49,043 nt of DNA from Defluviitaleaceae bacterium (lineage in GTDB: Bacteria > Bacillota > Clostridia > Lachnospirales > WQUN01). The DNA lies in contig WQVC01000007.1 of NCBI GenBank assembly GCA_009781765.1, positions 1 through 49,043 of the forward strand. Direction: 5' to 3'. This document shows positions 1 to 49,043 of the stretch, piece by piece. Within the stretch, counting starts at the first letter, position 1; every line of letters begins with the position of its first letter. The position numbers were made by a program, and so were the translations under genes. The notes beneath the pieces are model-generated. The model worked only from the letters and a program-made list of their open reading frames with translations, did no database searches and was not told where the DNA came from.

Positions 1-219
1 ACTTTGAAGGGGATGACACCTTATCAATTCATTGTCAAATCTTGGGGCGATAATCCCGACGTTTTTTTAGATGAACCGTGCCACCTCAATCTGGGACTTT
101 ACACCTACCTTGCGCAGGGATTCAGACCCGTTGAAGTTTTCCCGACCGTATGGGATGAGGCGAATCCGTGCTTGTTTATGATTAAGTGTATCGGAGAAAG
201 GATGGTGGCGTACCTGTGA
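1..219 (+). CDS. C-terminal fragment, possible GNAT acetyltransferase
   Basis: The reading frame is open from the first base of the window to a TGA at 217-219, so only the last 72 or so codons are present. The stop overlaps the GTG start of the next gene in a GTGA arrangement, which supports a real translated gene coupled to the nitroreductase. The end of the protein has the pattern GLYxxLAQGFRPVEV followed by WDEANPCLFMIK. This resembles the last strands of GNAT acetyltransferases, where a lY..xGF element precedes a short terminal strand. The resemblance is from family memory and is weak. An integrase C-terminus was considered because of the segment MTPYQFIVKSW, but the later residues do not fit it. 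Confidence 0.45.
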   Translation, partial: TLKGMTPYQFIVKSWGDNPDVFLDEPCHLNLGLYTYLAQGFRPVEVFPTVWDEANPCLFMIKCIGERMVAYL

Positions 220-935
220 ACGAAATAATCCGCAAGCGCAAATCTGTGAGAAAATACGACCTCACACCGTTGGATGCCGCAACTCTCGAAGCTGTCCGCG
301 CGGAAATTGCCGGGGTAAAGCCCCTGTACCCGGATGTCAAATTCTCCGTCGAAATAACAAGCAAAACTAAGGGGATTTTGGGCGTAAAAGCCCCGCATTT
401 TCTGATTTTCGGCAGCGAAAACAAACCGGGTTCGCACGAAAATATCGGATTTATCGGTCAGCAGTTGGATTTGTATTTCTCCGCCAACGGGTTGGGTGCG
501 TGTTGGCTCGGCGCATCGAAGCCCGGCGAAGCAATGGAATCCGACTTGCCGTATGTGATTGCACTGGCTTTCGGCAAACCTGCCGAGCCGCTTCATCGTG
601 AACTTTCCGCGTTCAAGCGCAAGCCGTTGTCGGCAATCAGCGAGGGCAACGACCCGCGCTTGGAAGCCGCACGACTCGCTCCCAGCGGCGTGAATATGCA
701 AAACTGGTATTTCATTGCCGATGACGGCAAAATTCACTGTTACTTGAAAAAGCCGAATCCGTTGGTCGGGTTGATGCTCGGAAAAATGAGCCGCATCGAC
801 TTAGGCATCGCAATTTGCCATATCGTATACGGGGAACTCGAAAACTTTTCCTTTGCCGAAGCGGGCGACGCGCCCGTGCGAAAAGGGCTTATTTATGCGG
901 GAACGATTACGTTCGGCACCGGCGGGGTGCAGTAA
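216..935 (+). CDS. Nitroreductase-family flavoprotein
   Basis: A 239-residue cytosolic protein of the nitroreductase superfamily, probably an FMN-dependent oxidoreductase; the substrate cannot be told. The N-terminus VNEIIRKRKSVRKYD has the Arg-x-Ser-x-Arg-x-Tyr signature that binds FMN phosphate. The middle part (GQQLDLYFSANGLGACWLG) is the helix and strand typical of the fold, and APSGVNMQNW near residue 157 is the usual second FMN-contact motif (aPSg.N.Qpw). It is closest in pattern to the putative TM-nitroreductase subgroup, with two half-domains in one chain. The GTG start at 216 is chosen because it gives the family N-terminus and a 4-bp overlap with the upstream gene. The stop overlaps the next ATG by one base. 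Confidence 0.85.
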   Translation: MNEIIRKRKSVRKYDLTPLDAATLEAVRAEIAGVKPLYPDVKFSVEITSKTKGILGVKAPHFLIFGSENKPGSHENIGFIGQQLDLYFSANGLGACWLGASKPGEAMESDLPYVIALAFGKPAEPLHRELSAFKRKPLSAISEGNDPRLEAARLAPSGVNMQNWYFIADDGKIHCYLKKPNPLVGLMLGKMSRIDLGIAICHIVYGELENFSFAEAGDAPVRKGLIYAGTITFGTGGVQ

Positions 936-1213
936 TGTTTGCGTTATCGGCGGAGCTGACTTTTTACGTTCCGCAGTCAACGTCGCTGAAAGACAAGCGG
1001 CAGGTTCGCAGAAGTCTTATCGAAAAAACGCGCCGCAAATTTAATGTTTCGATTGCGGAAATTGATACGCAAGATGTTTTGCAAACGCTGACAATCGGAA
1101 TTGCCGTTGTGTCCGGCGATGCCGCGCACAGGCGTAACTCCATAGATGAAATTATTCGCTTCACGGAAGAACACGCGGATGCGGAGTTGACCGATGTTCA
1201 AATCGGGGAATGA
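935..1213 (+). CDS. YlxP-like protein (DUF503)
   Basis: A 92-residue protein of the DUF503/YlxP family, a small ferredoxin-fold protein often found with ribosome-maturation genes in Firmicutes. Its biochemical role is not established. The signature is clear: a first strand (LSAELTFYVP), then SLKDKRQVRRSLIEKTRRKF, then NVSIAEIDTQD, then a strand ending VVSGD. The ATG at 935 shares its first base with the TAA of the nitroreductase gene, so translation is probably coupled. It overlaps the next gene by 20 bp. The length equals the family norm of about 90 to 95 residues. Confidence 0.85.
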   Translation: MFALSAELTFYVPQSTSLKDKRQVRRSLIEKTRRKFNVSIAEIDTQDVLQTLTIGIAVVSGDAAHRRNSIDEIIRFTEEHADAELTDVQIGE

Positions 1214-1943
1214 AAATATTATCGCGAACACTCTCCTTGGAAGCCCGTTCGCCGGTACGTACACTTTGACTCGTTCGCGCCGCAAAACGGTTGTTATTTA
1301 TGTTCGAGGGGGCGCGGTTGAAGTTCGCGCTCCGCTTCGAATGCCCGAGGATGAAATCGACCGTTTCGTTGCGGAAAAAGAAGAGTGGATTTTGAAAATT
1401 CTCGCAAAACAGCGTATTCAGGTCGAAAATAAAAAATCGTTTGCCGTAAATTACGGAAGTTTTGTGACTTTTCGCGGAAATCAATATGCGATTGCTTCAC
1501 GAAGCGGGCTTGGTTTTGACGGCGAATTTTTTTGTGTGCCGCCCGACTTAACGCCGCAACAAATAAAGGCGATATGTATTCAAATTTATCGGCGGCTTGC
1601 TAAGGAGCATATTTCAAATCGTGTTGCCGCATTCGCCGCGCAAATGAATGCGGTGCCGGCGGTTGTAAAAATAAACGGCGCAATGAAGCGATGGGGCAGT
1701 TGCTCATCAAAAAAAAGCCTCAACTTTTCGTGGAGGCTGATAATGGCTGATGACAGCGTTATTGATTATGTTGTTGTTCACGAACTGGCGCATTTGGTTG
1801 AAATGAACCACTCTGCGCGATTTTGGGCGGTTGTGGCGACCGTTTTGCCGGATTATCCGGCGAGAAAATTGCGGTTAAAGGAACTGCAAAAAAAGTTGGC
1901 TAACGAGGATTGGGCGTTGCAAGTTTTTTCAGCGCGAGTTTGA
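1194..1943 (+). CDS. YgjP-type metal-dependent hydrolase (M48/DUF45)
   Basis: A 249-residue protein of the YgjP/SprT-like zinc-hydrolase group. The metal motif HELAH lies at residues 196-200, followed by MNHSARFW, which carries the third ligand position usual in this family. Ahead of it is the conserved block MKRWGSCSSKKSLNFSWRL. No signal peptide or membrane segment is seen, so it should be cytosolic. The physiological substrate of the family is uncertain. The ATG at 1194 lies inside the end of the YlxP-like gene (20-bp overlap), the last gene of this plus-strand run. Its 3' end overlaps the 3' end of ruvA on the other strand by 44 bp. Confidence 0.85.
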   Translation: MFKSGNENIIANTLLGSPFAGTYTLTRSRRKTVVIYVRGGAVEVRAPLRMPEDEIDRFVAEKEEWILKILAKQRIQVENKKSFAVNYGSFVTFRGNQYAIASRSGLGFDGEFFCVPPDLTPQQIKAICIQIYRRLAKEHISNRVAAFAAQMNAVPAVVKINGAMKRWGSCSSKKSLNFSWRLIMADDSVIDYVVVHELAHLVEMNHSARFWAVVATVLPDYPARKLRLKELQKKLANEDWALQVFSARV

Positions 1944-2505
1944 TAATTGTGTTGGCGGACATGTCTTCGTCGGCGACTTCCAACACCGCAGATACTGCCT
2001 CGGTGCGGCCGTATCCCAAGGCAAGAAGCGCGTCGGTTGCGTCTTGTTTGGGGCTTAATTGACCTTGCGGAGCGGGCGAAAATACAGGCGCGCCTTCGCC
2101 TTCGGATTTTATTTTATCTTTGAGTTCAAGCACAATGCGTTGTGCTGTTTTTTTGCCGACGCCGGGGGCTTTGCTTAATGCGGCGGCGTCTTCGGCGACG
2201 ATTGCCGGAATAATTTGCTGCGGCGACATCGCCCCCAAAATTGCGGACGCCACCTTCGGCCCGATTCCCGAAACGGAAATCAGAAGCGTGAAAATGCGCA
2301 CTTCTTCCTGCGTCAGGAAGCCGTGGAGGCTCTGCCCGGCGTCGTTCGATTGGAGGTATGTAAAAATTTGCACGTCCGTGCCGCGCGCCGGCATTCGCGC
2401 AATTGTTGTCGGCGCGACGTTCACTAAGTATCCTGCGCCGCCGACATCAACTACAACGGAGCTTTCATGCACAAACGCGAGCGTTCCTTTTACATATGCA
2501 ATCAT
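1900..2505 (-). CDS. ruvA: Holliday junction branch migration protein RuvA
   Basis: RuvA (201 residues) binds four-way DNA junctions as a tetramer and loads the RuvB motor during recombination repair. The N-terminal OB-fold starts MIAYVKGTL, as in most RuvA proteins. The middle holds two helix-hairpin-helix motifs, SVSGIGPKVASAIL and KAPGVGKKTAQRIVLELKDK, and the C-terminal helical domain (DALLALGYGRTEAVSAV) contacts RuvB. The start at 2505 gives the family N-terminus and an ATGA overlap with gshA. ruvB, normally the next gene, is not here: the following gene is on the opposite strand and the two 3' ends overlap by 44 bp. ruvC is not in the window either. Confidence 0.95.
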   Translation of the reverse strand: MIAYVKGTLAFVHESSVVVDVGGAGYLVNVAPTTIARMPARGTDVQIFTYLQSNDAGQSLHGFLTQEEVRIFTLLISVSGIGPKVASAILGAMSPQQIIPAIVAEDAAALSKAPGVGKKTAQRIVLELKDKIKSEGEGAPVFSPAPQGQLSPKQDATDALLALGYGRTEAVSAVLEVADEDMSANTIIKLALKKLATPNPR

Positions 2506-3593
2506 AAATTTTCCAACTCCTGCATCCATGTGCGGACGGGTTTTTTGTAGATTTCGGCATCTGCACCATGCATAATAAGGGATTTTTTTGCTTCGATTAC
2601 GTCGATATTTTTGACGTCGCGTGTCAAACGGAGGAGCTTGTCCGAATTTTCCTCGTTGTAGAAGATTTTTTTCAATAATGCGGCAAACTCAAGCGTTTTT
2701 TCGATGGGAAGAGAGTCCGCCGAACGGATTTCTATGCGATTTTGCAGACGTACATCCGGAAACGCCATTGAAGTAATATGCTCGACGTCGGCTCGGGTTA
2801 ATATTTTTGCCGCAAATATTTCGGAATTCGGTGCATTACCCGCGCAGACAGGCTCGTTTTCCGGCATTATAAATATCGGAGGCATGTCGTAAATGTAGTT
2901 TGCATAATCGAGAAATCCGAACGGTTCGTCAAGTGATTTCGGCACTATGCCCGAACGCGCCGGGTCAACATTATTCCAAATATGCGTGCGACCCATTTTG
3001 CCGGTTGTGTCGCACAAAAACGAAAAAATCGGCGTTAAAACATTAGCAATTCGGAATTTTTTTGAAAAATCAGATTCGCTTTCGTAATCTATTGAAATTT
3101 GAGCGGCGGCGGTACTTCGCATCATTTTCAAGCCGTGTGTACCGGTTTTTTTGAAATGCGCGTCCATAAGTTCGTAGCGTTTTTTCGGAATCAGAGGCAA
3201 TTTTTCCGCATCTTTGAGCATCCCCGTGCAAAGAAGTTCGCAGTTAAAATCGCTTAAAATCGGCGAAATTTTCGAAAAAAAATCGGCGTATATTTTGCGA
3301 ATTTCTTCATGGCACGACGAGGGGCGAACGCTGATTTCAAGTTGCGACGCCGGCTCAAGAGAAATTTCGGCGTTTTCGCCCGTAATTCCGATGATTTGAC
3401 CGTCGGAAAAAATCGGCGTACCGAAAATCGGCGCGAATCGGTGCAAAATTTCAGCCACGCCATTTTGATAGGGCAGGGGAGTACCGGTTTCTTTGCTTAC
3501 GACAAAATGTTCAAGCTCAATGCCGAAAAATTGCTCTTTTTTGCAACCGGATGCAAAAAAATCCGTTAAAACAGTCAAGTTTTCTTTCCTCAT
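2502..3593 (-). CDS. gshA: Glutamate-cysteine ligase (GCS2, plant-type)
   Basis: A 363-residue enzyme joining glutamate and cysteine into gamma-glutamylcysteine with ATP. It belongs to the GCS2 superfamily, plant-like class. Visible signatures are FGIELEHFVV near the N-terminus, GENAEISLEPASQLEIS, MMRSTAAAQISIDY, and KMGRTHIWNNVDPARSG. It is translationally coupled at both ends: its ATG overlaps the galE stop, and its TGA overlaps the ruvA start. No glutathione synthetase is visible. The organism may make gamma-glutamylcysteine as a thiol, or encode the second step elsewhere. Family assignment is firm; the related EgtA-type role cannot be excluded. Confidence 0.85.
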   Translation of the reverse strand: MRKENLTVLTDFFASGCKKEQFFGIELEHFVVSKETGTPLPYQNGVAEILHRFAPIFGTPIFSDGQIIGITGENAEISLEPASQLEISVRPSSCHEEIRKIYADFFSKISPILSDFNCELLCTGMLKDAEKLPLIPKKRYELMDAHFKKTGTHGLKMMRSTAAAQISIDYESESDFSKKFRIANVLTPIFSFLCDTTGKMGRTHIWNNVDPARSGIVPKSLDEPFGFLDYANYIYDMPPIFIMPENEPVCAGNAPNSEIFAAKILTRADVEHITSMAFPDVRLQNRIEIRSADSLPIEKTLEFAALLKKIFYNEENSDKLLRLTRDVKNIDVIEAKKSLIMHGADAEIYKKPVRTWMQELENL

Positions 3594-4600
3594 CGCATTT
3601 CACTCGGAACATTTCGTTGGAATTTCCATGTGTCGCGGCACATATCTTCAAGCGACTTTTTTGCGCGAAATTTCAGCATTTTTTCCGCCTTTTCCGGGCT
3701 TGCATAAGCCTCGGGGAAGTCGCCGGGGCGACGCGGCGCAATCGAGCGGGGGAGCTTCAATCCGTTCGTTTTGTCAAAGGCGTCTACCATCTCAAGTACG
3801 GAAATTCCGCGCCCCGTTCCGAGATTAAACACCTCGCAACCCGCATTTTCAGCGGAAAATTCAATCGCGCAAACATGCCCGTCGATTAAATCCGTGATAT
3901 GAATGTAGTCGCGAATGCAAGTTCCGTCGGGTGTATTGTAATCGTTTCCGAAAATTTTGAGCTCGGAATGCAGTCCTGCTGCGGTTTGCGAGATAAACGG
4001 CATCAAATTATTCGGGATTCCGCGAGGGCAATCTCCGATTAAGCCGCTTTCATGCGCGCCCACGGCGTTAAAATATCTAAGTAAAACCACGGAAAAACGC
4101 GGCTCGGCGATGCATAAATCTCGTAAAATTTCTTCGCACATAATTTTTGTGCGCCCGTAAGGGTTTGTCGCGCCGAGGACGGAATCTTCCGTAAGCGGCA
4201 CAGAATTTTCCGGGCTGTATGTTGCCGCCGAAGATGAGAAAATCATGCGAAAAACGCCGTGTTTTCGCATAGTTCGGCAAAGCGTGAGAGTTGAATTTAA
4301 ATTGTTCTCGTAATATTCGAGCGGCTCGGAAACAGATTTGCCGACAGCTTTAAGCCCTGCAAAATGCGTAACGCAGTCGATTTTATGTTCGTAAAAAATT
4401 TTTTCAAGCGCGTTTTCGTCGCGTATGTCGGTTTCATAAAACGGAAAGTCCGAGCCGGAAATTTTTTTAACGCCGTCGAGGGCGGCCTGCGTTCCGTTTG
4501 AAAAATTATCCGCAACGACAATTTCATGCCCGAGGCGCAAAAGTTCCGCACACATGTGGCTTCCGATGTATCCCGCGCCGCCGGTTACCAAGATTTTCAT
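3590..4600 (-). CDS. galE: UDP-glucose 4-epimerase
   Basis: A 336-residue short-chain dehydrogenase-type epimerase converting UDP-galactose and UDP-glucose, cytosolic, supplying sugars for the cell surface and the Leloir pathway. The N-terminus has the NAD-binding motif GGAGYIG, and the catalytic Ser/Tyr-Lys set is seen as SSSAATY and NPYGRTK. The block RYFNAVGAHESGLIGD is diagnostic for GalE. The ATG at 4600 is chosen because it lies 11 bases after AAGGAG and gives MKILVTGGAGYIGSH; an ATG 12 bases upstream is possible. It is the first gene of galE-gshA-ruvA, driven by the promoter at 4636-4664. Confidence 0.95.
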   Translation of the reverse strand: MKILVTGGAGYIGSHMCAELLRLGHEIVVADNFSNGTQAALDGVKKISGSDFPFYETDIRDENALEKIFYEHKIDCVTHFAGLKAVGKSVSEPLEYYENNLNSTLTLCRTMRKHGVFRMIFSSSAATYSPENSVPLTEDSVLGATNPYGRTKIMCEEILRDLCIAEPRFSVVLLRYFNAVGAHESGLIGDCPRGIPNNLMPFISQTAAGLHSELKIFGNDYNTPDGTCIRDYIHITDLIDGHVCAIEFSAENAGCEVFNLGTGRGISVLEMVDAFDKTNGLKLPRSIAPRRPGDFPEAYASPEKAEKMLKFRAKKSLEDMCRDTWKFQRNVPSEMR

Positions 4601-4635
4601 ATATTGAACCAACTCCTTGCTGCAATGGTGCGTTC

Positions 4636-4664
4636 ACTATATTGAAAAAACAGCCGGATGTCAA
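4636..4664 (-). promoter_or_regulatory. Sigma-70-type promoter for galE operon
   Basis: Reading the minus strand, TTGACA (4664-4659) is followed by a 17-base spacer and TATAGT (4641-4636). The predicted transcript start is about 30 bases before the galE ATG. Both boxes are near consensus with ideal spacing. Confidence 0.7.
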
Positions 4665-4721
4665 AGAAGTTTCGCCAAAATCTCGGGGTTTCGCCTCGGG
4701 CATCCGCGAAGTTAAAACCTA

Positions 4722-4774
4722 AGAGTGTTGAAAAATTGTCCGTTCGCAGCTCACGGAATTTTTTAACATTCTCT
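4722..4774. repeat. Family B palindromic repeat, short copy
   Basis: The left end AGAGTGTTGAAAAATT and the right end AATTTTTTAACATTCTCT form an imperfect terminal inverted repeat around a 19-base core containing CCG...CGG. The longer copies at 25393-25497 and 45228-45336 share these ends and, at 25393, the core words CCGTTCGCA and GCAGCTCACGG. This copy is probably internally deleted. Confidence 0.7.
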
Positions 4775-4811
4775 ATTTGGTAACCGCTCAGCTACCGATA
4801 GGTTTTTTTTT
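4773..4811 (+). terminator. Family E hairpin with T-run; orphan terminator
   Basis: Arms CTAT..GGTA and TACC.ATAG enclose a loop containing CCGCTCAG, followed by nine T residues at 4803-4811. It points toward the SBP gene, but no gene lies upstream on this strand because galE is divergent. The loop matches, in inverse orientation, the loop of the terminator at 31731. Confidence 0.6.
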
Positions 4812-5087
4812 GCGCAAAAAATTCCGCCGAACAGGGCGATTGTTCTTAGCCTGTGCTCTTGAAATAATGCGAATTAACCCACATGCTTCCCTTCTCGTGC
4901 TTTTGATGTTAAAAAATCACAAAAAAATATTTTTCTTTCGCTATTTTAGGTTTTTTCGTGTGTTTTTGCGGTTAATTGTTTTTTCGGACGGCGCGAAATT
5001 GCTTTCCGTAGCGTCGGGCTATGTACGATTGCATAAATTTGCATAAGATTTTTAATGAAATATTAACGAATGTTACAAATAAAATTG
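4812..5087. other. Intergenic region, nothing recognised
   Basis: AT-rich DNA between the orphan terminator and the promoter of the transport locus. Short open frames here are low-complexity (Phe/Leu/Arg-rich) with no ribosome site. I see no RNA motif. Confidence 0.4.
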
Positions 5088-5116
5088 TTGCAAACGTGTT
5101 ACGTCCGTGCTAATAT
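5088..5116 (+). promoter_or_regulatory. Putative promoter of the transport locus
   Basis: TTGCAA (5088-5093), a 17-base spacer and TAATAT (5111-5116) lie 26 bases before the ATG at 5143. The -35 and the spacing are good; the -10 matches four of six consensus positions. Confidence 0.45.
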
Positions 5117-5142
5117 TTAAAAAAAATTGGGGGTTCGTGCGC

Positions 5143-8100
5143 ATGGATGACAAATTTGTTGAAAACAAACGCGGGAAATACATCTTTTTAGGGATTGTTG
5201 CCGTTGTTATTGTGGCGTTCATCTTGCTCAGAGGCGAGTCGGATGTTTTGCGTTTTCGCGACGTCGCCGACCTGCATGTGGGCTTTCCGCCGCCGGAGGG
5301 TTCTTACGCGGCGTTTTTGAGCTACCATGAAAATACACCTCACGGTTCGGATGACGTTGAAATCAATATTTTCAGCCCCACCGCCGGCGTCGAAGGCGAA
5401 GACTTCATTATAACAGACGATTATCACGGCTACCGTGTTTTGCGCACGGAAGAGGGTTCGTATGTTGAATTTACCGTAAACGTGCCGCAGGCTGGGCTTT
5501 ATCATATTCGTGCGGAGTATTTTCCCACGTTGGTTGACGCGCGCGGCATTGATATTCAGCGCGAATTACGTATTAACGGCGAAATTCCGTTCGCAGGTGC
5601 GGAGCTTATTACACTGCGTCGCGTTTGGGGTTCGGCCGGTCCGATTCGCGAAGATAACAGAGGAAACCAGATACGTCCGCCCCAAGTGGAGCATCCGCGT
5701 TGGGAACGGACGTATTTTATTGACAGATTGGGCTTTTTCACCGACCCGTATATGTTTTTCTTTGAAGCCGGCGCAAACACAATTTCGTTCACGGGCATAA
5801 ACGAGCCGCTTGTATTAAGAAGCCTTGAGCTTGCGCCGGTTCGCGAACTGCCGACTTTCAGCGAATTCCGTGACGAAACGCCCCTTCCCGTACGCAACGA
5901 CGATTTTTACCTTCGTGTGCAGGGCGAGTCGTCCACGTTCCGTTCGTCGCCGAGCCTTTTTCCGATTTTCGATAATTCCAGCGGCATAACCGACCCGCCT
6001 TCCGTCGCGTTAATTAGTCTTAATATGATTGGCGGAACGCCGTGGCGTATTCCGGGGCAGTGGATTGAATGGGATGTTGAAGTCCCCGACGACGGGCTTT
6101 ATCGCATTCACGTGTCTGCGCGGCAGGGTTATAATCGCGGATTTGTTTCCGCGCGAACTCTTTCGGTCAACGGTGTCGTGCCGTTTGCGGAAGTCGCGGC
6201 AATTCCGTTTCAATTTAATAATAGTTGGGAGCTTATTACCCTTTCGGACGCGGATGGAAATCCGCTGTATTTCCCGCTGAATGCGGGAACAAACACGCTT
6301 CGTATGTACGTTACCTTGGGCGAAATGGGCGTGATGATTGACGAGCTTTTGGCAAGTGTGCATCGTCTTAATGAAATTTATCGGGAAATCATGGTGCTTA
6401 CCGGCCCTGAGCCCGACCCCCTTCGCGACTATCGTGTGCATGTGGAATTGCCGCATGTTGTGGGGGGCGTGTACGATTCGGACGGCGTATGGCAGCGCGG
6501 CATGATTGACGTGGAAATTGATATGCTGTACGGGCTTTTGGCCCGAATGGAAGAATATCTCGGCGAGCGCAACGAGCATACCGGAATACTTGCGGCGACG
6601 GTGTCGCAGCTCGACACTTTCTACGCCCGCCCGAACAGAATCCCGACGCAGCTTATAAACTTCCGCCAAAATATTTCGGCGTTGGCGAACACCGCGCGCG
6701 AGTTGACTGAATCGCCGCTTGACATCGACTTTTTCATCATAGGCGGAACGGAAACGGAGTTGCCGAGGGTTCGTGAAACTTTATTAACCCGCGCATCTCA
6801 CGAAATAAGCGCGTTTGTTGCAAGTTTTACCCACGATTTTGACGCTATCGGCAACGATTTTGCCGAGGGCGAAGCTATAGAAATTTGGATAACCCACGGG
6901 CGCGACCAAGCTACCGCGCTGAAATCCCTCATCGACGAGCAATTTACTCCCGAAACGGGCATCGGCGTGAACTTGCGGCTTGTAAACCCTGCGGCGGTTT
7001 TGCCGGCGGTTGTTGCCGGAATCGGGCCGGACGTTGTAATGGGAATGATGGGAAATACCGCCGCCGAGTATGCGTTTCGTAATGCCGCTGTTGACTTGAC
7101 GCAATTTGAAGGCGGGGAGCGGTATCGCGTTGACGAACACGGCGTTACGCATGTCCGATATGTGCCCGGTTTTGAAGACATTTACGACCGTTTTCACGGA
7201 AGCGTATGGGTGCGTTTGCGCTTTATCGACGCCGACGACCATGTCGGTTATTTCGGAATGCCCGAAACGCAAAATTTCAGCCTGATGTTTTATCGTTCCG
7301 ATATTTTGGAAGAACTCGGACTCGAAGCCCCCGAAACGTGGAGCGATGTTTTGGCGATGATGCCGATAATTCAGCGTCAAAACATGGCAATCGGAATACC
7401 GCCCATCGGCAACCCCATGGCACCGGACATCGGCGGATTTTTGACGCAACTTTATCAGCGCGGCGGATTCTTGTATGTGGATGAATGCCCCGAATACGTT
7501 GAAACCGGCGCGGAGTGCGGAATTTGTGAGGTTTGCGTGTTCGGAATATTCTCCCGCACCGCCCTCGGTTCGGAAGAGGCATTGGATGCGTTTGAAGCGT
7601 TTACGCGATTTTTTACGCATTTCGGTTCGCCGCAATTTTTCGACCCGCTTACGCGCTTCCGCAGCGGCGAAATGCCCATTGTTTTCGCCGATTTCGGAAT
7701 GTTCAATACATTGAGCGTGTTCGCGCCGGAGCTGACCGGTTTGTGGAATTTCGCGCCCATGCCCGGGTACGACCATATTGAGCCGGTATACGCGCCCCAT
7801 CGCGGCGGATATTATCGCGTACACCACACTATTCCCGACTGGGGAACGGCCGCGATTATGATTTACGAAAGCGACCATCACGACGAGTCGTGGGAGTTTT
7901 TAACATGGTGGACGTCCACCGAAACGCAGCTTCGTTTCGGGCGAGAAATGGAATCAATCATGGGTGAGGCGGCGCGTTATCCGACGGCAAACCTCGACGC
8001 ATTTAACAGCTTGCCGTGGAGTTCTTCGCAGCTTGCCGTTTTGAACGAGCAACGCGATTGGATTCTCGGAACACCGGAAATCCCCGGCGGATACTACGTT

Positions 8101-8232
8101 TTCCGCCAACTCGTAAACGTAATTCGGCGTGTTGTAAACGACAATCTCGACACCCGCGAAACACTCCTCGATGTGCAAATTGTAATCAACCGCGAGCTTT
8201 CCAATAAACGCCGCGAGTTCGGCTTGGAATAG
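5143..8232 (+). CDS. Membrane-anchored solute-binding protein with two CBM-like domains
   Basis: A 1029-residue extracytoplasmic binding protein, more than twice the usual length. Residues about 12-29 are one hydrophobic helix after a basic stretch (NKRGKY); there is no lipobox cysteine, so it is anchored by the helix. Two similar beta-rich domains follow, at about 80-230 and 255-400. Each has the pattern V.VP..GLYxI and then an NG..PFA element (RINGEIPFA, SVNGVVPFA), resembling carbohydrate-binding modules. After a helical linker, residues about 570-1000 form a family-1 sugar-binding fold (MFYRSDILEELGLEAPETW is typical). A CxxC-like cluster (ECPEYVETGAECGICEVC) lies inside it. The start at 5143 is preferred over an in-frame upstream TTG. 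Two permease genes follow at once. The ligand is inferred to be a plant oligosaccharide. Confidence 0.8.
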   Translation: MDDKFVENKRGKYIFLGIVAVVIVAFILLRGESDVLRFRDVADLHVGFPPPEGSYAAFLSYHENTPHGSDDVEINIFSPTAGVEGEDFIITDDYHGYRVLRTEEGSYVEFTVNVPQAGLYHIRAEYFPTLVDARGIDIQRELRINGEIPFAGAELITLRRVWGSAGPIREDNRGNQIRPPQVEHPRWERTYFIDRLGFFTDPYMFFFEAGANTISFTGINEPLVLRSLELAPVRELPTFSEFRDETPLPVRNDDFYLRVQGESSTFRSSPSLFPIFDNSSGITDPPSVALISLNMIGGTPWRIPGQWIEWDVEVPDDGLYRIHVSARQGYNRGFVSARTLSVNGVVPFAEVAAIPFQFNNSWELITLSDADGNPLYFPLNAGTNTLRMYVTLGEMGVMIDELLASVHRLNEIYREIMVLTGPEPDPLRDYRVHVELPHVVGGVYDSDGVWQRGMIDVEIDMLYGLLARMEEYLGERNEHTGILAATVSQLDTFYARPNRIPTQLINFRQNISALANTARELTESPLDIDFFIIGGTETELPRVRETLLTRASHEISAFVASFTHDFDAIGNDFAEGEAIEIWITHGRDQATALKSLIDEQFTPETGIGVNLRLVNPAAVLPAVVAGIGPDVVMGMMGNTAAEYAFRNAAVDLTQFEGGERYRVDEHGVTHVRYVPGFEDIYDRFHGSVWVRLRFIDADDHVGYFGMPETQNFSLMFYRSDILEELGLEAPETWSDVLAMMPIIQRQNMAIGIPPIGNPMAPDIGGFLTQLYQRGGFLYVDECPEYVETGAECGICEVCVFGIFSRTALGSEEALDAFEAFTRFFTHFGSPQFFDPLTRFRSGEMPIVFADFGMFNTLSVFAPELTGLWNFAPMPGYDHIEPVYAPHRGGYYRVHHTIPDWGTAAIMIYESDHHDESWEFLTWWTSTETQLRFGREMESIMGEAARYPTANLDAFNSLPWSSSQLAVLNEQRDWILGTPEIPGGYYVFRQLVNVIRRVVNDNLDTRETLLDVQIVINRELSNKRREFGLE

Positions 8233-8243
8233 GAGAATTGTCT

Positions 8244-9188
8244 ATGGAAGCAACAACGAGTTTCCAACGCTACGTTGCAAAGAGGCGCGCAATGGCGGCG
8301 CACACGTTGCGAGAGATGGTAAAGCACAAGTGGCTGTATCTTTTTCTCGCGCCGTTCCTGATTGTTTTCGTGACGTTTACGCTCACGCCGGTTGTGATGT
8401 CGTTCGGGCTGAGCTTTACGTACTTCAACGTGCTTGAGCCGCCGCGATTTATCGGCTTTCAAAATTATTTGAACCTGTTCCTTACCGACGATATTTTCCT
8501 TATCGCCCTGCAAAACACGCTGATTATGGCGGTTATAACCGGGCCTGTCGGATACATTTTGGCGTTTTTGTTCGCGTGGTTTATAAATGAATTGCCGCGA
8601 TTTGTTCGCGCATTTGTTACCCTCGTTTTCTACGCGCCGACAATTGCGGGTTCAGCGTTTTTGGTGTGGGCGTTGGTTTTCACCGGGGACTCGATGGGGT
8701 ATTTGAATGCGTGGTTGTTGAGTTGGGGCGTGATTCGTGAACCCGTGCAGTGGCTTACAAACCCGGATTATATGATGACCGTTATCCTGATTGTTGTACT
8801 TTGGATGAGCCTCGGTGCGGGATTCTTGGCGTTTATCGCGGGTCTTTCAACGATTGACGAGTCGTTATACGAAGCCGGGCTTGTTGACGGCGTAACGAAT
8901 CGTTGGCAGGAACTTTGGTTCATCACCTTGCCGAATATGCAGGGAATGCTTATGTTCGGTGCGGTTATGGCGATTATGGCGAGCTTCGCCGTTGGTGAAG
9001 TCACGCAGGCACTTGCGGGCTTCCCGTCAACTGACTACGCGGTACACACCGTCGTAAACCATCTTATCGACTACGGCGCGATACGCTTCGAACTCGGTTA
9101 CGCTTCCGCAATCGCAACGATTTTGTTCGTTGTAATGATTTACACAAAAATTTTGGTCGGCAAATTTATCGGAAAAATAGGTCAATAG
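8244..9188 (+). CDS. Sugar ABC transporter permease (MalF/UgpA type)
   Basis: A 314-residue inner-membrane permease of the CUT1 carbohydrate family. Six hydrophobic segments can be read, the first at about residues 30-55 (WLYLFLAPFLIVFVTFTL). The cytoplasmic EAA loop that docks the ATPase is YEAGLVDGVTNRWQELWFI, near residue 210. The ATG at 8244 lies eight bases after AGGAG; an upstream TTG is too close to that site. It starts 11 bases after the binding-protein gene and is followed 12 bases on by its partner permease. No ATPase gene is linked, so a shared MsmX-like ATPase encoded elsewhere is likely. Confidence 0.9.
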   Translation: MEATTSFQRYVAKRRAMAAHTLREMVKHKWLYLFLAPFLIVFVTFTLTPVVMSFGLSFTYFNVLEPPRFIGFQNYLNLFLTDDIFLIALQNTLIMAVITGPVGYILAFLFAWFINELPRFVRAFVTLVFYAPTIAGSAFLVWALVFTGDSMGYLNAWLLSWGVIREPVQWLTNPDYMMTVILIVVLWMSLGAGFLAFIAGLSTIDESLYEAGLVDGVTNRWQELWFITLPNMQGMLMFGAVMAIMASFAVGEVTQALAGFPSTDYAVHTVVNHLIDYGAIRFELGYASAIATILFVVMIYTKILVGKFIGKIGQ

Positions 9189-9200
9189 GGGGGATTATTT

Positions 9201-10130
9201 ATGGACACATTAACTCAACGGAATCAGGTTGCCCTTGACAGAATCAGGCGAAGAAAGGGCAGAGCATCACGAGCGTTGCGTAAACCCAATCGCTCACTCG
9301 GCGGCGACATTTTTATCTGGATAATTTTAGCGATATTCGGCGCGTTTTTCGCGTTCCCCCTCGTGTTTAACATTAACAATGCCTTCAAACCGCTCGACGA
9401 AATTTTTATTTTTCCGCCGAACCTTTTTGTAATCAATCCGACAATGAATAATCTCTTGGATTTGTTTGTTCTTATGTCGCGCTCGTGGGTTACGTTTACG
9501 CGCTACGTTTTCAATACCGTTTACATTACGGCAATGGGGACTTTCGGGCATTTGTTTTTTGCATCGCTCGGAGCGTTTGCCGTAAGTAAATACGAGTTCC
9601 CCGGCAGTAAATTTTTCTTCGGGCTGATTATCACAACTTTGATGTTTAACCCGTTTGTTTTGCAAATTCCGAACTTTTTAATTTTGGCGCAAATCGGTTG
9701 GATTGACACGCACTGGGCGGTAATAATCCCTGCTTTCGGAATGCCGCTCGGTTTCTTCCTTTTAAAGCAGTTTATGGACACGATTCCGATGTCGCTTGTT
9801 GAGGCGGCAAAAATCGACGGCGCAAGCGAATGGTACATTTACGCGCGAATTGTAATGCCGCTTGTAAAGCCCGCACTCTTAACTGCGCTTGTTTTCTCGA
9901 TTCAGGCACTGTGGAACAATCCGCAGCATCTTTTCATCCACACCGAACAGCTTAAAACCCTGCCCCTTGCGATTCAGCAAATTATCGGCAGCCCCCACGC
10001 GCCGAATATCGCGCGTCAGGGCATAAACGCGGCGGGCGTTTTGGTAATGATGGTTGTACCGATTATCATTTTCATATCTGCCCAAAGCAATATTTTGAGA
10101 ACGATGGCCAGTTCCGGCATTAAGGAGTGA
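9201..10130 (+). CDS. Sugar ABC transporter permease (MalG type)
   Basis: A 309-residue partner permease with six predicted helices and a basic N-terminal tail. The EAA loop is VEAAKIDGASEWYIYARIV near residue 195, followed by MPLVKPAL, as in MalG-like CUT1 subunits. A GGGGGGA ribosome site lies nine bases before the ATG. Its end overlaps the candidate start region of the next gene (GAGTGATGG), so expression of the NHL/TPR protein is probably coupled. With the product at 8244 it should form the membrane pore for the binding protein at 5143. Confidence 0.9.
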   Translation: MDTLTQRNQVALDRIRRRKGRASRALRKPNRSLGGDIFIWIILAIFGAFFAFPLVFNINNAFKPLDEIFIFPPNLFVINPTMNNLLDLFVLMSRSWVTFTRYVFNTVYITAMGTFGHLFFASLGAFAVSKYEFPGSKFFFGLIITTLMFNPFVLQIPNFLILAQIGWIDTHWAVIIPAFGMPLGFFLLKQFMDTIPMSLVEAAKIDGASEWYIYARIVMPLVKPALLTALVFSIQALWNNPQHLFIHTEQLKTLPLAIQQIIGSPHAPNIARQGINAAGVLVMMVVPIIIFISAQSNILRTMASSGIKE

Positions 10131-10135
10131 TGGAG

Positions 10136-11686
10136 ATGCAAAATGAAAATTTTAAAAACAATCAACGAATTGTTGATGTGCGACAAGTGAGAAAATTTAT
10201 TTGCTTCGTCTTGATTTCCGCCCTCGCGGTCGGTGCGTTGCCTCTTTCCGCACTTGCAACCGGCCCGACAAATTTCACCTACACGTACAACCAGTGGGGT
10301 TCGCCGATTCCTTCGCCGGACGCTTATCGCGTAACGGCGTACATCTTAGGGCAGCATTTGGAATTTAACGGCGAAAACGTGGGGGCGTTTCGTGAGCCGC
10401 AAGATTTACACGTTCACGGAAGTTTATTGTATCTCGTTGATACGGGAAACAACCGAATTATCGTTTTGGATTTTGCCGAGGAAACAACCGTTGTTGCGAT
10501 TCATTCTTCCGCGATGTTGGACGGTGCGGAAATCACGTTTAACAGGCCGTACGGTATTTTCGTGTCGGAGTGGTATGCGAGTTACGGGGAAATTTGGCTT
10601 GCCGATACGATGAATCAGCGTGTTTTGCACATGGACGCGGATTGGAATGTGTTGCAGGTAATCGGGCATCCCGGCATTTACGGAACAAGTTTGCTTGAGG
10701 AAGACAGCAACTTTCTGCCAAATAAGGTTGTCGTTGATTTTTCCGGGCGTCTTTTTGTGCAAACACGACATGTAAACCGCGGACTTATGGAATTTGACCG
10801 CGACGGAACTTTTGCGGGCTACATGGGTGCGCCGGAGGTTGTTGTAGGGCCGGCGGACGTGTTTTGGCGGGCGATTGCCACGCAGGCGCAACGCGACCAA
10901 AGGCTTCTTAACGTTCCGGTTGAGTACAATAATTTATACATCGACAGCGAAGGCTTCATTTTCGTAACAACGGCGCAGGAAGATATCCACAATCCGGTTT
11001 CGCGGCTTAATGCGATGGGCGACGATATTATGATTCGCAACGGTTGGACTGACCCCATCGGTGATGTATGGTGGGGGACGGGTGCAGACCGCTCCGGGCC
11101 GAGCGAACTGGTTGCCGTAACAACTCTGCCCCACGATATTTTCGTTGTGTTCGACCGTAATCGCGGGCGGCTTTTCGCCTATGATTCGCAGGGGCATTTG
11201 CTTTACGTGTGGGGCGGACCCGGAAATCGCGAAGGTTTTTTCACATTCCCCACTGCTCTTGCAAGCATGGGTTACACGATTTTTGCACTCGACGGCGGGC
11301 AGGGGCCGAATTTGGGCGCACTTACCCGTTTCGATTTAACGGAGTACGGTGAGCTGATAAAACATGCTTTTGAGATGTATCAGCGCGGGCAGTACGAAGA
11401 AAGTTATTCGTACTGGAACGATGTTTTGCGCATGAACGGAAATTTCGGGCTTGCGTATATCGGCATTGCGCGGGCGCACTTGCGTATGGGAAATTATCGC
11501 GAAGCGATGCATTTTTTCCGTCTGCAAAGTGATTATCTCGGGTACGGGCGTGCGTTTAACTTTTATCGACGCATATGGATGGAGCAAAATTTTTGGATAT
11601 TGGCGGTGGTTGTCGGCGTTGCAATTGTTGTTCCGCCGGTGATAAAAATTGTGCTGAAGTTGCGAAGGGAGATTAACGAATCATGA
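10136..11686 (+). CDS. Secreted NHL-propeller/TPR protein with C-terminal membrane anchor
   Basis: A 516-residue envelope protein. A basic N-terminus and hydrophobic segment ending LPLSALATG (about 23-44) act as a signal peptide. Residues about 75-380 contain NHL-type beta-propeller blades, with repeats such as DLHVHGSLLYLVDTGNNRIIV and GEIWLADTMNQRVLHMD. Two TPR-like helices follow (HAFEMYQRGQYEESYSYWND, ARAHLRMGNYREAMHFFRLQ), then one membrane helix (about 478-500) and a basic tail. The ATG at 10136 is chosen because it lies eight bases after AAGGAG; a GTG at 10127 and an ATG at 10130 are alternatives. It is co-directional with and overlapped by the YIP1 gene. The function is unknown; sensing or scaffolding of the transporter is inferred from position only. 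Confidence 0.75.
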   Translation: MQNENFKNNQRIVDVRQVRKFICFVLISALAVGALPLSALATGPTNFTYTYNQWGSPIPSPDAYRVTAYILGQHLEFNGENVGAFREPQDLHVHGSLLYLVDTGNNRIIVLDFAEETTVVAIHSSAMLDGAEITFNRPYGIFVSEWYASYGEIWLADTMNQRVLHMDADWNVLQVIGHPGIYGTSLLEEDSNFLPNKVVVDFSGRLFVQTRHVNRGLMEFDRDGTFAGYMGAPEVVVGPADVFWRAIATQAQRDQRLLNVPVEYNNLYIDSEGFIFVTTAQEDIHNPVSRLNAMGDDIMIRNGWTDPIGDVWWGTGADRSGPSELVAVTTLPHDIFVVFDRNRGRLFAYDSQGHLLYVWGGPGNREGFFTFPTALASMGYTIFALDGGQGPNLGALTRFDLTEYGELIKHAFEMYQRGQYEESYSYWNDVLRMNGNFGLAYIGIARAHLRMGNYREAMHFFRLQSDYLGYGRAFNFYRRIWMEQNFWILAVVVGVAIVVPPVIKIVLKLRREINES

Positions 11687-12354
11687 CGGCTGTAAAAAAA
11701 CATATATCAAGTGAAGCTGTTTCGAATTATTTTCGAAGCCTTGCGTTCTCCCTTTACACAATGCGCAGGCCGCTTGACGGGTTTTGGGATTTGGTTCACG
11801 AAAAACGCGGAAGCATGGCGGCGGCGCACACGATTGTAATTTTATCGATTTTGGTGCAAACCGTTTATGTAACGCAGTCGAATTTTTGGTGGATAGATAT
11901 TCCCATGGAAGCGTTCAGTTCGGTTTACCTTGTGCTGAATATGGTTCTGCCGCTGTTGCTGTTTTCGCTTGCAAACTGGTGTCTGACGACGCTTTTCGAC
12001 GGCAAGGGGCGCATAAGCGATATTTATATGGCATATGCGTATGCGATGGTTCCGCAAACGCTTATTCGCATCGCCATTGTTCCGATGACATTCATCCTTA
12101 CAGCGGATGAAGTGATGATTCCGATTATGTTGTTTCAAATCGGCGAGGTTTGGTTCGTAATTTTGATTTTGTGTGCGATGAAGCAAATTCACGATTACAC
12201 CTTCGGAAAGGCGTTGCTCACAACGCTTGTAAGCCTTGTGGCAATAGGTGTCATGGTATTTATTTTCCTTATGTTTTTTGCGGTTGTGAGTGATGGCATT
12301 GCGTATTTTTACTCACTCGGGCAAGAGTTAATGTTCAGAATCCGTCGAGGGTAG
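11683..12354 (+). CDS. YIP1-family membrane protein
   Basis: A 223-residue polytopic protein with about five hydrophobic helices and a cytosolic N-terminus. The region FWDLVHEKRGSMAAAHTIV and the later MAYAYAMVPQTLIRI fit the bacterial YIP1 family, whose members are short multi-pass proteins of unknown function. The ATG overlaps the stop of the NHL/TPR gene (ATGA), and the next gene begins nine bases after its stop. From family memory, YIP1, NHL/TPR and DUF5696 genes recur together beside CUT1 permeases in other Firmicutes, so they probably serve one machine. The assignment is moderately sure; the role is not known. Confidence 0.65.
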   Translation: MTAVKKHISSEAVSNYFRSLAFSLYTMRRPLDGFWDLVHEKRGSMAAAHTIVILSILVQTVYVTQSNFWWIDIPMEAFSSVYLVLNMVLPLLLFSLANWCLTTLFDGKGRISDIYMAYAYAMVPQTLIRIAIVPMTFILTADEVMIPIMLFQIGEVWFVILILCAMKQIHDYTFGKALLTTLVSLVAIGVMVFIFLMFFAVVSDGIAYFYSLGQELMFRIRRG

Positions 12355-12363
12355 GTGATGACA

Positions 12364-14937
12364 ATGAAAAAATGGTTTGCCGGTTTGTTTTTGGCAATTG
12401 CGGTAATGTTTATTTTTTCCGGATGTACAGTGCGAGTTCGCGAGGGTGGCGAAATTGTGATTTTTGAACGGGCTGACAACACTCCGCCCGTTGTTCACAT
12501 CGAAAACGAGTATCTGCGTTTGGAATTTTTGACGGAAACGGCAGAAATTATTCTGCGTGAACTCGGCACGGATAATTATTGGCGTTCGACGCCCGAAGAC
12601 GTTGAGCTTGACGTCAACGACCACACTGTCGGGTTTTCCGCAATCGAAAGTTTTTTTGCGCAAAGCATGTTTGTTTTGGAATGGGAAAGTCGCACCGGCG
12701 TGAATCGGCCGTTTGACACATACCGTTACTCAGTGCAAACAAGCCGTTTCGAGCATGAAATTTTAAGCCCGACGGAAATGGAATTACGTTTTACGGTGTC
12801 CGACCTCGCTGAATCTTTCGAACTTCCCGACGCAATTTACGAACACCGCCTTCTGGAATTTTTGGAAAATCTGTCGGGCTTAAACGGAGGGCGCGTTTTG
12901 CGTACGTTCGGCGTTGACCCGATTTCGCTTGACAATTTGCCGAGTCATCTGTCGCGTGACGAGGCGTTGTTGTATTTCCCCACGCTCGCTGACGGGTACT
13001 CGATTTTCCTGCTCGACATCGACACCCCTCCTGACCAACTCGAACGCGCACAAAATTTATTGCGCGAGGCAGGTTACACCTATGAAGAATGGGTCGCGGA
13101 CATGGAATATTTCAACGTGCCGATGCATCTTGAGCAAGCCGCTTTCAATTTAATTATGCGTCTTGAGCTTGACCGGAACAACATGGTTGTAACAATTCCG
13201 ATGCGCTCAATAACTTATGTTCCCGCGTTTATGCCGACGCAGCTTACGGTTTTGCCGTATTTCGGCGCGGGTCGCGCTACCGATGACGGCTACCTGTTTG
13301 TTCCCGACGGTTCGGGCGCGTTAATGTATTTTGACAGTATGCGCCACACGCAGGGGCTTTATTTCAACCGGGTTTTCGGTTGGGATGAGGCGATTATTCG
13401 CGACGCGGTTTTGCACGATAATCGTGCGCCGTTCCCGGTTTTCGGCGTTTACAGAAACGGTTCGACTCTTACCGGCATAATCGAAACGGGCGCGTCATAC
13501 GGCTCGATTCGCGCGGAAGTTGCGGGCATGGGTTCGCCTTACAGCCGTGTGCATCCGCTGTTCAGATTGCTTCACGGTGCGCCGCTTGATGTTCGCGGGC
13601 GCACAAGCGATTCCATGTACATGCACGAGTGGGATTTGCCGGATGAGGATATCGTGATTCGCTATGTTGTAACTCGCGGCGACGGATATGTCGGAATGGC
13701 ACATGCGTATCGTGACTTTTTAATTGAGCGTTACGAGTGGCTCGGCGAGCGTGTTCAGGAGCCGGTTTACGCGATGGTGGAATTTTTGGGTGCAGCACTT
13801 TCGCCGCAGCATGTTTTGGGTTTCCCGATTGACCGCCCGTATCCGCTCACGACATACGACCGCGCTGCCGAAATGATGCAAACTTTGTACGATTACGGTT
13901 GGCGAAATCTTCATATAAAAATGCGCGGTGCGCATAATGATTCGATAGACCACCTTGTTCCGTCAAGCCTTGATTTGATTTCGCAACTCGGCGGACGGCG
14001 CGGTTTTGAAAACATGCGTGACACTGCCGAACGTTTGGGATTTGAATTTTATCTTGAAGGCGACTTTGTTTTCATGCGCAGCGATAAAATGTTTGACGGT
14101 TTCAGCCCGATGCGTGATGCGGCGCGGCAAGCGAACCGCGAACGTGCCGAACATGCCGGTTTCAGTCATGTTTACTTCGGCGCGTTGGGAACGGGGAATT
14201 GGCTCTCCGACCCCGTTGTGATTGCGCGTCCGGCATTTACGATTCAGCTTGCGGAAAATTTTGTGGAAGATGCGGCACGGCGCGGAGTCAACAATATGGC
14301 TTTCCGAAGCATGGCGAGCGCGCTTTCCGGCGACTTCAACGAAGACCGCCACGTTACCCGCGAATATGCCATGAACATGCGGGTGGATTTCTTGGAAAGT
14401 TTGCGCGAAGGCGACACGGGAATTTGGCTTAACTACGGATTTTCATATGGCGCGCCTTTTGCCGACGTAATAACCGGGATGCCCCTTTCCGACCAAAATT
14501 TCGGCATAACCGACGTTACTGTACCGTTTTATCAAATTGCGTTGCACGGGCTCGTTCCTTTTGCGGGGCGTCCGCTGAACTTAGCGGAAGATAATTCGTA
14601 TCACTTTTTGAAAAGCATCGAATCGGGGGCGGCGTTATTTTTCAGCTTCAAAGACGTTCCCACGGCGGATTTGCTTGTAACGCGCTATCGCAGGTATTTT
14701 GCCAATGAATTTGAGCGTTGGCACGAAATTGCAAACGAGCGTTTCACCGAGCATCGTGATACGTTCGGGCATTTGTACAATCAATTCATCGTTGACCATC
14801 AAATTTTGAATCGCGTGGGCGGCGTAACCGTTACCGTTTACGAAGACGGCACTCGCGTTTACGTAAACACCACGACCACGAATTTTGAAACCGAAACGGG
14901 CGTAATGCTCGACGCAATGTCATTCGAAGTCAGATAG
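12364..14937 (+). CDS. Large lipoprotein, DUF5696-like
   Basis: An 857-residue lipoprotein. Its signal peptide ends in the lipobox IFSGC at about residue 22, so it is lipid-anchored outside the membrane. The central block LPYFGAGRATDDGYLFVPDG continuing into SGALMYF, and the later MRFRS-like helical/barrel part (about 470-740), fit the DUF5696 family as I remember it. The C-terminal half alternates strands and helices in a way that could be a TIM-barrel hydrolase, but I cannot name catalytic residues. The ATG at 12364 is preferred because AGGTGA lies five bases upstream and it gives a clean signal peptide; ATG 12358 and GTG 12355 are alternatives. It sits between the two permease pairs. A role in binding or processing polysaccharide is inferred. 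Confidence 0.7.
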   Translation: MKKWFAGLFLAIAVMFIFSGCTVRVREGGEIVIFERADNTPPVVHIENEYLRLEFLTETAEIILRELGTDNYWRSTPEDVELDVNDHTVGFSAIESFFAQSMFVLEWESRTGVNRPFDTYRYSVQTSRFEHEILSPTEMELRFTVSDLAESFELPDAIYEHRLLEFLENLSGLNGGRVLRTFGVDPISLDNLPSHLSRDEALLYFPTLADGYSIFLLDIDTPPDQLERAQNLLREAGYTYEEWVADMEYFNVPMHLEQAAFNLIMRLELDRNNMVVTIPMRSITYVPAFMPTQLTVLPYFGAGRATDDGYLFVPDGSGALMYFDSMRHTQGLYFNRVFGWDEAIIRDAVLHDNRAPFPVFGVYRNGSTLTGIIETGASYGSIRAEVAGMGSPYSRVHPLFRLLHGAPLDVRGRTSDSMYMHEWDLPDEDIVIRYVVTRGDGYVGMAHAYRDFLIERYEWLGERVQEPVYAMVEFLGAALSPQHVLGFPIDRPYPLTTYDRAAEMMQTLYDYGWRNLHIKMRGAHNDSIDHLVPSSLDLISQLGGRRGFENMRDTAERLGFEFYLEGDFVFMRSDKMFDGFSPMRDAARQANRERAEHAGFSHVYFGALGTGNWLSDPVVIARPAFTIQLAENFVEDAARRGVNNMAFRSMASALSGDFNEDRHVTREYAMNMRVDFLESLREGDTGIWLNYGFSYGAPFADVITGMPLSDQNFGITDVTVPFYQIALHGLVPFAGRPLNLAEDNSYHFLKSIESGAALFFSFKDVPTADLLVTRYRRYFANEFERWHEIANERFTEHRDTFGHLYNQFIVDHQILNRVGGVTVTVYEDGTRVYVNTTTTNFETETGVMLDAMSFEVR

Positions 14938-14953
14938 ACAGGAGGAGATAACC

Positions 14954-15928
14954 TTGGACAAAGCTGCAAAACCCGCCACCCGCGGCATGACAATGGCGGG
15001 AAAAAACGCCGTATCGGGGTATTTGTTTATCGCACCGTTTATAATCGGGTTTATTTCGTTTATGGCGTATCCGTTGTATCAAACTGTTCGCATGTCGGTG
15101 TCCGACGTGCGCTTGGATTTGGAAAATAACGGGTTCAGCATGGAGTTGCTCCCGAGTGTTCGCAACGTTGAAGATGAATCGTTTTTAGCGGCACTGTTTT
15201 CGAATTTCCGACGTGCATTTTTTGAAGACGCGGAATTTACGCGAGCAATAGTTGAGGAGTTAGGCTCAATGCTGTTGCTTGTGCCGGCGATTGTTATATT
15301 CAGCCTGTTTATTGCCGTTTTACTTAACAGGAAATTTTTCGGGCGTGGATTTGTACGTGCGGTTTTCTTCCTGCCGGTAATTTTGGCAAGCGGCGTGTTG
15401 GTCGGTATTGAATCAAACAATGCGATGCTTATCGCGGTTCAGCAGCAAATTCAAGACCAAAACGCGATGCAGGCGGGCGTAACCGGCGTAATTGAGGATA
15501 TGCTCGACAACATGGTTGGCGGCGCGGGTATCGGCGATTTTCTCGAGTACATTTTGGATATTATCAACCAGATTTACACAATCGCGATGGCCAGCGGAAT
15601 ACAAATTCTGATTTTCCTCGCGGGATTGCAAACCATTAACCCCAGCATTTACGAAGCTGCAAGCATTGAAGGCGCGACGGGTTGGGAAAATTTTTGGAAG
15701 ATAACTTTCCCGATGATTTCTCCGATGATTCTCGTTGTTGTTGTGTACTCGGTAATCGACTTTATGGTGCGAACCGACGGCGAAGTTATGGAAATGGTTG
15801 AATTTGCAATGCAACTTAACGAATTTGGATTCAGCTCGGCGATGGCAATAAGTTTCTTCTTTATTATTGCTGCGATTTTGGGCGTTGCGGGATTCATTAT
15901 TTCAAGGTTGGTGTATTATTATGACTAA
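14954..15928 (+). CDS. Sugar ABC transporter permease, second pair (MalF type)
   Basis: A 324-residue CUT1 permease. It begins with TTG seven bases after GGAGGAG, the only start with a good ribosome site. The EAA loop is YEAASIEGATGWENFWKIT, followed by FPMISPM. Compared with the first pair it has a long loop after helix 1 (about 50-95) and a second acidic, Met/Gln-rich stretch (about 157-200, containing DQNAMQAG and MVGGAGIGDFLEY), both probably outside the membrane. Such insertions are unusual for the family and could contact the DUF5696-like lipoprotein. Its end overlaps the next permease gene by eight bases. Confidence 0.88.
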   Translation: MDKAAKPATRGMTMAGKNAVSGYLFIAPFIIGFISFMAYPLYQTVRMSVSDVRLDLENNGFSMELLPSVRNVEDESFLAALFSNFRRAFFEDAEFTRAIVEELGSMLLLVPAIVIFSLFIAVLLNRKFFGRGFVRAVFFLPVILASGVLVGIESNNAMLIAVQQQIQDQNAMQAGVTGVIEDMLDNMVGGAGIGDFLEYILDIINQIYTIAMASGIQILIFLAGLQTINPSIYEAASIEGATGWENFWKITFPMISPMILVVVVYSVIDFMVRTDGEVMEMVEFAMQLNEFGFSSAMAISFFFIIAAILGVAGFIISRLVYYYD

Positions 15929-16964
15929 TGCGGCGGCGGCAGGGTCCGCGAATGAAAAAAAACAAGGATTTTTTGCGCGATATTGGGCGCGAAACAAAGC
16001 GACGGACAACAATTATCTGCTTAAACGCGATGTTGCGCGGATTGCGGCGGGGATTTTTACAACCGTGTTGCTTTTCGGGTTGTGTTTCTTGATTTTGCAG
16101 CCGCTTTTGCTCCAATTTTCGAACAGTATTATGTCGCGCAATGATTTATTCGACCCCACGGTTATTTCGATTCCGCGCGAGCCGACGCTTTTAAATTACC
16201 AAACCGCAACGCGCCTTATGAGCTATTGGGGGTCGCTGTTTAACTCGCTGTGGGTTACCGCGCTTGTTGCAGTTTTGCAAATTGTTGCGTGTACGCTTGT
16301 TGCGTACGGGTTTGCGAGGTTCGAATTTCCGCTCAAGCGGTTTTGGTTTGCCTGCGTAATTTTGACGGTGCTTGTTCCGCCGCAGGTTATTCGTTCGCCG
16401 CTGTTTTTGAATTTCCATTTCTTCGATTTCTTCGGGCTTGTGACGCTTTTTACCGAGCCGCTGATGCTTACGAACACGCTGACCGGCTATTTAATTTTGT
16501 CGGCGACGGCAATGGGGCTTCGAAACGGGTTGTATATCTTCATGCTTCGGCAATATTTTCGCAACATGCCCAAAGAGCTTGAAGAATCTGCGTGGGTTGA
16601 CGGTTGCGGAAAATTGCGCACGTTTGTTCAAATTATGCTTCCCGACGCCGTACCGATGCTTGTTTCGTGCTTTTTGTTCGCTTTCGTTTGGCAGTGGACG
16701 GACGGTTTTTACACGTCGATGTTCCTGCGCGAATACGGCGTAATGGCGGTTCAAATGGCGGGGCTCGGCGATGCATTTCACTTCGATTATGTGCGGCAGG
16801 TTGCTGCGGCAACCGGTACGCAGGGTGCCGCGCCGCCGATTGCACTTTTGCAAGCGGTTATTTCAACCGGTGTGCTTATAGGAATCGCTCCGGTTATCGT
16901 GATTTATCTTTTCGCGCAGCGATATTTTGTTGAAAGTATCGGGCAAAGCGGAATAAAAATGTAA
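15921..16964 (+). CDS. Sugar ABC transporter permease, second pair (MalG type)
   Basis: A 347-residue partner permease with six helices and a long cytosolic N-terminal tail rich in Ala, Lys and Arg. The EAA-loop region reads ELEESAWVDGCGKLRTF then LPDAVPML; the usual EAA is replaced by EES, but the G at the conserved position remains. The ATG at 15921, inside the end of the previous gene, is chosen because AAGGTTGGTG lies seven bases upstream. An in-frame upstream start would overlap far into the preceding gene. Together with 14954 it forms the second pore of the locus, presumably served by the binding lipoprotein at 17013. Confidence 0.88.
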   Translation: MTNAAAAGSANEKKQGFFARYWARNKATDNNYLLKRDVARIAAGIFTTVLLFGLCFLILQPLLLQFSNSIMSRNDLFDPTVISIPREPTLLNYQTATRLMSYWGSLFNSLWVTALVAVLQIVACTLVAYGFARFEFPLKRFWFACVILTVLVPPQVIRSPLFLNFHFFDFFGLVTLFTEPLMLTNTLTGYLILSATAMGLRNGLYIFMLRQYFRNMPKELEESAWVDGCGKLRTFVQIMLPDAVPMLVSCFLFAFVWQWTDGFYTSMFLREYGVMAVQMAGLGDAFHFDYVRQVAAATGTQGAAPPIALLQAVISTGVLIGIAPVIVIYLFAQRYFVESIGQSGIKM

Positions 16965-16990
16965 TTATAAGCCCTCGCGGGTTTTATAAT
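16964..16990 (+). promoter_or_regulatory. Intercistronic hairpin before binding lipoprotein
   Basis: ATTATAA-G-CCC, loop TCGC, GGG-T-TTATAAT form a compact stem-loop directly after the permease stop. It has no T-run, so it is more likely an mRNA-stabilising or processing hairpin than a terminator. Such hairpins often let a binding-protein gene be expressed differently from its permeases. Confidence 0.45.
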
Positions 16991-17012
16991 AAAATGTGAG
17001 AGGAGAATAAAA

Positions 17013-18434
17013 ATGAAAAAACGAATTTTGTTTTTGTTGCCGGTAATGGCACTTGCGTTCGCGCTTGCGGCATGTGCTTGCGACGACAACGAGGTCGGTA
17101 ATGAAACCGACCCGGGCCGCACAGGCGGCGACGACGGCACAACAGTACGCGAGGAAATGCTTCCTCCGGAGCGCAACCTCGGGGGCATGGAAATTAACAT
17201 TGCCCAGTGGTTTCAAGATGAATGTACCGAAACAGCAGACCCCGGCAGTGCGCCGGAGCGCGCGCGTTGGGATGACAGACGCGCACAAGAAGAACGCTAT
17301 AATTTCCGTATGCGCTATGTGCGTTACGGAAGTTGGCACGATGTTCGCGACGACCTTCGCGACCAACTTTTGGCACAAAACAGAGATTTTCAAATTTGGG
17401 TTGTTGAGCCGACGTGGTTTGCAACGCACCACGGTCAAAGGCTTTTCGCACCCGTTCCCATGCACAACTTTGAAGACGACTACGGCATCGAATGGAACGA
17501 AAGTATACTTGAATTGACAATGCGCGACGGCGTACCGCACGGTTTTGCAAGCGGAATCGAAATGGCGGGCGGCGTTTACTTTAACATGCGCCTGCTTGAA
17601 GAAGCTGGCCTTCCGCGCGACTTGCCCTTCACATTGCAAAGAGAAGACAACTGGACTTGGGATACGTTTACCGAAATGGCTCGTCCGCTTTCAATTGACC
17701 GTTACGGTCGCGGAATCATTGACACATGGGCAATTACCGCGTTCCACCAAGAGGTTCTCGGACACGCTCTTGCCTCTAACGGCGCGGCGTTTGTTGTGAT
17801 TAACCCCGAAACGGGACGCTTCGAAAACGCCACAAACACCGACGCTTTCCGCGAAGCTCTTACGTGGGTTGTTTCCCTTAACGAACAAAACTTGACATTT
17901 ATTGAAGACGAAGGCGACAGTTGGGATATGTTCATCCCGATGTTTAACGATTCGCAAGGCGCGATTCGCGTTGCCGCAAACTATGTAGCCGGTAATATTT
18001 TCCCGGAACTTGACGACCCGTGGGGTTTTGTAGCGTTCCCGCGCGGCCCGCGTATGGACCGCCATTATGCGTGGGTTACGCAAAACTTTAACGTAATTCC
18101 GCATTTCTACAGCGAAGATGAAGTTGACGACATCATGTTTGCCTTGCGCAGATGGATTCGCCCCCTTCCCGATGACGACCCGGATGAGTGGATTCTTGAA
18201 GCGGAATCAGTGCATCGCGATTTGCGTTCCGTTGAGGAAACCATGGTCAACTTTACACGCAACCCCGACCTTCACGTAATGCCGGCGCACATGATGATGC
18301 CCGCACTCGGTCACACCGTAGCCGAACTTTTCGCATGGCGTGTTTGGCGCGGAAACGACCCCTCGGTTATCATCGACGAAGCGCAGCAGGTTTGGGACGG
18401 ATTCATCGACCGCGTAAATAATTTACAACAATAA
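17013..18434 (+). CDS. Extracellular sugar-binding lipoprotein
   Basis: A 473-residue family-1 solute-binding lipoprotein. The signal peptide ends at the lipobox ALAAC near residue 21, followed by a second Cys two residues later (CAC), then an acidic Gly/Asp linker. The mature part shows binding-protein blocks: GGVYFNMRLLEEAGLPRDLP, NWTWDTFTEMARPL, and the C-terminal VIIDEAQQVWDGFIDRVN. AGAGGAG precedes the ATG. It follows the second permease pair and precedes the two-domain lipoprotein. Placement before a GH10 xylanase suggests a xylan-derived oligosaccharide ligand, which is inference. Confidence 0.88.
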   Translation: MKKRILFLLPVMALAFALAACACDDNEVGNETDPGRTGGDDGTTVREEMLPPERNLGGMEINIAQWFQDECTETADPGSAPERARWDDRRAQEERYNFRMRYVRYGSWHDVRDDLRDQLLAQNRDFQIWVVEPTWFATHHGQRLFAPVPMHNFEDDYGIEWNESILELTMRDGVPHGFASGIEMAGGVYFNMRLLEEAGLPRDLPFTLQREDNWTWDTFTEMARPLSIDRYGRGIIDTWAITAFHQEVLGHALASNGAAFVVINPETGRFENATNTDAFREALTWVVSLNEQNLTFIEDEGDSWDMFIPMFNDSQGAIRVAANYVAGNIFPELDDPWGFVAFPRGPRMDRHYAWVTQNFNVIPHFYSEDEVDDIMFALRRWIRPLPDDDPDEWILEAESVHRDLRSVEETMVNFTRNPDLHVMPAHMMMPALGHTVAELFAWRVWRGNDPSVIIDEAQQVWDGFIDRVNNLQQ

Positions 18435-18449
18435 TCGGGAGGGTTTGAC

Positions 18450-19640
18450 GTGAAGAAGTATTTAATTTTGACGCTTGCTTTGATTTTCGCGATGGCATTT
18501 TTCACAGCGTGTGCTTGTGACGACGATACCGTTGTTACAGACGGCCCTGCGGTTGACATCAGCGTTGACCCCCCGGCCGATGACGAACCCGATGTTCCCG
18601 AGATTCCCGACGTCGTTGCGCCCGAACCCATTCCGCGCCCTGCGGGTGTGTTGTGGTCGTTAAGCACGGATATGTATATCCAGGCACTTGAAGTCGGCGC
18701 GAGAAACGAGGACGTTGTTGAGGCATCCCCCGTGGTTTACGAGGCGGGTTCGCCGCGCCTTACAATTGAGGAAGGCCCTAACGGCAACGCAATCGGAATT
18801 TCCGCTCGCAACGCAACTCATTACACCATCGACATCGTTACTTCCGAAATGGACTGGGACTTTGCGAACAACAGCTACATCATGGTTGTAACCGGTGTTC
18901 TCAGCGAGGACGCAACGCTTATAATCGGCGGCGCAGATAACCCGTGGAGTTGGCTTTCTTACGGCGATTTTGCCGGCGGCGCAACCGATTACGACGGCAA
19001 TAATTTCCGTGTTGCCCTCGTTCTCGAAAGCCCCGAGTGCCTCGAAGCCGCAGGCAACAGGCAACACATCCGCATTCAAACAAACTGCACATCGGATTTC
19101 GTGATTAACGATATCGTAATCGCAACGCACACATCTGCGGCGTTTCCGCGCCCGGATGACGTCGTGTATTCTTTAAGCACCGACCCGCTCGTGCAGCTCT
19201 TGGATGTGGGCTTCTTCGAAACCCGCGACTATAACATGGTTCTTGCCGCGCCGCTTTTGGGCGCAGCCGGCGGCCCGCGTATCGACGTTGTTGAAGGCCC
19301 CTACGGAAACGCGCTGAACATTCGCAATCGTATGGGCAATTGGTACGCGCTTGACATCGTTTCGGAGCTTGTTCCGTGGAATTTGGACGAAAATTCCTAC
19401 ACGGTAACCGTGCGCGGGCATCTCGACAACCCCGGCGGAACGTTCATAATCGGCGGCGCGGATAACCCGTGGACGTGGCTTGCCAACGATTATGCCGATG
19501 AAGACGGAAATTTCGAAATCACTCACGTGATTACAAGCGAAGACGACCTTGCCGACGCCGGCAGACGCGGTTGGATTCGTTTGCAATCAAACGACACGGA
19601 GCATTTTACAATTTATGACCTTGTAATTGCGCGTCAATAG
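18450..19640 (+). CDS. Lipoprotein with two tandem beta-sandwich-like domains
   Basis: A 396-residue lipoprotein with a GTG start seven bases after GGGAGGG. The signal peptide ends FFTACAC, again with the CAC double cysteine, and is followed by an acidic Pro-rich linker (about 27-65). The rest is two related domains of about 150 residues. Each begins with a V.(W/Y)SLSTD element, then RL/I..EGP.GNA, then a TYxxDIV strand, and each contains IIGGADNPW.WL near its end. The pattern resembles CBM4/9-like sandwiches, but I recognise no named family. It lies between a sugar-binding lipoprotein and a xylanase. A surface role in holding xylan or oligosaccharide for uptake is inferred. Confidence 0.7.
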   Translation: MKKYLILTLALIFAMAFFTACACDDDTVVTDGPAVDISVDPPADDEPDVPEIPDVVAPEPIPRPAGVLWSLSTDMYIQALEVGARNEDVVEASPVVYEAGSPRLTIEEGPNGNAIGISARNATHYTIDIVTSEMDWDFANNSYIMVVTGVLSEDATLIIGGADNPWSWLSYGDFAGGATDYDGNNFRVALVLESPECLEAAGNRQHIRIQTNCTSDFVINDIVIATHTSAAFPRPDDVVYSLSTDPLVQLLDVGFFETRDYNMVLAAPLLGAAGGPRIDVVEGPYGNALNIRNRMGNWYALDIVSELVPWNLDENSYTVTVRGHLDNPGGTFIIGGADNPWTWLANDYADEDGNFEITHVITSEDDLADAGRRGWIRLQSNDTEHFTIYDLVIARQ

Positions 19641-19650
19641 GCACATTTGC

Positions 19651-19698
19651 AAAATCCTATCGGTCGCCGGTCGGTTACCGATAGGATTTTGTTTTTTT
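19651..19698 (+). terminator. Intrinsic terminator (family E hairpin)
   Basis: A perfect 14-bp stem (19651-19664 with 19677-19690) with a 12-base loop and a run of seven T at 19692-19698. It ends the long transport operon, ten bases after the lipoprotein stop. The stem base CCTATCGGT and loop edge CGGTTACC are shared with the hairpins at 4773 and 31731. Confidence 0.9.
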
Positions 19699-19742
19699 AC
19701 ATAGAAGCCCCGGCTTCTTAAAAGTTTAGGAGGATTTATAAA

Positions 19743-20828
19743 ATGTGGGACTTAACGTTACCGTCGCTTTGTGCGACGTTTGAAAAGTATTTTACGGTGG
19801 GAAATATTGTTACGCCGGAGGAACTTGATGATGCGGAACTTATGGCGATGTACAAGCATCATTACAATTCCGTTACGGCGGAAAACGCAATGAAGCCGGA
19901 GGCGGTTTCTTCCGCGCCCGGCGTTTATAATTTCGAACATGCGGACAAAATTGTAAAATGGGCGGAAGAAAATAAAATGATGTTGGTTGGGCACACATTG
20001 GTTTGGCACGCGCAATCCGCAAAATGGCTCAATCGAAACGAGGACGGCACGCCTCTTCCCCGCGCACAGGCCAAAGCGAACATGGAAGCGTTTATCAAAG
20101 AGTATGTCGGGCGTTACAGCGGCAAAATTTATTCGTGGGACGTTGTGAACGAAGCGTTTATCGACAGCAGCGGCAGCGAGCCTTACAACGGAAACTGGCG
20201 CGATTATTTGCGCCGCGAAACGGAAAATCCCAGAGCCGTGGGGCATTGGTATCTTGCCTACGCGAACGGTGCGGGCGAAGGTGAAAGCGGCGCGGATTAC
20301 ATGTTTGACGCATTTTATTTTGCGCGAAAATACGACCCGAAGGCAATTTTATATTTCAACGAGTACAACGAGGAGTTTCCTCACAAGCGGCACGCCATTG
20401 TCGATATGGTGAACGATTTGAACGCGGAGTGGCGGGCGCATCCGGAGTATGACGGGCGACTTCTTGTTGAGGGAATCGGGATGCAAAGCCATCACAATCA
20501 CATACACACAGACGTTGACCGAGTTCGCGCCGCGCTTGAACTTTACAGCAAAACCGGCACGAAAATTTCCATTACCGAAATGGACTTCACTTTTGGCTCG
20601 GAATCAGAACCCGCGAATCCGCTTTCGCCGGAAGAATCCAAAAAACAGGCGGAAACACACGCTGCGCTTTTCGCGCTGTTCATGGAGTTTTCCGCGCACA
20701 TTGAGCGCGTGACTTTATGGGGGAAAAATGACGGACAGAGTTGGCGCAAGTGGGGTTCGCCCCATTTGTTCGACGAAAATTGCCAAGCGAAAGAGGCTTT
20801 CCACGCCATAATCTCACTCGTAAAATAA
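19743..20828 (+). CDS. Intracellular GH10 endo-1,4-beta-xylanase
   Basis: A 361-residue glycoside hydrolase family 10 enzyme, cleaving beta-1,4 xylosidic bonds with retention. The acid/base Glu137 lies in WDVVNEAF and the nucleophile Glu279 in ITEMDF; VTAENAMKPE and VGHTLVWHAQ are further GH10 blocks. There is no signal peptide or binding module, and the chain covers only the catalytic barrel, so it should act in the cytosol on imported xylo-oligosaccharides. Intracellular xylanases of this kind are known in Geobacillus and Paenibacillus. AGGAGG lies seven bases before the ATG. It is separated from the transport operon by a strong terminator, so its transcription may be separate or by read-through. 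Confidence 0.95.
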   Translation: MWDLTLPSLCATFEKYFTVGNIVTPEELDDAELMAMYKHHYNSVTAENAMKPEAVSSAPGVYNFEHADKIVKWAEENKMMLVGHTLVWHAQSAKWLNRNEDGTPLPRAQAKANMEAFIKEYVGRYSGKIYSWDVVNEAFIDSSGSEPYNGNWRDYLRRETENPRAVGHWYLAYANGAGEGESGADYMFDAFYFARKYDPKAILYFNEYNEEFPHKRHAIVDMVNDLNAEWRAHPEYDGRLLVEGIGMQSHHNHIHTDVDRVRAALELYSKTGTKISITEMDFTFGSESEPANPLSPEESKKQAETHAALFALFMEFSAHIERVTLWGKNDGQSWRKWGSPHLFDENCQAKEAFHAIISLVK

Positions 20829-20843
20829 AAGGGAGCAAAATTT

Positions 20844-22784
20844 TTGGACGAGAACAAAAAAACACCGCCGAATTCGCCGCGTTTTCCGAACGTTGTGCTG
20901 TTATTTGTTGCGGCGTTTTCAATTTTTCTTTTGCTGCAAATGCTTTGGAACGTGTTTTCGCGGGAAGAGCCGCGGCAAATTTTGTACAGCGAGTTTGTCG
21001 CGTATTTGGAGTCGGAGCGCGTCGAACTCGTTATTGTTCGCCCGGACAGGCTCGAAATCACGCTGATTCCCGAGTATGAGCCGGAGTTCGAGTCGGAAAA
21101 TAATCAAATTTCCGACTTATTTGCGTGGCTTATTCCGCAAGCTCCGCCCGAAAACGTTGTTCATACGGGTCGTATGCCCGACCCGCGCCTGCGCGAAATG
21201 CTCGACGAACACAACATTGAGTACGACGCGCCGATTATTCCGAATACGATGCTGCGCAACACGTTGTTGCACATGGGTTTTTATGTGCTGATAATTTTTT
21301 TGATGCTGCTGTTCATACGGCGCATGATGGGCGGAATTATCGGCGGAAAAGGCGGAATAATGGGCTTCGGGCAATCGAACGCCAAAGTTTATATGGAGAA
21401 AAAAACCGGCGTCACTTTTGACGACGTTGCCGGGCAGGAAGAAGCCAAGGACAGCCTCACTGAAATTGTTGACTTTTTGCACAATCCCGAAAAATACACG
21501 GCAATCGGCGCGACGCAACCCAAGGGCGCGTTGCTTGTCGGGCCGCCGGGTACGGGCAAAACCCTGCTTGCAAAGGCCGTCGCCGGCGAGGCGGGCGTTG
21601 TATTTTTTTCGCTTTCCGGGTCTGATTTCGTGGAAATGTTCGTGGGTGTGGGCGCGTCGCGGGTGCGCGATTTGTTCAAGCAGGCGAATCAGCAGTCGCC
21701 GTGCATCATTTTCATCGACGAAATCGACGCCATCGGGCGCAGTCGCGACAGCCAAGTCGGCAGCAACGACGAGCGCGAGCAAACGCTTAATCAGCTTTTG
21801 GCGGAAATGGACGGCTTCGATTCGTCAAAAGGCGTCGTGATTCTCGGCGCAACAAACCGGCCGGAAATTTTGGACAAAGCACTGCTTCGCCCCGGTCGCT
21901 TCGACAGGCGAATCAACGTCGAGCTGCCCGACTTAAAAGGGCGCATCGAAGTGCTTACGGTTCACGCCAAGAAGGTCAAAATGTCCGAAGCCGTTGACCT
22001 GCGGCGCATCGCCATGATTACGCCGGGCGCGGCGGGCGCGGATTTGGCAAACATGATAAACGAAGCCGCGCTTCACGCTGTTCGCATGAAACGCGCACAA
22101 GTTGAGCAGGAAGATTTGCTCGAAGCCGTTGAGGTCGTAATCGCGGGCAAGGAGAAAAAAGACCGCATTATGACCGAAAAAGAAAAACGCATCGTTGCGT
22201 ATCACGAAATCGGACACGCACTTGCGCGAACGGCGCAAAAAGATGCGAAACCCGTTGAAAAAATAACAATTGTTCCGCGAACAAAAGGTTCGCTCGGATA
22301 CGTGCTTGCTGCGCCCGAGGAAGAAAAGTTTATGCACTCGAAGGACGAAATGCTTGCGGAAATTATCGTGCTTATGGCCGGCCGTGCCGCCGAGGAAGTC
22401 GTTTTCGACACAAAAACCACCGGCGCATCAAACGACATCGAAAAAGCCACGCAAATGGCGCGCTCGATGGTTTCGATGTACGGCATGAGCGAGAAATTCG
22501 GCATGATGGGGCTTGAAAGTATGCAAAATCGCTACCTCGACGGTCGCACGGTTTTGCAGGTTTCCGACCAAACCGGCGCGGAACTCGACGCCGAAGTTCG
22601 CGGCATAATCGACGATTGCTACAAAAAAGCCCTCGATTTGCTGCGCGAAAACAAGGATAAATTAAACAACCTCGCTGAATATTTATTCAACAAGGAAACG
22701 ATTACCGGCGAAGAATTTATGGAGCTTTACAACGGCGGCGGCTCGGAAGCGAGTGCGGACGCCGCGCTTGACGTTATTATTTAG
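20844..22784 (+). CDS. ftsH: ATP-dependent zinc metalloprotease FtsH
   Basis: A 646-residue membrane AAA+ protease that degrades misfolded and regulatory membrane proteins. The first membrane helix is at about 17-38, an external domain at 40-138, and the second helix at about 141-160. The Walker A GPPGTGKT is at 233-240, Walker B IIFIDEID near 288-295, the second region of homology ATNRPEILD...RPGRFDR follows, and the zinc site HEIGH is at 454-458 (most homologues have HEAGH). The length matches the family. The start is TTG, eight bases after GGGAG. It begins 15 bases after the xylanase stop, an odd neighbour for ftsH, and has no visible promoter of its own. Confidence 0.97.
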
Positions 22785-22797
22785 CGGCGTGAGCGAA

Positions 22798-23553
22798 ATG
22801 ACGGAAAAAATCTTGCTGTATGAAGAATTATCCATGAACGCGCATCCGGCGTTGCAAACGCAATTTTATGACGGTTGGGTGTTGCGTTTTGCAAACGGCT
22901 ACACAAAGCGCGCAAATTCAATCAATCCGCTTTATTCGTCCGGCGTTGACCTGAAAACGAAAATAATCGAATGTGAAAAACGATACGCCATGTATAATTT
23001 GCCCGCTGTTTACAAGTTGACCGTCGCGGCAGACCCAAATCTTGACAGATTGCTTGCCGAGCAAGGTTACGACATCACCGAGGATTCGGCATATGTTATG
23101 GGAATGGATTTGCAGAGCAAAAATTTCAGCGCGGGCGATTGCGAATTGACGCGCCAAATCGGAGATGCTTGGCTAAATTCGTATTTTGAACTAAGCGAAT
23201 GCACCGACAAAGCAAAAATGGCGACAGCCCGGCTGATTTTCGAAAATACAAAAAACGCCCTTATATTCGGGCGCGTTTTTAAATCCGGAATACCTGTAGC
23301 CTGCGGCGCGGTGGTAATCGAACGCGGTTTTGCGGGCTTTTTGAATATCGTTGTCGATAAAAAACATCGGGGCAAAGGTTACGGGACGGAAATATGCGAA
23401 TCGCTTTTGTCGGTATCAAAAGACCTCGGTGCGCATACTGCATACTTGCAAGTGATACAAAACAATAATGTCGCCGTAAATTTATACAGCAAAATCGGAT
23501 ACAAAACTATATATCCGTATTGGTATCGCGTGAAAAATTTTTGCTCCCGGTAG
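22798..23553 (+). CDS. GNAT-family N-acetyltransferase
   Basis: A 251-residue protein with a GNAT acetyl-CoA fold in its C-terminal half. The motif-A signature is NIVVDKKHRGKGYGTEICES (near residue 190), followed by AYLQVIQNNNVAVNLYSKIG, the usual motif B. The N-terminal half (QFYDGWVLRFANGYTKRANSINP) fits the two-domain acetyltransferases in which a first degenerate GNAT domain precedes the active one. No membrane segment is present. The ATG at 22798 lies just after the ftsH stop, with a weak ribosome site. The substrate is unknown. The stop codon touches a family A repeat. Confidence 0.88.
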   Translation: MTEKILLYEELSMNAHPALQTQFYDGWVLRFANGYTKRANSINPLYSSGVDLKTKIIECEKRYAMYNLPAVYKLTVAADPNLDRLLAEQGYDITEDSAYVMGMDLQSKNFSAGDCELTRQIGDAWLNSYFELSECTDKAKMATARLIFENTKNALIFGRVFKSGIPVACGAVVIERGFAGFLNIVVDKKHRGKGYGTEICESLLSVSKDLGAHTAYLQVIQNNNVAVNLYSKIGYKTIYPYWYRVKNFCSR

Positions 23554-23642
23554 CGCGAACGCAATTGAGAAGCCCGTTCAGGCTTCGTCGGAAAACGCGC
23601 TGATGGGTGCGGGCGATTTTCCGCCTCGTTTTCGAACAACGC
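23554..23642 (-). repeat. Family A palindromic repeat
   Basis: Read on the minus strand, this has the family A order: a degenerate left end, GAGGCGGAAAATCGC, GCGCGTTTTCCGACGAAG, CCTGAACGGGCTTCTCAA and a right end CGTTCGCG. It fills the gap between the convergent GNAT and bioY genes. The copy inside bioY begins about 300 bp away. Confidence 0.75.
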
Positions 23643-23656
23643 AAAATCAAATTGCT

Positions 23657-24388
23657 CTACTGTTTTATTTTGTTCCCGGAGAACGAAAGTGCCGCCTGAA
23701 TCCGCCGTCCGACGATAATCGCCGCGATTATTTTGAACAAATCCGGCAGGATAAACGGCGCGACAGTTGCCGCAAATGCCGTTGCAAAAGTTGACGACAT
23801 AACGACCACGAACCACGTCATACCAAACGTCCAGTTTACAATCGTTGCGGCAATCATCGCGGCGGCAAGAATGATATTTTGAGTGCGCTTTGAGCGCGCT
23901 TTTTTGTTGCGTTCGGAAGCTGCTTCGGGGGAATGTGAGCGAACGTTCTCGAGAAGCCCGTTCAGGTATCGTCGGAAACCGCGCCGAATCCCGCGATTTC
24001 CCGCGTCGCCTTCACGGTTCTCAGGGGCGTTCGCGGCAGCAGACGGCATTTGTCCCCGGCGTTCAGTGTGCGCCCGGCGCAACCCTGCGGCAAACGCAAG
24101 CAGCGGAAACGAAATCAAAAATCCGCCGGTCGGCCCGGCAAGCACTTCAAGACCGCTTCTCCCGCCGTGAAAAATCGGCACACCGACAAGCCCGAGCAAA
24201 ATGTAAATCAAAACCGCGACAACGCCTTTTTTCGGCCCGAGAATCATTCCCGCAAGCAAAATTGCCCATGTTTGCAGGGTAAACGGTACGCCGCCGGGTA
24301 GCGGAATTACAATAAACGCGCAAACGGCGATAACCGCTGTCATAATTGCTATGTAGCACAGGTCGCGAACCGAAAATGATTTCCGCAT
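23657..24388 (-). CDS. bioY: BioY biotin transporter with repeat-derived insertion
   Basis: The substrate-binding membrane component of an ECF-type biotin importer. The N-terminal half is typical: IPLPGGVPFTLQTWAILLAG, LVGVPIFHGGRSGLEVLAGP and TGGFLISFPLLAFAAG. The C-terminal half resumes with helices IILAAAMIAATIVNW and PFILPDLFKIIAAIIVG. Between them, about residues 119-184, is a hydrophilic, Arg/Asn-rich stretch that ordinary BioY proteins (about 180-195 residues) lack; this one has 243. Of this, 32 codons (23939-24034) are a family A repeat read in frame. The insert falls between helices, so the protein may still work. The ATG at 24388 follows AAGGAGG. Confidence 0.85.
   Translation of the reverse strand: MRKSFSVRDLCYIAIMTAVIAVCAFIVIPLPGGVPFTLQTWAILLAGMILGPKKGVVAVLIYILLGLVGVPIFHGGRSGLEVLAGPTGGFLISFPLLAFAAGLRRAHTERRGQMPSAAANAPENREGDAGNRGIRRGFRRYLNGLLENVRSHSPEAASERNKKARSKRTQNIILAAAMIAATIVNWTFGMTWFVVVMSSTFATAFAATVAPFILPDLFKIIAAIIVGRRIQAALSFSGNKIKQ
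23939..24034 (-). repeat. Family A repeat inserted in frame in bioY
   Basis: Exactly 96 bp from GCGTTCGC to GCGAACG, equal to 32 codons. On the minus strand it starts GCGAACGCCCCTGAGAACCG and ends GGGCTTCTCGAGAACGTTCGC-like, with CCGTGAAGGCGA and TTTCCGACGA inside, as in the copies at 39003 and 48975. The coding frame of bioY runs through it without a stop. Confidence 0.85.
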
Positions 24389-24411
24389 GAAAAAACCTCC
24401 TTGGGATGAAT

Positions 24412-24560
24412 GAACCAAGACCTTGGGGACTCCGTCCCCAAGCCCCTGCAAGGGGACAAAGTCCCCTTGACCCCTTCATAAAAAACGCGCGAAGCGCGTT
24501 TTTTAAAGAGTTTTTGCCCCGCTTTTTCCAAAAAGCGGGTGGGGGGGATTGGGGGCGAAG
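24412..24560. repeat. Family D repeat with araD terminator
   Basis: A run of hairpins: GGGGACTCCGTCCCC, AGGGGACAAAGTCCCCTT, a near-perfect AAAAAACGCG...CGCGTTTTTT (24481-24505) and CCCGCTTTTTCCAAAAAGCGGG. The AT-flanked third hairpin can terminate araD transcription on the minus strand. Similar modules recur after murA and htrA. Confidence 0.7.
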
Positions 24561-24628
24561 CCACCAAAGTCTTGTTCTGCATTTTACAAGGAGATATTTT
24601 ATTTGTCAACTTTTGTGGGGCAAATGGT

Positions 24629-25366
24629 TTACAATTGTCCGTAATAGGCATTCGAGCCGTGTTTTCGGAGATAATGTTTATCAGAAAGCTCGTTCTGCAT
24701 CGGTGCGATATTCGGCTGAAGCATCAGAGTGTGCCACGCCATGAATGCCAATTCTTCCAAAACGACGGAATTATGTGCGGCGGAAATCGCGTCCGCGCCC
24801 CATGTGAACGGGCCGTGGCTTGCAACCAGCACGGCGGGAATTTCATCGGGGTTTGTGCAGGTTTCAACGATTACCTTGCCGGTTTCGAGTTCGTAGCGCG
24901 AACCTCGCGATGCATCAACGTGTTCGCAGTCCGAGCGGGTTTGAGAGCATTCGCCGGAAATTTCATCAGGCGTCATAAGCCGCGTGACGGGAATTGCGCC
25001 GCGAAAATAATCCGCATGAGTTGTACCGAGAGCGGGAATTTTCCGCTTTGCCTGCGAAAAAATTGTTGCGAAACGGCTGTGCGTGTGAACAACCCCGCCG
25101 ATATTGGGAAAATTTCGGTACAATTCCAAATGCGTTGCGGTGTCGGACGAAGGCTTCAATTTGCCCTCGACCGCTTCGCCGGTGTTCAAATCAACGACAA
25201 CCATATCCGACGGCGAAAGATTTTTATACTCAACGCCGCCGGGCTTTATTACAACGAGATTTTTTTCGCGGTCGATGCCGCTTGCGTTGCCCCACGTAAA
25301 TGTAACAAGCCCGTGCGCGGGCAAAAGCATGTTTGCTTCGTAAACCTGATTTTTCAGTTCATCCAT
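24629..25366 (-). CDS. araD: L-ribulose-5-phosphate 4-epimerase with 18-residue insertion
   Basis: A 245-residue class II aldolase-fold zinc enzyme converting L-ribulose 5-phosphate to D-xylulose 5-phosphate, linking arabinose to the pentose phosphate pathway. [31 protein letters not shown], the metal site [18 protein letters not shown] and the C-terminal [16 protein letters not shown] are all present. Compared with E. coli AraD (NGEYEWETGNVIVE), an 18-residue stretch [18 protein letters not shown] is inserted between GE and [11 protein letters not shown]. The inserted DNA contains a small GCGAAC...GTTCGC palindrome. The ATG at 25366 follows AGGAGG. It is separated from the upstream kinase by a terminator and a family B repeat, so it may have its own promoter. 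Confidence 0.93.
24898..24927. repeat. Mini inverted repeat in the araD insertion
   Basis: GCGAAC (24898-24903) and GTTCGC (24922-24927) flank 18 bases, within the 54-bp in-frame insertion of araD. The ends match family A, but the core does not clearly do so. It may be a decayed or deleted copy. Confidence 0.4.
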
Positions 25367-25392
25367 TACTGCCTCCTGTTGTTTCTGCAATT

Positions 25393-25497
25393 ATGAGAGT
25401 GTTGAGAAATTATCCGTTCGCATACGCTCGCTCTCGAAAACCACCCGCCGGTTTTCGAGAACTCGTCGCAGCTCACGGCATTTTTCAACACTCTCAT
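25393..25497. repeat. Family B palindromic repeat
   Basis: ATGAGAGTGTTGAGAAAT at the left and ATTTTTCAACACTCTCAT at the right form an 18-bp terminal inverted repeat with one mismatch. The core holds CCGTTCGCA, an inner hairpin TCTCGAAAACC...GGTTTTCGAGA, and GCAGCTCACGG. The whole 105 bp can fold into one long hairpin. Confidence 0.85.
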
Positions 25498-25506
25498 CAT
25501 GTGTCG

Positions 25507-25537
25507 AAAAAAAAGCCCTGCGATTCGCCGGGCTTTT
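25507..25537 (-). terminator. Terminator of the pentulose kinase gene
   Basis: On the minus strand, AAAAGCCC and GGGCTTTT (25537-25511) form an eight-bp stem with an 11-base loop, followed by further T residues. It lies just after the kinase stop at 25546. Confidence 0.75.
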
Positions 25538-25545
25538 CTCCTTAC

Positions 25546-27281
25546 TTACGACAAAAAATTTTCAACAGCGGATTTTTCGATTGCAAACCCTTGCTTATAA
25601 CGCCGCAAAAATGTGTTGAAGCCGCTCACATCAACGGGATTCGGAGTTTCGCAAACGGGTTGCGTGCCGGCGAAAACTTCTTGCGCAAGGAAATCCTCCA
25701 ATGAAACATGAAGCCCGTTCGGCTTCGAGGGAATGTGCTGCTCTTCACACGTGTCCCCATGCAGCGGGAAGCGTTCGCTTCGCTCACTGCTGCTATTGGT
25801 GTCAGCTCCGCGCCTTGCGCGGTTCGAGGGAATGTGTCGCTCATCACACGTGTCCCCGGCTTCCACCCCGCGCTTGGCGCGGTCGGTGTCAGCTCCGCGC
25901 TTGGTGCGGGCGCGGTATGCCGCAAGCAACGCGATGCCCCACGCGCCGCCTTCGCCGGCAGATTCCGCTACATATACGGGAACATCAAGCGCGGCCGCCA
26001 TCATTTTTTGCCCGACGCCGGCGGTTTTGAAAAATCCGCCGTGTCCGAGCAAACGTTCGAGGGCGATATTTTCTTCCGCCAAAATGTCCATGCCGAGGCG
26101 CAACGTTGCAAGCGCGGAAAACAGCAGTGTGCGCATAAGGTTCGGCACGGTGAATTTTGCGTTGGGCAGCCGCGCAAAAAGCGGACGCCCCTCATCAAGA
26201 CCGGCAATCGGTTCGCCGGAAAAATAATTGTACGCCAAAAGACCACCGCCGTCGGAATCGGCGCACAGTGCGGCGTTGTAGAGTTTTTCGTACAGCTCGA
26301 CCTTGCCGACACTCGTCTTGCCGAACAGCCCCAATGCGTCGCCGAATAAATTCACCCACGCATCAAGGTCGGAGGTGCAATTATTGCAATGCACCATGGC
26401 AACGGGCTTGCCGGCGGGCGTTGTCACGATGTCAACCTCGGTGTAAGTTTTGCTCAAATTTTTTTCAAGCACAATCATCGCGAAAACTGAGGTGCCGGCG
26501 GAAACATTGCCGGTGCGTTCGGTGATGCTGTTTGTTGCAACCATGCCGGTTCCGGCGTCGCCTTCCGGCGGACACATCAAAACGCCGGATAAAAATTCGC
26601 CGGACGGGTCAAGGAGCTTCGCGCCGGCGTCCGTGAGTTTGCCGGCGTTTTCGCCGGCGTTAAGCACCTTTGGAAAAATATCTTCGATTTTGAATTTATC
26701 AAAAACGCCGGCAAATTTTCGGCTCATTTCCGCGTTGTAGTCTCCGTTTTCGACGGGAAACATGCCCGATGCGTCGCCGACACCGAGAACTTTTTCGCCG
26801 GTAAGCCGCCAATGCACGTATCCGGCCAAAGTGGTCATAAATGAAATTTCGGAAATATGCGACTCGTTGTTCAGCGCGGCCTGATACAAATGCGCAATGC
26901 TCCAACGCTGCGGAATATTAAAATCAAGCAGCGCGGTCAAGCGAGCGGCGGCTTCTTCCGTTGAAGTATTGCGCCATGTGCGAAACGGTATAAGCAGTTC
27001 GTCCGCCGCGTTGAACGCCATGTAGCCGTGCATCATCGCCGAAACGCCCATCGCCGCGACAGTTGTAAGCGACGTGCCGAAATTTTTTTTAAAATCCGCG
27101 CGTAATTTTGCAAAACTGTCGCGAAGTCCCGCCCAAATATCGTCCTCGCGGTATGTCCACACGCCGTTTTCGAGGCGATTTTCCCACGAATGCTCGCCCG
27201 ATGCGACCGGCACGAAATTTTCGTCGATTAAAACGGCCTTTATGCGCGTCGAACCAAGTTCGATTCCCAAATAATGTTCCA

Positions 27282-27282
<1 letters not shown>
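25546..27282 (-). CDS. FGGY-family pentulose kinase, probable L-ribulokinase, with insertion
   Basis: A 578-residue sugar kinase of the FGGY family. The ATP-domain start is [17 protein letters not shown], followed by [38 protein letters not shown] and [22 protein letters not shown]. Its place between GH51 arabinofuranosidase and araD suggests L-ribulose as substrate; xylulose is the alternative. Ordinary members are about 500-530 residues. Here some 65 extra residues near the C-terminus ([10 protein letters not shown] to SKPNGLHVS; 25711-25914) form two tandem repeats, each with a GDTC(D/E)E(R/Q)HIPS motif. The family sequence resumes at [12 protein letters not shown]. The ATG at 27282 follows GGAGGCGG and shares a base with the TAA of the GH51 gene. 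Confidence 0.88.
25725..25912. repeat. Tandem repeat inside the kinase gene
   Basis: Two units of about 100 and 88 bp start at 25725 and 25825. Each begins CGAGGGAATGTG, continues CACACGTGTCCCC and ends near GGTGTCAGCTCCGCGC. The first unit also carries GAAGCGTTCGCTTCGCTCAC. The words TTCGGGGGAATGTG at 23925 and 34159 point to further copies or fragments elsewhere. Confidence 0.75.
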
Positions 27283-29880
<2,598 letters not shown>

Positions 29881-29950
29881 TTTTCCTCCCGGCCTCCGAA
29901 ACGAAAACCAACTGCATCTTGATTTTCGAAAAGGCATGGTGTTTGAGGAT

Positions 29951-30394
29951 TTACGGCGTCGTTCGTGCGCCTTGCACAAACGCTTGGTCGCGGTCGGACA
30001 ACGAGTGGTACGCATCGTGGACGCCCTGCGCAACGTTGGTATCGGAAATGTCAACGGCTATGCCCACCAGTTGGTCAGTCACCCATACAGCATGTTCGGT
30101 TTGGATGCGCACGCTTCTGGGGTTAATATATCCCGTATCCGCGAGTCTATCAAGAGCATGTTCGATAATCGGGTAGCCCGCAACATCTGTACCGCGTTCG
30201 ATTCGGTACTGCTCTATTGCGTTTTGAATCACTCGCGCAGACTGAATGTCGGCGCGAAGTCGCGCGCGGTCGCTCGAAAGAAGAAACATCGGCACAATTA
30301 TCAGCCCGATTATTGCGATGATTGCTAATACAATCGTGAGTTCCATGAGGGTTAAGCCTGCGTTTTTTTTGGGTTTTTGCGTAAGTTTGTACAT
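29951..30394 (-). CDS. Type II/IV secretion pseudopilin
   Basis: A 147-residue pseudopilin. The prepilin site is KKNAGLTLMELTIVLAIIAI: cleavage after Gly, then a hydrophobic helix with Glu at mature position 5. The basic leader is 13 residues. After the helix come short segments typical of GspG/GspH-like proteins (RADIQSARVIQNAIEQYRIE, then GYPIIEHALDRLADTGYINP). The ATG at 30394 follows AAAGG by nine bases; another ATG nine bases upstream is possible. The GspF/PilC-like gene is just upstream on the same strand, so the two form an operon. No prepilin peptidase or ATPase gene is adjacent. Confidence 0.85.
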   Translation of the reverse strand: MYKLTQKPKKNAGLTLMELTIVLAIIAIIGLIIVPMFLLSSDRARLRADIQSARVIQNAIEQYRIERGTDVAGYPIIEHALDRLADTGYINPRSVRIQTEHAVWVTDQLVGIAVDISDTNVAQGVHDAYHSLSDRDQAFVQGARTTP

Positions 30395-30435
30395 GGGAAT
30401 CATCCTTTCAAATTTGAAAGCCGTACCGGCTTTGT

Positions 30436-31458
30436 CTACAATGCGGTTGCAAGCTCGAATGTCGGCAGAATTATTGCAAGCATAATCGCGCCTAAAATTG
30501 TACCGAGCGTGATGGTTAAAACGGGTTCGATGAGTTTGTTCAGACGGCGAACTTCGTGCCGATACGCCGATTCGAAATACACATTGCATTTTTCAATAGT
30601 TTGCGGCAGCCTGCCGGTTTCTTCGCCGACGCCGACAAGTTCTGTGAGCAGGGGGTCGATGTAGGGAATTTCGCTGAGCGATTGTCGAAATGTTAAGCCG
30701 GAATCCAGTTTTAATGAGACATTTTGCAAATCGCCCACCACAATCGGATTGTCGAAAATTTCGCCGCACACCGAAACCGCCTCGGGAATTCCGAGCCCCG
30801 ACGAAAGCAAAATCGAAAATCCCTCGGTTATATTGAGATTTGTTTTTTGCCGCCAAATCGGGATTTTCAGCTTAACCCGGGAGGCGAAAAGATGCCCGGT
30901 TGTACTTTTGAAAAAAAACATTGCACAAAGAAGAAAAATCAAAACGCCGATAAGCACAAAGAGTATATTTTCCGAAAAAAAATTCGACATCGAAAGAAGC
31001 GAACTCGTTATGCCCGGAAGCGCGATTCCGGATGCTTCAAAAATGCGTGAATATCCGGGCAACACAAACGTAACCGCCGCGATAAGCACTCCGAACATCA
31101 CGGTTGCAACAAGCGCGGGATACAGCATTGCGGCGGCGAGTTCTTCGTTTGTGCGGGCGGAGGCTTCGTAAAAATCGGCGAGCTTTGCAAAAGTTTCGGG
31201 AATGCGGGCGGTGCGTTCGCCGATTGCAACAAACCCGCACATAAACGCCGGAAAAACCCCGGAAACTCGCAATGCGTACGAAAAACTTTCGCCCTGCAAA
31301 ATCATTTTATGTACGTCGAACAAAATTGCGTTCGGGATGCGCCCCGACGTTTGCGTTGCCAAAACGGGCAATGCGTCCGCAACGGAAATCCCCGCATCAA
31401 AAAGAAACGCTGCCTTGCGACAAAAAACAGCCAGTTCTCGTAAAGGAATTTTTCGCAT
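30436..31458 (-). CDS. GspF/PilC-type inner membrane assembly protein
   Basis: A 340-residue T2SSF-domain protein, the membrane platform of type II secretion or type IV pili. Two homologous cytosolic helical domains can be seen, at about 8-105 (FCRKAAFLFDAGISVADALP...GVFPAFMCGFVAIGERTA) and 210-310 (FSILLSSGLGIPEAVSVCG...PLLTELVGVGEETG). Three hydrophobic helices separate and follow them (about 110-135, 160-180, 315-338). The length is a little short of the 400-residue norm because the N-terminal extension is missing. The ribosome site GGTGA is weak. It precedes the pseudopilin gene by 41 bases. Confidence 0.88.
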   Translation of the reverse strand: MRKIPLRELAVFCRKAAFLFDAGISVADALPVLATQTSGRIPNAILFDVHKMILQGESFSYALRVSGVFPAFMCGFVAIGERTARIPETFAKLADFYEASARTNEELAAAMLYPALVATVMFGVLIAAVTFVLPGYSRIFEASGIALPGITSSLLSMSNFFSENILFVLIGVLIFLLCAMFFFKSTTGHLFASRVKLKIPIWRQKTNLNITEGFSILLSSGLGIPEAVSVCGEIFDNPIVVGDLQNVSLKLDSGLTFRQSLSEIPYIDPLLTELVGVGEETGRLPQTIEKCNVYFESAYRHEVRRLNKLIEPVLTITLGTILGAIMLAIILPTFELATAL

Positions 31459-31730
31459 ACTGAATCACCCGCTTGTTTTGATATAAAACCTGTCCCGACG
31501 CTGCAACAGTTCCCCGCATACCGCGAATGAAAACTGCCGTAACAGAAAATGTGATTTTTCAACACCCTCTATTATTGTAAGGTTAGTACGCGGTTATAAA
31601 CAGTCACACGGAGATTATTTAAAAAAAATCTATTTGTGTATATTCATGTTCGATTGTTTTATTAAATGCCTGTAATTTTCGCGGATTTATTTCGAACAAC
31701 GACACGCGCAGCCAAAAAATTTTGAAAAAA
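31459..31730. other. Divergent intergenic region
   Basis: This AT-rich stretch between the GspF-like gene (minus) and rpmF (plus) has no supported gene. ATTTTTCAACACCCTCT at 31554-31570 matches the right end of family B without a left end. Transcripts starting here would end at the orphan terminator 31731-31780. Confidence 0.4.
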
Positions 31731-31780
31731 TCAAAACCTATTTGGCAGCTGAGCGGTTACCGATAGGTTTTGATTTTTTT
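31731..31780 (+). terminator. Family E hairpin, orphan terminator
   Basis: TCAAAACCTAT..GG pairs with CC.ATAGGTTTTGA (31760-31773) around a loop containing AGCTGAGCGGTTA, followed by seven T. It points toward rpmF but lies 106 bases upstream of the rpmF promoter, with no gene before it. The loop repeats, inverted, that at 4773. Confidence 0.75.
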
Positions 31781-31784
31781 TCCG

Positions 31785-31872
31785 TCGGGGGCGAATTTTT
31801 TTTAAGTTTTTTGTCGAATTTTTTTCCAAAAAAGTTCGCGGGGGTTGGGGAGCGAAGCCCCTGAAAAAAATC
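31785..31872. repeat. Family D intergenic repeat
   Basis: TTTTTTGTCGAATTTTTTTCC, AAAAAAGTTCGCGGGGGTTGGGG and GCGAAGCCCCTGAAAAA match the modules at 34910-34973 and 44572-44732. The element lies between the orphan terminator and the rpmF promoter. Confidence 0.6.
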
Positions 31873-31885
31873 CTTGCAAATTAAG

Positions 31886-31915
31886 TTGACATACCACATG
31901 GAAATTTATTATAAT
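31886..31915 (+). promoter_or_regulatory. Consensus promoter of rpmF operon
   Basis: A perfect TTGACA (31886-31891), an 18-base spacer and a perfect TATAAT (31910-31915). Expected transcript start is near 31922, about 30 bases before the rpmF ATG. Confidence 0.85.
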
Positions 31916-31951
31916 TGCGGGTGATTTTTTTGAAAAAAGGAGAGATTGAAT

Positions 31952-32134
31952 ATGATTTGCCCTAAAGGTAAAACGTCCAAAGCGAGGCGCAATAAAAGAC
32001 GTGCGCAAACGTGGAAAATTGCTATGCCTAACCTTGTTTCCTGTACAAAATGCGGTGAGCTTGTGCGTTCGCATTACATGTGCAAAGCGTGCGGTTCGTA
32101 CAATCGGCGCGAAGTTTTAAAGAAGGCCGAATAG
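31952..32134 (+). CDS. rpmF: Ribosomal protein bL32
   Basis: A 60-residue large-subunit ribosomal protein. KGKTSKARRNKRRAQTWKI is the basic N-terminal arm, then MPNLVSCTKCGEL and HYMCKACGSYNRREVL form an intact zinc ribbon (C+ form). The ATG at 31952 lies seven bases after AAAGGAG. A TTG two codons upstream is possible but would alter the normal N-terminus. It is the first gene of rpmF-plsX-acpP-rnc, a common arrangement linking ribosome and lipid synthesis. Confidence 0.97.
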   Translation: MICPKGKTSKARRNKRRAQTWKIAMPNLVSCTKCGELVRSHYMCKACGSYNRREVLKKAE

Positions 32135-32141
32135 GCGGGCT

Positions 32142-33095
32142 ATGACGATTGCACTTGACGCAATGGGCTGTGATAACGGGGTTTCGGCGGTGGTTCGGGG
32201 TGCGGCGGACGCTCAAAAAGTGTTTCCGTTCTTCCGACCTGTTTTTTTCGGACACGAAGACGAACTTAAACCCGAGCTTGAAAAGTACGGGTTTAGTGAG
32301 TTTGTTCATGCGTCGACGGTAATCACGCCTGATGAGCCGCCTACATTGGCGTTTCGCCGCAAAAAAGATTCGTCGATTGTCATGGGCTTGAAGTATGTAA
32401 AGGAAGGAAATGCCTCCGGGTTTGTTTCGGCGGGTTCGACGGGTGCGCTTTTGACGGGCGCGACCGTTATAATCGGGCGAAAGCCGGGCATCGAACGCCC
32501 CGCGCTCGGCACGATTATTCCGGCGAAAAAGGGCTTTGTTTTGCTTATGGACTGCGGTGCGAACATGGATTGCAAGCCGTCTTATTTGGCGCAATTTGCG
32601 CAAATGGGCGCGGAATATATGCAAAAATGCATGAACATCGACTCGCCGCGCATAGGCTTAATTAACGTTGGCACGGAAGAGGAAAAAGGCAACGCCGCCG
32701 CAAAGGAAGCTCACCTGCTTCTGAAGGAATCGGGCTTGAATTTTCGCGGCAACACAGAGGGGCGCGAAATTCTTTCCGGCGAAATTGACGTTGCCGTTTG
32801 CGACGGATTTACGGGAAATATTCTGCTTAAACACACCGAAGGCTTTGCAAAAATTATGATGGGTCTCATAAAAGAAGAGCTGATGTCTTCGACGATTTCA
32901 AAAATCGGCGCGATGCTTGCAAAAAGTTCATTCGGCAGAATAAAAAAACGCTTCGACTACCGCGAAATCGGCGGTGCGCCGTTTTTGGGGCTGAATCAAA
33001 TCGTAATTAAAGCGCACGGTTCGTCTGACGCGCTTGCGATAAAAAATGCAATCAGGCAGTGTATTGAATTTTCGAAAGATAGTTCGTATAACTAG
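32142..33095 (+). CDS. plsX: Phosphate acyltransferase PlsX
   Basis: A 317-residue peripheral membrane enzyme making acyl-phosphate from acyl-ACP, the first step of phospholipid synthesis in Firmicutes with PlsY. IALDAMGCDNGVSAVVRGA, GFVSAGSTGALLTGA, CGANMDCKPSYLAQFA, GLINVGTEEEKGN and VCDGFTGNILLKHTEG are PlsX hallmarks. It begins seven bases after the rpmF stop with a weak ribosome site, so it is probably coupled. The gene for acyl carrier protein follows after 14 bases. Confidence 0.95.
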   Translation: MTIALDAMGCDNGVSAVVRGAADAQKVFPFFRPVFFGHEDELKPELEKYGFSEFVHASTVITPDEPPTLAFRRKKDSSIVMGLKYVKEGNASGFVSAGSTGALLTGATVIIGRKPGIERPALGTIIPAKKGFVLLMDCGANMDCKPSYLAQFAQMGAEYMQKCMNIDSPRIGLINVGTEEEKGNAAAKEAHLLLKESGLNFRGNTEGREILSGEIDVAVCDGFTGNILLKHTEGFAKIMMGLIKEELMSSTISKIGAMLAKSSFGRIKKRFDYREIGGAPFLGLNQIVIKAHGSSDALAIKNAIRQCIEFSKDSSYN

Positions 33096-33109
33096 GAAGG
33101 GAAATGTAA

Positions 33110-33343
33110 ATGGAGTTTGAAAAAATTCGCGACGTTATCGCCGAACAAATGAACAAGCCAAAAGATTCGATTAAACCGGAAACGCGCTTCACGGAGGATT
33201 TAAACGCGGATTCCTTGGATATTTTTCAAATAATTTCGGAGTTGGAAGAAATTTTCGGCATGGAATTTTCCAACGAGGACGCAGAAAGCATCAAAACCGT
33301 AGGCGACGCCGCCGAGTATATAAAAAAAGCCCTGAGCGCATGA
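33110..33343 (+). CDS. acpP: Acyl carrier protein
   Basis: A 77-residue acidic carrier of fatty acyl chains. The phosphopantetheine attachment Ser lies in LNADSLDIFQII, a mild variant of the usual DSLD-x-VE. Helices II and III follow (ELEEIFGMEFSNEDAESI and TVGDAAEYIKKAL). GGAAGGGAAATG gives the start. Its stop overlaps the rnc ATG by four bases. Confidence 0.95.
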   Translation: MEFEKIRDVIAEQMNKPKDSIKPETRFTEDLNADSLDIFQIISELEEIFGMEFSNEDAESIKTVGDAAEYIKKALSA

Positions 33344-34017
33344 GCGACCGGCTTCAAACGAATTTAGGGTATACTTTCGGAAGGCATACCCTGCTTAAAC
33401 ATGCCGTTACGCACTCATCTTTTGTACACGAACAGAAGTTGAATGCATCCGATTCCAACGAGAGGTTGGAATTTTTGGGCGACGCAGTATTGGAGCTTTG
33501 CATAAGCGACTTTTTGTATCATCGTTATCCCGATATGTCTGAGGGCGATTTGACAAAAAAACGCGCCGCTCTTGTTTGCGAATCAACGCTTGCGAGCTTG
33601 GCGCGAAAGCTCGCCGTCGGAGATTTTATCTTGCTTGGGCAGGGCGAAGCCGCAGAAGGCGGACGCGAAAAGGATTCGATTTTATCCGACGTTTTTGAGT
33701 CGATATTGGGTGCAATATTCCTCGACGGCGGAATCGAAGAAGCGCGAGCCTTGGTATTGCGCCTGTACGAACCAATCGCCGACAAACCGGGCAAACAAGC
33801 CAACGATTATAAGTCCTCGTTGCAGGAAATTCTGCAACGCAAAAGCCACGAAACCGCCACATACACAATAATTGACGAAAAAGGTCCGCCGCATAAGAAA
33901 ATTTTCACCGCACAAGCCTCGCACCAGGGCAAAATTCTCGGTGTGGGCGTCGGCGGCAGCAAGAAACTTGCGGAGCAAGCCGCCGCCAAAGAAGCACTCG
34001 GAAAACTGAAAAAATAA
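33340..34017 (+). CDS. rnc: Ribonuclease III
   Basis: A 225-residue double-strand-specific endoribonuclease that processes rRNA precursors and structured mRNA. The catalytic signature is NERLEFLGDAVLELCISDFL at about 40-59, with the second acidic pair in SDVFESILGAIFLD. The C-terminal double-stranded RNA-binding domain begins near DYKSSLQEILQRK and ends with KLAEQAAAKEALGKL. The length equals the family norm. It starts by ATGA overlap with acpP and ends the operon at the terminator 34079-34117. Confidence 0.96.
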   Translation: MSDRLQTNLGYTFGRHTLLKHAVTHSSFVHEQKLNASDSNERLEFLGDAVLELCISDFLYHRYPDMSEGDLTKKRAALVCESTLASLARKLAVGDFILLGQGEAAEGGREKDSILSDVFESILGAIFLDGGIEEARALVLRLYEPIADKPGKQANDYKSSLQEILQRKSHETATYTIIDEKGPPHKKIFTAQASHQGKILGVGVGGSKKLAEQAAAKEALGKLKK

Positions 34018-34078
34018 ACCTCTTTAAACACGCCGATTGCGAGGATTTTTCAGGCGTCGAATAATATTCGAAGAGGTT
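34017..34078 (+). other. Possible three-way-junction RNA after rnc
   Basis: A closing stem AACCTCTT (34017-34024) with AAGAGGTT (34071-34078) encloses two hairpins: ACGCC...GGCGT and CGAATAATATTCG. It starts at the last base of the rnc stop and is followed directly by a terminator. I recognise no known RNA family; RNase III autoregulation signals normally lie 5' rather than 3'. Confidence 0.35.
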
Positions 34079-34117
34079 AAAACCCGCGCGTAATGTGTTG
34101 CATCGCGTGGTTTTTTT
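34079..34117 (+). terminator. Terminator of the rpmF-rnc operon
   Basis: AACC-CGCG and CGCG-GGTT arms with a loop TAATGTGTTGCAT, followed by seven T. It fits a Rho-independent stop after rnc. Confidence 0.65.
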
Positions 34118-34222
34118 ATCGCCCGGGAAACTGCTTCGGCAATGTCGGGCGTTTTTACCCTTCGGGGGAATGTGTCCCCCTGTTCGAAACGCGCTCGGTG
34201 CGTTTTTTTTGCGGAGGTCAAA

Positions 34223-34645
34223 ATGAAAATCATTGTCATTAACGGCCCGAATCTCAACATGCTCGGCATACGCGAGCCGGAGATTTACGGCTCGGAAAAT
34301 TATTCGGCGTTGGAGGGCTTGATTCGTGAAACCTGCGATGCCGAGGGTATCGAGGTTGAAATTTTTCAGTCGAACCATGAGGGCGCAATTGTTGATGCGA
34401 TTCAGGGCGCGCACGGTCGCGTTGACGGAATTGTAATCAATCCGGCGGCATACACGCATACAAGTATCGCGATTTTGGACGCGCTGAAAGCGGTAGGATT
34501 GCCGGCAGTTGAAGTTCATATTTCCGACCCGGAAACCCGTGAGGAATTTCGGCGAGTTTCATACGCGGGGCTTGCTTGCATAAAAACCATTGTCGGATTG
34601 GGAATTGAAGGATATCGGCAGGCGATTTTATTCTTGAAGGGGTAG
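34223..34645 (+). CDS. aroQ: 3-dehydroquinate dehydratase, type II
   Basis: A 140-residue dodecameric enzyme of the shikimate pathway. INGPNLNMLGIREPEIYG carries the flexible lid with the catalytic Arg and Tyr. QSNHEGAIVDAIQGA, INPAAYTHTSIAILDAL with the catalytic His, and PAVEVHISDPETREEFR are all standard. GGAGGT precedes the ATG at 34223; an upstream in-frame extension has no ribosome site. It stands alone between the rnc terminator and a repeat-rich region. No other aro gene is in the window. Confidence 0.96.
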   Translation: MKIIVINGPNLNMLGIREPEIYGSENYSALEGLIRETCDAEGIEVEIFQSNHEGAIVDAIQGAHGRVDGIVINPAAYTHTSIAILDALKAVGLPAVEVHISDPETREEFRRVSYAGLACIKTIVGLGIEGYRQAILFLKG

Positions 34646-34735
34646 CAAAAATAAAAACGAAGGAAAGATTTGCTCGCGGTTGTTGCCGATAGGTTTTTCA
34701 ATTTCCGGAAATCATCCCGGCTTCGATTTATAGTG
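34646..34735. other. Intergenic, possible remnant of a family E hairpin
   Basis: GCGGTTGTTGCCGATAGGTTTTTC at 34676-34699 has the right arm and T-run seen in family E, but I find no good left arm. Nothing else is recognised in this short stretch. Confidence 0.3.
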
Positions 34736-34876
34736 AAACAAGACAAAAACACTCTTGTTTCACCCCCAACCACTCGCACTTTTGCTTGCGCAAAAGCACT
34801 CGTGTCGGGGGTTCGTCAAATTGAAACCGTTCTTTTCGCGCAAGCGCGAAAGACCGTTTTCAACTTGACTCACTAC
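34736..34876 (-). repeat. Family C two-hairpin repeat
   Basis: On the minus strand it reads TAGTGAGTCAAGTTGAAAAC, then a hairpin around GCGCTTGCGC, CGGTTTCAATTTGACGAACC, CCCGACACGAGTGCTTTTGC, the inverse GCAAAAGTGCGAGTG, and a GTGAAACAAG end. Hairpin 1 pairs TCAAGTTGAAA with TTTCAATTTGA; hairpin 2 pairs CACGAGTGCTTTTGC with GCAAAAGTGCGAGTG. Other copies lie at 36475 and 48880. Confidence 0.8.
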
Positions 34877-34879
34877 ACC

Positions 34880-34973
34880 AAAAATCGCGCGAATGTGCGA
34901 TTTTTTAGTTTTTGTCGAACTTTTTTTAAAAAGTTCGTGGGGGTTCGGGGGCAAAGCCCCTGAAAAACTCATA
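34880..34973. terminator. Terminator hairpin plus family D module
   Basis: AAAAATCGC and GCGATTTTT (34880-34905) form a nine-bp stem usable as a terminator on both strands. It is followed by GTCGAAC-TTTTTTTAAAAA-GTTCG and GGGGTTCGGGGGCAAAGCCCC, the family D pieces. Confidence 0.55.
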
Positions 34974-35068
34974 AATTGTTTCCGGCACGTGTTCCCGGCG
35001 CACATGTCAACGCCTTATCAAAAATGTCATTAAAATGTCAAAAAACTCTTTAAAAATTTATTAAGAAA

Positions 35069-35077
35069 TGTTATACT
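35069..35077 (+). promoter_or_regulatory. Extended -10 promoter for murA
   Basis: TG-T-TATACT forms an extended -10 element 34 bases before the murA ATG. Only a poor -35 (TTTAAA, 35049-35054) is present, as tolerated by extended -10 promoters. Confidence 0.45.
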
Positions 35078-35111
35078 CTCCTTAATATCTTTTTCCATAT
35101 GGGGGATACAC

Positions 35112-36368
35112 ATGGAGTACATCGTTATTAAGGGTCAAAAGCCCCTGTCCGGCAGGGTTAATATAAGCGGCGCGAAAAACGCCGCCGTTGCTATTTTGCC
35201 TGCGGCAATTGCGTCTGAAGGCGTTTGCGTTATTGATAATTTGCCGCAAATTGAGGACGTCACGGGCATGATTGCCGCCATGGAATCTATGGGGGCAACA
35301 TGCAATTTTATCGACGCGCAAACTCTTGAAGTTGATGCGCGTTCGATGAATACCTTCGCTCTTGACGAAAAATTTGCCAAAAACATGCGGGCGTCATATT
35401 ATTTTATGGGCGCGATGTTGGGGCGGCATAAACAGGCGGAAATACCGCTTCCCGGCGGATGCGACCTCGGCGCGCGTCCGATTGACTACCATTTAAAAGG
35501 CTTTCGTGCGCTCGGCGCGGAATGCGAGCAGGAACACGGAATTGTGAAAATTCATGCAGACAAGCTCACCGGCGCGAATATTTATCTTGATTGTCCCAGC
35601 GTCGGCGCAACAATAAATATAATGATGGCGGCGGTTTTTGCCGAAGGCACAACGCTGATTGAAAACGCCGCAAAAGAGCCTCATGTTGTTGATGCGGCGA
35701 GTTTTCTGAACAAAATCGGGGCGAAAATTTACGGCGCGGGAACAGCAACGCTTCGTATACGCGGAGTCCCGTCCCTCGGCGGCGGCGATTACACCGTTTT
35801 GCCCGACCCTATTGAAGCCGGTACATACATGCTTGCGGGAGCAATTACCGACGGCGACGTTACCGTTAATAACATTATTCCGAAACACATGGAATCCGTG
35901 ACGTCGAAGCTCAAAGAGGTTGGCTGCGAAGTAATCGAAGGCGACGATTGGATACAGGTTCGCGGTGGCGGAAATTTACGCGCCTGCGACATAAAGACTG
36001 CGTTTTATCCCGGTTTCCCCACCGACCTTCATCCGCAAATGGCGGCACTTCTTTGCCTCGCGCACGGCACAAGCACAGTAACCGAAAACGTATTCGAGCA
36101 GCGTTTCCGCTACGTCAACGAGATGAAGCGGCTTGGCGCGAACCTTAAAGTTGAAGGGCGCATGGCGGTTACGAAGGGTTCGTGTGTTTACACCGGCGCG
36201 GTTGTTACCGCAACCGACCTTCGTGCCGGCGCGGCTCTTGTTATTGCCGGGCTTGCCGCCAAGGGCGAAACAAAGTTGCGCGGCGTCGGGCATCTCGACC
36301 GCGGCTACGAACGCTTCGAAGAAAAACTTCGCGCACTCGGCGCGGATATTCGCAGGATAAAAATTTAA
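35112..36368 (+). CDS. murA: UDP-N-acetylglucosamine 1-carboxyvinyltransferase
   Basis: MurA (418 residues) transfers enolpyruvate to UDP-GlcNAc in the first committed step of peptidoglycan synthesis, and is the fosfomycin target. The catalytic Cys117 is in LPGGCDLGARPID. ISGAKNAAVAILPAAI near the N-terminus and FPTDLHPQMAALLCLA near residue 300 are conserved blocks; with the standard Cys, fosfomycin sensitivity would be expected at this site. GGGGGA precedes the ATG. It is monocistronic by appearance, with an extended -10 promoter and terminator hairpins after the stop. Many Firmicutes have two MurA paralogs; which one this is cannot be told. Confidence 0.96.
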   Translation: MEYIVIKGQKPLSGRVNISGAKNAAVAILPAAIASEGVCVIDNLPQIEDVTGMIAAMESMGATCNFIDAQTLEVDARSMNTFALDEKFAKNMRASYYFMGAMLGRHKQAEIPLPGGCDLGARPIDYHLKGFRALGAECEQEHGIVKIHADKLTGANIYLDCPSVGATINIMMAAVFAEGTTLIENAAKEPHVVDAASFLNKIGAKIYGAGTATLRIRGVPSLGGGDYTVLPDPIEAGTYMLAGAITDGDVTVNNIIPKHMESVTSKLKEVGCEVIEGDDWIQVRGGGNLRACDIKTAFYPGFPTDLHPQMAALLCLAHGTSTVTENVFEQRFRYVNEMKRLGANLKVEGRMAVTKGSCVYTGAVVTATDLRAGAALVIAGLAAKGETKLRGVGHLDRGYERFEEKLRALGADIRRIKI

Positions 36369-36377
36369 TACTTTGAT

Positions 36378-36470
36378 ACCTCGGGGACTCCGTCCCCGAA
36401 CCCCTGCCCGCTTTTTAAAAAAAGCGGGGCAAAAATTTTATTAAAAACGCGCTTTGCGCGTTTTTTTTGT
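36378..36470. terminator. murA terminator within family D repeat
   Basis: GGGGACTCCGTCCCC, CCCGCTTTTTAAAAAAAGCGGG, and AAAAACGCGC-TTT-GCGCGTTTTT at about 36442-36468 lie in series. The last, AT-flanked, is a typical intrinsic terminator. Confidence 0.75.
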
Positions 36471-36474
36471 GGTA

Positions 36475-36606
36475 TAGTGAGTCAAGTTGAAATCGTTCGT
36501 TTGCGCTCGCGTGAAAAGAACGGTTGCAATTTGACGAGCCCCCGACACGAGTGCTTTTGCGAAAGCAAAAGTGCGAGTGCCGGTGGTGAAACAATACTGT
36601 TTGGAA
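36475..36606 (+). repeat. Family C two-hairpin repeat
   Basis: TAGTGAGTCAAGTTGAAATC opens the element; TTGCAATTTGACGAGCCCCC, GACACGAGTGCTTTTGCG and GCAAAAGTGCGAGTG follow, ending GTGAAACAATACTGTTTGG. It matches 34736-34876 in opposite orientation. It lies 35 bases before the next gene. Confidence 0.8.
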
Positions 36607-36640
36607 GTTCTGTTTTTCAGCACTCTCCGGGAGGCTACAT

Positions 36641-37375
36641 ATGAAGAAATATTTCGCGGCTGTCATCCTTCTCGTGCTGATTTTCCCGGCGAAAACCGCA
36701 GCAGCAATCGGGGTTGAGTTTGACCAACGAATTGTAACGTTCGACGGGTATGAGCCGGTTATTATCGACGCGGTTGTTCTTGTGCCGGTGCGGACATTGT
36801 TCGAAGAAATGGGCTTTTGCGTGGAATGGGACGAGGTAACGGTGACGCTTACCGGAAGCGGACACGTTGTTGTTATCGTGCCGAGCAGTGATATTTTCAC
36901 CGTAAACGGTGAGGCGTTCCGGTCGGAAGGCCCGGCGCGAAACATCGACGGGCGTGTGTTTGTGCCGATTGCCGATGTTATTCCGAGCATAAATTACGGC
37001 ATCGGACGCGACGGATTCGGCGCGGAAACCACGTTTATACGAATCGGCGTGCCGATAGATTTTGAAAATTTCGGGCAGGGTATTTTCGATGAAATAAATT
37101 TGCGTCGGGCAGAATACGGGCTTGCGCCGTTGTTATGGTGCGACGATTTGGCGGAAACTGCTCGCGCCGGTTACGGTTGGAGTACCGGATTTCAGCCCGC
37201 TATGAGAATTTCCGCGCCGGACGTTCTTGTGCAGAGCTTCATGTCGCGCAATTATTACCGATATTTGCGCGCCGCAATGTTGTGTCCCGACGCGACGTAT
37301 ATCGGCCTTGCGTATGAGCATCGCGGTTGGGGGCGGTCGTCGCCGCTGAATTTTCTCTTTGACAATGCGCCGTAA
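36641..37375 (+). CDS. Secreted stalk-domain/CAP-like protein
   Basis: A 244-residue exported protein. The signal peptide is MKKYFAAVILLVLIFPAKTA. Residues about 25-135 match the copper-amine-oxidase N-terminal (stalk) domain common in Firmicute envelope proteins: VVLVPVRTLFEEMGFCVEWD, then GRVFVPIADVIPSI. The C-terminal part, from about 148, has the CAP/SCP start FDEINLRRAEYGLAPLLWCDDLAETAR and ends with YIGLAYEHRGWGR, but is shorter than a full CAP domain, and its middle (VLVQSFMSRNYYRYLRAAML) departs from the usual W..SPGHR segment. It is likely a cell-wall protein of unknown activity. GGGAGG precedes the ATG. Confidence 0.72.
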   Translation: MKKYFAAVILLVLIFPAKTAAAIGVEFDQRIVTFDGYEPVIIDAVVLVPVRTLFEEMGFCVEWDEVTVTLTGSGHVVVIVPSSDIFTVNGEAFRSEGPARNIDGRVFVPIADVIPSINYGIGRDGFGAETTFIRIGVPIDFENFGQGIFDEINLRRAEYGLAPLLWCDDLAETARAGYGWSTGFQPAMRISAPDVLVQSFMSRNYYRYLRAAMLCPDATYIGLAYEHRGWGRSSPLNFLFDNAP

Positions 37376-37390
37376 AACAAAGGAGAAGTC

Positions 37391-38170
37391 ATGGATTTTT
37401 TTACAATAGCGAGCGGTTCTGCGGGCAATGCCTATTATTTGGGCGTTGGCGGGCAGAGCTTTTTAATTGACGCCGGTGTGAGCGGAAAAAAAATTGAACA
37501 TGCGATTGCGAAAAAGGGTGTTCGCAAGCCGGACGGAATTTTCATCACCCACGAACATCGCGACCATATATCCGGCGCGGGAATTGTTGCGCGGAAATTC
37601 GGTGCGGCGGTTTACGCATCGCCGCTTACGTGGCGATATTTGTTGCGTCACAAAAGTTTGGGCGCGTTAAAGGAAGAGCAGGTCAAGGTGATTGAGCCGA
37701 ATGTACCGCTTGTGTTGGGAGATGCGGAAATTACGGCGTTCGATTTGTCGCATGATGCATCGCAGCCGGTGGGATATGTTTTTTGTTGCAGGGAGAACAA
37801 GGCAGTTTTTGCGACGGACTTTGGCTACGCGACGGACGATGTTAAGTCGCGCCTGAAAAACGCGAGCGTGTTGCTTCTTGAAAGCAACCACGACCCCGAA
37901 ATGCTTCAGCGCGGGCGGTATCATCCGTCGTTGAAGGTGCGTGTTGCGGGCAATCGTGGGCATTTGTCAAACGCGCAGGCGGGAATGTTGCTTGCGGAGG
38001 TGATTTCGCCGGGGAAAACACACGTTTTTTTGGCGCATCTTTCCGAGGAAAATAACACGCCGATGCTTGCATTTGACACCGTGAGCCGCGTTCTTGACGG
38101 AAATAATATTGCTGCGGCACGGTTGGAAGTCGCCGAACGGCATATTCCCGGGGAGATGTTCAGTTTTTGA
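37391..38170 (+). CDS. walJ: WalJ/YycJ-type MBL-fold hydrolase
   Basis: A 259-residue metallo-beta-lactamase-fold protein of the WalJ (YycJ) group, tied in Bacillus to the WalRK cell-wall system and proposed to act on nucleic acid. The metal motif THEHRDH is near residue 55, with FDLSHDASQPVGY, FATDFGYAT, LLLESNHDPEML and VFLAHLSEENNTP carrying further ligands. The family start FFTIASGSAGNAYYLG is complete. AAAGGAGA precedes the ATG, 15 bases after the stalk/CAP gene, so the two may be co-transcribed. No WalRK genes are nearby. Confidence 0.88.
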   Translation: MDFFTIASGSAGNAYYLGVGGQSFLIDAGVSGKKIEHAIAKKGVRKPDGIFITHEHRDHISGAGIVARKFGAAVYASPLTWRYLLRHKSLGALKEEQVKVIEPNVPLVLGDAEITAFDLSHDASQPVGYVFCCRENKAVFATDFGYATDDVKSRLKNASVLLLESNHDPEMLQRGRYHPSLKVRVAGNRGHLSNAQAGMLLAEVISPGKTHVFLAHLSEENNTPMLAFDTVSRVLDGNNIAAARLEVAERHIPGEMFSF

Positions 38171-38263
38171 TGATGTTTTCGCGGGCTTCGCGAACTTTTT
38201 AAAGGGTGTGCGGGAAACGCTCGCTTCGCTCACTGCGCCCTTTAAAGTTCGACAAACACCAAG

Positions 38264-38289
38264 AAACCGCGCGTTCGTGCGGTTTTTTT
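38264..38289 (+). terminator. Terminator after walJ
   Basis: AAACCGC and GCGGTTT arms with an eight-base loop GCGTTCGT and a run of seven T. It stands about 95 bases after the stop, beyond a GAACTTTTTAAAGGG...CCCTTTAAAGTTC inverted repeat. Confidence 0.75.
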
Positions 38290-38738
38290 GATGCCATCAG
38301 GCTGCATAAATCCAGGAAAAATTCTTGGAAAATTTCCTGGAACGATTCCGGATATCATGGTACGAGAGTTGAAGTATACTTGCCCTGCAACCGAGAAATT
38401 AACGGTCGCTTCCATGCCAAAGGACGCTGTTTGCCATCTCAGGAAGGGGTTCGCCCTGAAACTGACCGCACCGCTCCGTGCCGAAGCCGCTGTATAACGG
38501 TTGCATGTAACACCATGCTTCACCGTACCACCCGCAACACCTGTACCACTGCAACACCTGTACCATCCGCCGCAACATATGAAAGCGGGCGGATGCATTC
38601 GGACACGGCCGACCGAATGCAAACGCCCACGTGCACACCTTCCATACAACGCGGCAACGCGGAGCGAAAGCTCTGCAAACCCGAAGTTCCCGGGGCTTCG
38701 GTTACTTACTTAAAACAAATCAATAAAAAAGAATCGCG
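38290..38738. other. Intergenic, no supported gene
   Basis: About 450 bases of higher-GC, C/A-rich DNA with open frames on both strands but no ribosome site or recognisable protein. GCAACACCTGTACCA is repeated at 38534-38548 and 38551-38565. It may be decayed coding DNA. Confidence 0.35.
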
Positions 38739-38800
38739 AAGCGAGCAAAAGCGCAACCGTAGGGAAATTCCCCTTTACGGCGTGTTTTTGCTCGCTTTAA
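38739..38800. repeat. Long imperfect hairpin
   Basis: GCGAGCAAAA...TTTTGCTCGC with the inner arms CCGTA.GGGAA and TTCCCC.TTACGG form a hairpin of nearly 60 bases, 14 bases before a family A copy. Confidence 0.5.
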
Positions 38801-38813
38801 ATTTTATTTTATG

Positions 38814-38876
38814 GCGAACGACCTTGAGAACCGTGAAGGCGAGGCGGGAAATCGCGGGTTTCTCAAGCACGTTCGC
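38814..38876 (+). repeat. Family A repeat, short copy (63 bp)
   Basis: GCGAACGACCTTGAGAACCG at the left and TTTCTCAAGCACGTTCGC at the right form clear terminal inverted repeats (GCGAACG, CTTGAGAA). The core GTGAAGGCGAGGCGGGAAAT, CGCGGG matches the other copies; the middle portion with TTTTCCGACGA is missing. Confidence 0.8.
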
Positions 38877-39002
38877 GCTGTGCTTCTGCGGGAAAAAATT
38901 TTTTTGATGATTTTTGCAAAAATATACAAATTGTGGATGTTGCTCCGTAAAAGACGTGGTACAGTACGTTAAATGCTTTGTTCGAAAAAATGACTGCACA
39001 AA

Positions 39003-39126
39003 GCGAACGCCTCTGAGAATCGTGAAGGCGAGGCGGAAAAGCGCGGACAATGACGGGCGCACTTCGCCCGCACCGTTCAATGCGTTTTCCGACGACGCAT
39101 GAACGGGGTTTCTTGAGTAAGTTCGC
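39003..39126 (+). repeat. Family A repeat, long copy (124 bp)
   Basis: GCGAACGCCTCTGAGAATCG opens it and GGGGTTTCTTGAGTAAGTTCGC closes it in the same order as other copies, with GCGTTTTCCGACGACGCATG inside. It carries an extra palindrome GGGCGCACTTCGCCC. Separated from the short copy by 126 bases. Confidence 0.75.
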
Positions 39127-39138
39127 GACAAGGGGGGC

Positions 39139-39268
39139 TTGACAAATGCATACTCTTGCAATAATGCTTCGCAGGCAAGCGGTAGCGTTGCCGCTTTGCC
39201 GACCCCAAAAAAAAGCAGCATATTACATAAAAGACCGTTTTTTGCGTTAGCCGCAAGCGGTCTTTTTA
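39139..39268 (+). promoter_or_regulatory. Possible leader with transcription attenuator
   Basis: TTGACA at 39139-39144 (weak -10 near 39160) precedes a hairpin GGCAAGCGG/CCGCTTTGCC (39174-39200) and a terminator-like hairpin AAAAGACCG/CGGTCTTTT (39229-39266) ending in T. The right arm of the first hairpin can also pair with GCAAGCGG in the terminator's right half, as in attenuators. The gene starts 41 bases later. Confidence 0.4.
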
Positions 39269-39308
39269 TGTTCGAGCAAAGCAAATAAAAACAGAAAGAG
39301 GTGAGTAA

Positions 39309-40040
39309 ATGAGTAAAAAAAAGACAATAGCCCTGGCAGCATTGGCTGCATTGGGGGTACTGCTCATACTCGCGGCAGGAGGATTCCTTTTAATAAGACT
39401 TTCGTCAGGGTTTAGTATACCTTGGCTTGGCATCCGACCCAACTTGCCGTACAGGGTATGGTGGAGTTGGGATGAAATGAAGGAGGGCTTGGGTGACCAT
39501 TATTTATACCCGACGTATTTGCCGGAGGTTGCCGAGCGGAGTGAACGTGTCTCTATGCGCTCTGATTATAACGTTGGTTCGAGAAACCGAGAAAGCGACG
39601 AATTATTTTTTGGATATTCTGTTCGCTTTTCAGGTGATTGGCAGGATGACGTTATATATATCGGTGCCGAGGACGGCGAGAGGCGGAACAGCGTCTTTGA
39701 CAACGCACGCCTGAGGCCGGACTATGCTGAGCGCAGGGAAATGTTGCTTGAGGAAATATTTTACGAACGCACATGGTTTAACGAACACACCGTAACCGTA
39801 GGGGGCATAGACATTGCATTTAATTCGCTTTATGAGGTATACCGCCCATCCCCCTTTGAACACGCAGACCGCGCCCTAAACAGGCACACCATTGGTTACA
39901 CATTCACGATAGACACTGTAACATATTGGATGTCATGGGTTCAGCTTAATGTGGAAGATAAATACGCCGATGATGAACAGCGGGAGGTAATGCTTCGTGT
40001 CGCTGTGTCTATCATTGAGCAAGTGAGGGAGATTGAATAA
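39309..40040 (+). CDS. Membrane-anchored protein, paralog 1, unknown family
   Basis: I do not recognise this 243-residue protein. A Lys-rich start and one helix (about 7-30) anchor it in the membrane, with the rest outside. From about residue 45 it is clearly paralogous to the next gene: NLPYRVWWSWDEMKEGLGDH, LYPTYLPEV, then FNEHTVTVGGIDIAF, YTFTIDTVTYWMSWVQLNVE and the end SIIEQVREIE. The alternation of strands and the two conserved Trp-containing blocks suggest a compact alpha/beta sensor or inhibitor-like domain. AGAGGTGA precedes the ATG. It follows a possible attenuator and is 111 bases before its paralog. Confidence 0.7.
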   Translation: MSKKKTIALAALAALGVLLILAAGGFLLIRLSSGFSIPWLGIRPNLPYRVWWSWDEMKEGLGDHYLYPTYLPEVAERSERVSMRSDYNVGSRNRESDELFFGYSVRFSGDWQDDVIYIGAEDGERRNSVFDNARLRPDYAERREMLLEEIFYERTWFNEHTVTVGGIDIAFNSLYEVYRPSPFEHADRALNRHTIGYTFTIDTVTYWMSWVQLNVEDKYADDEQREVMLRVAVSIIEQVREIE

Positions 40041-40151
40041 GTATAAAAACAACGCACAGCAAGGCTTTAAATAACATATCCCAATATTTCCGATAGGATA
40101 TGGCTTGTTATAACAATAAGGTGCAGTTTAGATTGAAAGGAGACGTGCTTA

Positions 40152-40847
40152 ATGAAAAAAATGTTACTCGTACCGGTGTTATTGCTGTTGTTTGTTGCTT
40201 GCACCCCGCGACCGGAATCAGAATTGCCGACCGGAGGGGGGAACTTGCCGTACAGGGTATGGGCAAGTTGGGAAGAAATGAAAGAAGTTTTGGGCGACCA
40301 CTATTTATATCCGACTTATTTGCCAGCGGTTACCGCGTTGAGCGAACGACCGTCTATGCGCTCGTGGTTCAACAATGTCGATAGGACGTTAGTTGCTGAT
40401 GAGTTGTTTCACGAATATCTTGCCGTCTTTCCCGGTAACGACAGAATGAGCGACGAAATAACAATTTCAGCGACGGATTTAGAAAGGCGAAGATTCGTCA
40501 TACCACGGTCACCGGATTTTCCCCCTGTTCTCGTTCCTTTTAACGGTGGGTTTCAAGAAGAACATCGCTTCAATGAACATATCGTAACAATAGATGACAT
40601 CAATATAGAGTTTGTTTCGTTTTTTGCCGTTTTTTCACCGGAAGGAACTTTTGACCGGGATGAGTGGTTTCGCTACCACCCGCGAAACGGGAGGGCTGTT
40701 CTTTATACATTCATTATAGATACCGTAACATACGAAATGTCTTGGGTGCAATTTAATGTCGAAGATAGCCACGACGATAGTGAACAACGAGAAGGGATGC
40801 TTCGAGTTGCTACGTCCATCATTGAACAAGTGAGAGAGGTTGAATGA
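40152..40847 (+). CDS. Lipoprotein, paralog 2, unknown family
   Basis: A 231-residue lipoprotein whose signal peptide ends LFVAC at about residue 17. Its mature part repeats the layout of the gene before it: NLPYRVWASWEEMKEVLGDH, LYPTYLPAV, FNEHIVTIDDINIEF, YTFIIDTVTYEMSWVQFNVE, SIIEQVREVE. The middle (about 70-140) has diverged more, as expected when a fixed scaffold carries a variable surface. One copy has a membrane helix and the other a lipid anchor, so both face outward. GAAAGGAGA lies upstream. Its TGA overlaps the first ATG of the peptidase gene, so the three genes probably form one operon. Confidence 0.72.
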   Translation: MKKMLLVPVLLLLFVACTPRPESELPTGGGNLPYRVWASWEEMKEVLGDHYLYPTYLPAVTALSERPSMRSWFNNVDRTLVADELFHEYLAVFPGNDRMSDEITISATDLERRRFVIPRSPDFPPVLVPFNGGFQEEHRFNEHIVTIDDINIEFVSFFAVFSPEGTFDRDEWFRYHPRNGRAVLYTFIIDTVTYEMSWVQFNVEDSHDDSEQREGMLRVATSIIEQVREVE

Positions 40848-43152
40848 TTATGAAAAAGTTTCTGAGTGTGTTTCTGATTTTTATATTGTTAAACGCCCTC
40901 GCCGTGCAAATTTCGGCGCAGGATATGTCCGGCACAACCGGACCGGCAATCGGGATGGATGCTTTTATGTTTGATTCCGATGCTTTTATGTATAACGATT
41001 ATGTTTCCGCGCTTGAAATTGATATTTTCGTGGCATTGGTCAATGACGGCACAAACGCCATAAACCCTCAAACGGTGGAAGTGCTTTACGATTTAAGCGG
41101 AAACCCGTCTTTCTTGCTTGCGGATATTGTGCCGTACGGATTTGCGATTATGTTTCGACGCGCCGCTGAAATAAGTGAAATGGTCACTTCGGAAGGTGCG
41201 ACAAGCCCGTTTGCAATGGCAAGAGGGCGGAAAATGTACGCTGGTCCGATGGCGTATATAGATTTTTATGACGGGGTTTATACAAATTTATTAACGGGTT
41301 GGGCATTAGGCAATGCTTCCGTCCAACATATGCAGATGGTTACCGAAAACGTACTTGACGACCTGCCCGCGCCGCTGCTCGTTCGGTCGTTTTCTTTCAC
41401 CGGTGAACGTCGAATCAGCAATCAGAATATTATCAGGAATGTAGGGTTTGCAGATAACACTCACGGGTCGTGCGGTCCTGTAGCAGCCGCTATTATTCTT
41501 GTTTACTACGAAAAACTTGAACAGGCGAACGGTCGCCCTGCGGGAAGAGTTGTTCCTGCGCAATTGTTTCCTCAGAACATGCGCCAATGCAGTCTCCTTG
41601 AAAACGTGATGATTGAACATATGGGGTACAGTGGGGCTTCGACCTCAGTAGTTCTCCCAGAGATTATGCTCGGATAGGATGGACACCAACTAATCGGTTT
41701 GCTGTAGCCAGAGGGCTGAACAATTATTTCAATGACCCCGCACACCCGAGCCGCAGAGCGTTAAGAATGTCGGCTTCATCGTCCTCAGAAAATATGGTTA
41801 ATCGTACAGCAGGCGAGATTAGGGCAGACAGACCGGCGGTTGTTCTTACAAACAATCGCCCTCCGGCAGATTTCGGCAGTAACATAGATTTTGGCAGCCA
41901 CTGGATGGTAGCATACGGATACAGAATGATTGGTGGCACGGTCACACATCTTATCGTCCATACGGGAGCTTGGCATAACCAAACGACACCTTTTGATGAA
42001 GCAGCTGTTTTCGAAGGTTGGTTTGATTCCATCGTCACAGTACGCCCTCCAATCACCCCCGACCCTCCTCCCGACCCGTTCCGCATTGCCGGCGGAAGAA
42101 ATTTAAATCTCAGACCGCACGTAATCCTGTCGAACTCCCGAACTCGTGACCGTTGGACAAGCAGTGATACTCGCGTTGCAACTGTTGACTCCGAAGGGAT
42201 TGTTCGCTTTGTCGGTCCCGGTATTGCGCGGATTACCCACTTTAACGGAGATGACAATGTAAACTCTCATTTCACATTCGAGGTTTTCCGACCGATGAGA
42301 AGTTTGCAAACCAACAGGCCGTCTTCACGGGAGCGTCGTTTGAGGGTAAACAGAAACGGCACAGGGGGAACTACACTTCAACTCAGACCAATATTTACAC
42401 CGTCGGACACAACATCACTCCCCCTGCATTGGTCATCCTCCGATACTCGAGTGGTTATAGTTAATCAAAACGGGTTAGTCACCGCACGAGGGCGAGGAAC
42501 CGCAACTGTAACGGTAACAAATACACCTCATCCCGGGGGCAGGGCAAGAACCACGCGCGTCAATTTCGTTGTGGAGTACAATCCGGAAAGGATAACAATC
42601 AATCACAGGGGAAATCAGATATCGGACATATTGCTTGCAGTAAATCGCGACATTACACCGAGGGCTCATATTACCCCGGACAGAGCGCAGGGGCTTTGCC
42701 GTGACGCGCAAAGAAATATTACATGGACATCGTCAAACCCCAATATTGTTTCCGTAAATACAAGAGGAAGACCAACCGCACACGTACCCGGTTCGGCAGT
42801 AATAACAGCTACAACAGTAAACGGGATTACCGCACGATACATAGTGACTGCGGTTGTGCCTGTTTCGTCGGTAAGCATCGCTTCATTAACGCCCTCGCAA
42901 CTCGAAGCAATGACTGTTGACGCCAACGGACGCGGAAGAAGCACACCGCTTTTCGCAACTGTTACGCCTACCAATGCCACGCACCGGCATATCACATGGA
43001 CATCTTCAAACCCTAACGTTGTTTCCGTCAACAGTAACGGCGTCGTTACCACGCAAGGGGCAGGCACTGCAAGAATCACTGCCACTACCCCTGCCACCGG
43101 CGCGCAAAGGGCGCGAAGCACAAGTATATCAATTCGCGTACGGCAACGGTAA
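40844..43152 (+). pseudogene. Secreted C39-like cysteine peptidase with Ig-like repeats, frameshifted
   Basis: Two frames together make one secreted protein of about 770 residues. The first (40844-41677) has a signal peptide (KKFLSVFLIFILLNALAV) and the cysteine block NTHGSCGPVAAAIILVYYE. The second, open from 41617 to 43152 with its first Met at 41767, has the matching histidine block GSHWMVAYGYRM, then four BIG2-type Ig-like repeats (ITWTSSNPNIVSVNTRG and ITWTSSNPNVVSVNSNG are the clearest). The break lies between 41617 and 41677: the second frame is shifted by minus one, as after loss of one base. I see no slippery heptamer. It may be a pseudogene, a sequencing error or a programmed shift. 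The start is ATG 40844 or 40850. A small repeat DAFMFDSDAFMYND lies after the signal. Confidence 0.7.
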
Positions 43153-43176
43153 TTGCCGGATTTCGCATCTGTATAT

Positions 43177-43206
43177 AAAAAAACCGCGAATATCGCGGTT
43201 TTTTGT
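43177..43206 (+). terminator. Terminator after the peptidase gene
   Basis: AAAAAACCGCGA and TCGCGGTTTTTT form a 12-bp perfect stem with a three-base loop ATA. Symmetric A and T runs allow function on both strands. Confidence 0.9.
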
Positions 43207-43318
43207 TTCGCCCCGCTTTTAAAGGGCGCAACGGGCGAAGCAGATGCTTCTCGCGCCACCCTTCAAAAAGCGGATGGGTGCGGGACGGACGAGGCTTTGT
43301 ATTTTTAAAAAACGCACC
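43207..43318. repeat. Family D-like degenerate repeat
   Basis: GCCCCGCTTTTAAAGGGC, CACCCTTCAAAAAGCGGATG and TTTTTAAAAAACGCACC echo the modules at 24412 and 44572. Otherwise I see nothing before the htrA gene. Confidence 0.45.
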
Positions 43319-43425
43319 GGATTTTCCCATGAAAATAGGTGTATAATAGAGACGGCATTCTTTTGCCGTCGGTAAAAAATTTTGCAAAAATGCGTTCATT
43401 TTTGCTCATTAAATGAGGTGCTGAT

Positions 43426-44556
43426 ATGAAAAAAATTATTTTCACATTCATTGCGATTTGTTTGGGCGGGGTGACGCTCGGGCTTGGAATAAGCGCGGGA
43501 AACGCAACGTTTTCGCGGATTGCGGAGGAAAGAATCCCGGAAATCGAAGATTCGCAAATTACAACGATGCGAGTAAATCCGCTGGTTGTGCCGCTTGATA
43601 CCCACGAAGTATGTTTCGTTGAGGTGATTGCGCAGGCAAAGCCGTCGGTTGTGAGCATAAATGTAACTGCGCCGGCAGGGCGTTCGGGGCGGGGTGAGCT
43701 TCCGGGTTCGGGTTCGGGCTTTATTTTTGCCCGCGACGACGAGTATGTATTTATCGCAACAAATAATCACGTTGTTGAAAACACAACATCCGTTACGATT
43801 TCGCCGGATGACGAAGCGCAAATTCCCGCGCGAATCGTCGGATACGACATCGCATCGGATATTGCGGTGGTTGCGGCGTTACGCGCGGATATTGAGGCGG
43901 CCGGCGGATACGCGATTGCGGTATTCGGCGATTCGGACGCGCTTCGCATGGGCGACGCGGTTGTTGCAATCGGAAACGCGATGGGCGAAGGGCAGACCGT
44001 TACGCGCGGCATAATCAGTGCGTTGTCGCTGAACATAGAAATTCCGGACGCGCATCGGCGTCTTAATCTGAACGTTTTACAAACCGACGCGGCGGTAAAT
44101 CGCGGCAACAGCGGCGGCCCGCTTGTGAATCGAAACGGCGAAGTTATCGGAATTGTAACGGCAAAGCTGATTGGCTCGGACATCGAAGGCATGGGATACG
44201 CTCTGCCGATTAACGACGTTCGGCACATTTTGGATGATATTATCGAGGTCGGTTCGGTGCGTCGGGCGTGGCTCGGCATTCACCACGAGGAAGTATCGGA
44301 ATTTTTCCGAGGCTTGTTTAATCTGCCGTCAACGGGAATTTTGGTGCGCGCAGTCATTGAAGATTCGCCCGCCGAAGAAGCCGGTCTGCAATCCCTCGAC
44401 TTGATTACGCACATTTCCGGTCGCCGCATTGAGGGTCTTTCCGATTTGCAAAGTGTTCTTAACACGATTCGCCCCGGCGATGAAATTACAATCAGACTTT
44501 ACCGCGCCGGCGAAAGTATGGAGCTTTCGTTGATACCGGGAAGCCGCATGAACTAG
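43426..44556 (+). CDS. HtrA-like serine protease with PDZ domain
   Basis: A 376-residue membrane-anchored or secreted protease of the HtrA/DegP family, acting on damaged envelope proteins. The N-terminal hydrophobic segment is at about 3-22. The trypsin-like domain shows the triad His115 (TNNHVVE), Asp145 (YDIASDIAVV) and Ser229 (NRGNSGGPLV). One PDZ domain follows at about 275-370 (VEDSPAEEAGLQSLDLITHI-like, with I for V). The length and single PDZ match Gram-positive HtrA proteins. AATGAGGTG precedes the ATG at 43426. It is bounded by terminator hairpins on both sides, so it is monocistronic. Confidence 0.93.
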   Translation: MKKIIFTFIAICLGGVTLGLGISAGNATFSRIAEERIPEIEDSQITTMRVNPLVVPLDTHEVCFVEVIAQAKPSVVSINVTAPAGRSGRGELPGSGSGFIFARDDEYVFIATNNHVVENTTSVTISPDDEAQIPARIVGYDIASDIAVVAALRADIEAAGGYAIAVFGDSDALRMGDAVVAIGNAMGEGQTVTRGIISALSLNIEIPDAHRRLNLNVLQTDAAVNRGNSGGPLVNRNGEVIGIVTAKLIGSDIEGMGYALPINDVRHILDDIIEVGSVRRAWLGIHHEEVSEFFRGLFNLPSTGILVRAVIEDSPAEEAGLQSLDLITHISGRRIEGLSDLQSVLNTIRPGDEITIRLYRAGESMELSLIPGSRMN

Positions 44557-44571
44557 AATGCTAAACGTGAA

Positions 44572-44732
44572 GGCTTTCGGGGGCTTCGCCCCCGAACCCC
44601 CACGAACTTTTTAAAAAAAGTTCGACAAAAATCAAAAAAATCGCGCGAAAGCGCGATTTTTAATAAAGTTTTTGCCCCGCTTTTTTCAAAAAGCGGGTGG
44701 GGTTCGGGGCGAAGCCCCGAAAACTCATTTAA
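44572..44732. repeat. Family D repeat with bidirectional terminator
   Basis: GGGGGCTTCGCCCCCGAACC, GAACTTTTTAAAAAAAGTTC, the perfect AAAAATCGCGC-GAAA-GCGCGATTTTT (44636-44661), CCCGCTTTTTTCAAAAAGCGGG and TTCGGGGCGAAGCCCCGAA stand in a row between convergent genes. The third hairpin can terminate htrA and the minus-strand gene alike. Confidence 0.85.
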
Positions 44733-44735
44733 ATT

Positions 44736-45209
44736 TCACCGACCGAAAATTGAAAATTGCAAGCGAAGCCGTGCGACTTCTTCGTTCGTAATTGTGAACG
44801 AGCGTATGTAGCCGCGCGAACTTTGAAAATCGCGCAAAAAGTCGATTGCGTCGTAAAAATTTCCGGCGTATTCTACGACGACGCGCATTTCGTAAAAATT
44901 TTCGCCCGGTGAAAGTCGGGCGATGCTTGAAATTTCGCCGGCAGAAAATTCGTGCGTTTCAAGCCCGAAGGTTGCGCCGCGCCCGGAAATTCCGGCAAGT
45001 GCGGGCAACATTTGTTCGTACGGCAAAACGGTGTAATCCGCGTCGTTGCGCAAAAGCGCGTTCATGGCGGAATATCTGCGCTCGAGAAGGCGCACGCTTT
45101 CACGCCCCGTTTGCAACGAACGTGCCGCCGGTGCAATCCAAACAACCCACGCGAAAATTAAAATCGCGAGGTTAAACAGTCCGAAAATCCAAAAAATTCG
45201 CTCTCTCAT
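44736..45209 (-). CDS. PilO-like membrane protein
   Basis: A 157-residue protein with one N-terminal membrane helix (FWIFGLFNLAILIFAWVVW, about 5-24), a coiled-coil-like helix (SLQTGRESVRLLERRYSAMN) and a C-terminal ferredoxin-like part (FYEMRVVVEYAGNFYDAIDF). This order is that of PilO, an inner-membrane alignment protein of type IV pili. The match is by layout and the Y.g.y..~~.Fl strand-helix pattern only. It is far from the GspF/pseudopilin pair at 29951-31458. No ribosome site precedes the ATG; instead TATACT (45221-45216) lies six bases upstream, suggesting a leaderless transcript. Confidence 0.55.
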   Translation of the reverse strand: MRERIFWIFGLFNLAILIFAWVVWIAPAARSLQTGRESVRLLERRYSAMNALLRNDADYTVLPYEQMLPALAGISGRGATFGLETHEFSAGEISSIARLSPGENFYEMRVVVEYAGNFYDAIDFLRDFQSSRGYIRSFTITNEEVARLRLQFSIFGR

Positions 45210-45227
45210 GGGCGGAGTATATCACAA

Positions 45228-45336
45228 GAGAGTGTTGAAAAATAGCTTGAGCTGTGCCTGCATCGCAGGAAAATGACGGATTCAGGTCATTTTCCGAGAT
45301 GCGGCATATGCGAAAGCGTAATTTTTCAACACTCTC
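45228..45336. repeat. Family B palindromic repeat, 16-bp perfect inverted ends
   Basis: GAGAGTGTTGAAAAAT (45228-45243) and ATTTTTCAACACTCTC (45321-45336) are perfect inverses. The core has GGAAAATGAC/GTCATTTTCC and GCATC/GATGC inner stems, so the whole 109 bp folds as one hairpin. It lies between divergent genes and next to the putative -10 of the PilO-like gene. Confidence 0.9.
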
Positions 45337-45352
45337 CACAAAAGGTGCGAAA

Positions 45353-46114
45353 ATGTCGAAAAAAAGAGAATCTGATATGTACGAGCCAATTAAATCTTTG
45401 CTTATGTCGCAGGGGTTTATTGTGCGCGGCGAGGTCAATGGCTGCGATATTGCGGCAGTTCGCGGCGAGGAACTTTGGATTGTTGAAATGAAACTCAGCG
45501 CGAATTTGACGCTGATTTTTCAGGCAATGGCGCGGCAGGAGGCGTCGGAGAATGTTTTTATCGCTGTACCGCGCCCGAAATCCGGCAGAGACAAAAAATT
45601 TCGCGCGTTGAGAAAATTAGTGAAAAAATTGGAACTCGGGCTGATAGTCGTTTCGCTTGACAGCCCTGTTTGCCTTGCGGAAATTTTGATTTTTCCCAAA
45701 AATGCGAAGCGCGAAGTGTGCCCGACGAACACGTCGGCGCATTCTCCCGAAGCCGCCACTTCCCGTGCAAATAAAAAGGCGTCTGCCATCAAGAAAGAAA
45801 TTTTCGGGCGTACAACTGACAGCCCCGGCGGAACTTCGCGTGAAAAGGTAAACACAGCGTATCGCGAACGCTGTGTAAAAATTGCGTGTTTGCTTGAAGC
45901 AAGGGGTGCGCAAAGCGCGAAATCTCTTCGCGAAATGGGATGCGAAAGCGATGCGTATCCCATTTTGCGCGGAAATCATTTCGGTTGGTTTGAAAAAATC
46001 GACAAAGGAATCTATGACATTACGGAAACATGCCGAAATTATCTGAACGAAAGCGAGGATGTTACGCTTATTACATATTATCGCATGAAGGCCGAATATA
46101 GTGAATCAAATTAA
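45353..46114 (+). CDS. DUF2161 protein, putative PD-(D/E)XK nuclease
   Basis: A 253-residue protein of the DUF2161 family. The N-terminal core has the PD-(D/E)XK layout: MYEPIKSLLMSQGFIVRGEV, then the Asp in NGCDIAAVRGEE and the Glu-x-Lys in LWIVEMKLSANLTLIFQA, then ENVFIAVPRPK. This fold cuts nucleic acid in other families, but the DUF2161 substrate is not known. Residues about 130-175 are a low-complexity linker, and the C-terminal part (about 180-250) looks like a winged-helix (CVKIACLLEARGAQSAKSLR). AAAGGTG precedes the ATG at 45353. The gene directly follows a family B repeat, and its last codons are one arm of a possible RNA pseudoknot. Confidence 0.82.
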   Translation: MSKKRESDMYEPIKSLLMSQGFIVRGEVNGCDIAAVRGEELWIVEMKLSANLTLIFQAMARQEASENVFIAVPRPKSGRDKKFRALRKLVKKLELGLIVVSLDSPVCLAEILIFPKNAKREVCPTNTSAHSPEAATSRANKKASAIKKEIFGRTTDSPGGTSREKVNTAYRERCVKIACLLEARGAQSAKSLREMGCESDAYPILRGNHFGWFEKIDKGIYDITETCRNYLNESEDVTLITYYRMKAEYSESN

Positions 46115-46170
46115 GAAGCGTCCCGTCGGCTACGCAAATCAAATTGATTCACTGTAAACCGGACGGGCGC
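46100..46170 (+). promoter_or_regulatory. Possible H-type pseudoknot before ABC transporter operon
   Basis: Stem 1: AGTGAATCAA (46100-46109) with TTGATTCACT (46144-46153). Stem 2: GCG-T-CCCGTC-GG (46118-46129, in the loop of stem 1) with CC-G-GACGGG-CGC (46159-46170), 11 pairs with two bulges. The crossed order gives an H-type pseudoknot, or two exclusive folds. The ribosome site of the ATPase gene is 36 bases downstream. No TPP or other known riboswitch motif was seen. Confidence 0.45.
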
Positions 46171-46217
46171 GAACGAAAAGACAACTTCCTGCATAGCATG
46201 TCACTGAGGTGGTTTTT

Positions 46218-46991
46218 ATGCGGGAGATATTGCGGTTTGACGAAGTTTCGTTAACGTATCAGGCGGATAACGGGGAAGTTGACGCGCTTCGTGATATAAA
46301 TTTTTCCGTAAACGAGGGCGAACTTGTTTCGATTATCGGGCCTTCGGGCTGCGGTAAAACGACGCTGTTGAGCCTTGTTGCCGGGCTTGTTGCGCCCAGT
46401 CGGGGCAAAATTTTTGTTTGCGGCCGGGAAGTCAGCGGAGTTTTGCGAGAGGTTGGCTACATGCTTCAAAAAGACAGCCTTTTGGATTGGCGCAGTATTT
46501 TCGGCAACGTGATGCTGGGGCTTGAAATTCGCGGGCTGAAAGAAAATGCGCAGTACGTTGAACATCTTTTAAAAAGCTACGGGCTTTGGGGATTTCGCGA
46601 CAAGCACCCGTCGCAACTTTCCGGCGGAATGCGTCAACGCGCCGCGCTTATTCGAACCCTCGCGGTTAAGCCCGATATTTTGCTTCTGGACGAAGCGTTT
46701 TCCGCACTGGATTATCAAACGCGGCTCGTTGTTGCCGACGATGTTTTTAATATTTTGCGGCGTGAAAAAAAATCGGCGGTTATTGTTACGCACGACATCG
46801 CCGAAGGCATATCTATGGCCGACAGAATCATTGTTTTATCCAAGCGTCCCGGCCGCGTGAGTATGGATTTTCCGTTAAAGTTCGAAACCGGCGATTCGCG
46901 TACATTGCCGCCGCTTCGCCGTCGCGACGACCCGCTTTTTCGACAATACTTTAACGATATTCGATTGGAGCTGGGTATAAATGTTATCTGA
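46218..46991 (+). CDS. ABC transporter ATP-binding protein (SsuB/TauB/ThiZ type)
   Basis: A 257-residue ATPase energising the permease and binding protein encoded next. Walker A is GPSGCGKTT (about 40-48), the signature is LSGGMRQRAALIR, and Walker B is ILLLDEAFSALD, followed by the switch His in VIVTHDIAEG. The sequence class is that of nitrate/sulfonate/taurine and pyrimidine-precursor transporters. The ATG at 46218 is chosen because GAGGTGG lies five bases upstream; a GTG three codons earlier overlaps that site. It overlaps the permease gene by 11 bases. Confidence 0.93.
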   Translation: MREILRFDEVSLTYQADNGEVDALRDINFSVNEGELVSIIGPSGCGKTTLLSLVAGLVAPSRGKIFVCGREVSGVLREVGYMLQKDSLLDWRSIFGNVMLGLEIRGLKENAQYVEHLLKSYGLWGFRDKHPSQLSGGMRQRAALIRTLAVKPDILLLDEAFSALDYQTRLVVADDVFNILRREKKSAVIVTHDIAEGISMADRIIVLSKRPGRVSMDFPLKFETGDSRTLPPLRRRDDPLFRQYFNDIRLELGINVI

Positions 46992-47778
46992 CGGACGTGT
47001 AAAATTTTTGGCGGCAAAAAAACGACGGCGAGTTTTAATCAGAGTTTCTCAAATTTCGATTTTAATTTTGACGCTTGTTTTGTGGGAAGGGTTAGCCCGA
47101 GCCGGCGTTATTGACAGCTTTATTATGAGCCAACCCGCACGCATTTTACGTACAATTTTAAATTGGCAAAACAATAATCTGCCGCTTCATATCGGCGTGA
47201 CTTTTTTTGAAACAATAATCGGATTCACACTGGGTGCGTTACTTGGAATTTTTATTGCGTTCGTGCTTTGGTGGTCGGATGTTTTGGCAAAAATCGCCGA
47301 CCCGTACTTGGTTGTGCTTAACGCGCTGCCGAAAATTGCTCTCGGGCCGGTAATAATCATTTGGGTCGGCGCGGGAATGCAGGCGGTAATTGTGATGGCA
47401 CTGGCGATTTCTCTCATCGTTACAGTAATGGAGATGCTTAACGGCTTCAAAAATGCCGACCCCGAATTCGTAAAAATGGCAAAAACTTTCGGCGCGTCGC
47501 GATTGCAAATTTTTACGAAAGTGATTTTCCCCTTCAACCTGAGCACGCTTTTTAACTGCCTGAAAATTAACATCGGGCTGTCGCTTGTTGGTGTAATAGC
47601 CGGAGAATTTCTTGTTTCCCGCGCCGGCCTCGGCTACCTGATTGTTTACGGCGGGCAGGTTTTCCAAATGGACCTTGTTATGACAAGCGTAATTATTCTT
47701 GCGGTACTTGCTGCCTTGCTTTATCGCGCTGTTGCACTTTTGGAAACGGCGGTAATGCGAGCGGTTAGGCATAGGTAA
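46981..47778 (+). CDS. ABC transporter permease (SsuC/ThiX type)
   Basis: A 265-residue inner-membrane protein with about six helices, after a basic N-terminus (KKRRRVLIR). ALPKIALGPVIIIWVGAG and the EAA-like loop MAKTFGASRLQIFTKVIFP are typical of the sulfonate/nitrate/thiamine-precursor permeases. The start lies inside the end of the ATPase gene. A TTTTTTGCC-TGAC-GGCAAAAAA hairpin follows the stop and may lower read-through into the binding-protein gene, which has its own GAGGAGG site 96 bases further on. Confidence 0.92.
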   Translation: MLSDGRVKFLAAKKRRRVLIRVSQISILILTLVLWEGLARAGVIDSFIMSQPARILRTILNWQNNNLPLHIGVTFFETIIGFTLGALLGIFIAFVLWWSDVLAKIADPYLVVLNALPKIALGPVIIIWVGAGMQAVIVMALAISLIVTVMEMLNGFKNADPEFVKMAKTFGASRLQIFTKVIFPFNLSTLFNCLKINIGLSLVGVIAGEFLVSRAGLGYLIVYGGQVFQMDLVMTSVIILAVLAALLYRAVALLETAVMRAVRHR

Positions 47779-47874
47779 AAGGAAATCTTTTTTGCCTGAC
47801 GGCAAAAAAACGTTCGCAAAAAGCGCGTTGAAGCGTCGCGACTTTTTGCTCACTGATTAAGAGGAGGCTTTAAA

Positions 47875-48879
47875 ATGAATTTTTTGAAAATGACAGGGCT
47901 TTTCTTACTTGCGCTTACGGTTTTAGCAGCGTGTGCGTGCGGCGGCACAGATGACGACCTCGTAACGGTACGAGTAAGCGAGGTAACGCGCTCGGTATTT
48001 TACGCGCCGCAATACGCGGCAATCGAGCTCGGCTTTTTTGAGGACGAAGGCATCCGCATCGACTTAATTACAAGCGACGGCGCAGACCGCGTAATGACCG
48101 CTCTTTTAACCGGCGCGGTTGACATCGGATTCTCCGGGCCGGAAGCGACAATTTATGTATTCAACGAAGGTCGCGCCGACCACGCAGTTGTTTTCGCGCA
48201 AGTCACAAAACGCGACGGTTCTTTTTTAATCGGTCGCGAACCGATGCCCGATTTTGCATGGGAAAATTTGCGCGACGCCTCGGTTTTGCCCGGCAGACGC
48301 GGCGGAATGCCGTTTATGGCACTTGAATACGTTGTTCGTTCCCACGGGCTTGAACCCGGCACGGATGTAGACTTCGACACATCGGTTGCATTTGCCGCGA
48401 TGGTCGGTGCATTTTTGGGCGGCAACGCAGACTTCGTAACGGCGTTCGAACCCGCTGCGTCAACAATTGAGCTTGAAGGACGCGGCTTCGTTGTTGCATC
48501 CGTCGGCGAAGCCTCCGGCGAAATTCCCTACACCGCATACTACGCGCTCGGCAGCTTCATCGAGGCGAACCCGGAAATTATTCAGGGCTTCACAAACGCA
48601 ATTGCTCGCGGGCAAGTGTGGGTACAGGAAAATCCGCCCGAAGTAATCGCGGAAGTAATTTCGCCCTTCTTCCCCGACGCCGACCCCGTAATTTTAACAA
48701 GCGCGATTGCTCGTTATCTCGAATTTGACGCCTACTCATCCGACCCCGTTATGACCGAAGATTCCTTCGACCGCCTTCAAACCGTAATGGAATCCGCCGG
48801 CGAACTTACTCGCCGCGCCCCCTTCGATGTGTTGGTTGATAATTCTTTCGCCGAACGCGCTGTTGAAAATTTGAGATAA
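47875..48879 (+). CDS. NMT1/THI5-like substrate-binding lipoprotein
   Basis: A 334-residue binding lipoprotein. The lipobox is LAACAC with the same CAC doublet as the lipoproteins at 17013 and 18450. The mature part starts VRVSEVTRSVFYAPQYAAIE, then LGFFEDEGIRIDLITSDGAD, ALLTGAVDIGFSGPEATI, characteristic of the NMT1/THI5/SsuA superfamily. Ligands in that group include hydroxymethylpyrimidine, aminopyrimidines, riboflavin, sulfonates and nitrate; none can be chosen here. GAGGAGG precedes the ATG. It forms a three-gene operon with the ATPase and permease. Confidence 0.9.
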   Translation: MNFLKMTGLFLLALTVLAACACGGTDDDLVTVRVSEVTRSVFYAPQYAAIELGFFEDEGIRIDLITSDGADRVMTALLTGAVDIGFSGPEATIYVFNEGRADHAVVFAQVTKRDGSFLIGREPMPDFAWENLRDASVLPGRRGGMPFMALEYVVRSHGLEPGTDVDFDTSVAFAAMVGAFLGGNADFVTAFEPAASTIELEGRGFVVASVGEASGEIPYTAYYALGSFIEANPEIIQGFTNAIARGQVWVQENPPEVIAEVISPFFPDADPVILTSAIARYLEFDAYSSDPVMTEDSFDRLQTVMESAGELTRRAPFDVLVDNSFAERAVENLR

Positions 48880-48970
48880 TAGTGAGTCAAGTTGAAAACG
48901 GTCTTTCGCGCTTGCGCGAGAAGAACGGTTTCAATTTGACGAACCCCCGACACGAGTGCTTTTGCGCAAG
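48880..48970 (+). repeat. Family C repeat, interrupted by family A
   Basis: TAGTGAGTCAAGTTGAAAAC through GACACGAGTGCTTTTGCGCAAG matches the other C copies closely, then stops where the second arm GCAAAAGTGCGAGTG should follow. The sequence TATA and a family A left end come instead. Confidence 0.8.
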
Positions 48971-48974
48971 TATA

Positions 48975-49043
48975 GCGAACGCCTTTGAGAACCGTGAAGG
49001 CGAGTCGGGAAATCGCGGGCTTCTGCGCGTTTTCCGACGAAAC
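48975..49043 (+). repeat. Family A repeat, truncated by window end
   Basis: GCGAACGCCTTTGAGAACCG, GTGAAGGCGAGTCGGGAAAT, CGCGGGCTTCT and GCGCGTTTTCCGACGA follow the family order. The right end is outside the window. Confidence 0.8.

Follow-up and report, generated by a model that had tools for sequence, protein, structure and literature searches.

How does a dispersed palindromic repeat come to lie within the reading frame of a biotin transporter gene without interrupting it? The question is raised by bioY of a Defluviitaleaceae bacterium, for which a sequence-only reading had proposed that 32 codons are formed by a 96-bp palindrome with GCGAACG/CGTTCGC ends, that this palindrome belongs to an independent class of mobile elements surviving inside proteins, and that lengths which are multiples of three (96 and 63 bp) help such elements to persist. 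We followed these proposals up in the window, by which we mean the whole stretch of 49,043 nucleotides that was analysed and that constitutes contig C7 of the assembly (2.94 Mb, 154 contigs, 94% complete), in further stretches of the same genome, and in other genomes of the family. From Defluviitaleaceae MAGs reported in a study of the higher-termite gut, we infer that the organism is a termite-gut member of the Clostridia.

Results

The palindrome was found exactly where it had been placed, and it is stop-free in the bioY frame (counted from base 24391), in which it encodes BioY residues 120-151 (Table 1). It agrees with the consensus of the repeat family, here called family A, in 85 of its 96 bases, its ends are exact, and it folds stably into a hairpin on either strand (-48 kcal/mol, z -4.4; none of the shuffles reached this stability). 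The copies previously noticed at 38814, 39003, 48975 and 23554 (here 23555-23659) align with the bioY 96-mer with scores of 85, 68, 124 and 104, respectively, compared to 24 for the best shuffle. Ten relatives of BioY lack the loop. The idea of 32 extra codons holds for the family A part, but the full gain over the closest relative amounts to ~62 residues (counted by hand), because a palindrome of a second family, family B, surrounds the family A copy. The residues flanking the family A segment within the insert, RRAHTERRGQMPSA and SHSPEAASERN, match family B, and since this match stops at profile position 59 and resumes at position 59, family A sits in the loop of the family B hairpin. The insert is placed after the fourth predicted membrane helix. 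In the AlphaFold model the core has high confidence, while the first part of the insert is modelled with low confidence and the second part as a helix. According to this model, families A and B together would lengthen a BioY loop by ~62 residues and leave the predicted core undisturbed. The length of surface loops does vary in the BioY and PyrC families, which could point to an ordinary low-complexity expansion by slippage, unrelated to the dispersed repeat. This explanation is refuted by the alignment, as the agreement with the consensus, the exact ends and the occurrence of the same sequence in nine unrelated genes (see below) leave it a negligible probability.

Table 1 Features of the window and host genes of family A in the genome (positions refer to the window; C numbers denote contigs)
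Feature	Location	Strand	Remarks
bioY, S-component of a biotin ECF transporter	23657..24388	-	243 aa including inserts; Pfam BioY E 7e-38; best PDB match of the AlphaFold model is the BioY structure 4dve
Family A palindrome, 96 bp, in host gene bioY	C7 (window), 23939..24034	-	Read as 32 codons ANAPENREGDAGNRGIRRGFRRYLNGLLENVR; without the family-typical TATA/GATA flanks
First half of the family B copy split by family A	24036..24081	-	Profile positions up to 59, E 1.5e-5
Second half of the same family B copy in bioY	23894..23938	-	Profile positions 59-108, E 5e-4
Chimeric family A copy	23555..23659	-	Starts at the bioY stop codon; one arm intact, the other formed by a second repeat (CAATTTGATTTTGCG...)
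Two family B copies in an FGGY carbohydrate kinase ORF (25549-27501)	25704..25880	-	In frame, C-terminal part
Empty target site GGTTACT-TA-CTTAAAAC	38700..38716	+	Filled by family A on contigs C55 and C102, TA on both sides
Family A, 63-bp internally deleted form	38814..38876	+	Intergenic
Family A, long form, 125 bp	39003..39127	+	Intergenic
Family A copy truncated at the contig end	48975..49043	+
Family A host: pyrC	C13
Family A host: hydF	C85
Family A host: ylbJ	C48
Family A host: DASS anion transporter	C71
Family A host: RluB-type pseudouridine synthase	C61
Family A host: thiN, thiamine diphosphokinase	C22		117-bp copy
Family A host: amidase-like gene with a copper amine oxidase N-domain	C41		Copy inside the N-terminal hydrophobic segment
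Family A host: unassigned ORF with multiple membrane spans	C66		Two copies in opposite orientations

The resemblance among the copies, on which the sequence-only reading depended, is strong throughout the genome. A genome-wide search scored 40 family A matches with 84-100% identity, and a profile built from the copies detected 121 separate places, 84 of them near full length, in the 380 kb of the genome that were sampled. A pattern for the left arm (up to three mismatches) matched 73 times, a right-arm pattern, independent of the left arm, 75 times, and a looser left-arm pattern 99 times, against 0 matches for the reversed control. The heptamer GCGAACG by itself occurs in the window about as often as chance predicts (27 times, against 27.3 expected), and the signal is therefore the whole 96-mer. 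Most copies measure 96 or 95 bp; forms of 63, 100, 117 and 123-125 bp also occur. The element has TAT[A/C]GCGAACG ends, and its 96-bp core is a hairpin in which 97.5% of the cells are paired, compared to 28-46% in slid controls; compensatory double changes are few (4 cells, not above a slid control).

A search of 37 further genomes of the family, nine of them from the genus, yielded no full-length copy and only two matches, of 25 and 63 bp. Family A is apparently species-specific. Partial matches in other genera of the same family might be distant relatives (63 bp at 78% at L118 of G024; 25-30 bp at 90-100% at L077/L119 of G020). Carriage by phages or plasmids was rejected, since the exact arm pattern had no match in IMG/VR and the consensus none in phage and plasmid records. 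We also rejected a known structured RNA, as Rfam yielded no structured-RNA match in the window.

Some family A copies are associated with other repeats. A longer dispersed repeat of several hundred bases (window 38308-38800), with relatives on contigs C127 and C36, carries the 63-bp form. On contigs C35 and C105, a third inverted-repeat family, present in the window at 25395-25499 and 45225-45336 and with ends GAGAGTGTTGA(A/G)AAAT, directly adjoins a family A copy at its middle. A fourth repeat, represented at 34729-34975, has ends TATAGTGAAACAAG ... CTTGACTCACTATA that recall Correia-type ends, and on several contigs family A interrupts its hairpin. On contigs C14, C18, C15 and C109 (L089, L090, L103 and L111), 95-bp copies lie within a larger repeat, GCTTACGATA...GACAATGCATAGCC, directly upstream of genes, which is possibly regulatory or a larger mobile unit.

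Most family A copies have TATA next to one end and GATA or TATA next to the other, and two host repeats are present in both an empty and a filled state. At the first, the empty site of the window (38700; Table 1) has the filled counterparts GGTTACT-TA-TA[96]TA or GA-TA-CTTAAAAC on C55 and C102; at the second, empty GGTTTACT-TA-GAAAAA corresponds to filled GGTTTACT-TA-TA[96]GA-TA-GAAAAA (C31, C52). Both pairs fit a 100-bp unit (TA + 96 + GA/TA) plus a duplication of the target TA, by which the site grows by 102 bp, or 34 codons, in total. In 15 of the 33 copies with unique flanks the outer dinucleotides are the same on both sides, and as 14 of these 15 are TA, the TA could in part be sequence of the element itself. 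The bioY copy has neither TATA/GATA flanks nor a visible TA duplication, and the net-102-bp mode comes from the other sites.

With its terminal inverted repeats, short length, lack of a transposase gene and many dispersed copies (84 near-full-length places in the 380 kb sampled), family A has the features of a MITE, including the TA target duplication, seen at the two empty/filled pairs although not at the bioY copy. The empty and filled sites and the dispersal suggest that it is mobile. Neither a RAYT (Y1_Tnp) nor an IS630-type DDE_3 transposase was found in the 94%-complete genome, and both an origin from RAYT/REP and an IS630/Tc1-mariner partner were rejected on these grounds; a TA duplication is compatible with the latter but insufficient. 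Insertion at the tips of other hairpins, suggested by the nesting in bioY and by copies on C5, was rejected as a general rule, since in only 3 of 59 copies did the complementarity of the flanks exceed the 99th percentile of shuffled pairs.

For copies inside genes, we counted only ORFs with both sides in one recognisable protein (by NCBIfam or Pfam) or in one long continuous ORF, and left out long ORFs that cross copies without homology on both sides (e.g. on C79 and C43). By this count, nine genes contain a total of ten in-frame family A copies, each of 96 or 117 bp (Table 1). All ten use the GCG-AAC frame and have lengths divisible by three, with five copies in each orientation; without any influence of the frame, a third of the copies should be in this one, and an arithmetic estimate for all ten gives 3^-10 or ~2e-5. 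PyrC exceeds its counterpart in the sister L131 by exactly 34 residues (DEDV-MNPNFKM in the sister, DEDVA-[32 residues]-YANPNFKM here), its family A insert is absent from all nine congeners, and the alignment with PDB 3mpg skips 33 query residues at the insert. HydF of G002 and G009 is likewise without the family A insert, and the RluB-type protein has gained 35 residues. Most copies lie outside recognisable genes, and when the sequences on either side of the copies not counted in genes were joined in silico, no recognisable broken gene emerged. An independent class of mobile palindromes that survive in proteins, as had been postulated, is thereby supported by the in-gene copies, the two empty/filled pairs and the 34 residues of PyrC. 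The proposed benefit of lengths of 96 and 63 bp applies in part: the multiple-of-three length and the net 102 bp agree with it, but the 63-bp form was found in no gene, and an open frame on either strand counts for as much as the length does.

Two explanations question whether the copies are really part of these genes and proteins. The assembly consists of 154 contigs, many of which terminate in family A, so repeats could have been misplaced into genes at contig joins of the metagenome. However, the in-gene copies are contig-internal with coherent protein on both sides, the insert of PyrC measures exactly 34 codons, two different sites are seen both empty and filled, and random misjoins would not all be in frame; we regard such an artefact as highly improbable. 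Hardly more credible is a removal of the segment at the RNA or protein level or its skipping by the ribosome, as in a bypassing element, a mini-intron or an intein-like sequence. A strong hairpin inside core enzymes does resemble some bypassed segments, but all ten copies have a length of 3n and a frame continuous with the gene, neither of which removal or bypass would need, Rfam detected no catalytic RNA in the window, and 32 codons are far below the size of an intein.

The GCG-AAC frame is open on both strands in most family A copies. Among the distinct 96-mers, 32 of 36 have this property, compared to 25.2 expected under random substitution (P 0.0035), a figure inflated by the relatedness of the copies. 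Because 17% of pair-shuffled palindromes of the same composition are also open on both strands, the openness is partly luck, and it may be slightly favoured. This excess and the recurrence of the peptide in unrelated enzymes would be in line with a conserved functional peptide under selection, for which the palindromy is secondary. We consider this quite unlikely: besides the openness of shuffled palindromes, the two orientations are equally frequent and yield different peptides, and the majority of copies lie outside recognisable genes. Moreover, substitutions at codon positions 1, 2 and 3 number 67, 91 and 53; there is no third-position excess, and therefore the peptide does not look selected. 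The family A peptide is probably without a function of its own.

Family B comprises palindromes of ~66-90 bp. First-look candidates numbered 217 in the genome studied here, 465 in the sister G002 and 24 in G009; family B is more widespread than family A and probably older. It occurs in frame in hydF, where it accounts for 27 residues that G002 and G009 lack, and in pyrC, where it forms the second insert of PyrC and is absent from nine congeners. Further in-frame copies lie in ispH, tgt, aat, a DUF512 radical SAM gene, a cardiolipin-synthase-like PLD gene, murJ, a DUF2344 gene and a rhamnosidase, and two are found in the FGGY kinase ORF of the window (Table 1), which adjoins an ORF for a putative L-ribulose-5-phosphate 4-epimerase. 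In the sister G002 (L177, L184, L187), family B is in frame in long ORFs, e.g. twice in a HydG-like radical SAM protein.

Discussion

We are confident that family A is a non-autonomous, MITE-like palindrome that targets TA and whose open insert of 3n length is tolerated in proteins. A transposase acting in trans would insert the hairpin at TA. Given a net gain of 34 codons and an open frame on either strand, each orientation would have one phase in three that is harmless to the reading frame, while selection would remove gene insertions in other frames or of variants that are not 3n. The surviving copies would be translated as a surface or loop peptide of 32 to 39 residues that the host protein tolerates.

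The best reading is that family A would work like the Rickettsia palindromic elements (RPE) but represent a new family, whose sequence presumably differs from theirs. Palindromes that code in frame and reach an RPE-like frequency are known mainly from Rickettsia and Wolbachia. The elements of these two genera are hairpin repeats of ~100-150 bp that lie between genes and in frame in unrelated conserved genes (PMC2229807, PMC10969869), and a 2024 review called a similar process in other prokaryotes 'conceivable' (PMC10969869). Family A resembles RPE in its in-frame insertion into several unrelated conserved genes, but its host phylum differs, and its target duplication is TA, whereas that of RPE is listed as unknown (PMC2229807). 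It also differs from RPE in that both orientations are equally frequent in genes and that two co-resident families are nested in one gene.

Judged by analogy, RPE, ERIC/RU and NEMIS are the closest working analogues. The units of ERIC/RU measure 127 bp, 168 bp and 103 bp. The REPs, with 20-40 bp, are dispersed hairpin DNA like family A, but the genome carrying family A has no RAYT (Y1_Tnp). The TAT[A/C]GCGAACG ends of family A are probably unlike those of Correia/NEMIS. ERIC/RU-1, RU-2 and RU-3 of enterobacteria are MITE-like, with TA termini, TA target duplication and ORFs fused in frame to genes (PMC2759123). The host phylum of family A is another, and the genes that harbour family A include conserved metabolic and RNA-modification genes. 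Correia/NEMIS of Neisseria, again from a different phylum, comprise ~100-bp forms with TA at both ends and a 107-bp form with coding frames fused to genes (PMC2229807). In PARCEL, palindromic DNA encodes tandem 25-residue protein repeats in membrane proteins of unknown function (PMC2996958), whereas family A occurs as single, dispersed copies; tandem copies are seen for family B, but in housekeeping genes.

It is likely that the genus carries at least two unrelated palindrome families, of which A is apparently species-specific and B extends across several species, that both repeatedly enter core proteins in frame and nest there, and that a copy can survive in a gene whichever way it is oriented, thanks to a frame open on both strands. 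The process is seen here in a lineage of the Bacillota that offers clear contrasts: empty sites, sister species free of the insert, a net length gain of exactly 34 codons and the use of both orientations. How proteins tolerate or use the inserts is directly testable in soluble enzymes, e.g. PyrC and HydF. Gene models and orthology in these genomes have to be read with the warning that they include peptides of mobile elements. If the two-family proposal is true, an RPE-like channel for protein growth exists outside the Rickettsiales.

What the first reader, a model, noticed from the sequence alone, without database searches (positions are those of the whole stretch)
39309..43152. Operon of two unknown envelope paralogs with a secreted C39-like peptidase
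Seen: a helix-anchored and a lipid-anchored copy of one unknown domain are followed, with ATGA overlap, by a secreted cysteine peptidase carrying four Ig-like wall-binding repeats. The scaffold (LPYRVW.SW.EMKE, LGDHYLYPTYLP) is constant while the middle varies. Inference: the paralogs could be inhibitors, immunity proteins or sensors for the peptidase, as in toxin-antidote or prodomain systems. I know no described system with this layout.
Basis: inference. Interest (0 to 1): 0.66.

Follow-up and report, generated by a model that had tools for sequence, protein, structure and literature searches.

The report
Secreted peptidase with membrane-anchored partner genes
A bacterium carries two diverged copies of a gene set that pairs a secreted protein-cutting enzyme with one or two membrane-anchored partner proteins of an otherwise unseen family, which most likely restrain that enzyme; the set resembles known enzyme-plus-inhibitor pairs, but the copy in this window has a broken enzyme gene.

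Summary
The envelope paralogs are real: P1 (39309-40040, helix-anchored) and P2 (40152-40847, lipobox), 55% identical, conserved at the ends and variable in the middle. P2 overlaps the next gene by ATGA. The peptidase is not one open gene here: its Cys half (40844-41677) and its His half with four Big_2 repeats (to 43152) lie in different frames. Contig C127 of the same genome holds a second cassette, P2' plus an intact 748-aa peptidase with the same overlap. The peptidase is C39_2/C10-like with its own pro-region; Cys and His are kept, but the Asp present in 10 of 10 homologs is Ala or Thr. The paralog domain lies beside this peptidase 3 of 3 times and was found nowhere else. Distant homologs often have an unrelated anchored protein next door (3 of 7 a lipobox gene within 70 bp; ORF base rate 5 of 145). 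Best reading: envelope-anchored cognate inhibitor or immunity partners, working like the described Bfp/Bfi and Btp/Bti pairs of Bacteroides but built on an orphan domain. Inhibition is inferred, not shown. New variant of a known kind.

The parts
39309..40040 (+). P1: helix-anchored paralog, 243 aa, domain from N45 (39441)
   Evidence: ORF and sequence; 55% identical to P2 domain; no Pfam/NCBIfam family above cut-off
40152..40847 (+). P2: lipoprotein paralog, 231 aa, lipobox LFVAC, domain from N31 (40242)
   Evidence: 61% identical to P2' on contig C127
40844..41677 (+). Peptidase, first half: signal peptide, pro-region, Cys motif GSCGP; ends in a stop
   Evidence: 68% identical to the intact C127 peptidase
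41617..43152 (+). Peptidase, second half in another frame (first ATG 41767): His motif HWMVAYGY and four Big_2 repeats (about 42067-43149, by eye)
   Evidence: (Big_2 E 4.9e-35)
39225..39271 (.). Hairpin about 40 nt before P1, present in both cassette copies
38311..38723 (+). Copy of a ~413-bp interspersed repeat in the upstream flank shared by both cassettes

Best explanation
This is a duplicated cassette that makes a secreted papain-like (C39_2/C10-like) peptidase with its own pro-region and a C-terminal Big_2 stalk, together with one or two membrane-anchored partner proteins. The partners most likely bind the peptidase at the outer face of the membrane, where it is exported and matures, and keep it off the producer's own envelope: a cognate inhibitor or immunity protein, translated just before the enzyme through the ATGA overlap. 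P2 is the obligate partner (present in both copies and overlapping the enzyme gene in both). P1 is an extra one, absent from the copy with the intact enzyme. Shown: genes, anchors, overlap, linkage, pro-region, Cys and His. Inferred: binding, inhibition, self-protection, activity of the enzyme.
For: Linkage 3 of 3 in the own genome, with the same ATGA overlap in both copies. Domain not found elsewhere: 60 other relatives; 392 genomes of the order, own included, where hits outside the own genome had E 0.01-0.09; genome contigs; viral contigs; plasmids and phages. Full-length homology of the C127 peptidase, pro-region included, to L049 (23% over 305 aa, E 1e-15), which is a PF13529 member. Other homologs with a pro-region also sit next to small anchored proteins of unrelated sequence: of 7 counted loci, 3 have a lipobox gene 13-67 bp downstream and 2 an N-terminally anchored protein with weak PepSY/TseB similarity 296-396 bp downstream; lipobox base rate 5 of 145 ORFs. 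Published precedent for the layout: PMC2873492, PMC3462683 (passages). Both low-confidence fold models match best the Mog1/PsbP-like superfamily, which holds the lipoprotein immunity protein Tsi3 and the Eag chaperones.
Against: No test of binding or inhibition was possible. The aligned third catalytic residue (Asp in 10 of 10 homologs) is Ala in C127 and Thr in the window, so the enzyme may be weak or inactive, and a dead enzyme needs no inhibitor. The window enzyme is split. dN/dS is low, so there is no sign of an arms race. L103, a near copy of L094, lacks the companion, and L047, L096 and L098 show no inhibitor-like neighbour. The companions of the homologs stand after the enzyme, not before it. 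The domain is known from one genome only, and the two cassettes may descend from one duplication, so the linkage is not independent evidence.
Confidence: 0.45

Rival explanations
1. The paralogs are membrane-bound chaperones or maturation factors that fold, tether or activate the exported peptidase, not inhibitors.
For: ATGA coupling with P2 first; the low-confidence fold models also match Eag chaperones and DcrB; the peptidase already carries a pro-region, so an extra inhibitor is less needed.
Against: In the homologs the neighbours differ in sequence family and some are PepSY/TseB-like, a type linked to inhibition in other peptidases (recalled); a chaperone would be expected to be conserved, and the middle of this domain is the most diverged part.
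Confidence: 0.22
2. No functional pairing: an orphan lipoprotein family of this species that happens to sit in one operon with a decaying peptidase gene.
For: Domain in a single genome; window peptidase split; catalytic Asp lost in both copies.
Against: Linkage and overlap are kept in both copies although they are diverged to 51-81% DNA identity over most of P2 and the peptidase, and both genes are under purifying selection.
Confidence: 0.22
3. The paralogs are surface sensors or regulators of the DUF4367 type (extracytoplasmic part of anti-sigma-like proteins, a role recalled and not from a call).
For: The PTYLPE stretch aligns in the same register with DUF4367 in every subset tried; score 23.5 against at most 18.8 in 300 column shuffles, 21.5 in 200 block shuffles and 17.8 in 200 template shuffles.
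Against: HHalign probability only 0.2-16% across full set and subsets, while real DUF4367 subsets score 97.5-99.7%; no Pfam hit; P1 has a 5-residue cytoplasmic end and P2 none, so neither can signal inward alone.
Confidence: 0.06

Closest known systems
Bacteroides fragilis Bfp1/Bfi1A/Bfi1B and B. thetaiotaomicron Btp/Bti (C10 protease with co-transcribed staphostatin-like inhibitors; PMC2873492, PMC3462683)
   Same: Exported papain-like protease with SpeB-like pro-region; one or two small exported or lipoprotein partners within tens of bases, co-directional; paralogous sets in one genome; one published set (BtpZ) is also described as not a functional protease.
   Different: Here the partner domain is about 200 aa (theirs are 116-138 aa proteins), has no detectable sequence relation to solved staphostatins, and stands before the enzyme as two anchored paralogs; the enzyme ends in four Big_2 repeats and is C39_2-like rather than plain C10.
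SpeB/Spi (streptopain and its inhibitor)
   Same: Papain-like secreted enzyme, I69-like pro-region, neighbouring candidate inhibitor.
   Different: Spi is a propeptide analogue; this domain does not resemble the pro-region.
Secreted Peptidase_C39_2 (PF13529) proteins of the same phylum with a pro-region
   Same: Full-length homology to L049, Cys and His kept.
   Different: Below Pfam's cut-off, Asp replaced, Big_2 stalk.
DUF4367 (PF14285)
   Same: PTYLPE-like motif and, loosely, the order of elements.
   Different: No significant profile match.
Tse3/Tsi3 (effector and lipoprotein immunity protein)
   Same: Works-like analogy: membrane-anchored immunity protein (recalled); weak fold match of a low-confidence model (Z 7.0, 3.5 A over 97 residues).
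   Different: Type VI muramidase effector system of Gram-negatives; no sequence relation found.

Membership tests
Peptidase_C39_2 (PF13529) | Score above the curated cut-off (24 bits) | tested here: not met
   13.7 and 12.4 bits for the two copies; linked only through L049, 36.7 bits
Peptidase_C39_2 (PF13529) | Catalytic Cys and His | tested here: met
   Present at the aligned columns in both copies and in the homologs
Peptidase_C39_2 (PF13529) | Third catalytic residue Asp (role recalled) after the V-H/N/K motif | tested here: not met
   Asp in 10 of 10 other rows, Ala in C127, Thr in the window
C10 (streptopain-like) with I69 pro-region | Spi/I69-type pro-region | tested here: inconclusive
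   No direct Pfam hit; collinear pro-region homology to L049; more distant homologs L101 and L096 hit I69 just under cut-off, 23.9 and 21.4 against 25 bits
Staphostatin / Bfi / Bti inhibitors | Gene next to and co-directional with a papain-like protease | tested here: met
   ATGA overlap in both cassettes
Staphostatin / Bfi / Bti inhibitors | Sequence relation to solved inhibitors | tested here: inconclusive
   No PDB sequence match up to E 10, but Bfi themselves are only 15-23% identical to staphostatins (PMC2873492)
Staphostatin / Bfi / Bti inhibitors | Small single domain, 116-138 aa protein | tested here: not met
   Mature domain about 200 aa
Staphostatin / Bfi / Bti inhibitors | Inhibits the neighbouring protease | not testable with these tools
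   needs an assay
Spi-type propeptide mimic | Similarity of the partner to the enzyme's pro-region | tested here: not met
   hhalign probability 0.1, E 0.63
DUF4367 (PF14285) | Profile match at family level | tested here: not met
   No Pfam hit; hhalign probability 12%, true members 97.5-99.7%
Mog1/PsbP-like fold (DcrB, Eag, Tsi3, PsbP; grouping recalled) | Six-stranded meander sheet and C-terminal helix | tested here: inconclusive
   Two AF2 models with this layout but mean pLDDT 44.5 and 45.5; best Z 9.8, DcrB, 3.2 A over 102 residues
Big_2 (PF02368) | Above cut-off, repeated | tested here: met
   119.8 bits, 4 stretches; 117.3 bits, 4 stretches in C127

The most novel reading that the evidence does not exclude
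A species-restricted, exchangeable antagonism cassette: a secreted papain-like peptidase on a Big_2 stalk, with lipid- and helix-anchored immunity proteins of a new family whose variable middle matches allelic forms of the peptidase. The core is swapped between loci by recombination in shared flanks, which would explain why the non-coding upstream flank (75-94% identical) and the 3' end (87-95%) are closer than the P2 core (51-56%).
Probability: 0.15. Interest if true: 0.62.

Novelty: new variant of a known kind. Interest (0 to 1): 0.4.

Why it matters
It adds an example to a pattern described mainly for streptococci, staphylococci and Bacteroides: secreted papain-like proteases travel with dedicated partners. 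Distant C39_2 peptidases with a pro-region sit next to small lipoproteins or anchored PepSY-like proteins of unrelated families, which suggests that partners were recruited several times; that is testable across sequenced genomes. The orphan domain itself has no annotated relatives, so its structure and its effect on the enzyme would be new information.

Tried and rejected
Prodomain mimicry (probability 0.1). DUF4367 membership: motif-level resemblance only. Weak profile hits in 392 genomes of the order (E 0.012-0.09): my first look at them read the minus-strand loci on the wrong strand; redone for all 15. They are stray matches, no more than chance gives. The best-looking one, L033, is an RCC1-like lipoprotein (my reading) with one 36-residue local match. 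Structured RNA around the operon: only sub-threshold Rfam matches. Defence and phage libraries: nothing worth following. Solved structures by sequence: none for paralog or peptidase. Viral contigs: no confirmed relative. Genome contigs with the homolog L049: none. Plasmids with L049 and L101: only distant records. Programmed frameshifting as the reason for the split: set aside by inference, because the second copy is open throughout and I saw no usual slippery motif by eye; not tested. Paper searches on this pairing: (passages of two Bacteroides papers read; these five searches listed nothing on DUF4367 or on C39-like peptidases with lipoprotein partners; subscription journals are mostly missing).

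Rows dropped before the neighbour count: of 13 peptidase loci outside the own genome (10, 3 new ones) I dropped L100 (fragment), L095, L097 and L099 (no pro-region), and L103 and L105 (near copies of L094 and L101). L047 was not counted. The seven counted are L092 (same place as L049), L093 (same as L050), L094, L096, L098, L101, L104. L104's own reading frame is interrupted between pro-region and catalytic part, and L098 shows no clear signal peptide in the frame read.

Full report
What is there. P1 (39309-40040) and P2 (40152-40847) are two copies of one domain of about 200 aa, 55% identical. P1 begins with a hydrophobic helix after five cytoplasmic residues; P2 has a lipobox. Both ends of the domain are conserved (70-78% in 50-codon segments of P1/P2) and the middle is not (36-38%). 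P2 and the next gene share ATGA at 40844-40847; 111 nt separate P1 from P2. No family of Pfam, NCBIfam, PHROGs or PADLOC describes the paralogs convincingly.

The peptidase. In the window it is split. The first half (40844-41677) has signal peptide, pro-region and the Cys motif; the second (open from about 41617, first ATG 41767, to 43152) has the His motif and four Big_2 repeats in another frame. The own genome G000 (2.94 Mb, 154 contigs) has a second cassette on contig C127: P2' (3819-4499, 61% identical to P2) and an uninterrupted 748-aa peptidase (4496-6742) with the same overlap. Just upstream of P2' the ribosome-binding stretch and first codons of P1 seem to persist, followed at once by a stop, so P1 may have been lost there; this rests on a short match. 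All pieces show dN/dS of 0.07-0.33, though several dS values are saturated.

Which family. The catalytic half of the C127 peptidase has no Pfam hit by itself, and PF13529 (Peptidase_C39_2) finds only the two copies in the own genome, both under cut-off (13.7 and 12.4 against 24 bits). A search of 398 genomes of the phylum gave L049, with 23% identity over 305 aa including the pro-region, a member of PF13529 at E 7.9e-9 with a weak Peptidase_C10 match. More distant homologs match the Spi/I69 pro-region family just under cut-off. Cys and His are aligned throughout, but the Asp found in 10 of 10 other rows is Ala in C127 and Thr in the window.

How widespread. The paralog domain was found 3 of 3 times beside this peptidase in the own genome and in none of 60 further relatives, with no significant match among the other genomes of 392 searched in the order, none in genome contigs or viral contigs, none in plasmid or phage records. 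The first 400 aa of the peptidase were likewise absent at E 0.001 from 60 relatives. The profile search of 398 genomes found matches to the wider peptidase group in 9, own included, and a search of 24 genomes around G511 found 3, G511 included.

Neighbours of the distant homologs. Of 13 loci outside the own genome, seven with a pro-region and not near-duplicates were counted (dropped rows are listed under Tried and rejected). Three have a lipobox gene directly downstream on the same strand: L092 26 bp, L093 67 bp, L101 13 bp. Two have a single-helix-anchored protein with weak PepSY/TseB similarity 396 and 296 bp downstream (L094, L104). One has a small multi-helix protein (L096) and one a secreted copper-amine-oxidase-N protein (L098). 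In 50 control loci 5 of 145 ORFs were lipobox-positive by the same rule, two of them probably the same gene seen in overlapping loci. Three of seven is more than that rate gives, but n is small and the test was shaped after seeing two cases. Against: L103, a near copy of L094, lacks the companion, and the neighbours stand after the enzyme, not before it as here.

Comparison of the two cassettes. The shared non-coding flank upstream is 75-94% identical per 100-150 bases, the P2 middle 51-56%, most of the peptidase 60-81%, the last Big_2 repeats 87-95%. The coding core is thus older or differently exchanged than its flanks. This suits recombination between loci through shared flanks, which include a many-copy repeat. 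It does not by itself show diversifying selection, since synonymous sites are saturated too.

Fold of the domain. Two AlphaFold2 models from two window sequences are poor (mean pLDDT 44.5 and 45.5), yet both show a sheet of about six strands in meander order followed by a long C-terminal helix. With such models this is a hint, not a result. A DUF4367-like motif (PTYLPE) aligns better than all shuffles, but far below true members.

Mechanism. The published layouts closest to this are Bfp/Bfi and Btp/Bti of Bacteroides (passages read): exported papain-like proteases with pro-regions, transcribed together with small exported, often lipid-anchored, proteins taken as inhibitors. By analogy, P2 and P1 would hold or block the peptidase at the membrane of the producer. 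Steps shown: anchors, overlap, linkage, pro-region, Cys/His. Steps inferred: binding, inhibition, self-protection. Chief doubts are the missing Asp, the split enzyme in the window and the single-genome distribution of the domain.

Verdict. Real genes, partly misread (the enzyme is split), with a sensible inference and a described precedent for the layout. The partner domain is an orphan. I rate it a new variant of a known kind, interest 0.4.

Noticed in passing
window 38311-38723: Copy of a ~413-bp interspersed intergenic repeat with a sharp left end (GGAAAAATTCC-like units), two conserved blocks and a variable short-repeat middle. About 40 places in the own genome as a floor (one search scored only 40 of 345 candidates), often at contig ends; only short partial matches in 2 of 9 same-genus genomes and one 28-base match in one more, of 41 genomes searched with the own one. 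No Rfam family; 3 of 95 predicted pairs with a compensatory change.
   Followed up: partly
L006:6751-7014 (contig C127, downstream of the second cassette): Part of the same repeat also follows the C127 cassette, so that copy has repeat sequence on both sides.
   Followed up: partly
window 36641-37375: Secreted Cu_amine_oxidN1 protein with only 26 of 117 positions of a CAP domain matched (E 0.041): possibly a truncated CAP protein.
   Followed up: no
window 43426-44556: HtrA-like trypsin/PDZ protease 273 bp after the peptidase, same strand; could matter for envelope stress or activation.
   Followed up: no
L106 (NZ_CP127373.1, 126923-135978): A Bacillus arachidis plasmid gene with a C39-like match, annotated PA14 domain-containing, lies beside a polymorphic toxin type 44 gene, a second C39 family peptidase and a lactococcin 972 bacteriocin with an ABC protein.
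   Followed up: no
L047 (OR848143.1): Record named Listeria phage LM 4-14-1 holds, beside the C39-like gene, ORFs that read like a PepO-type peptidase, ribose-phosphate pyrophosphokinase and NifS-like genes (my reading of translations); it looks like bacterial chromosome. The record is marked unverified.
   Followed up: no
L104, L105: Peptidase reading frames are interrupted in two other genomes as well (G794, G798), so broken copies of this peptidase type may be common.
   Followed up: no
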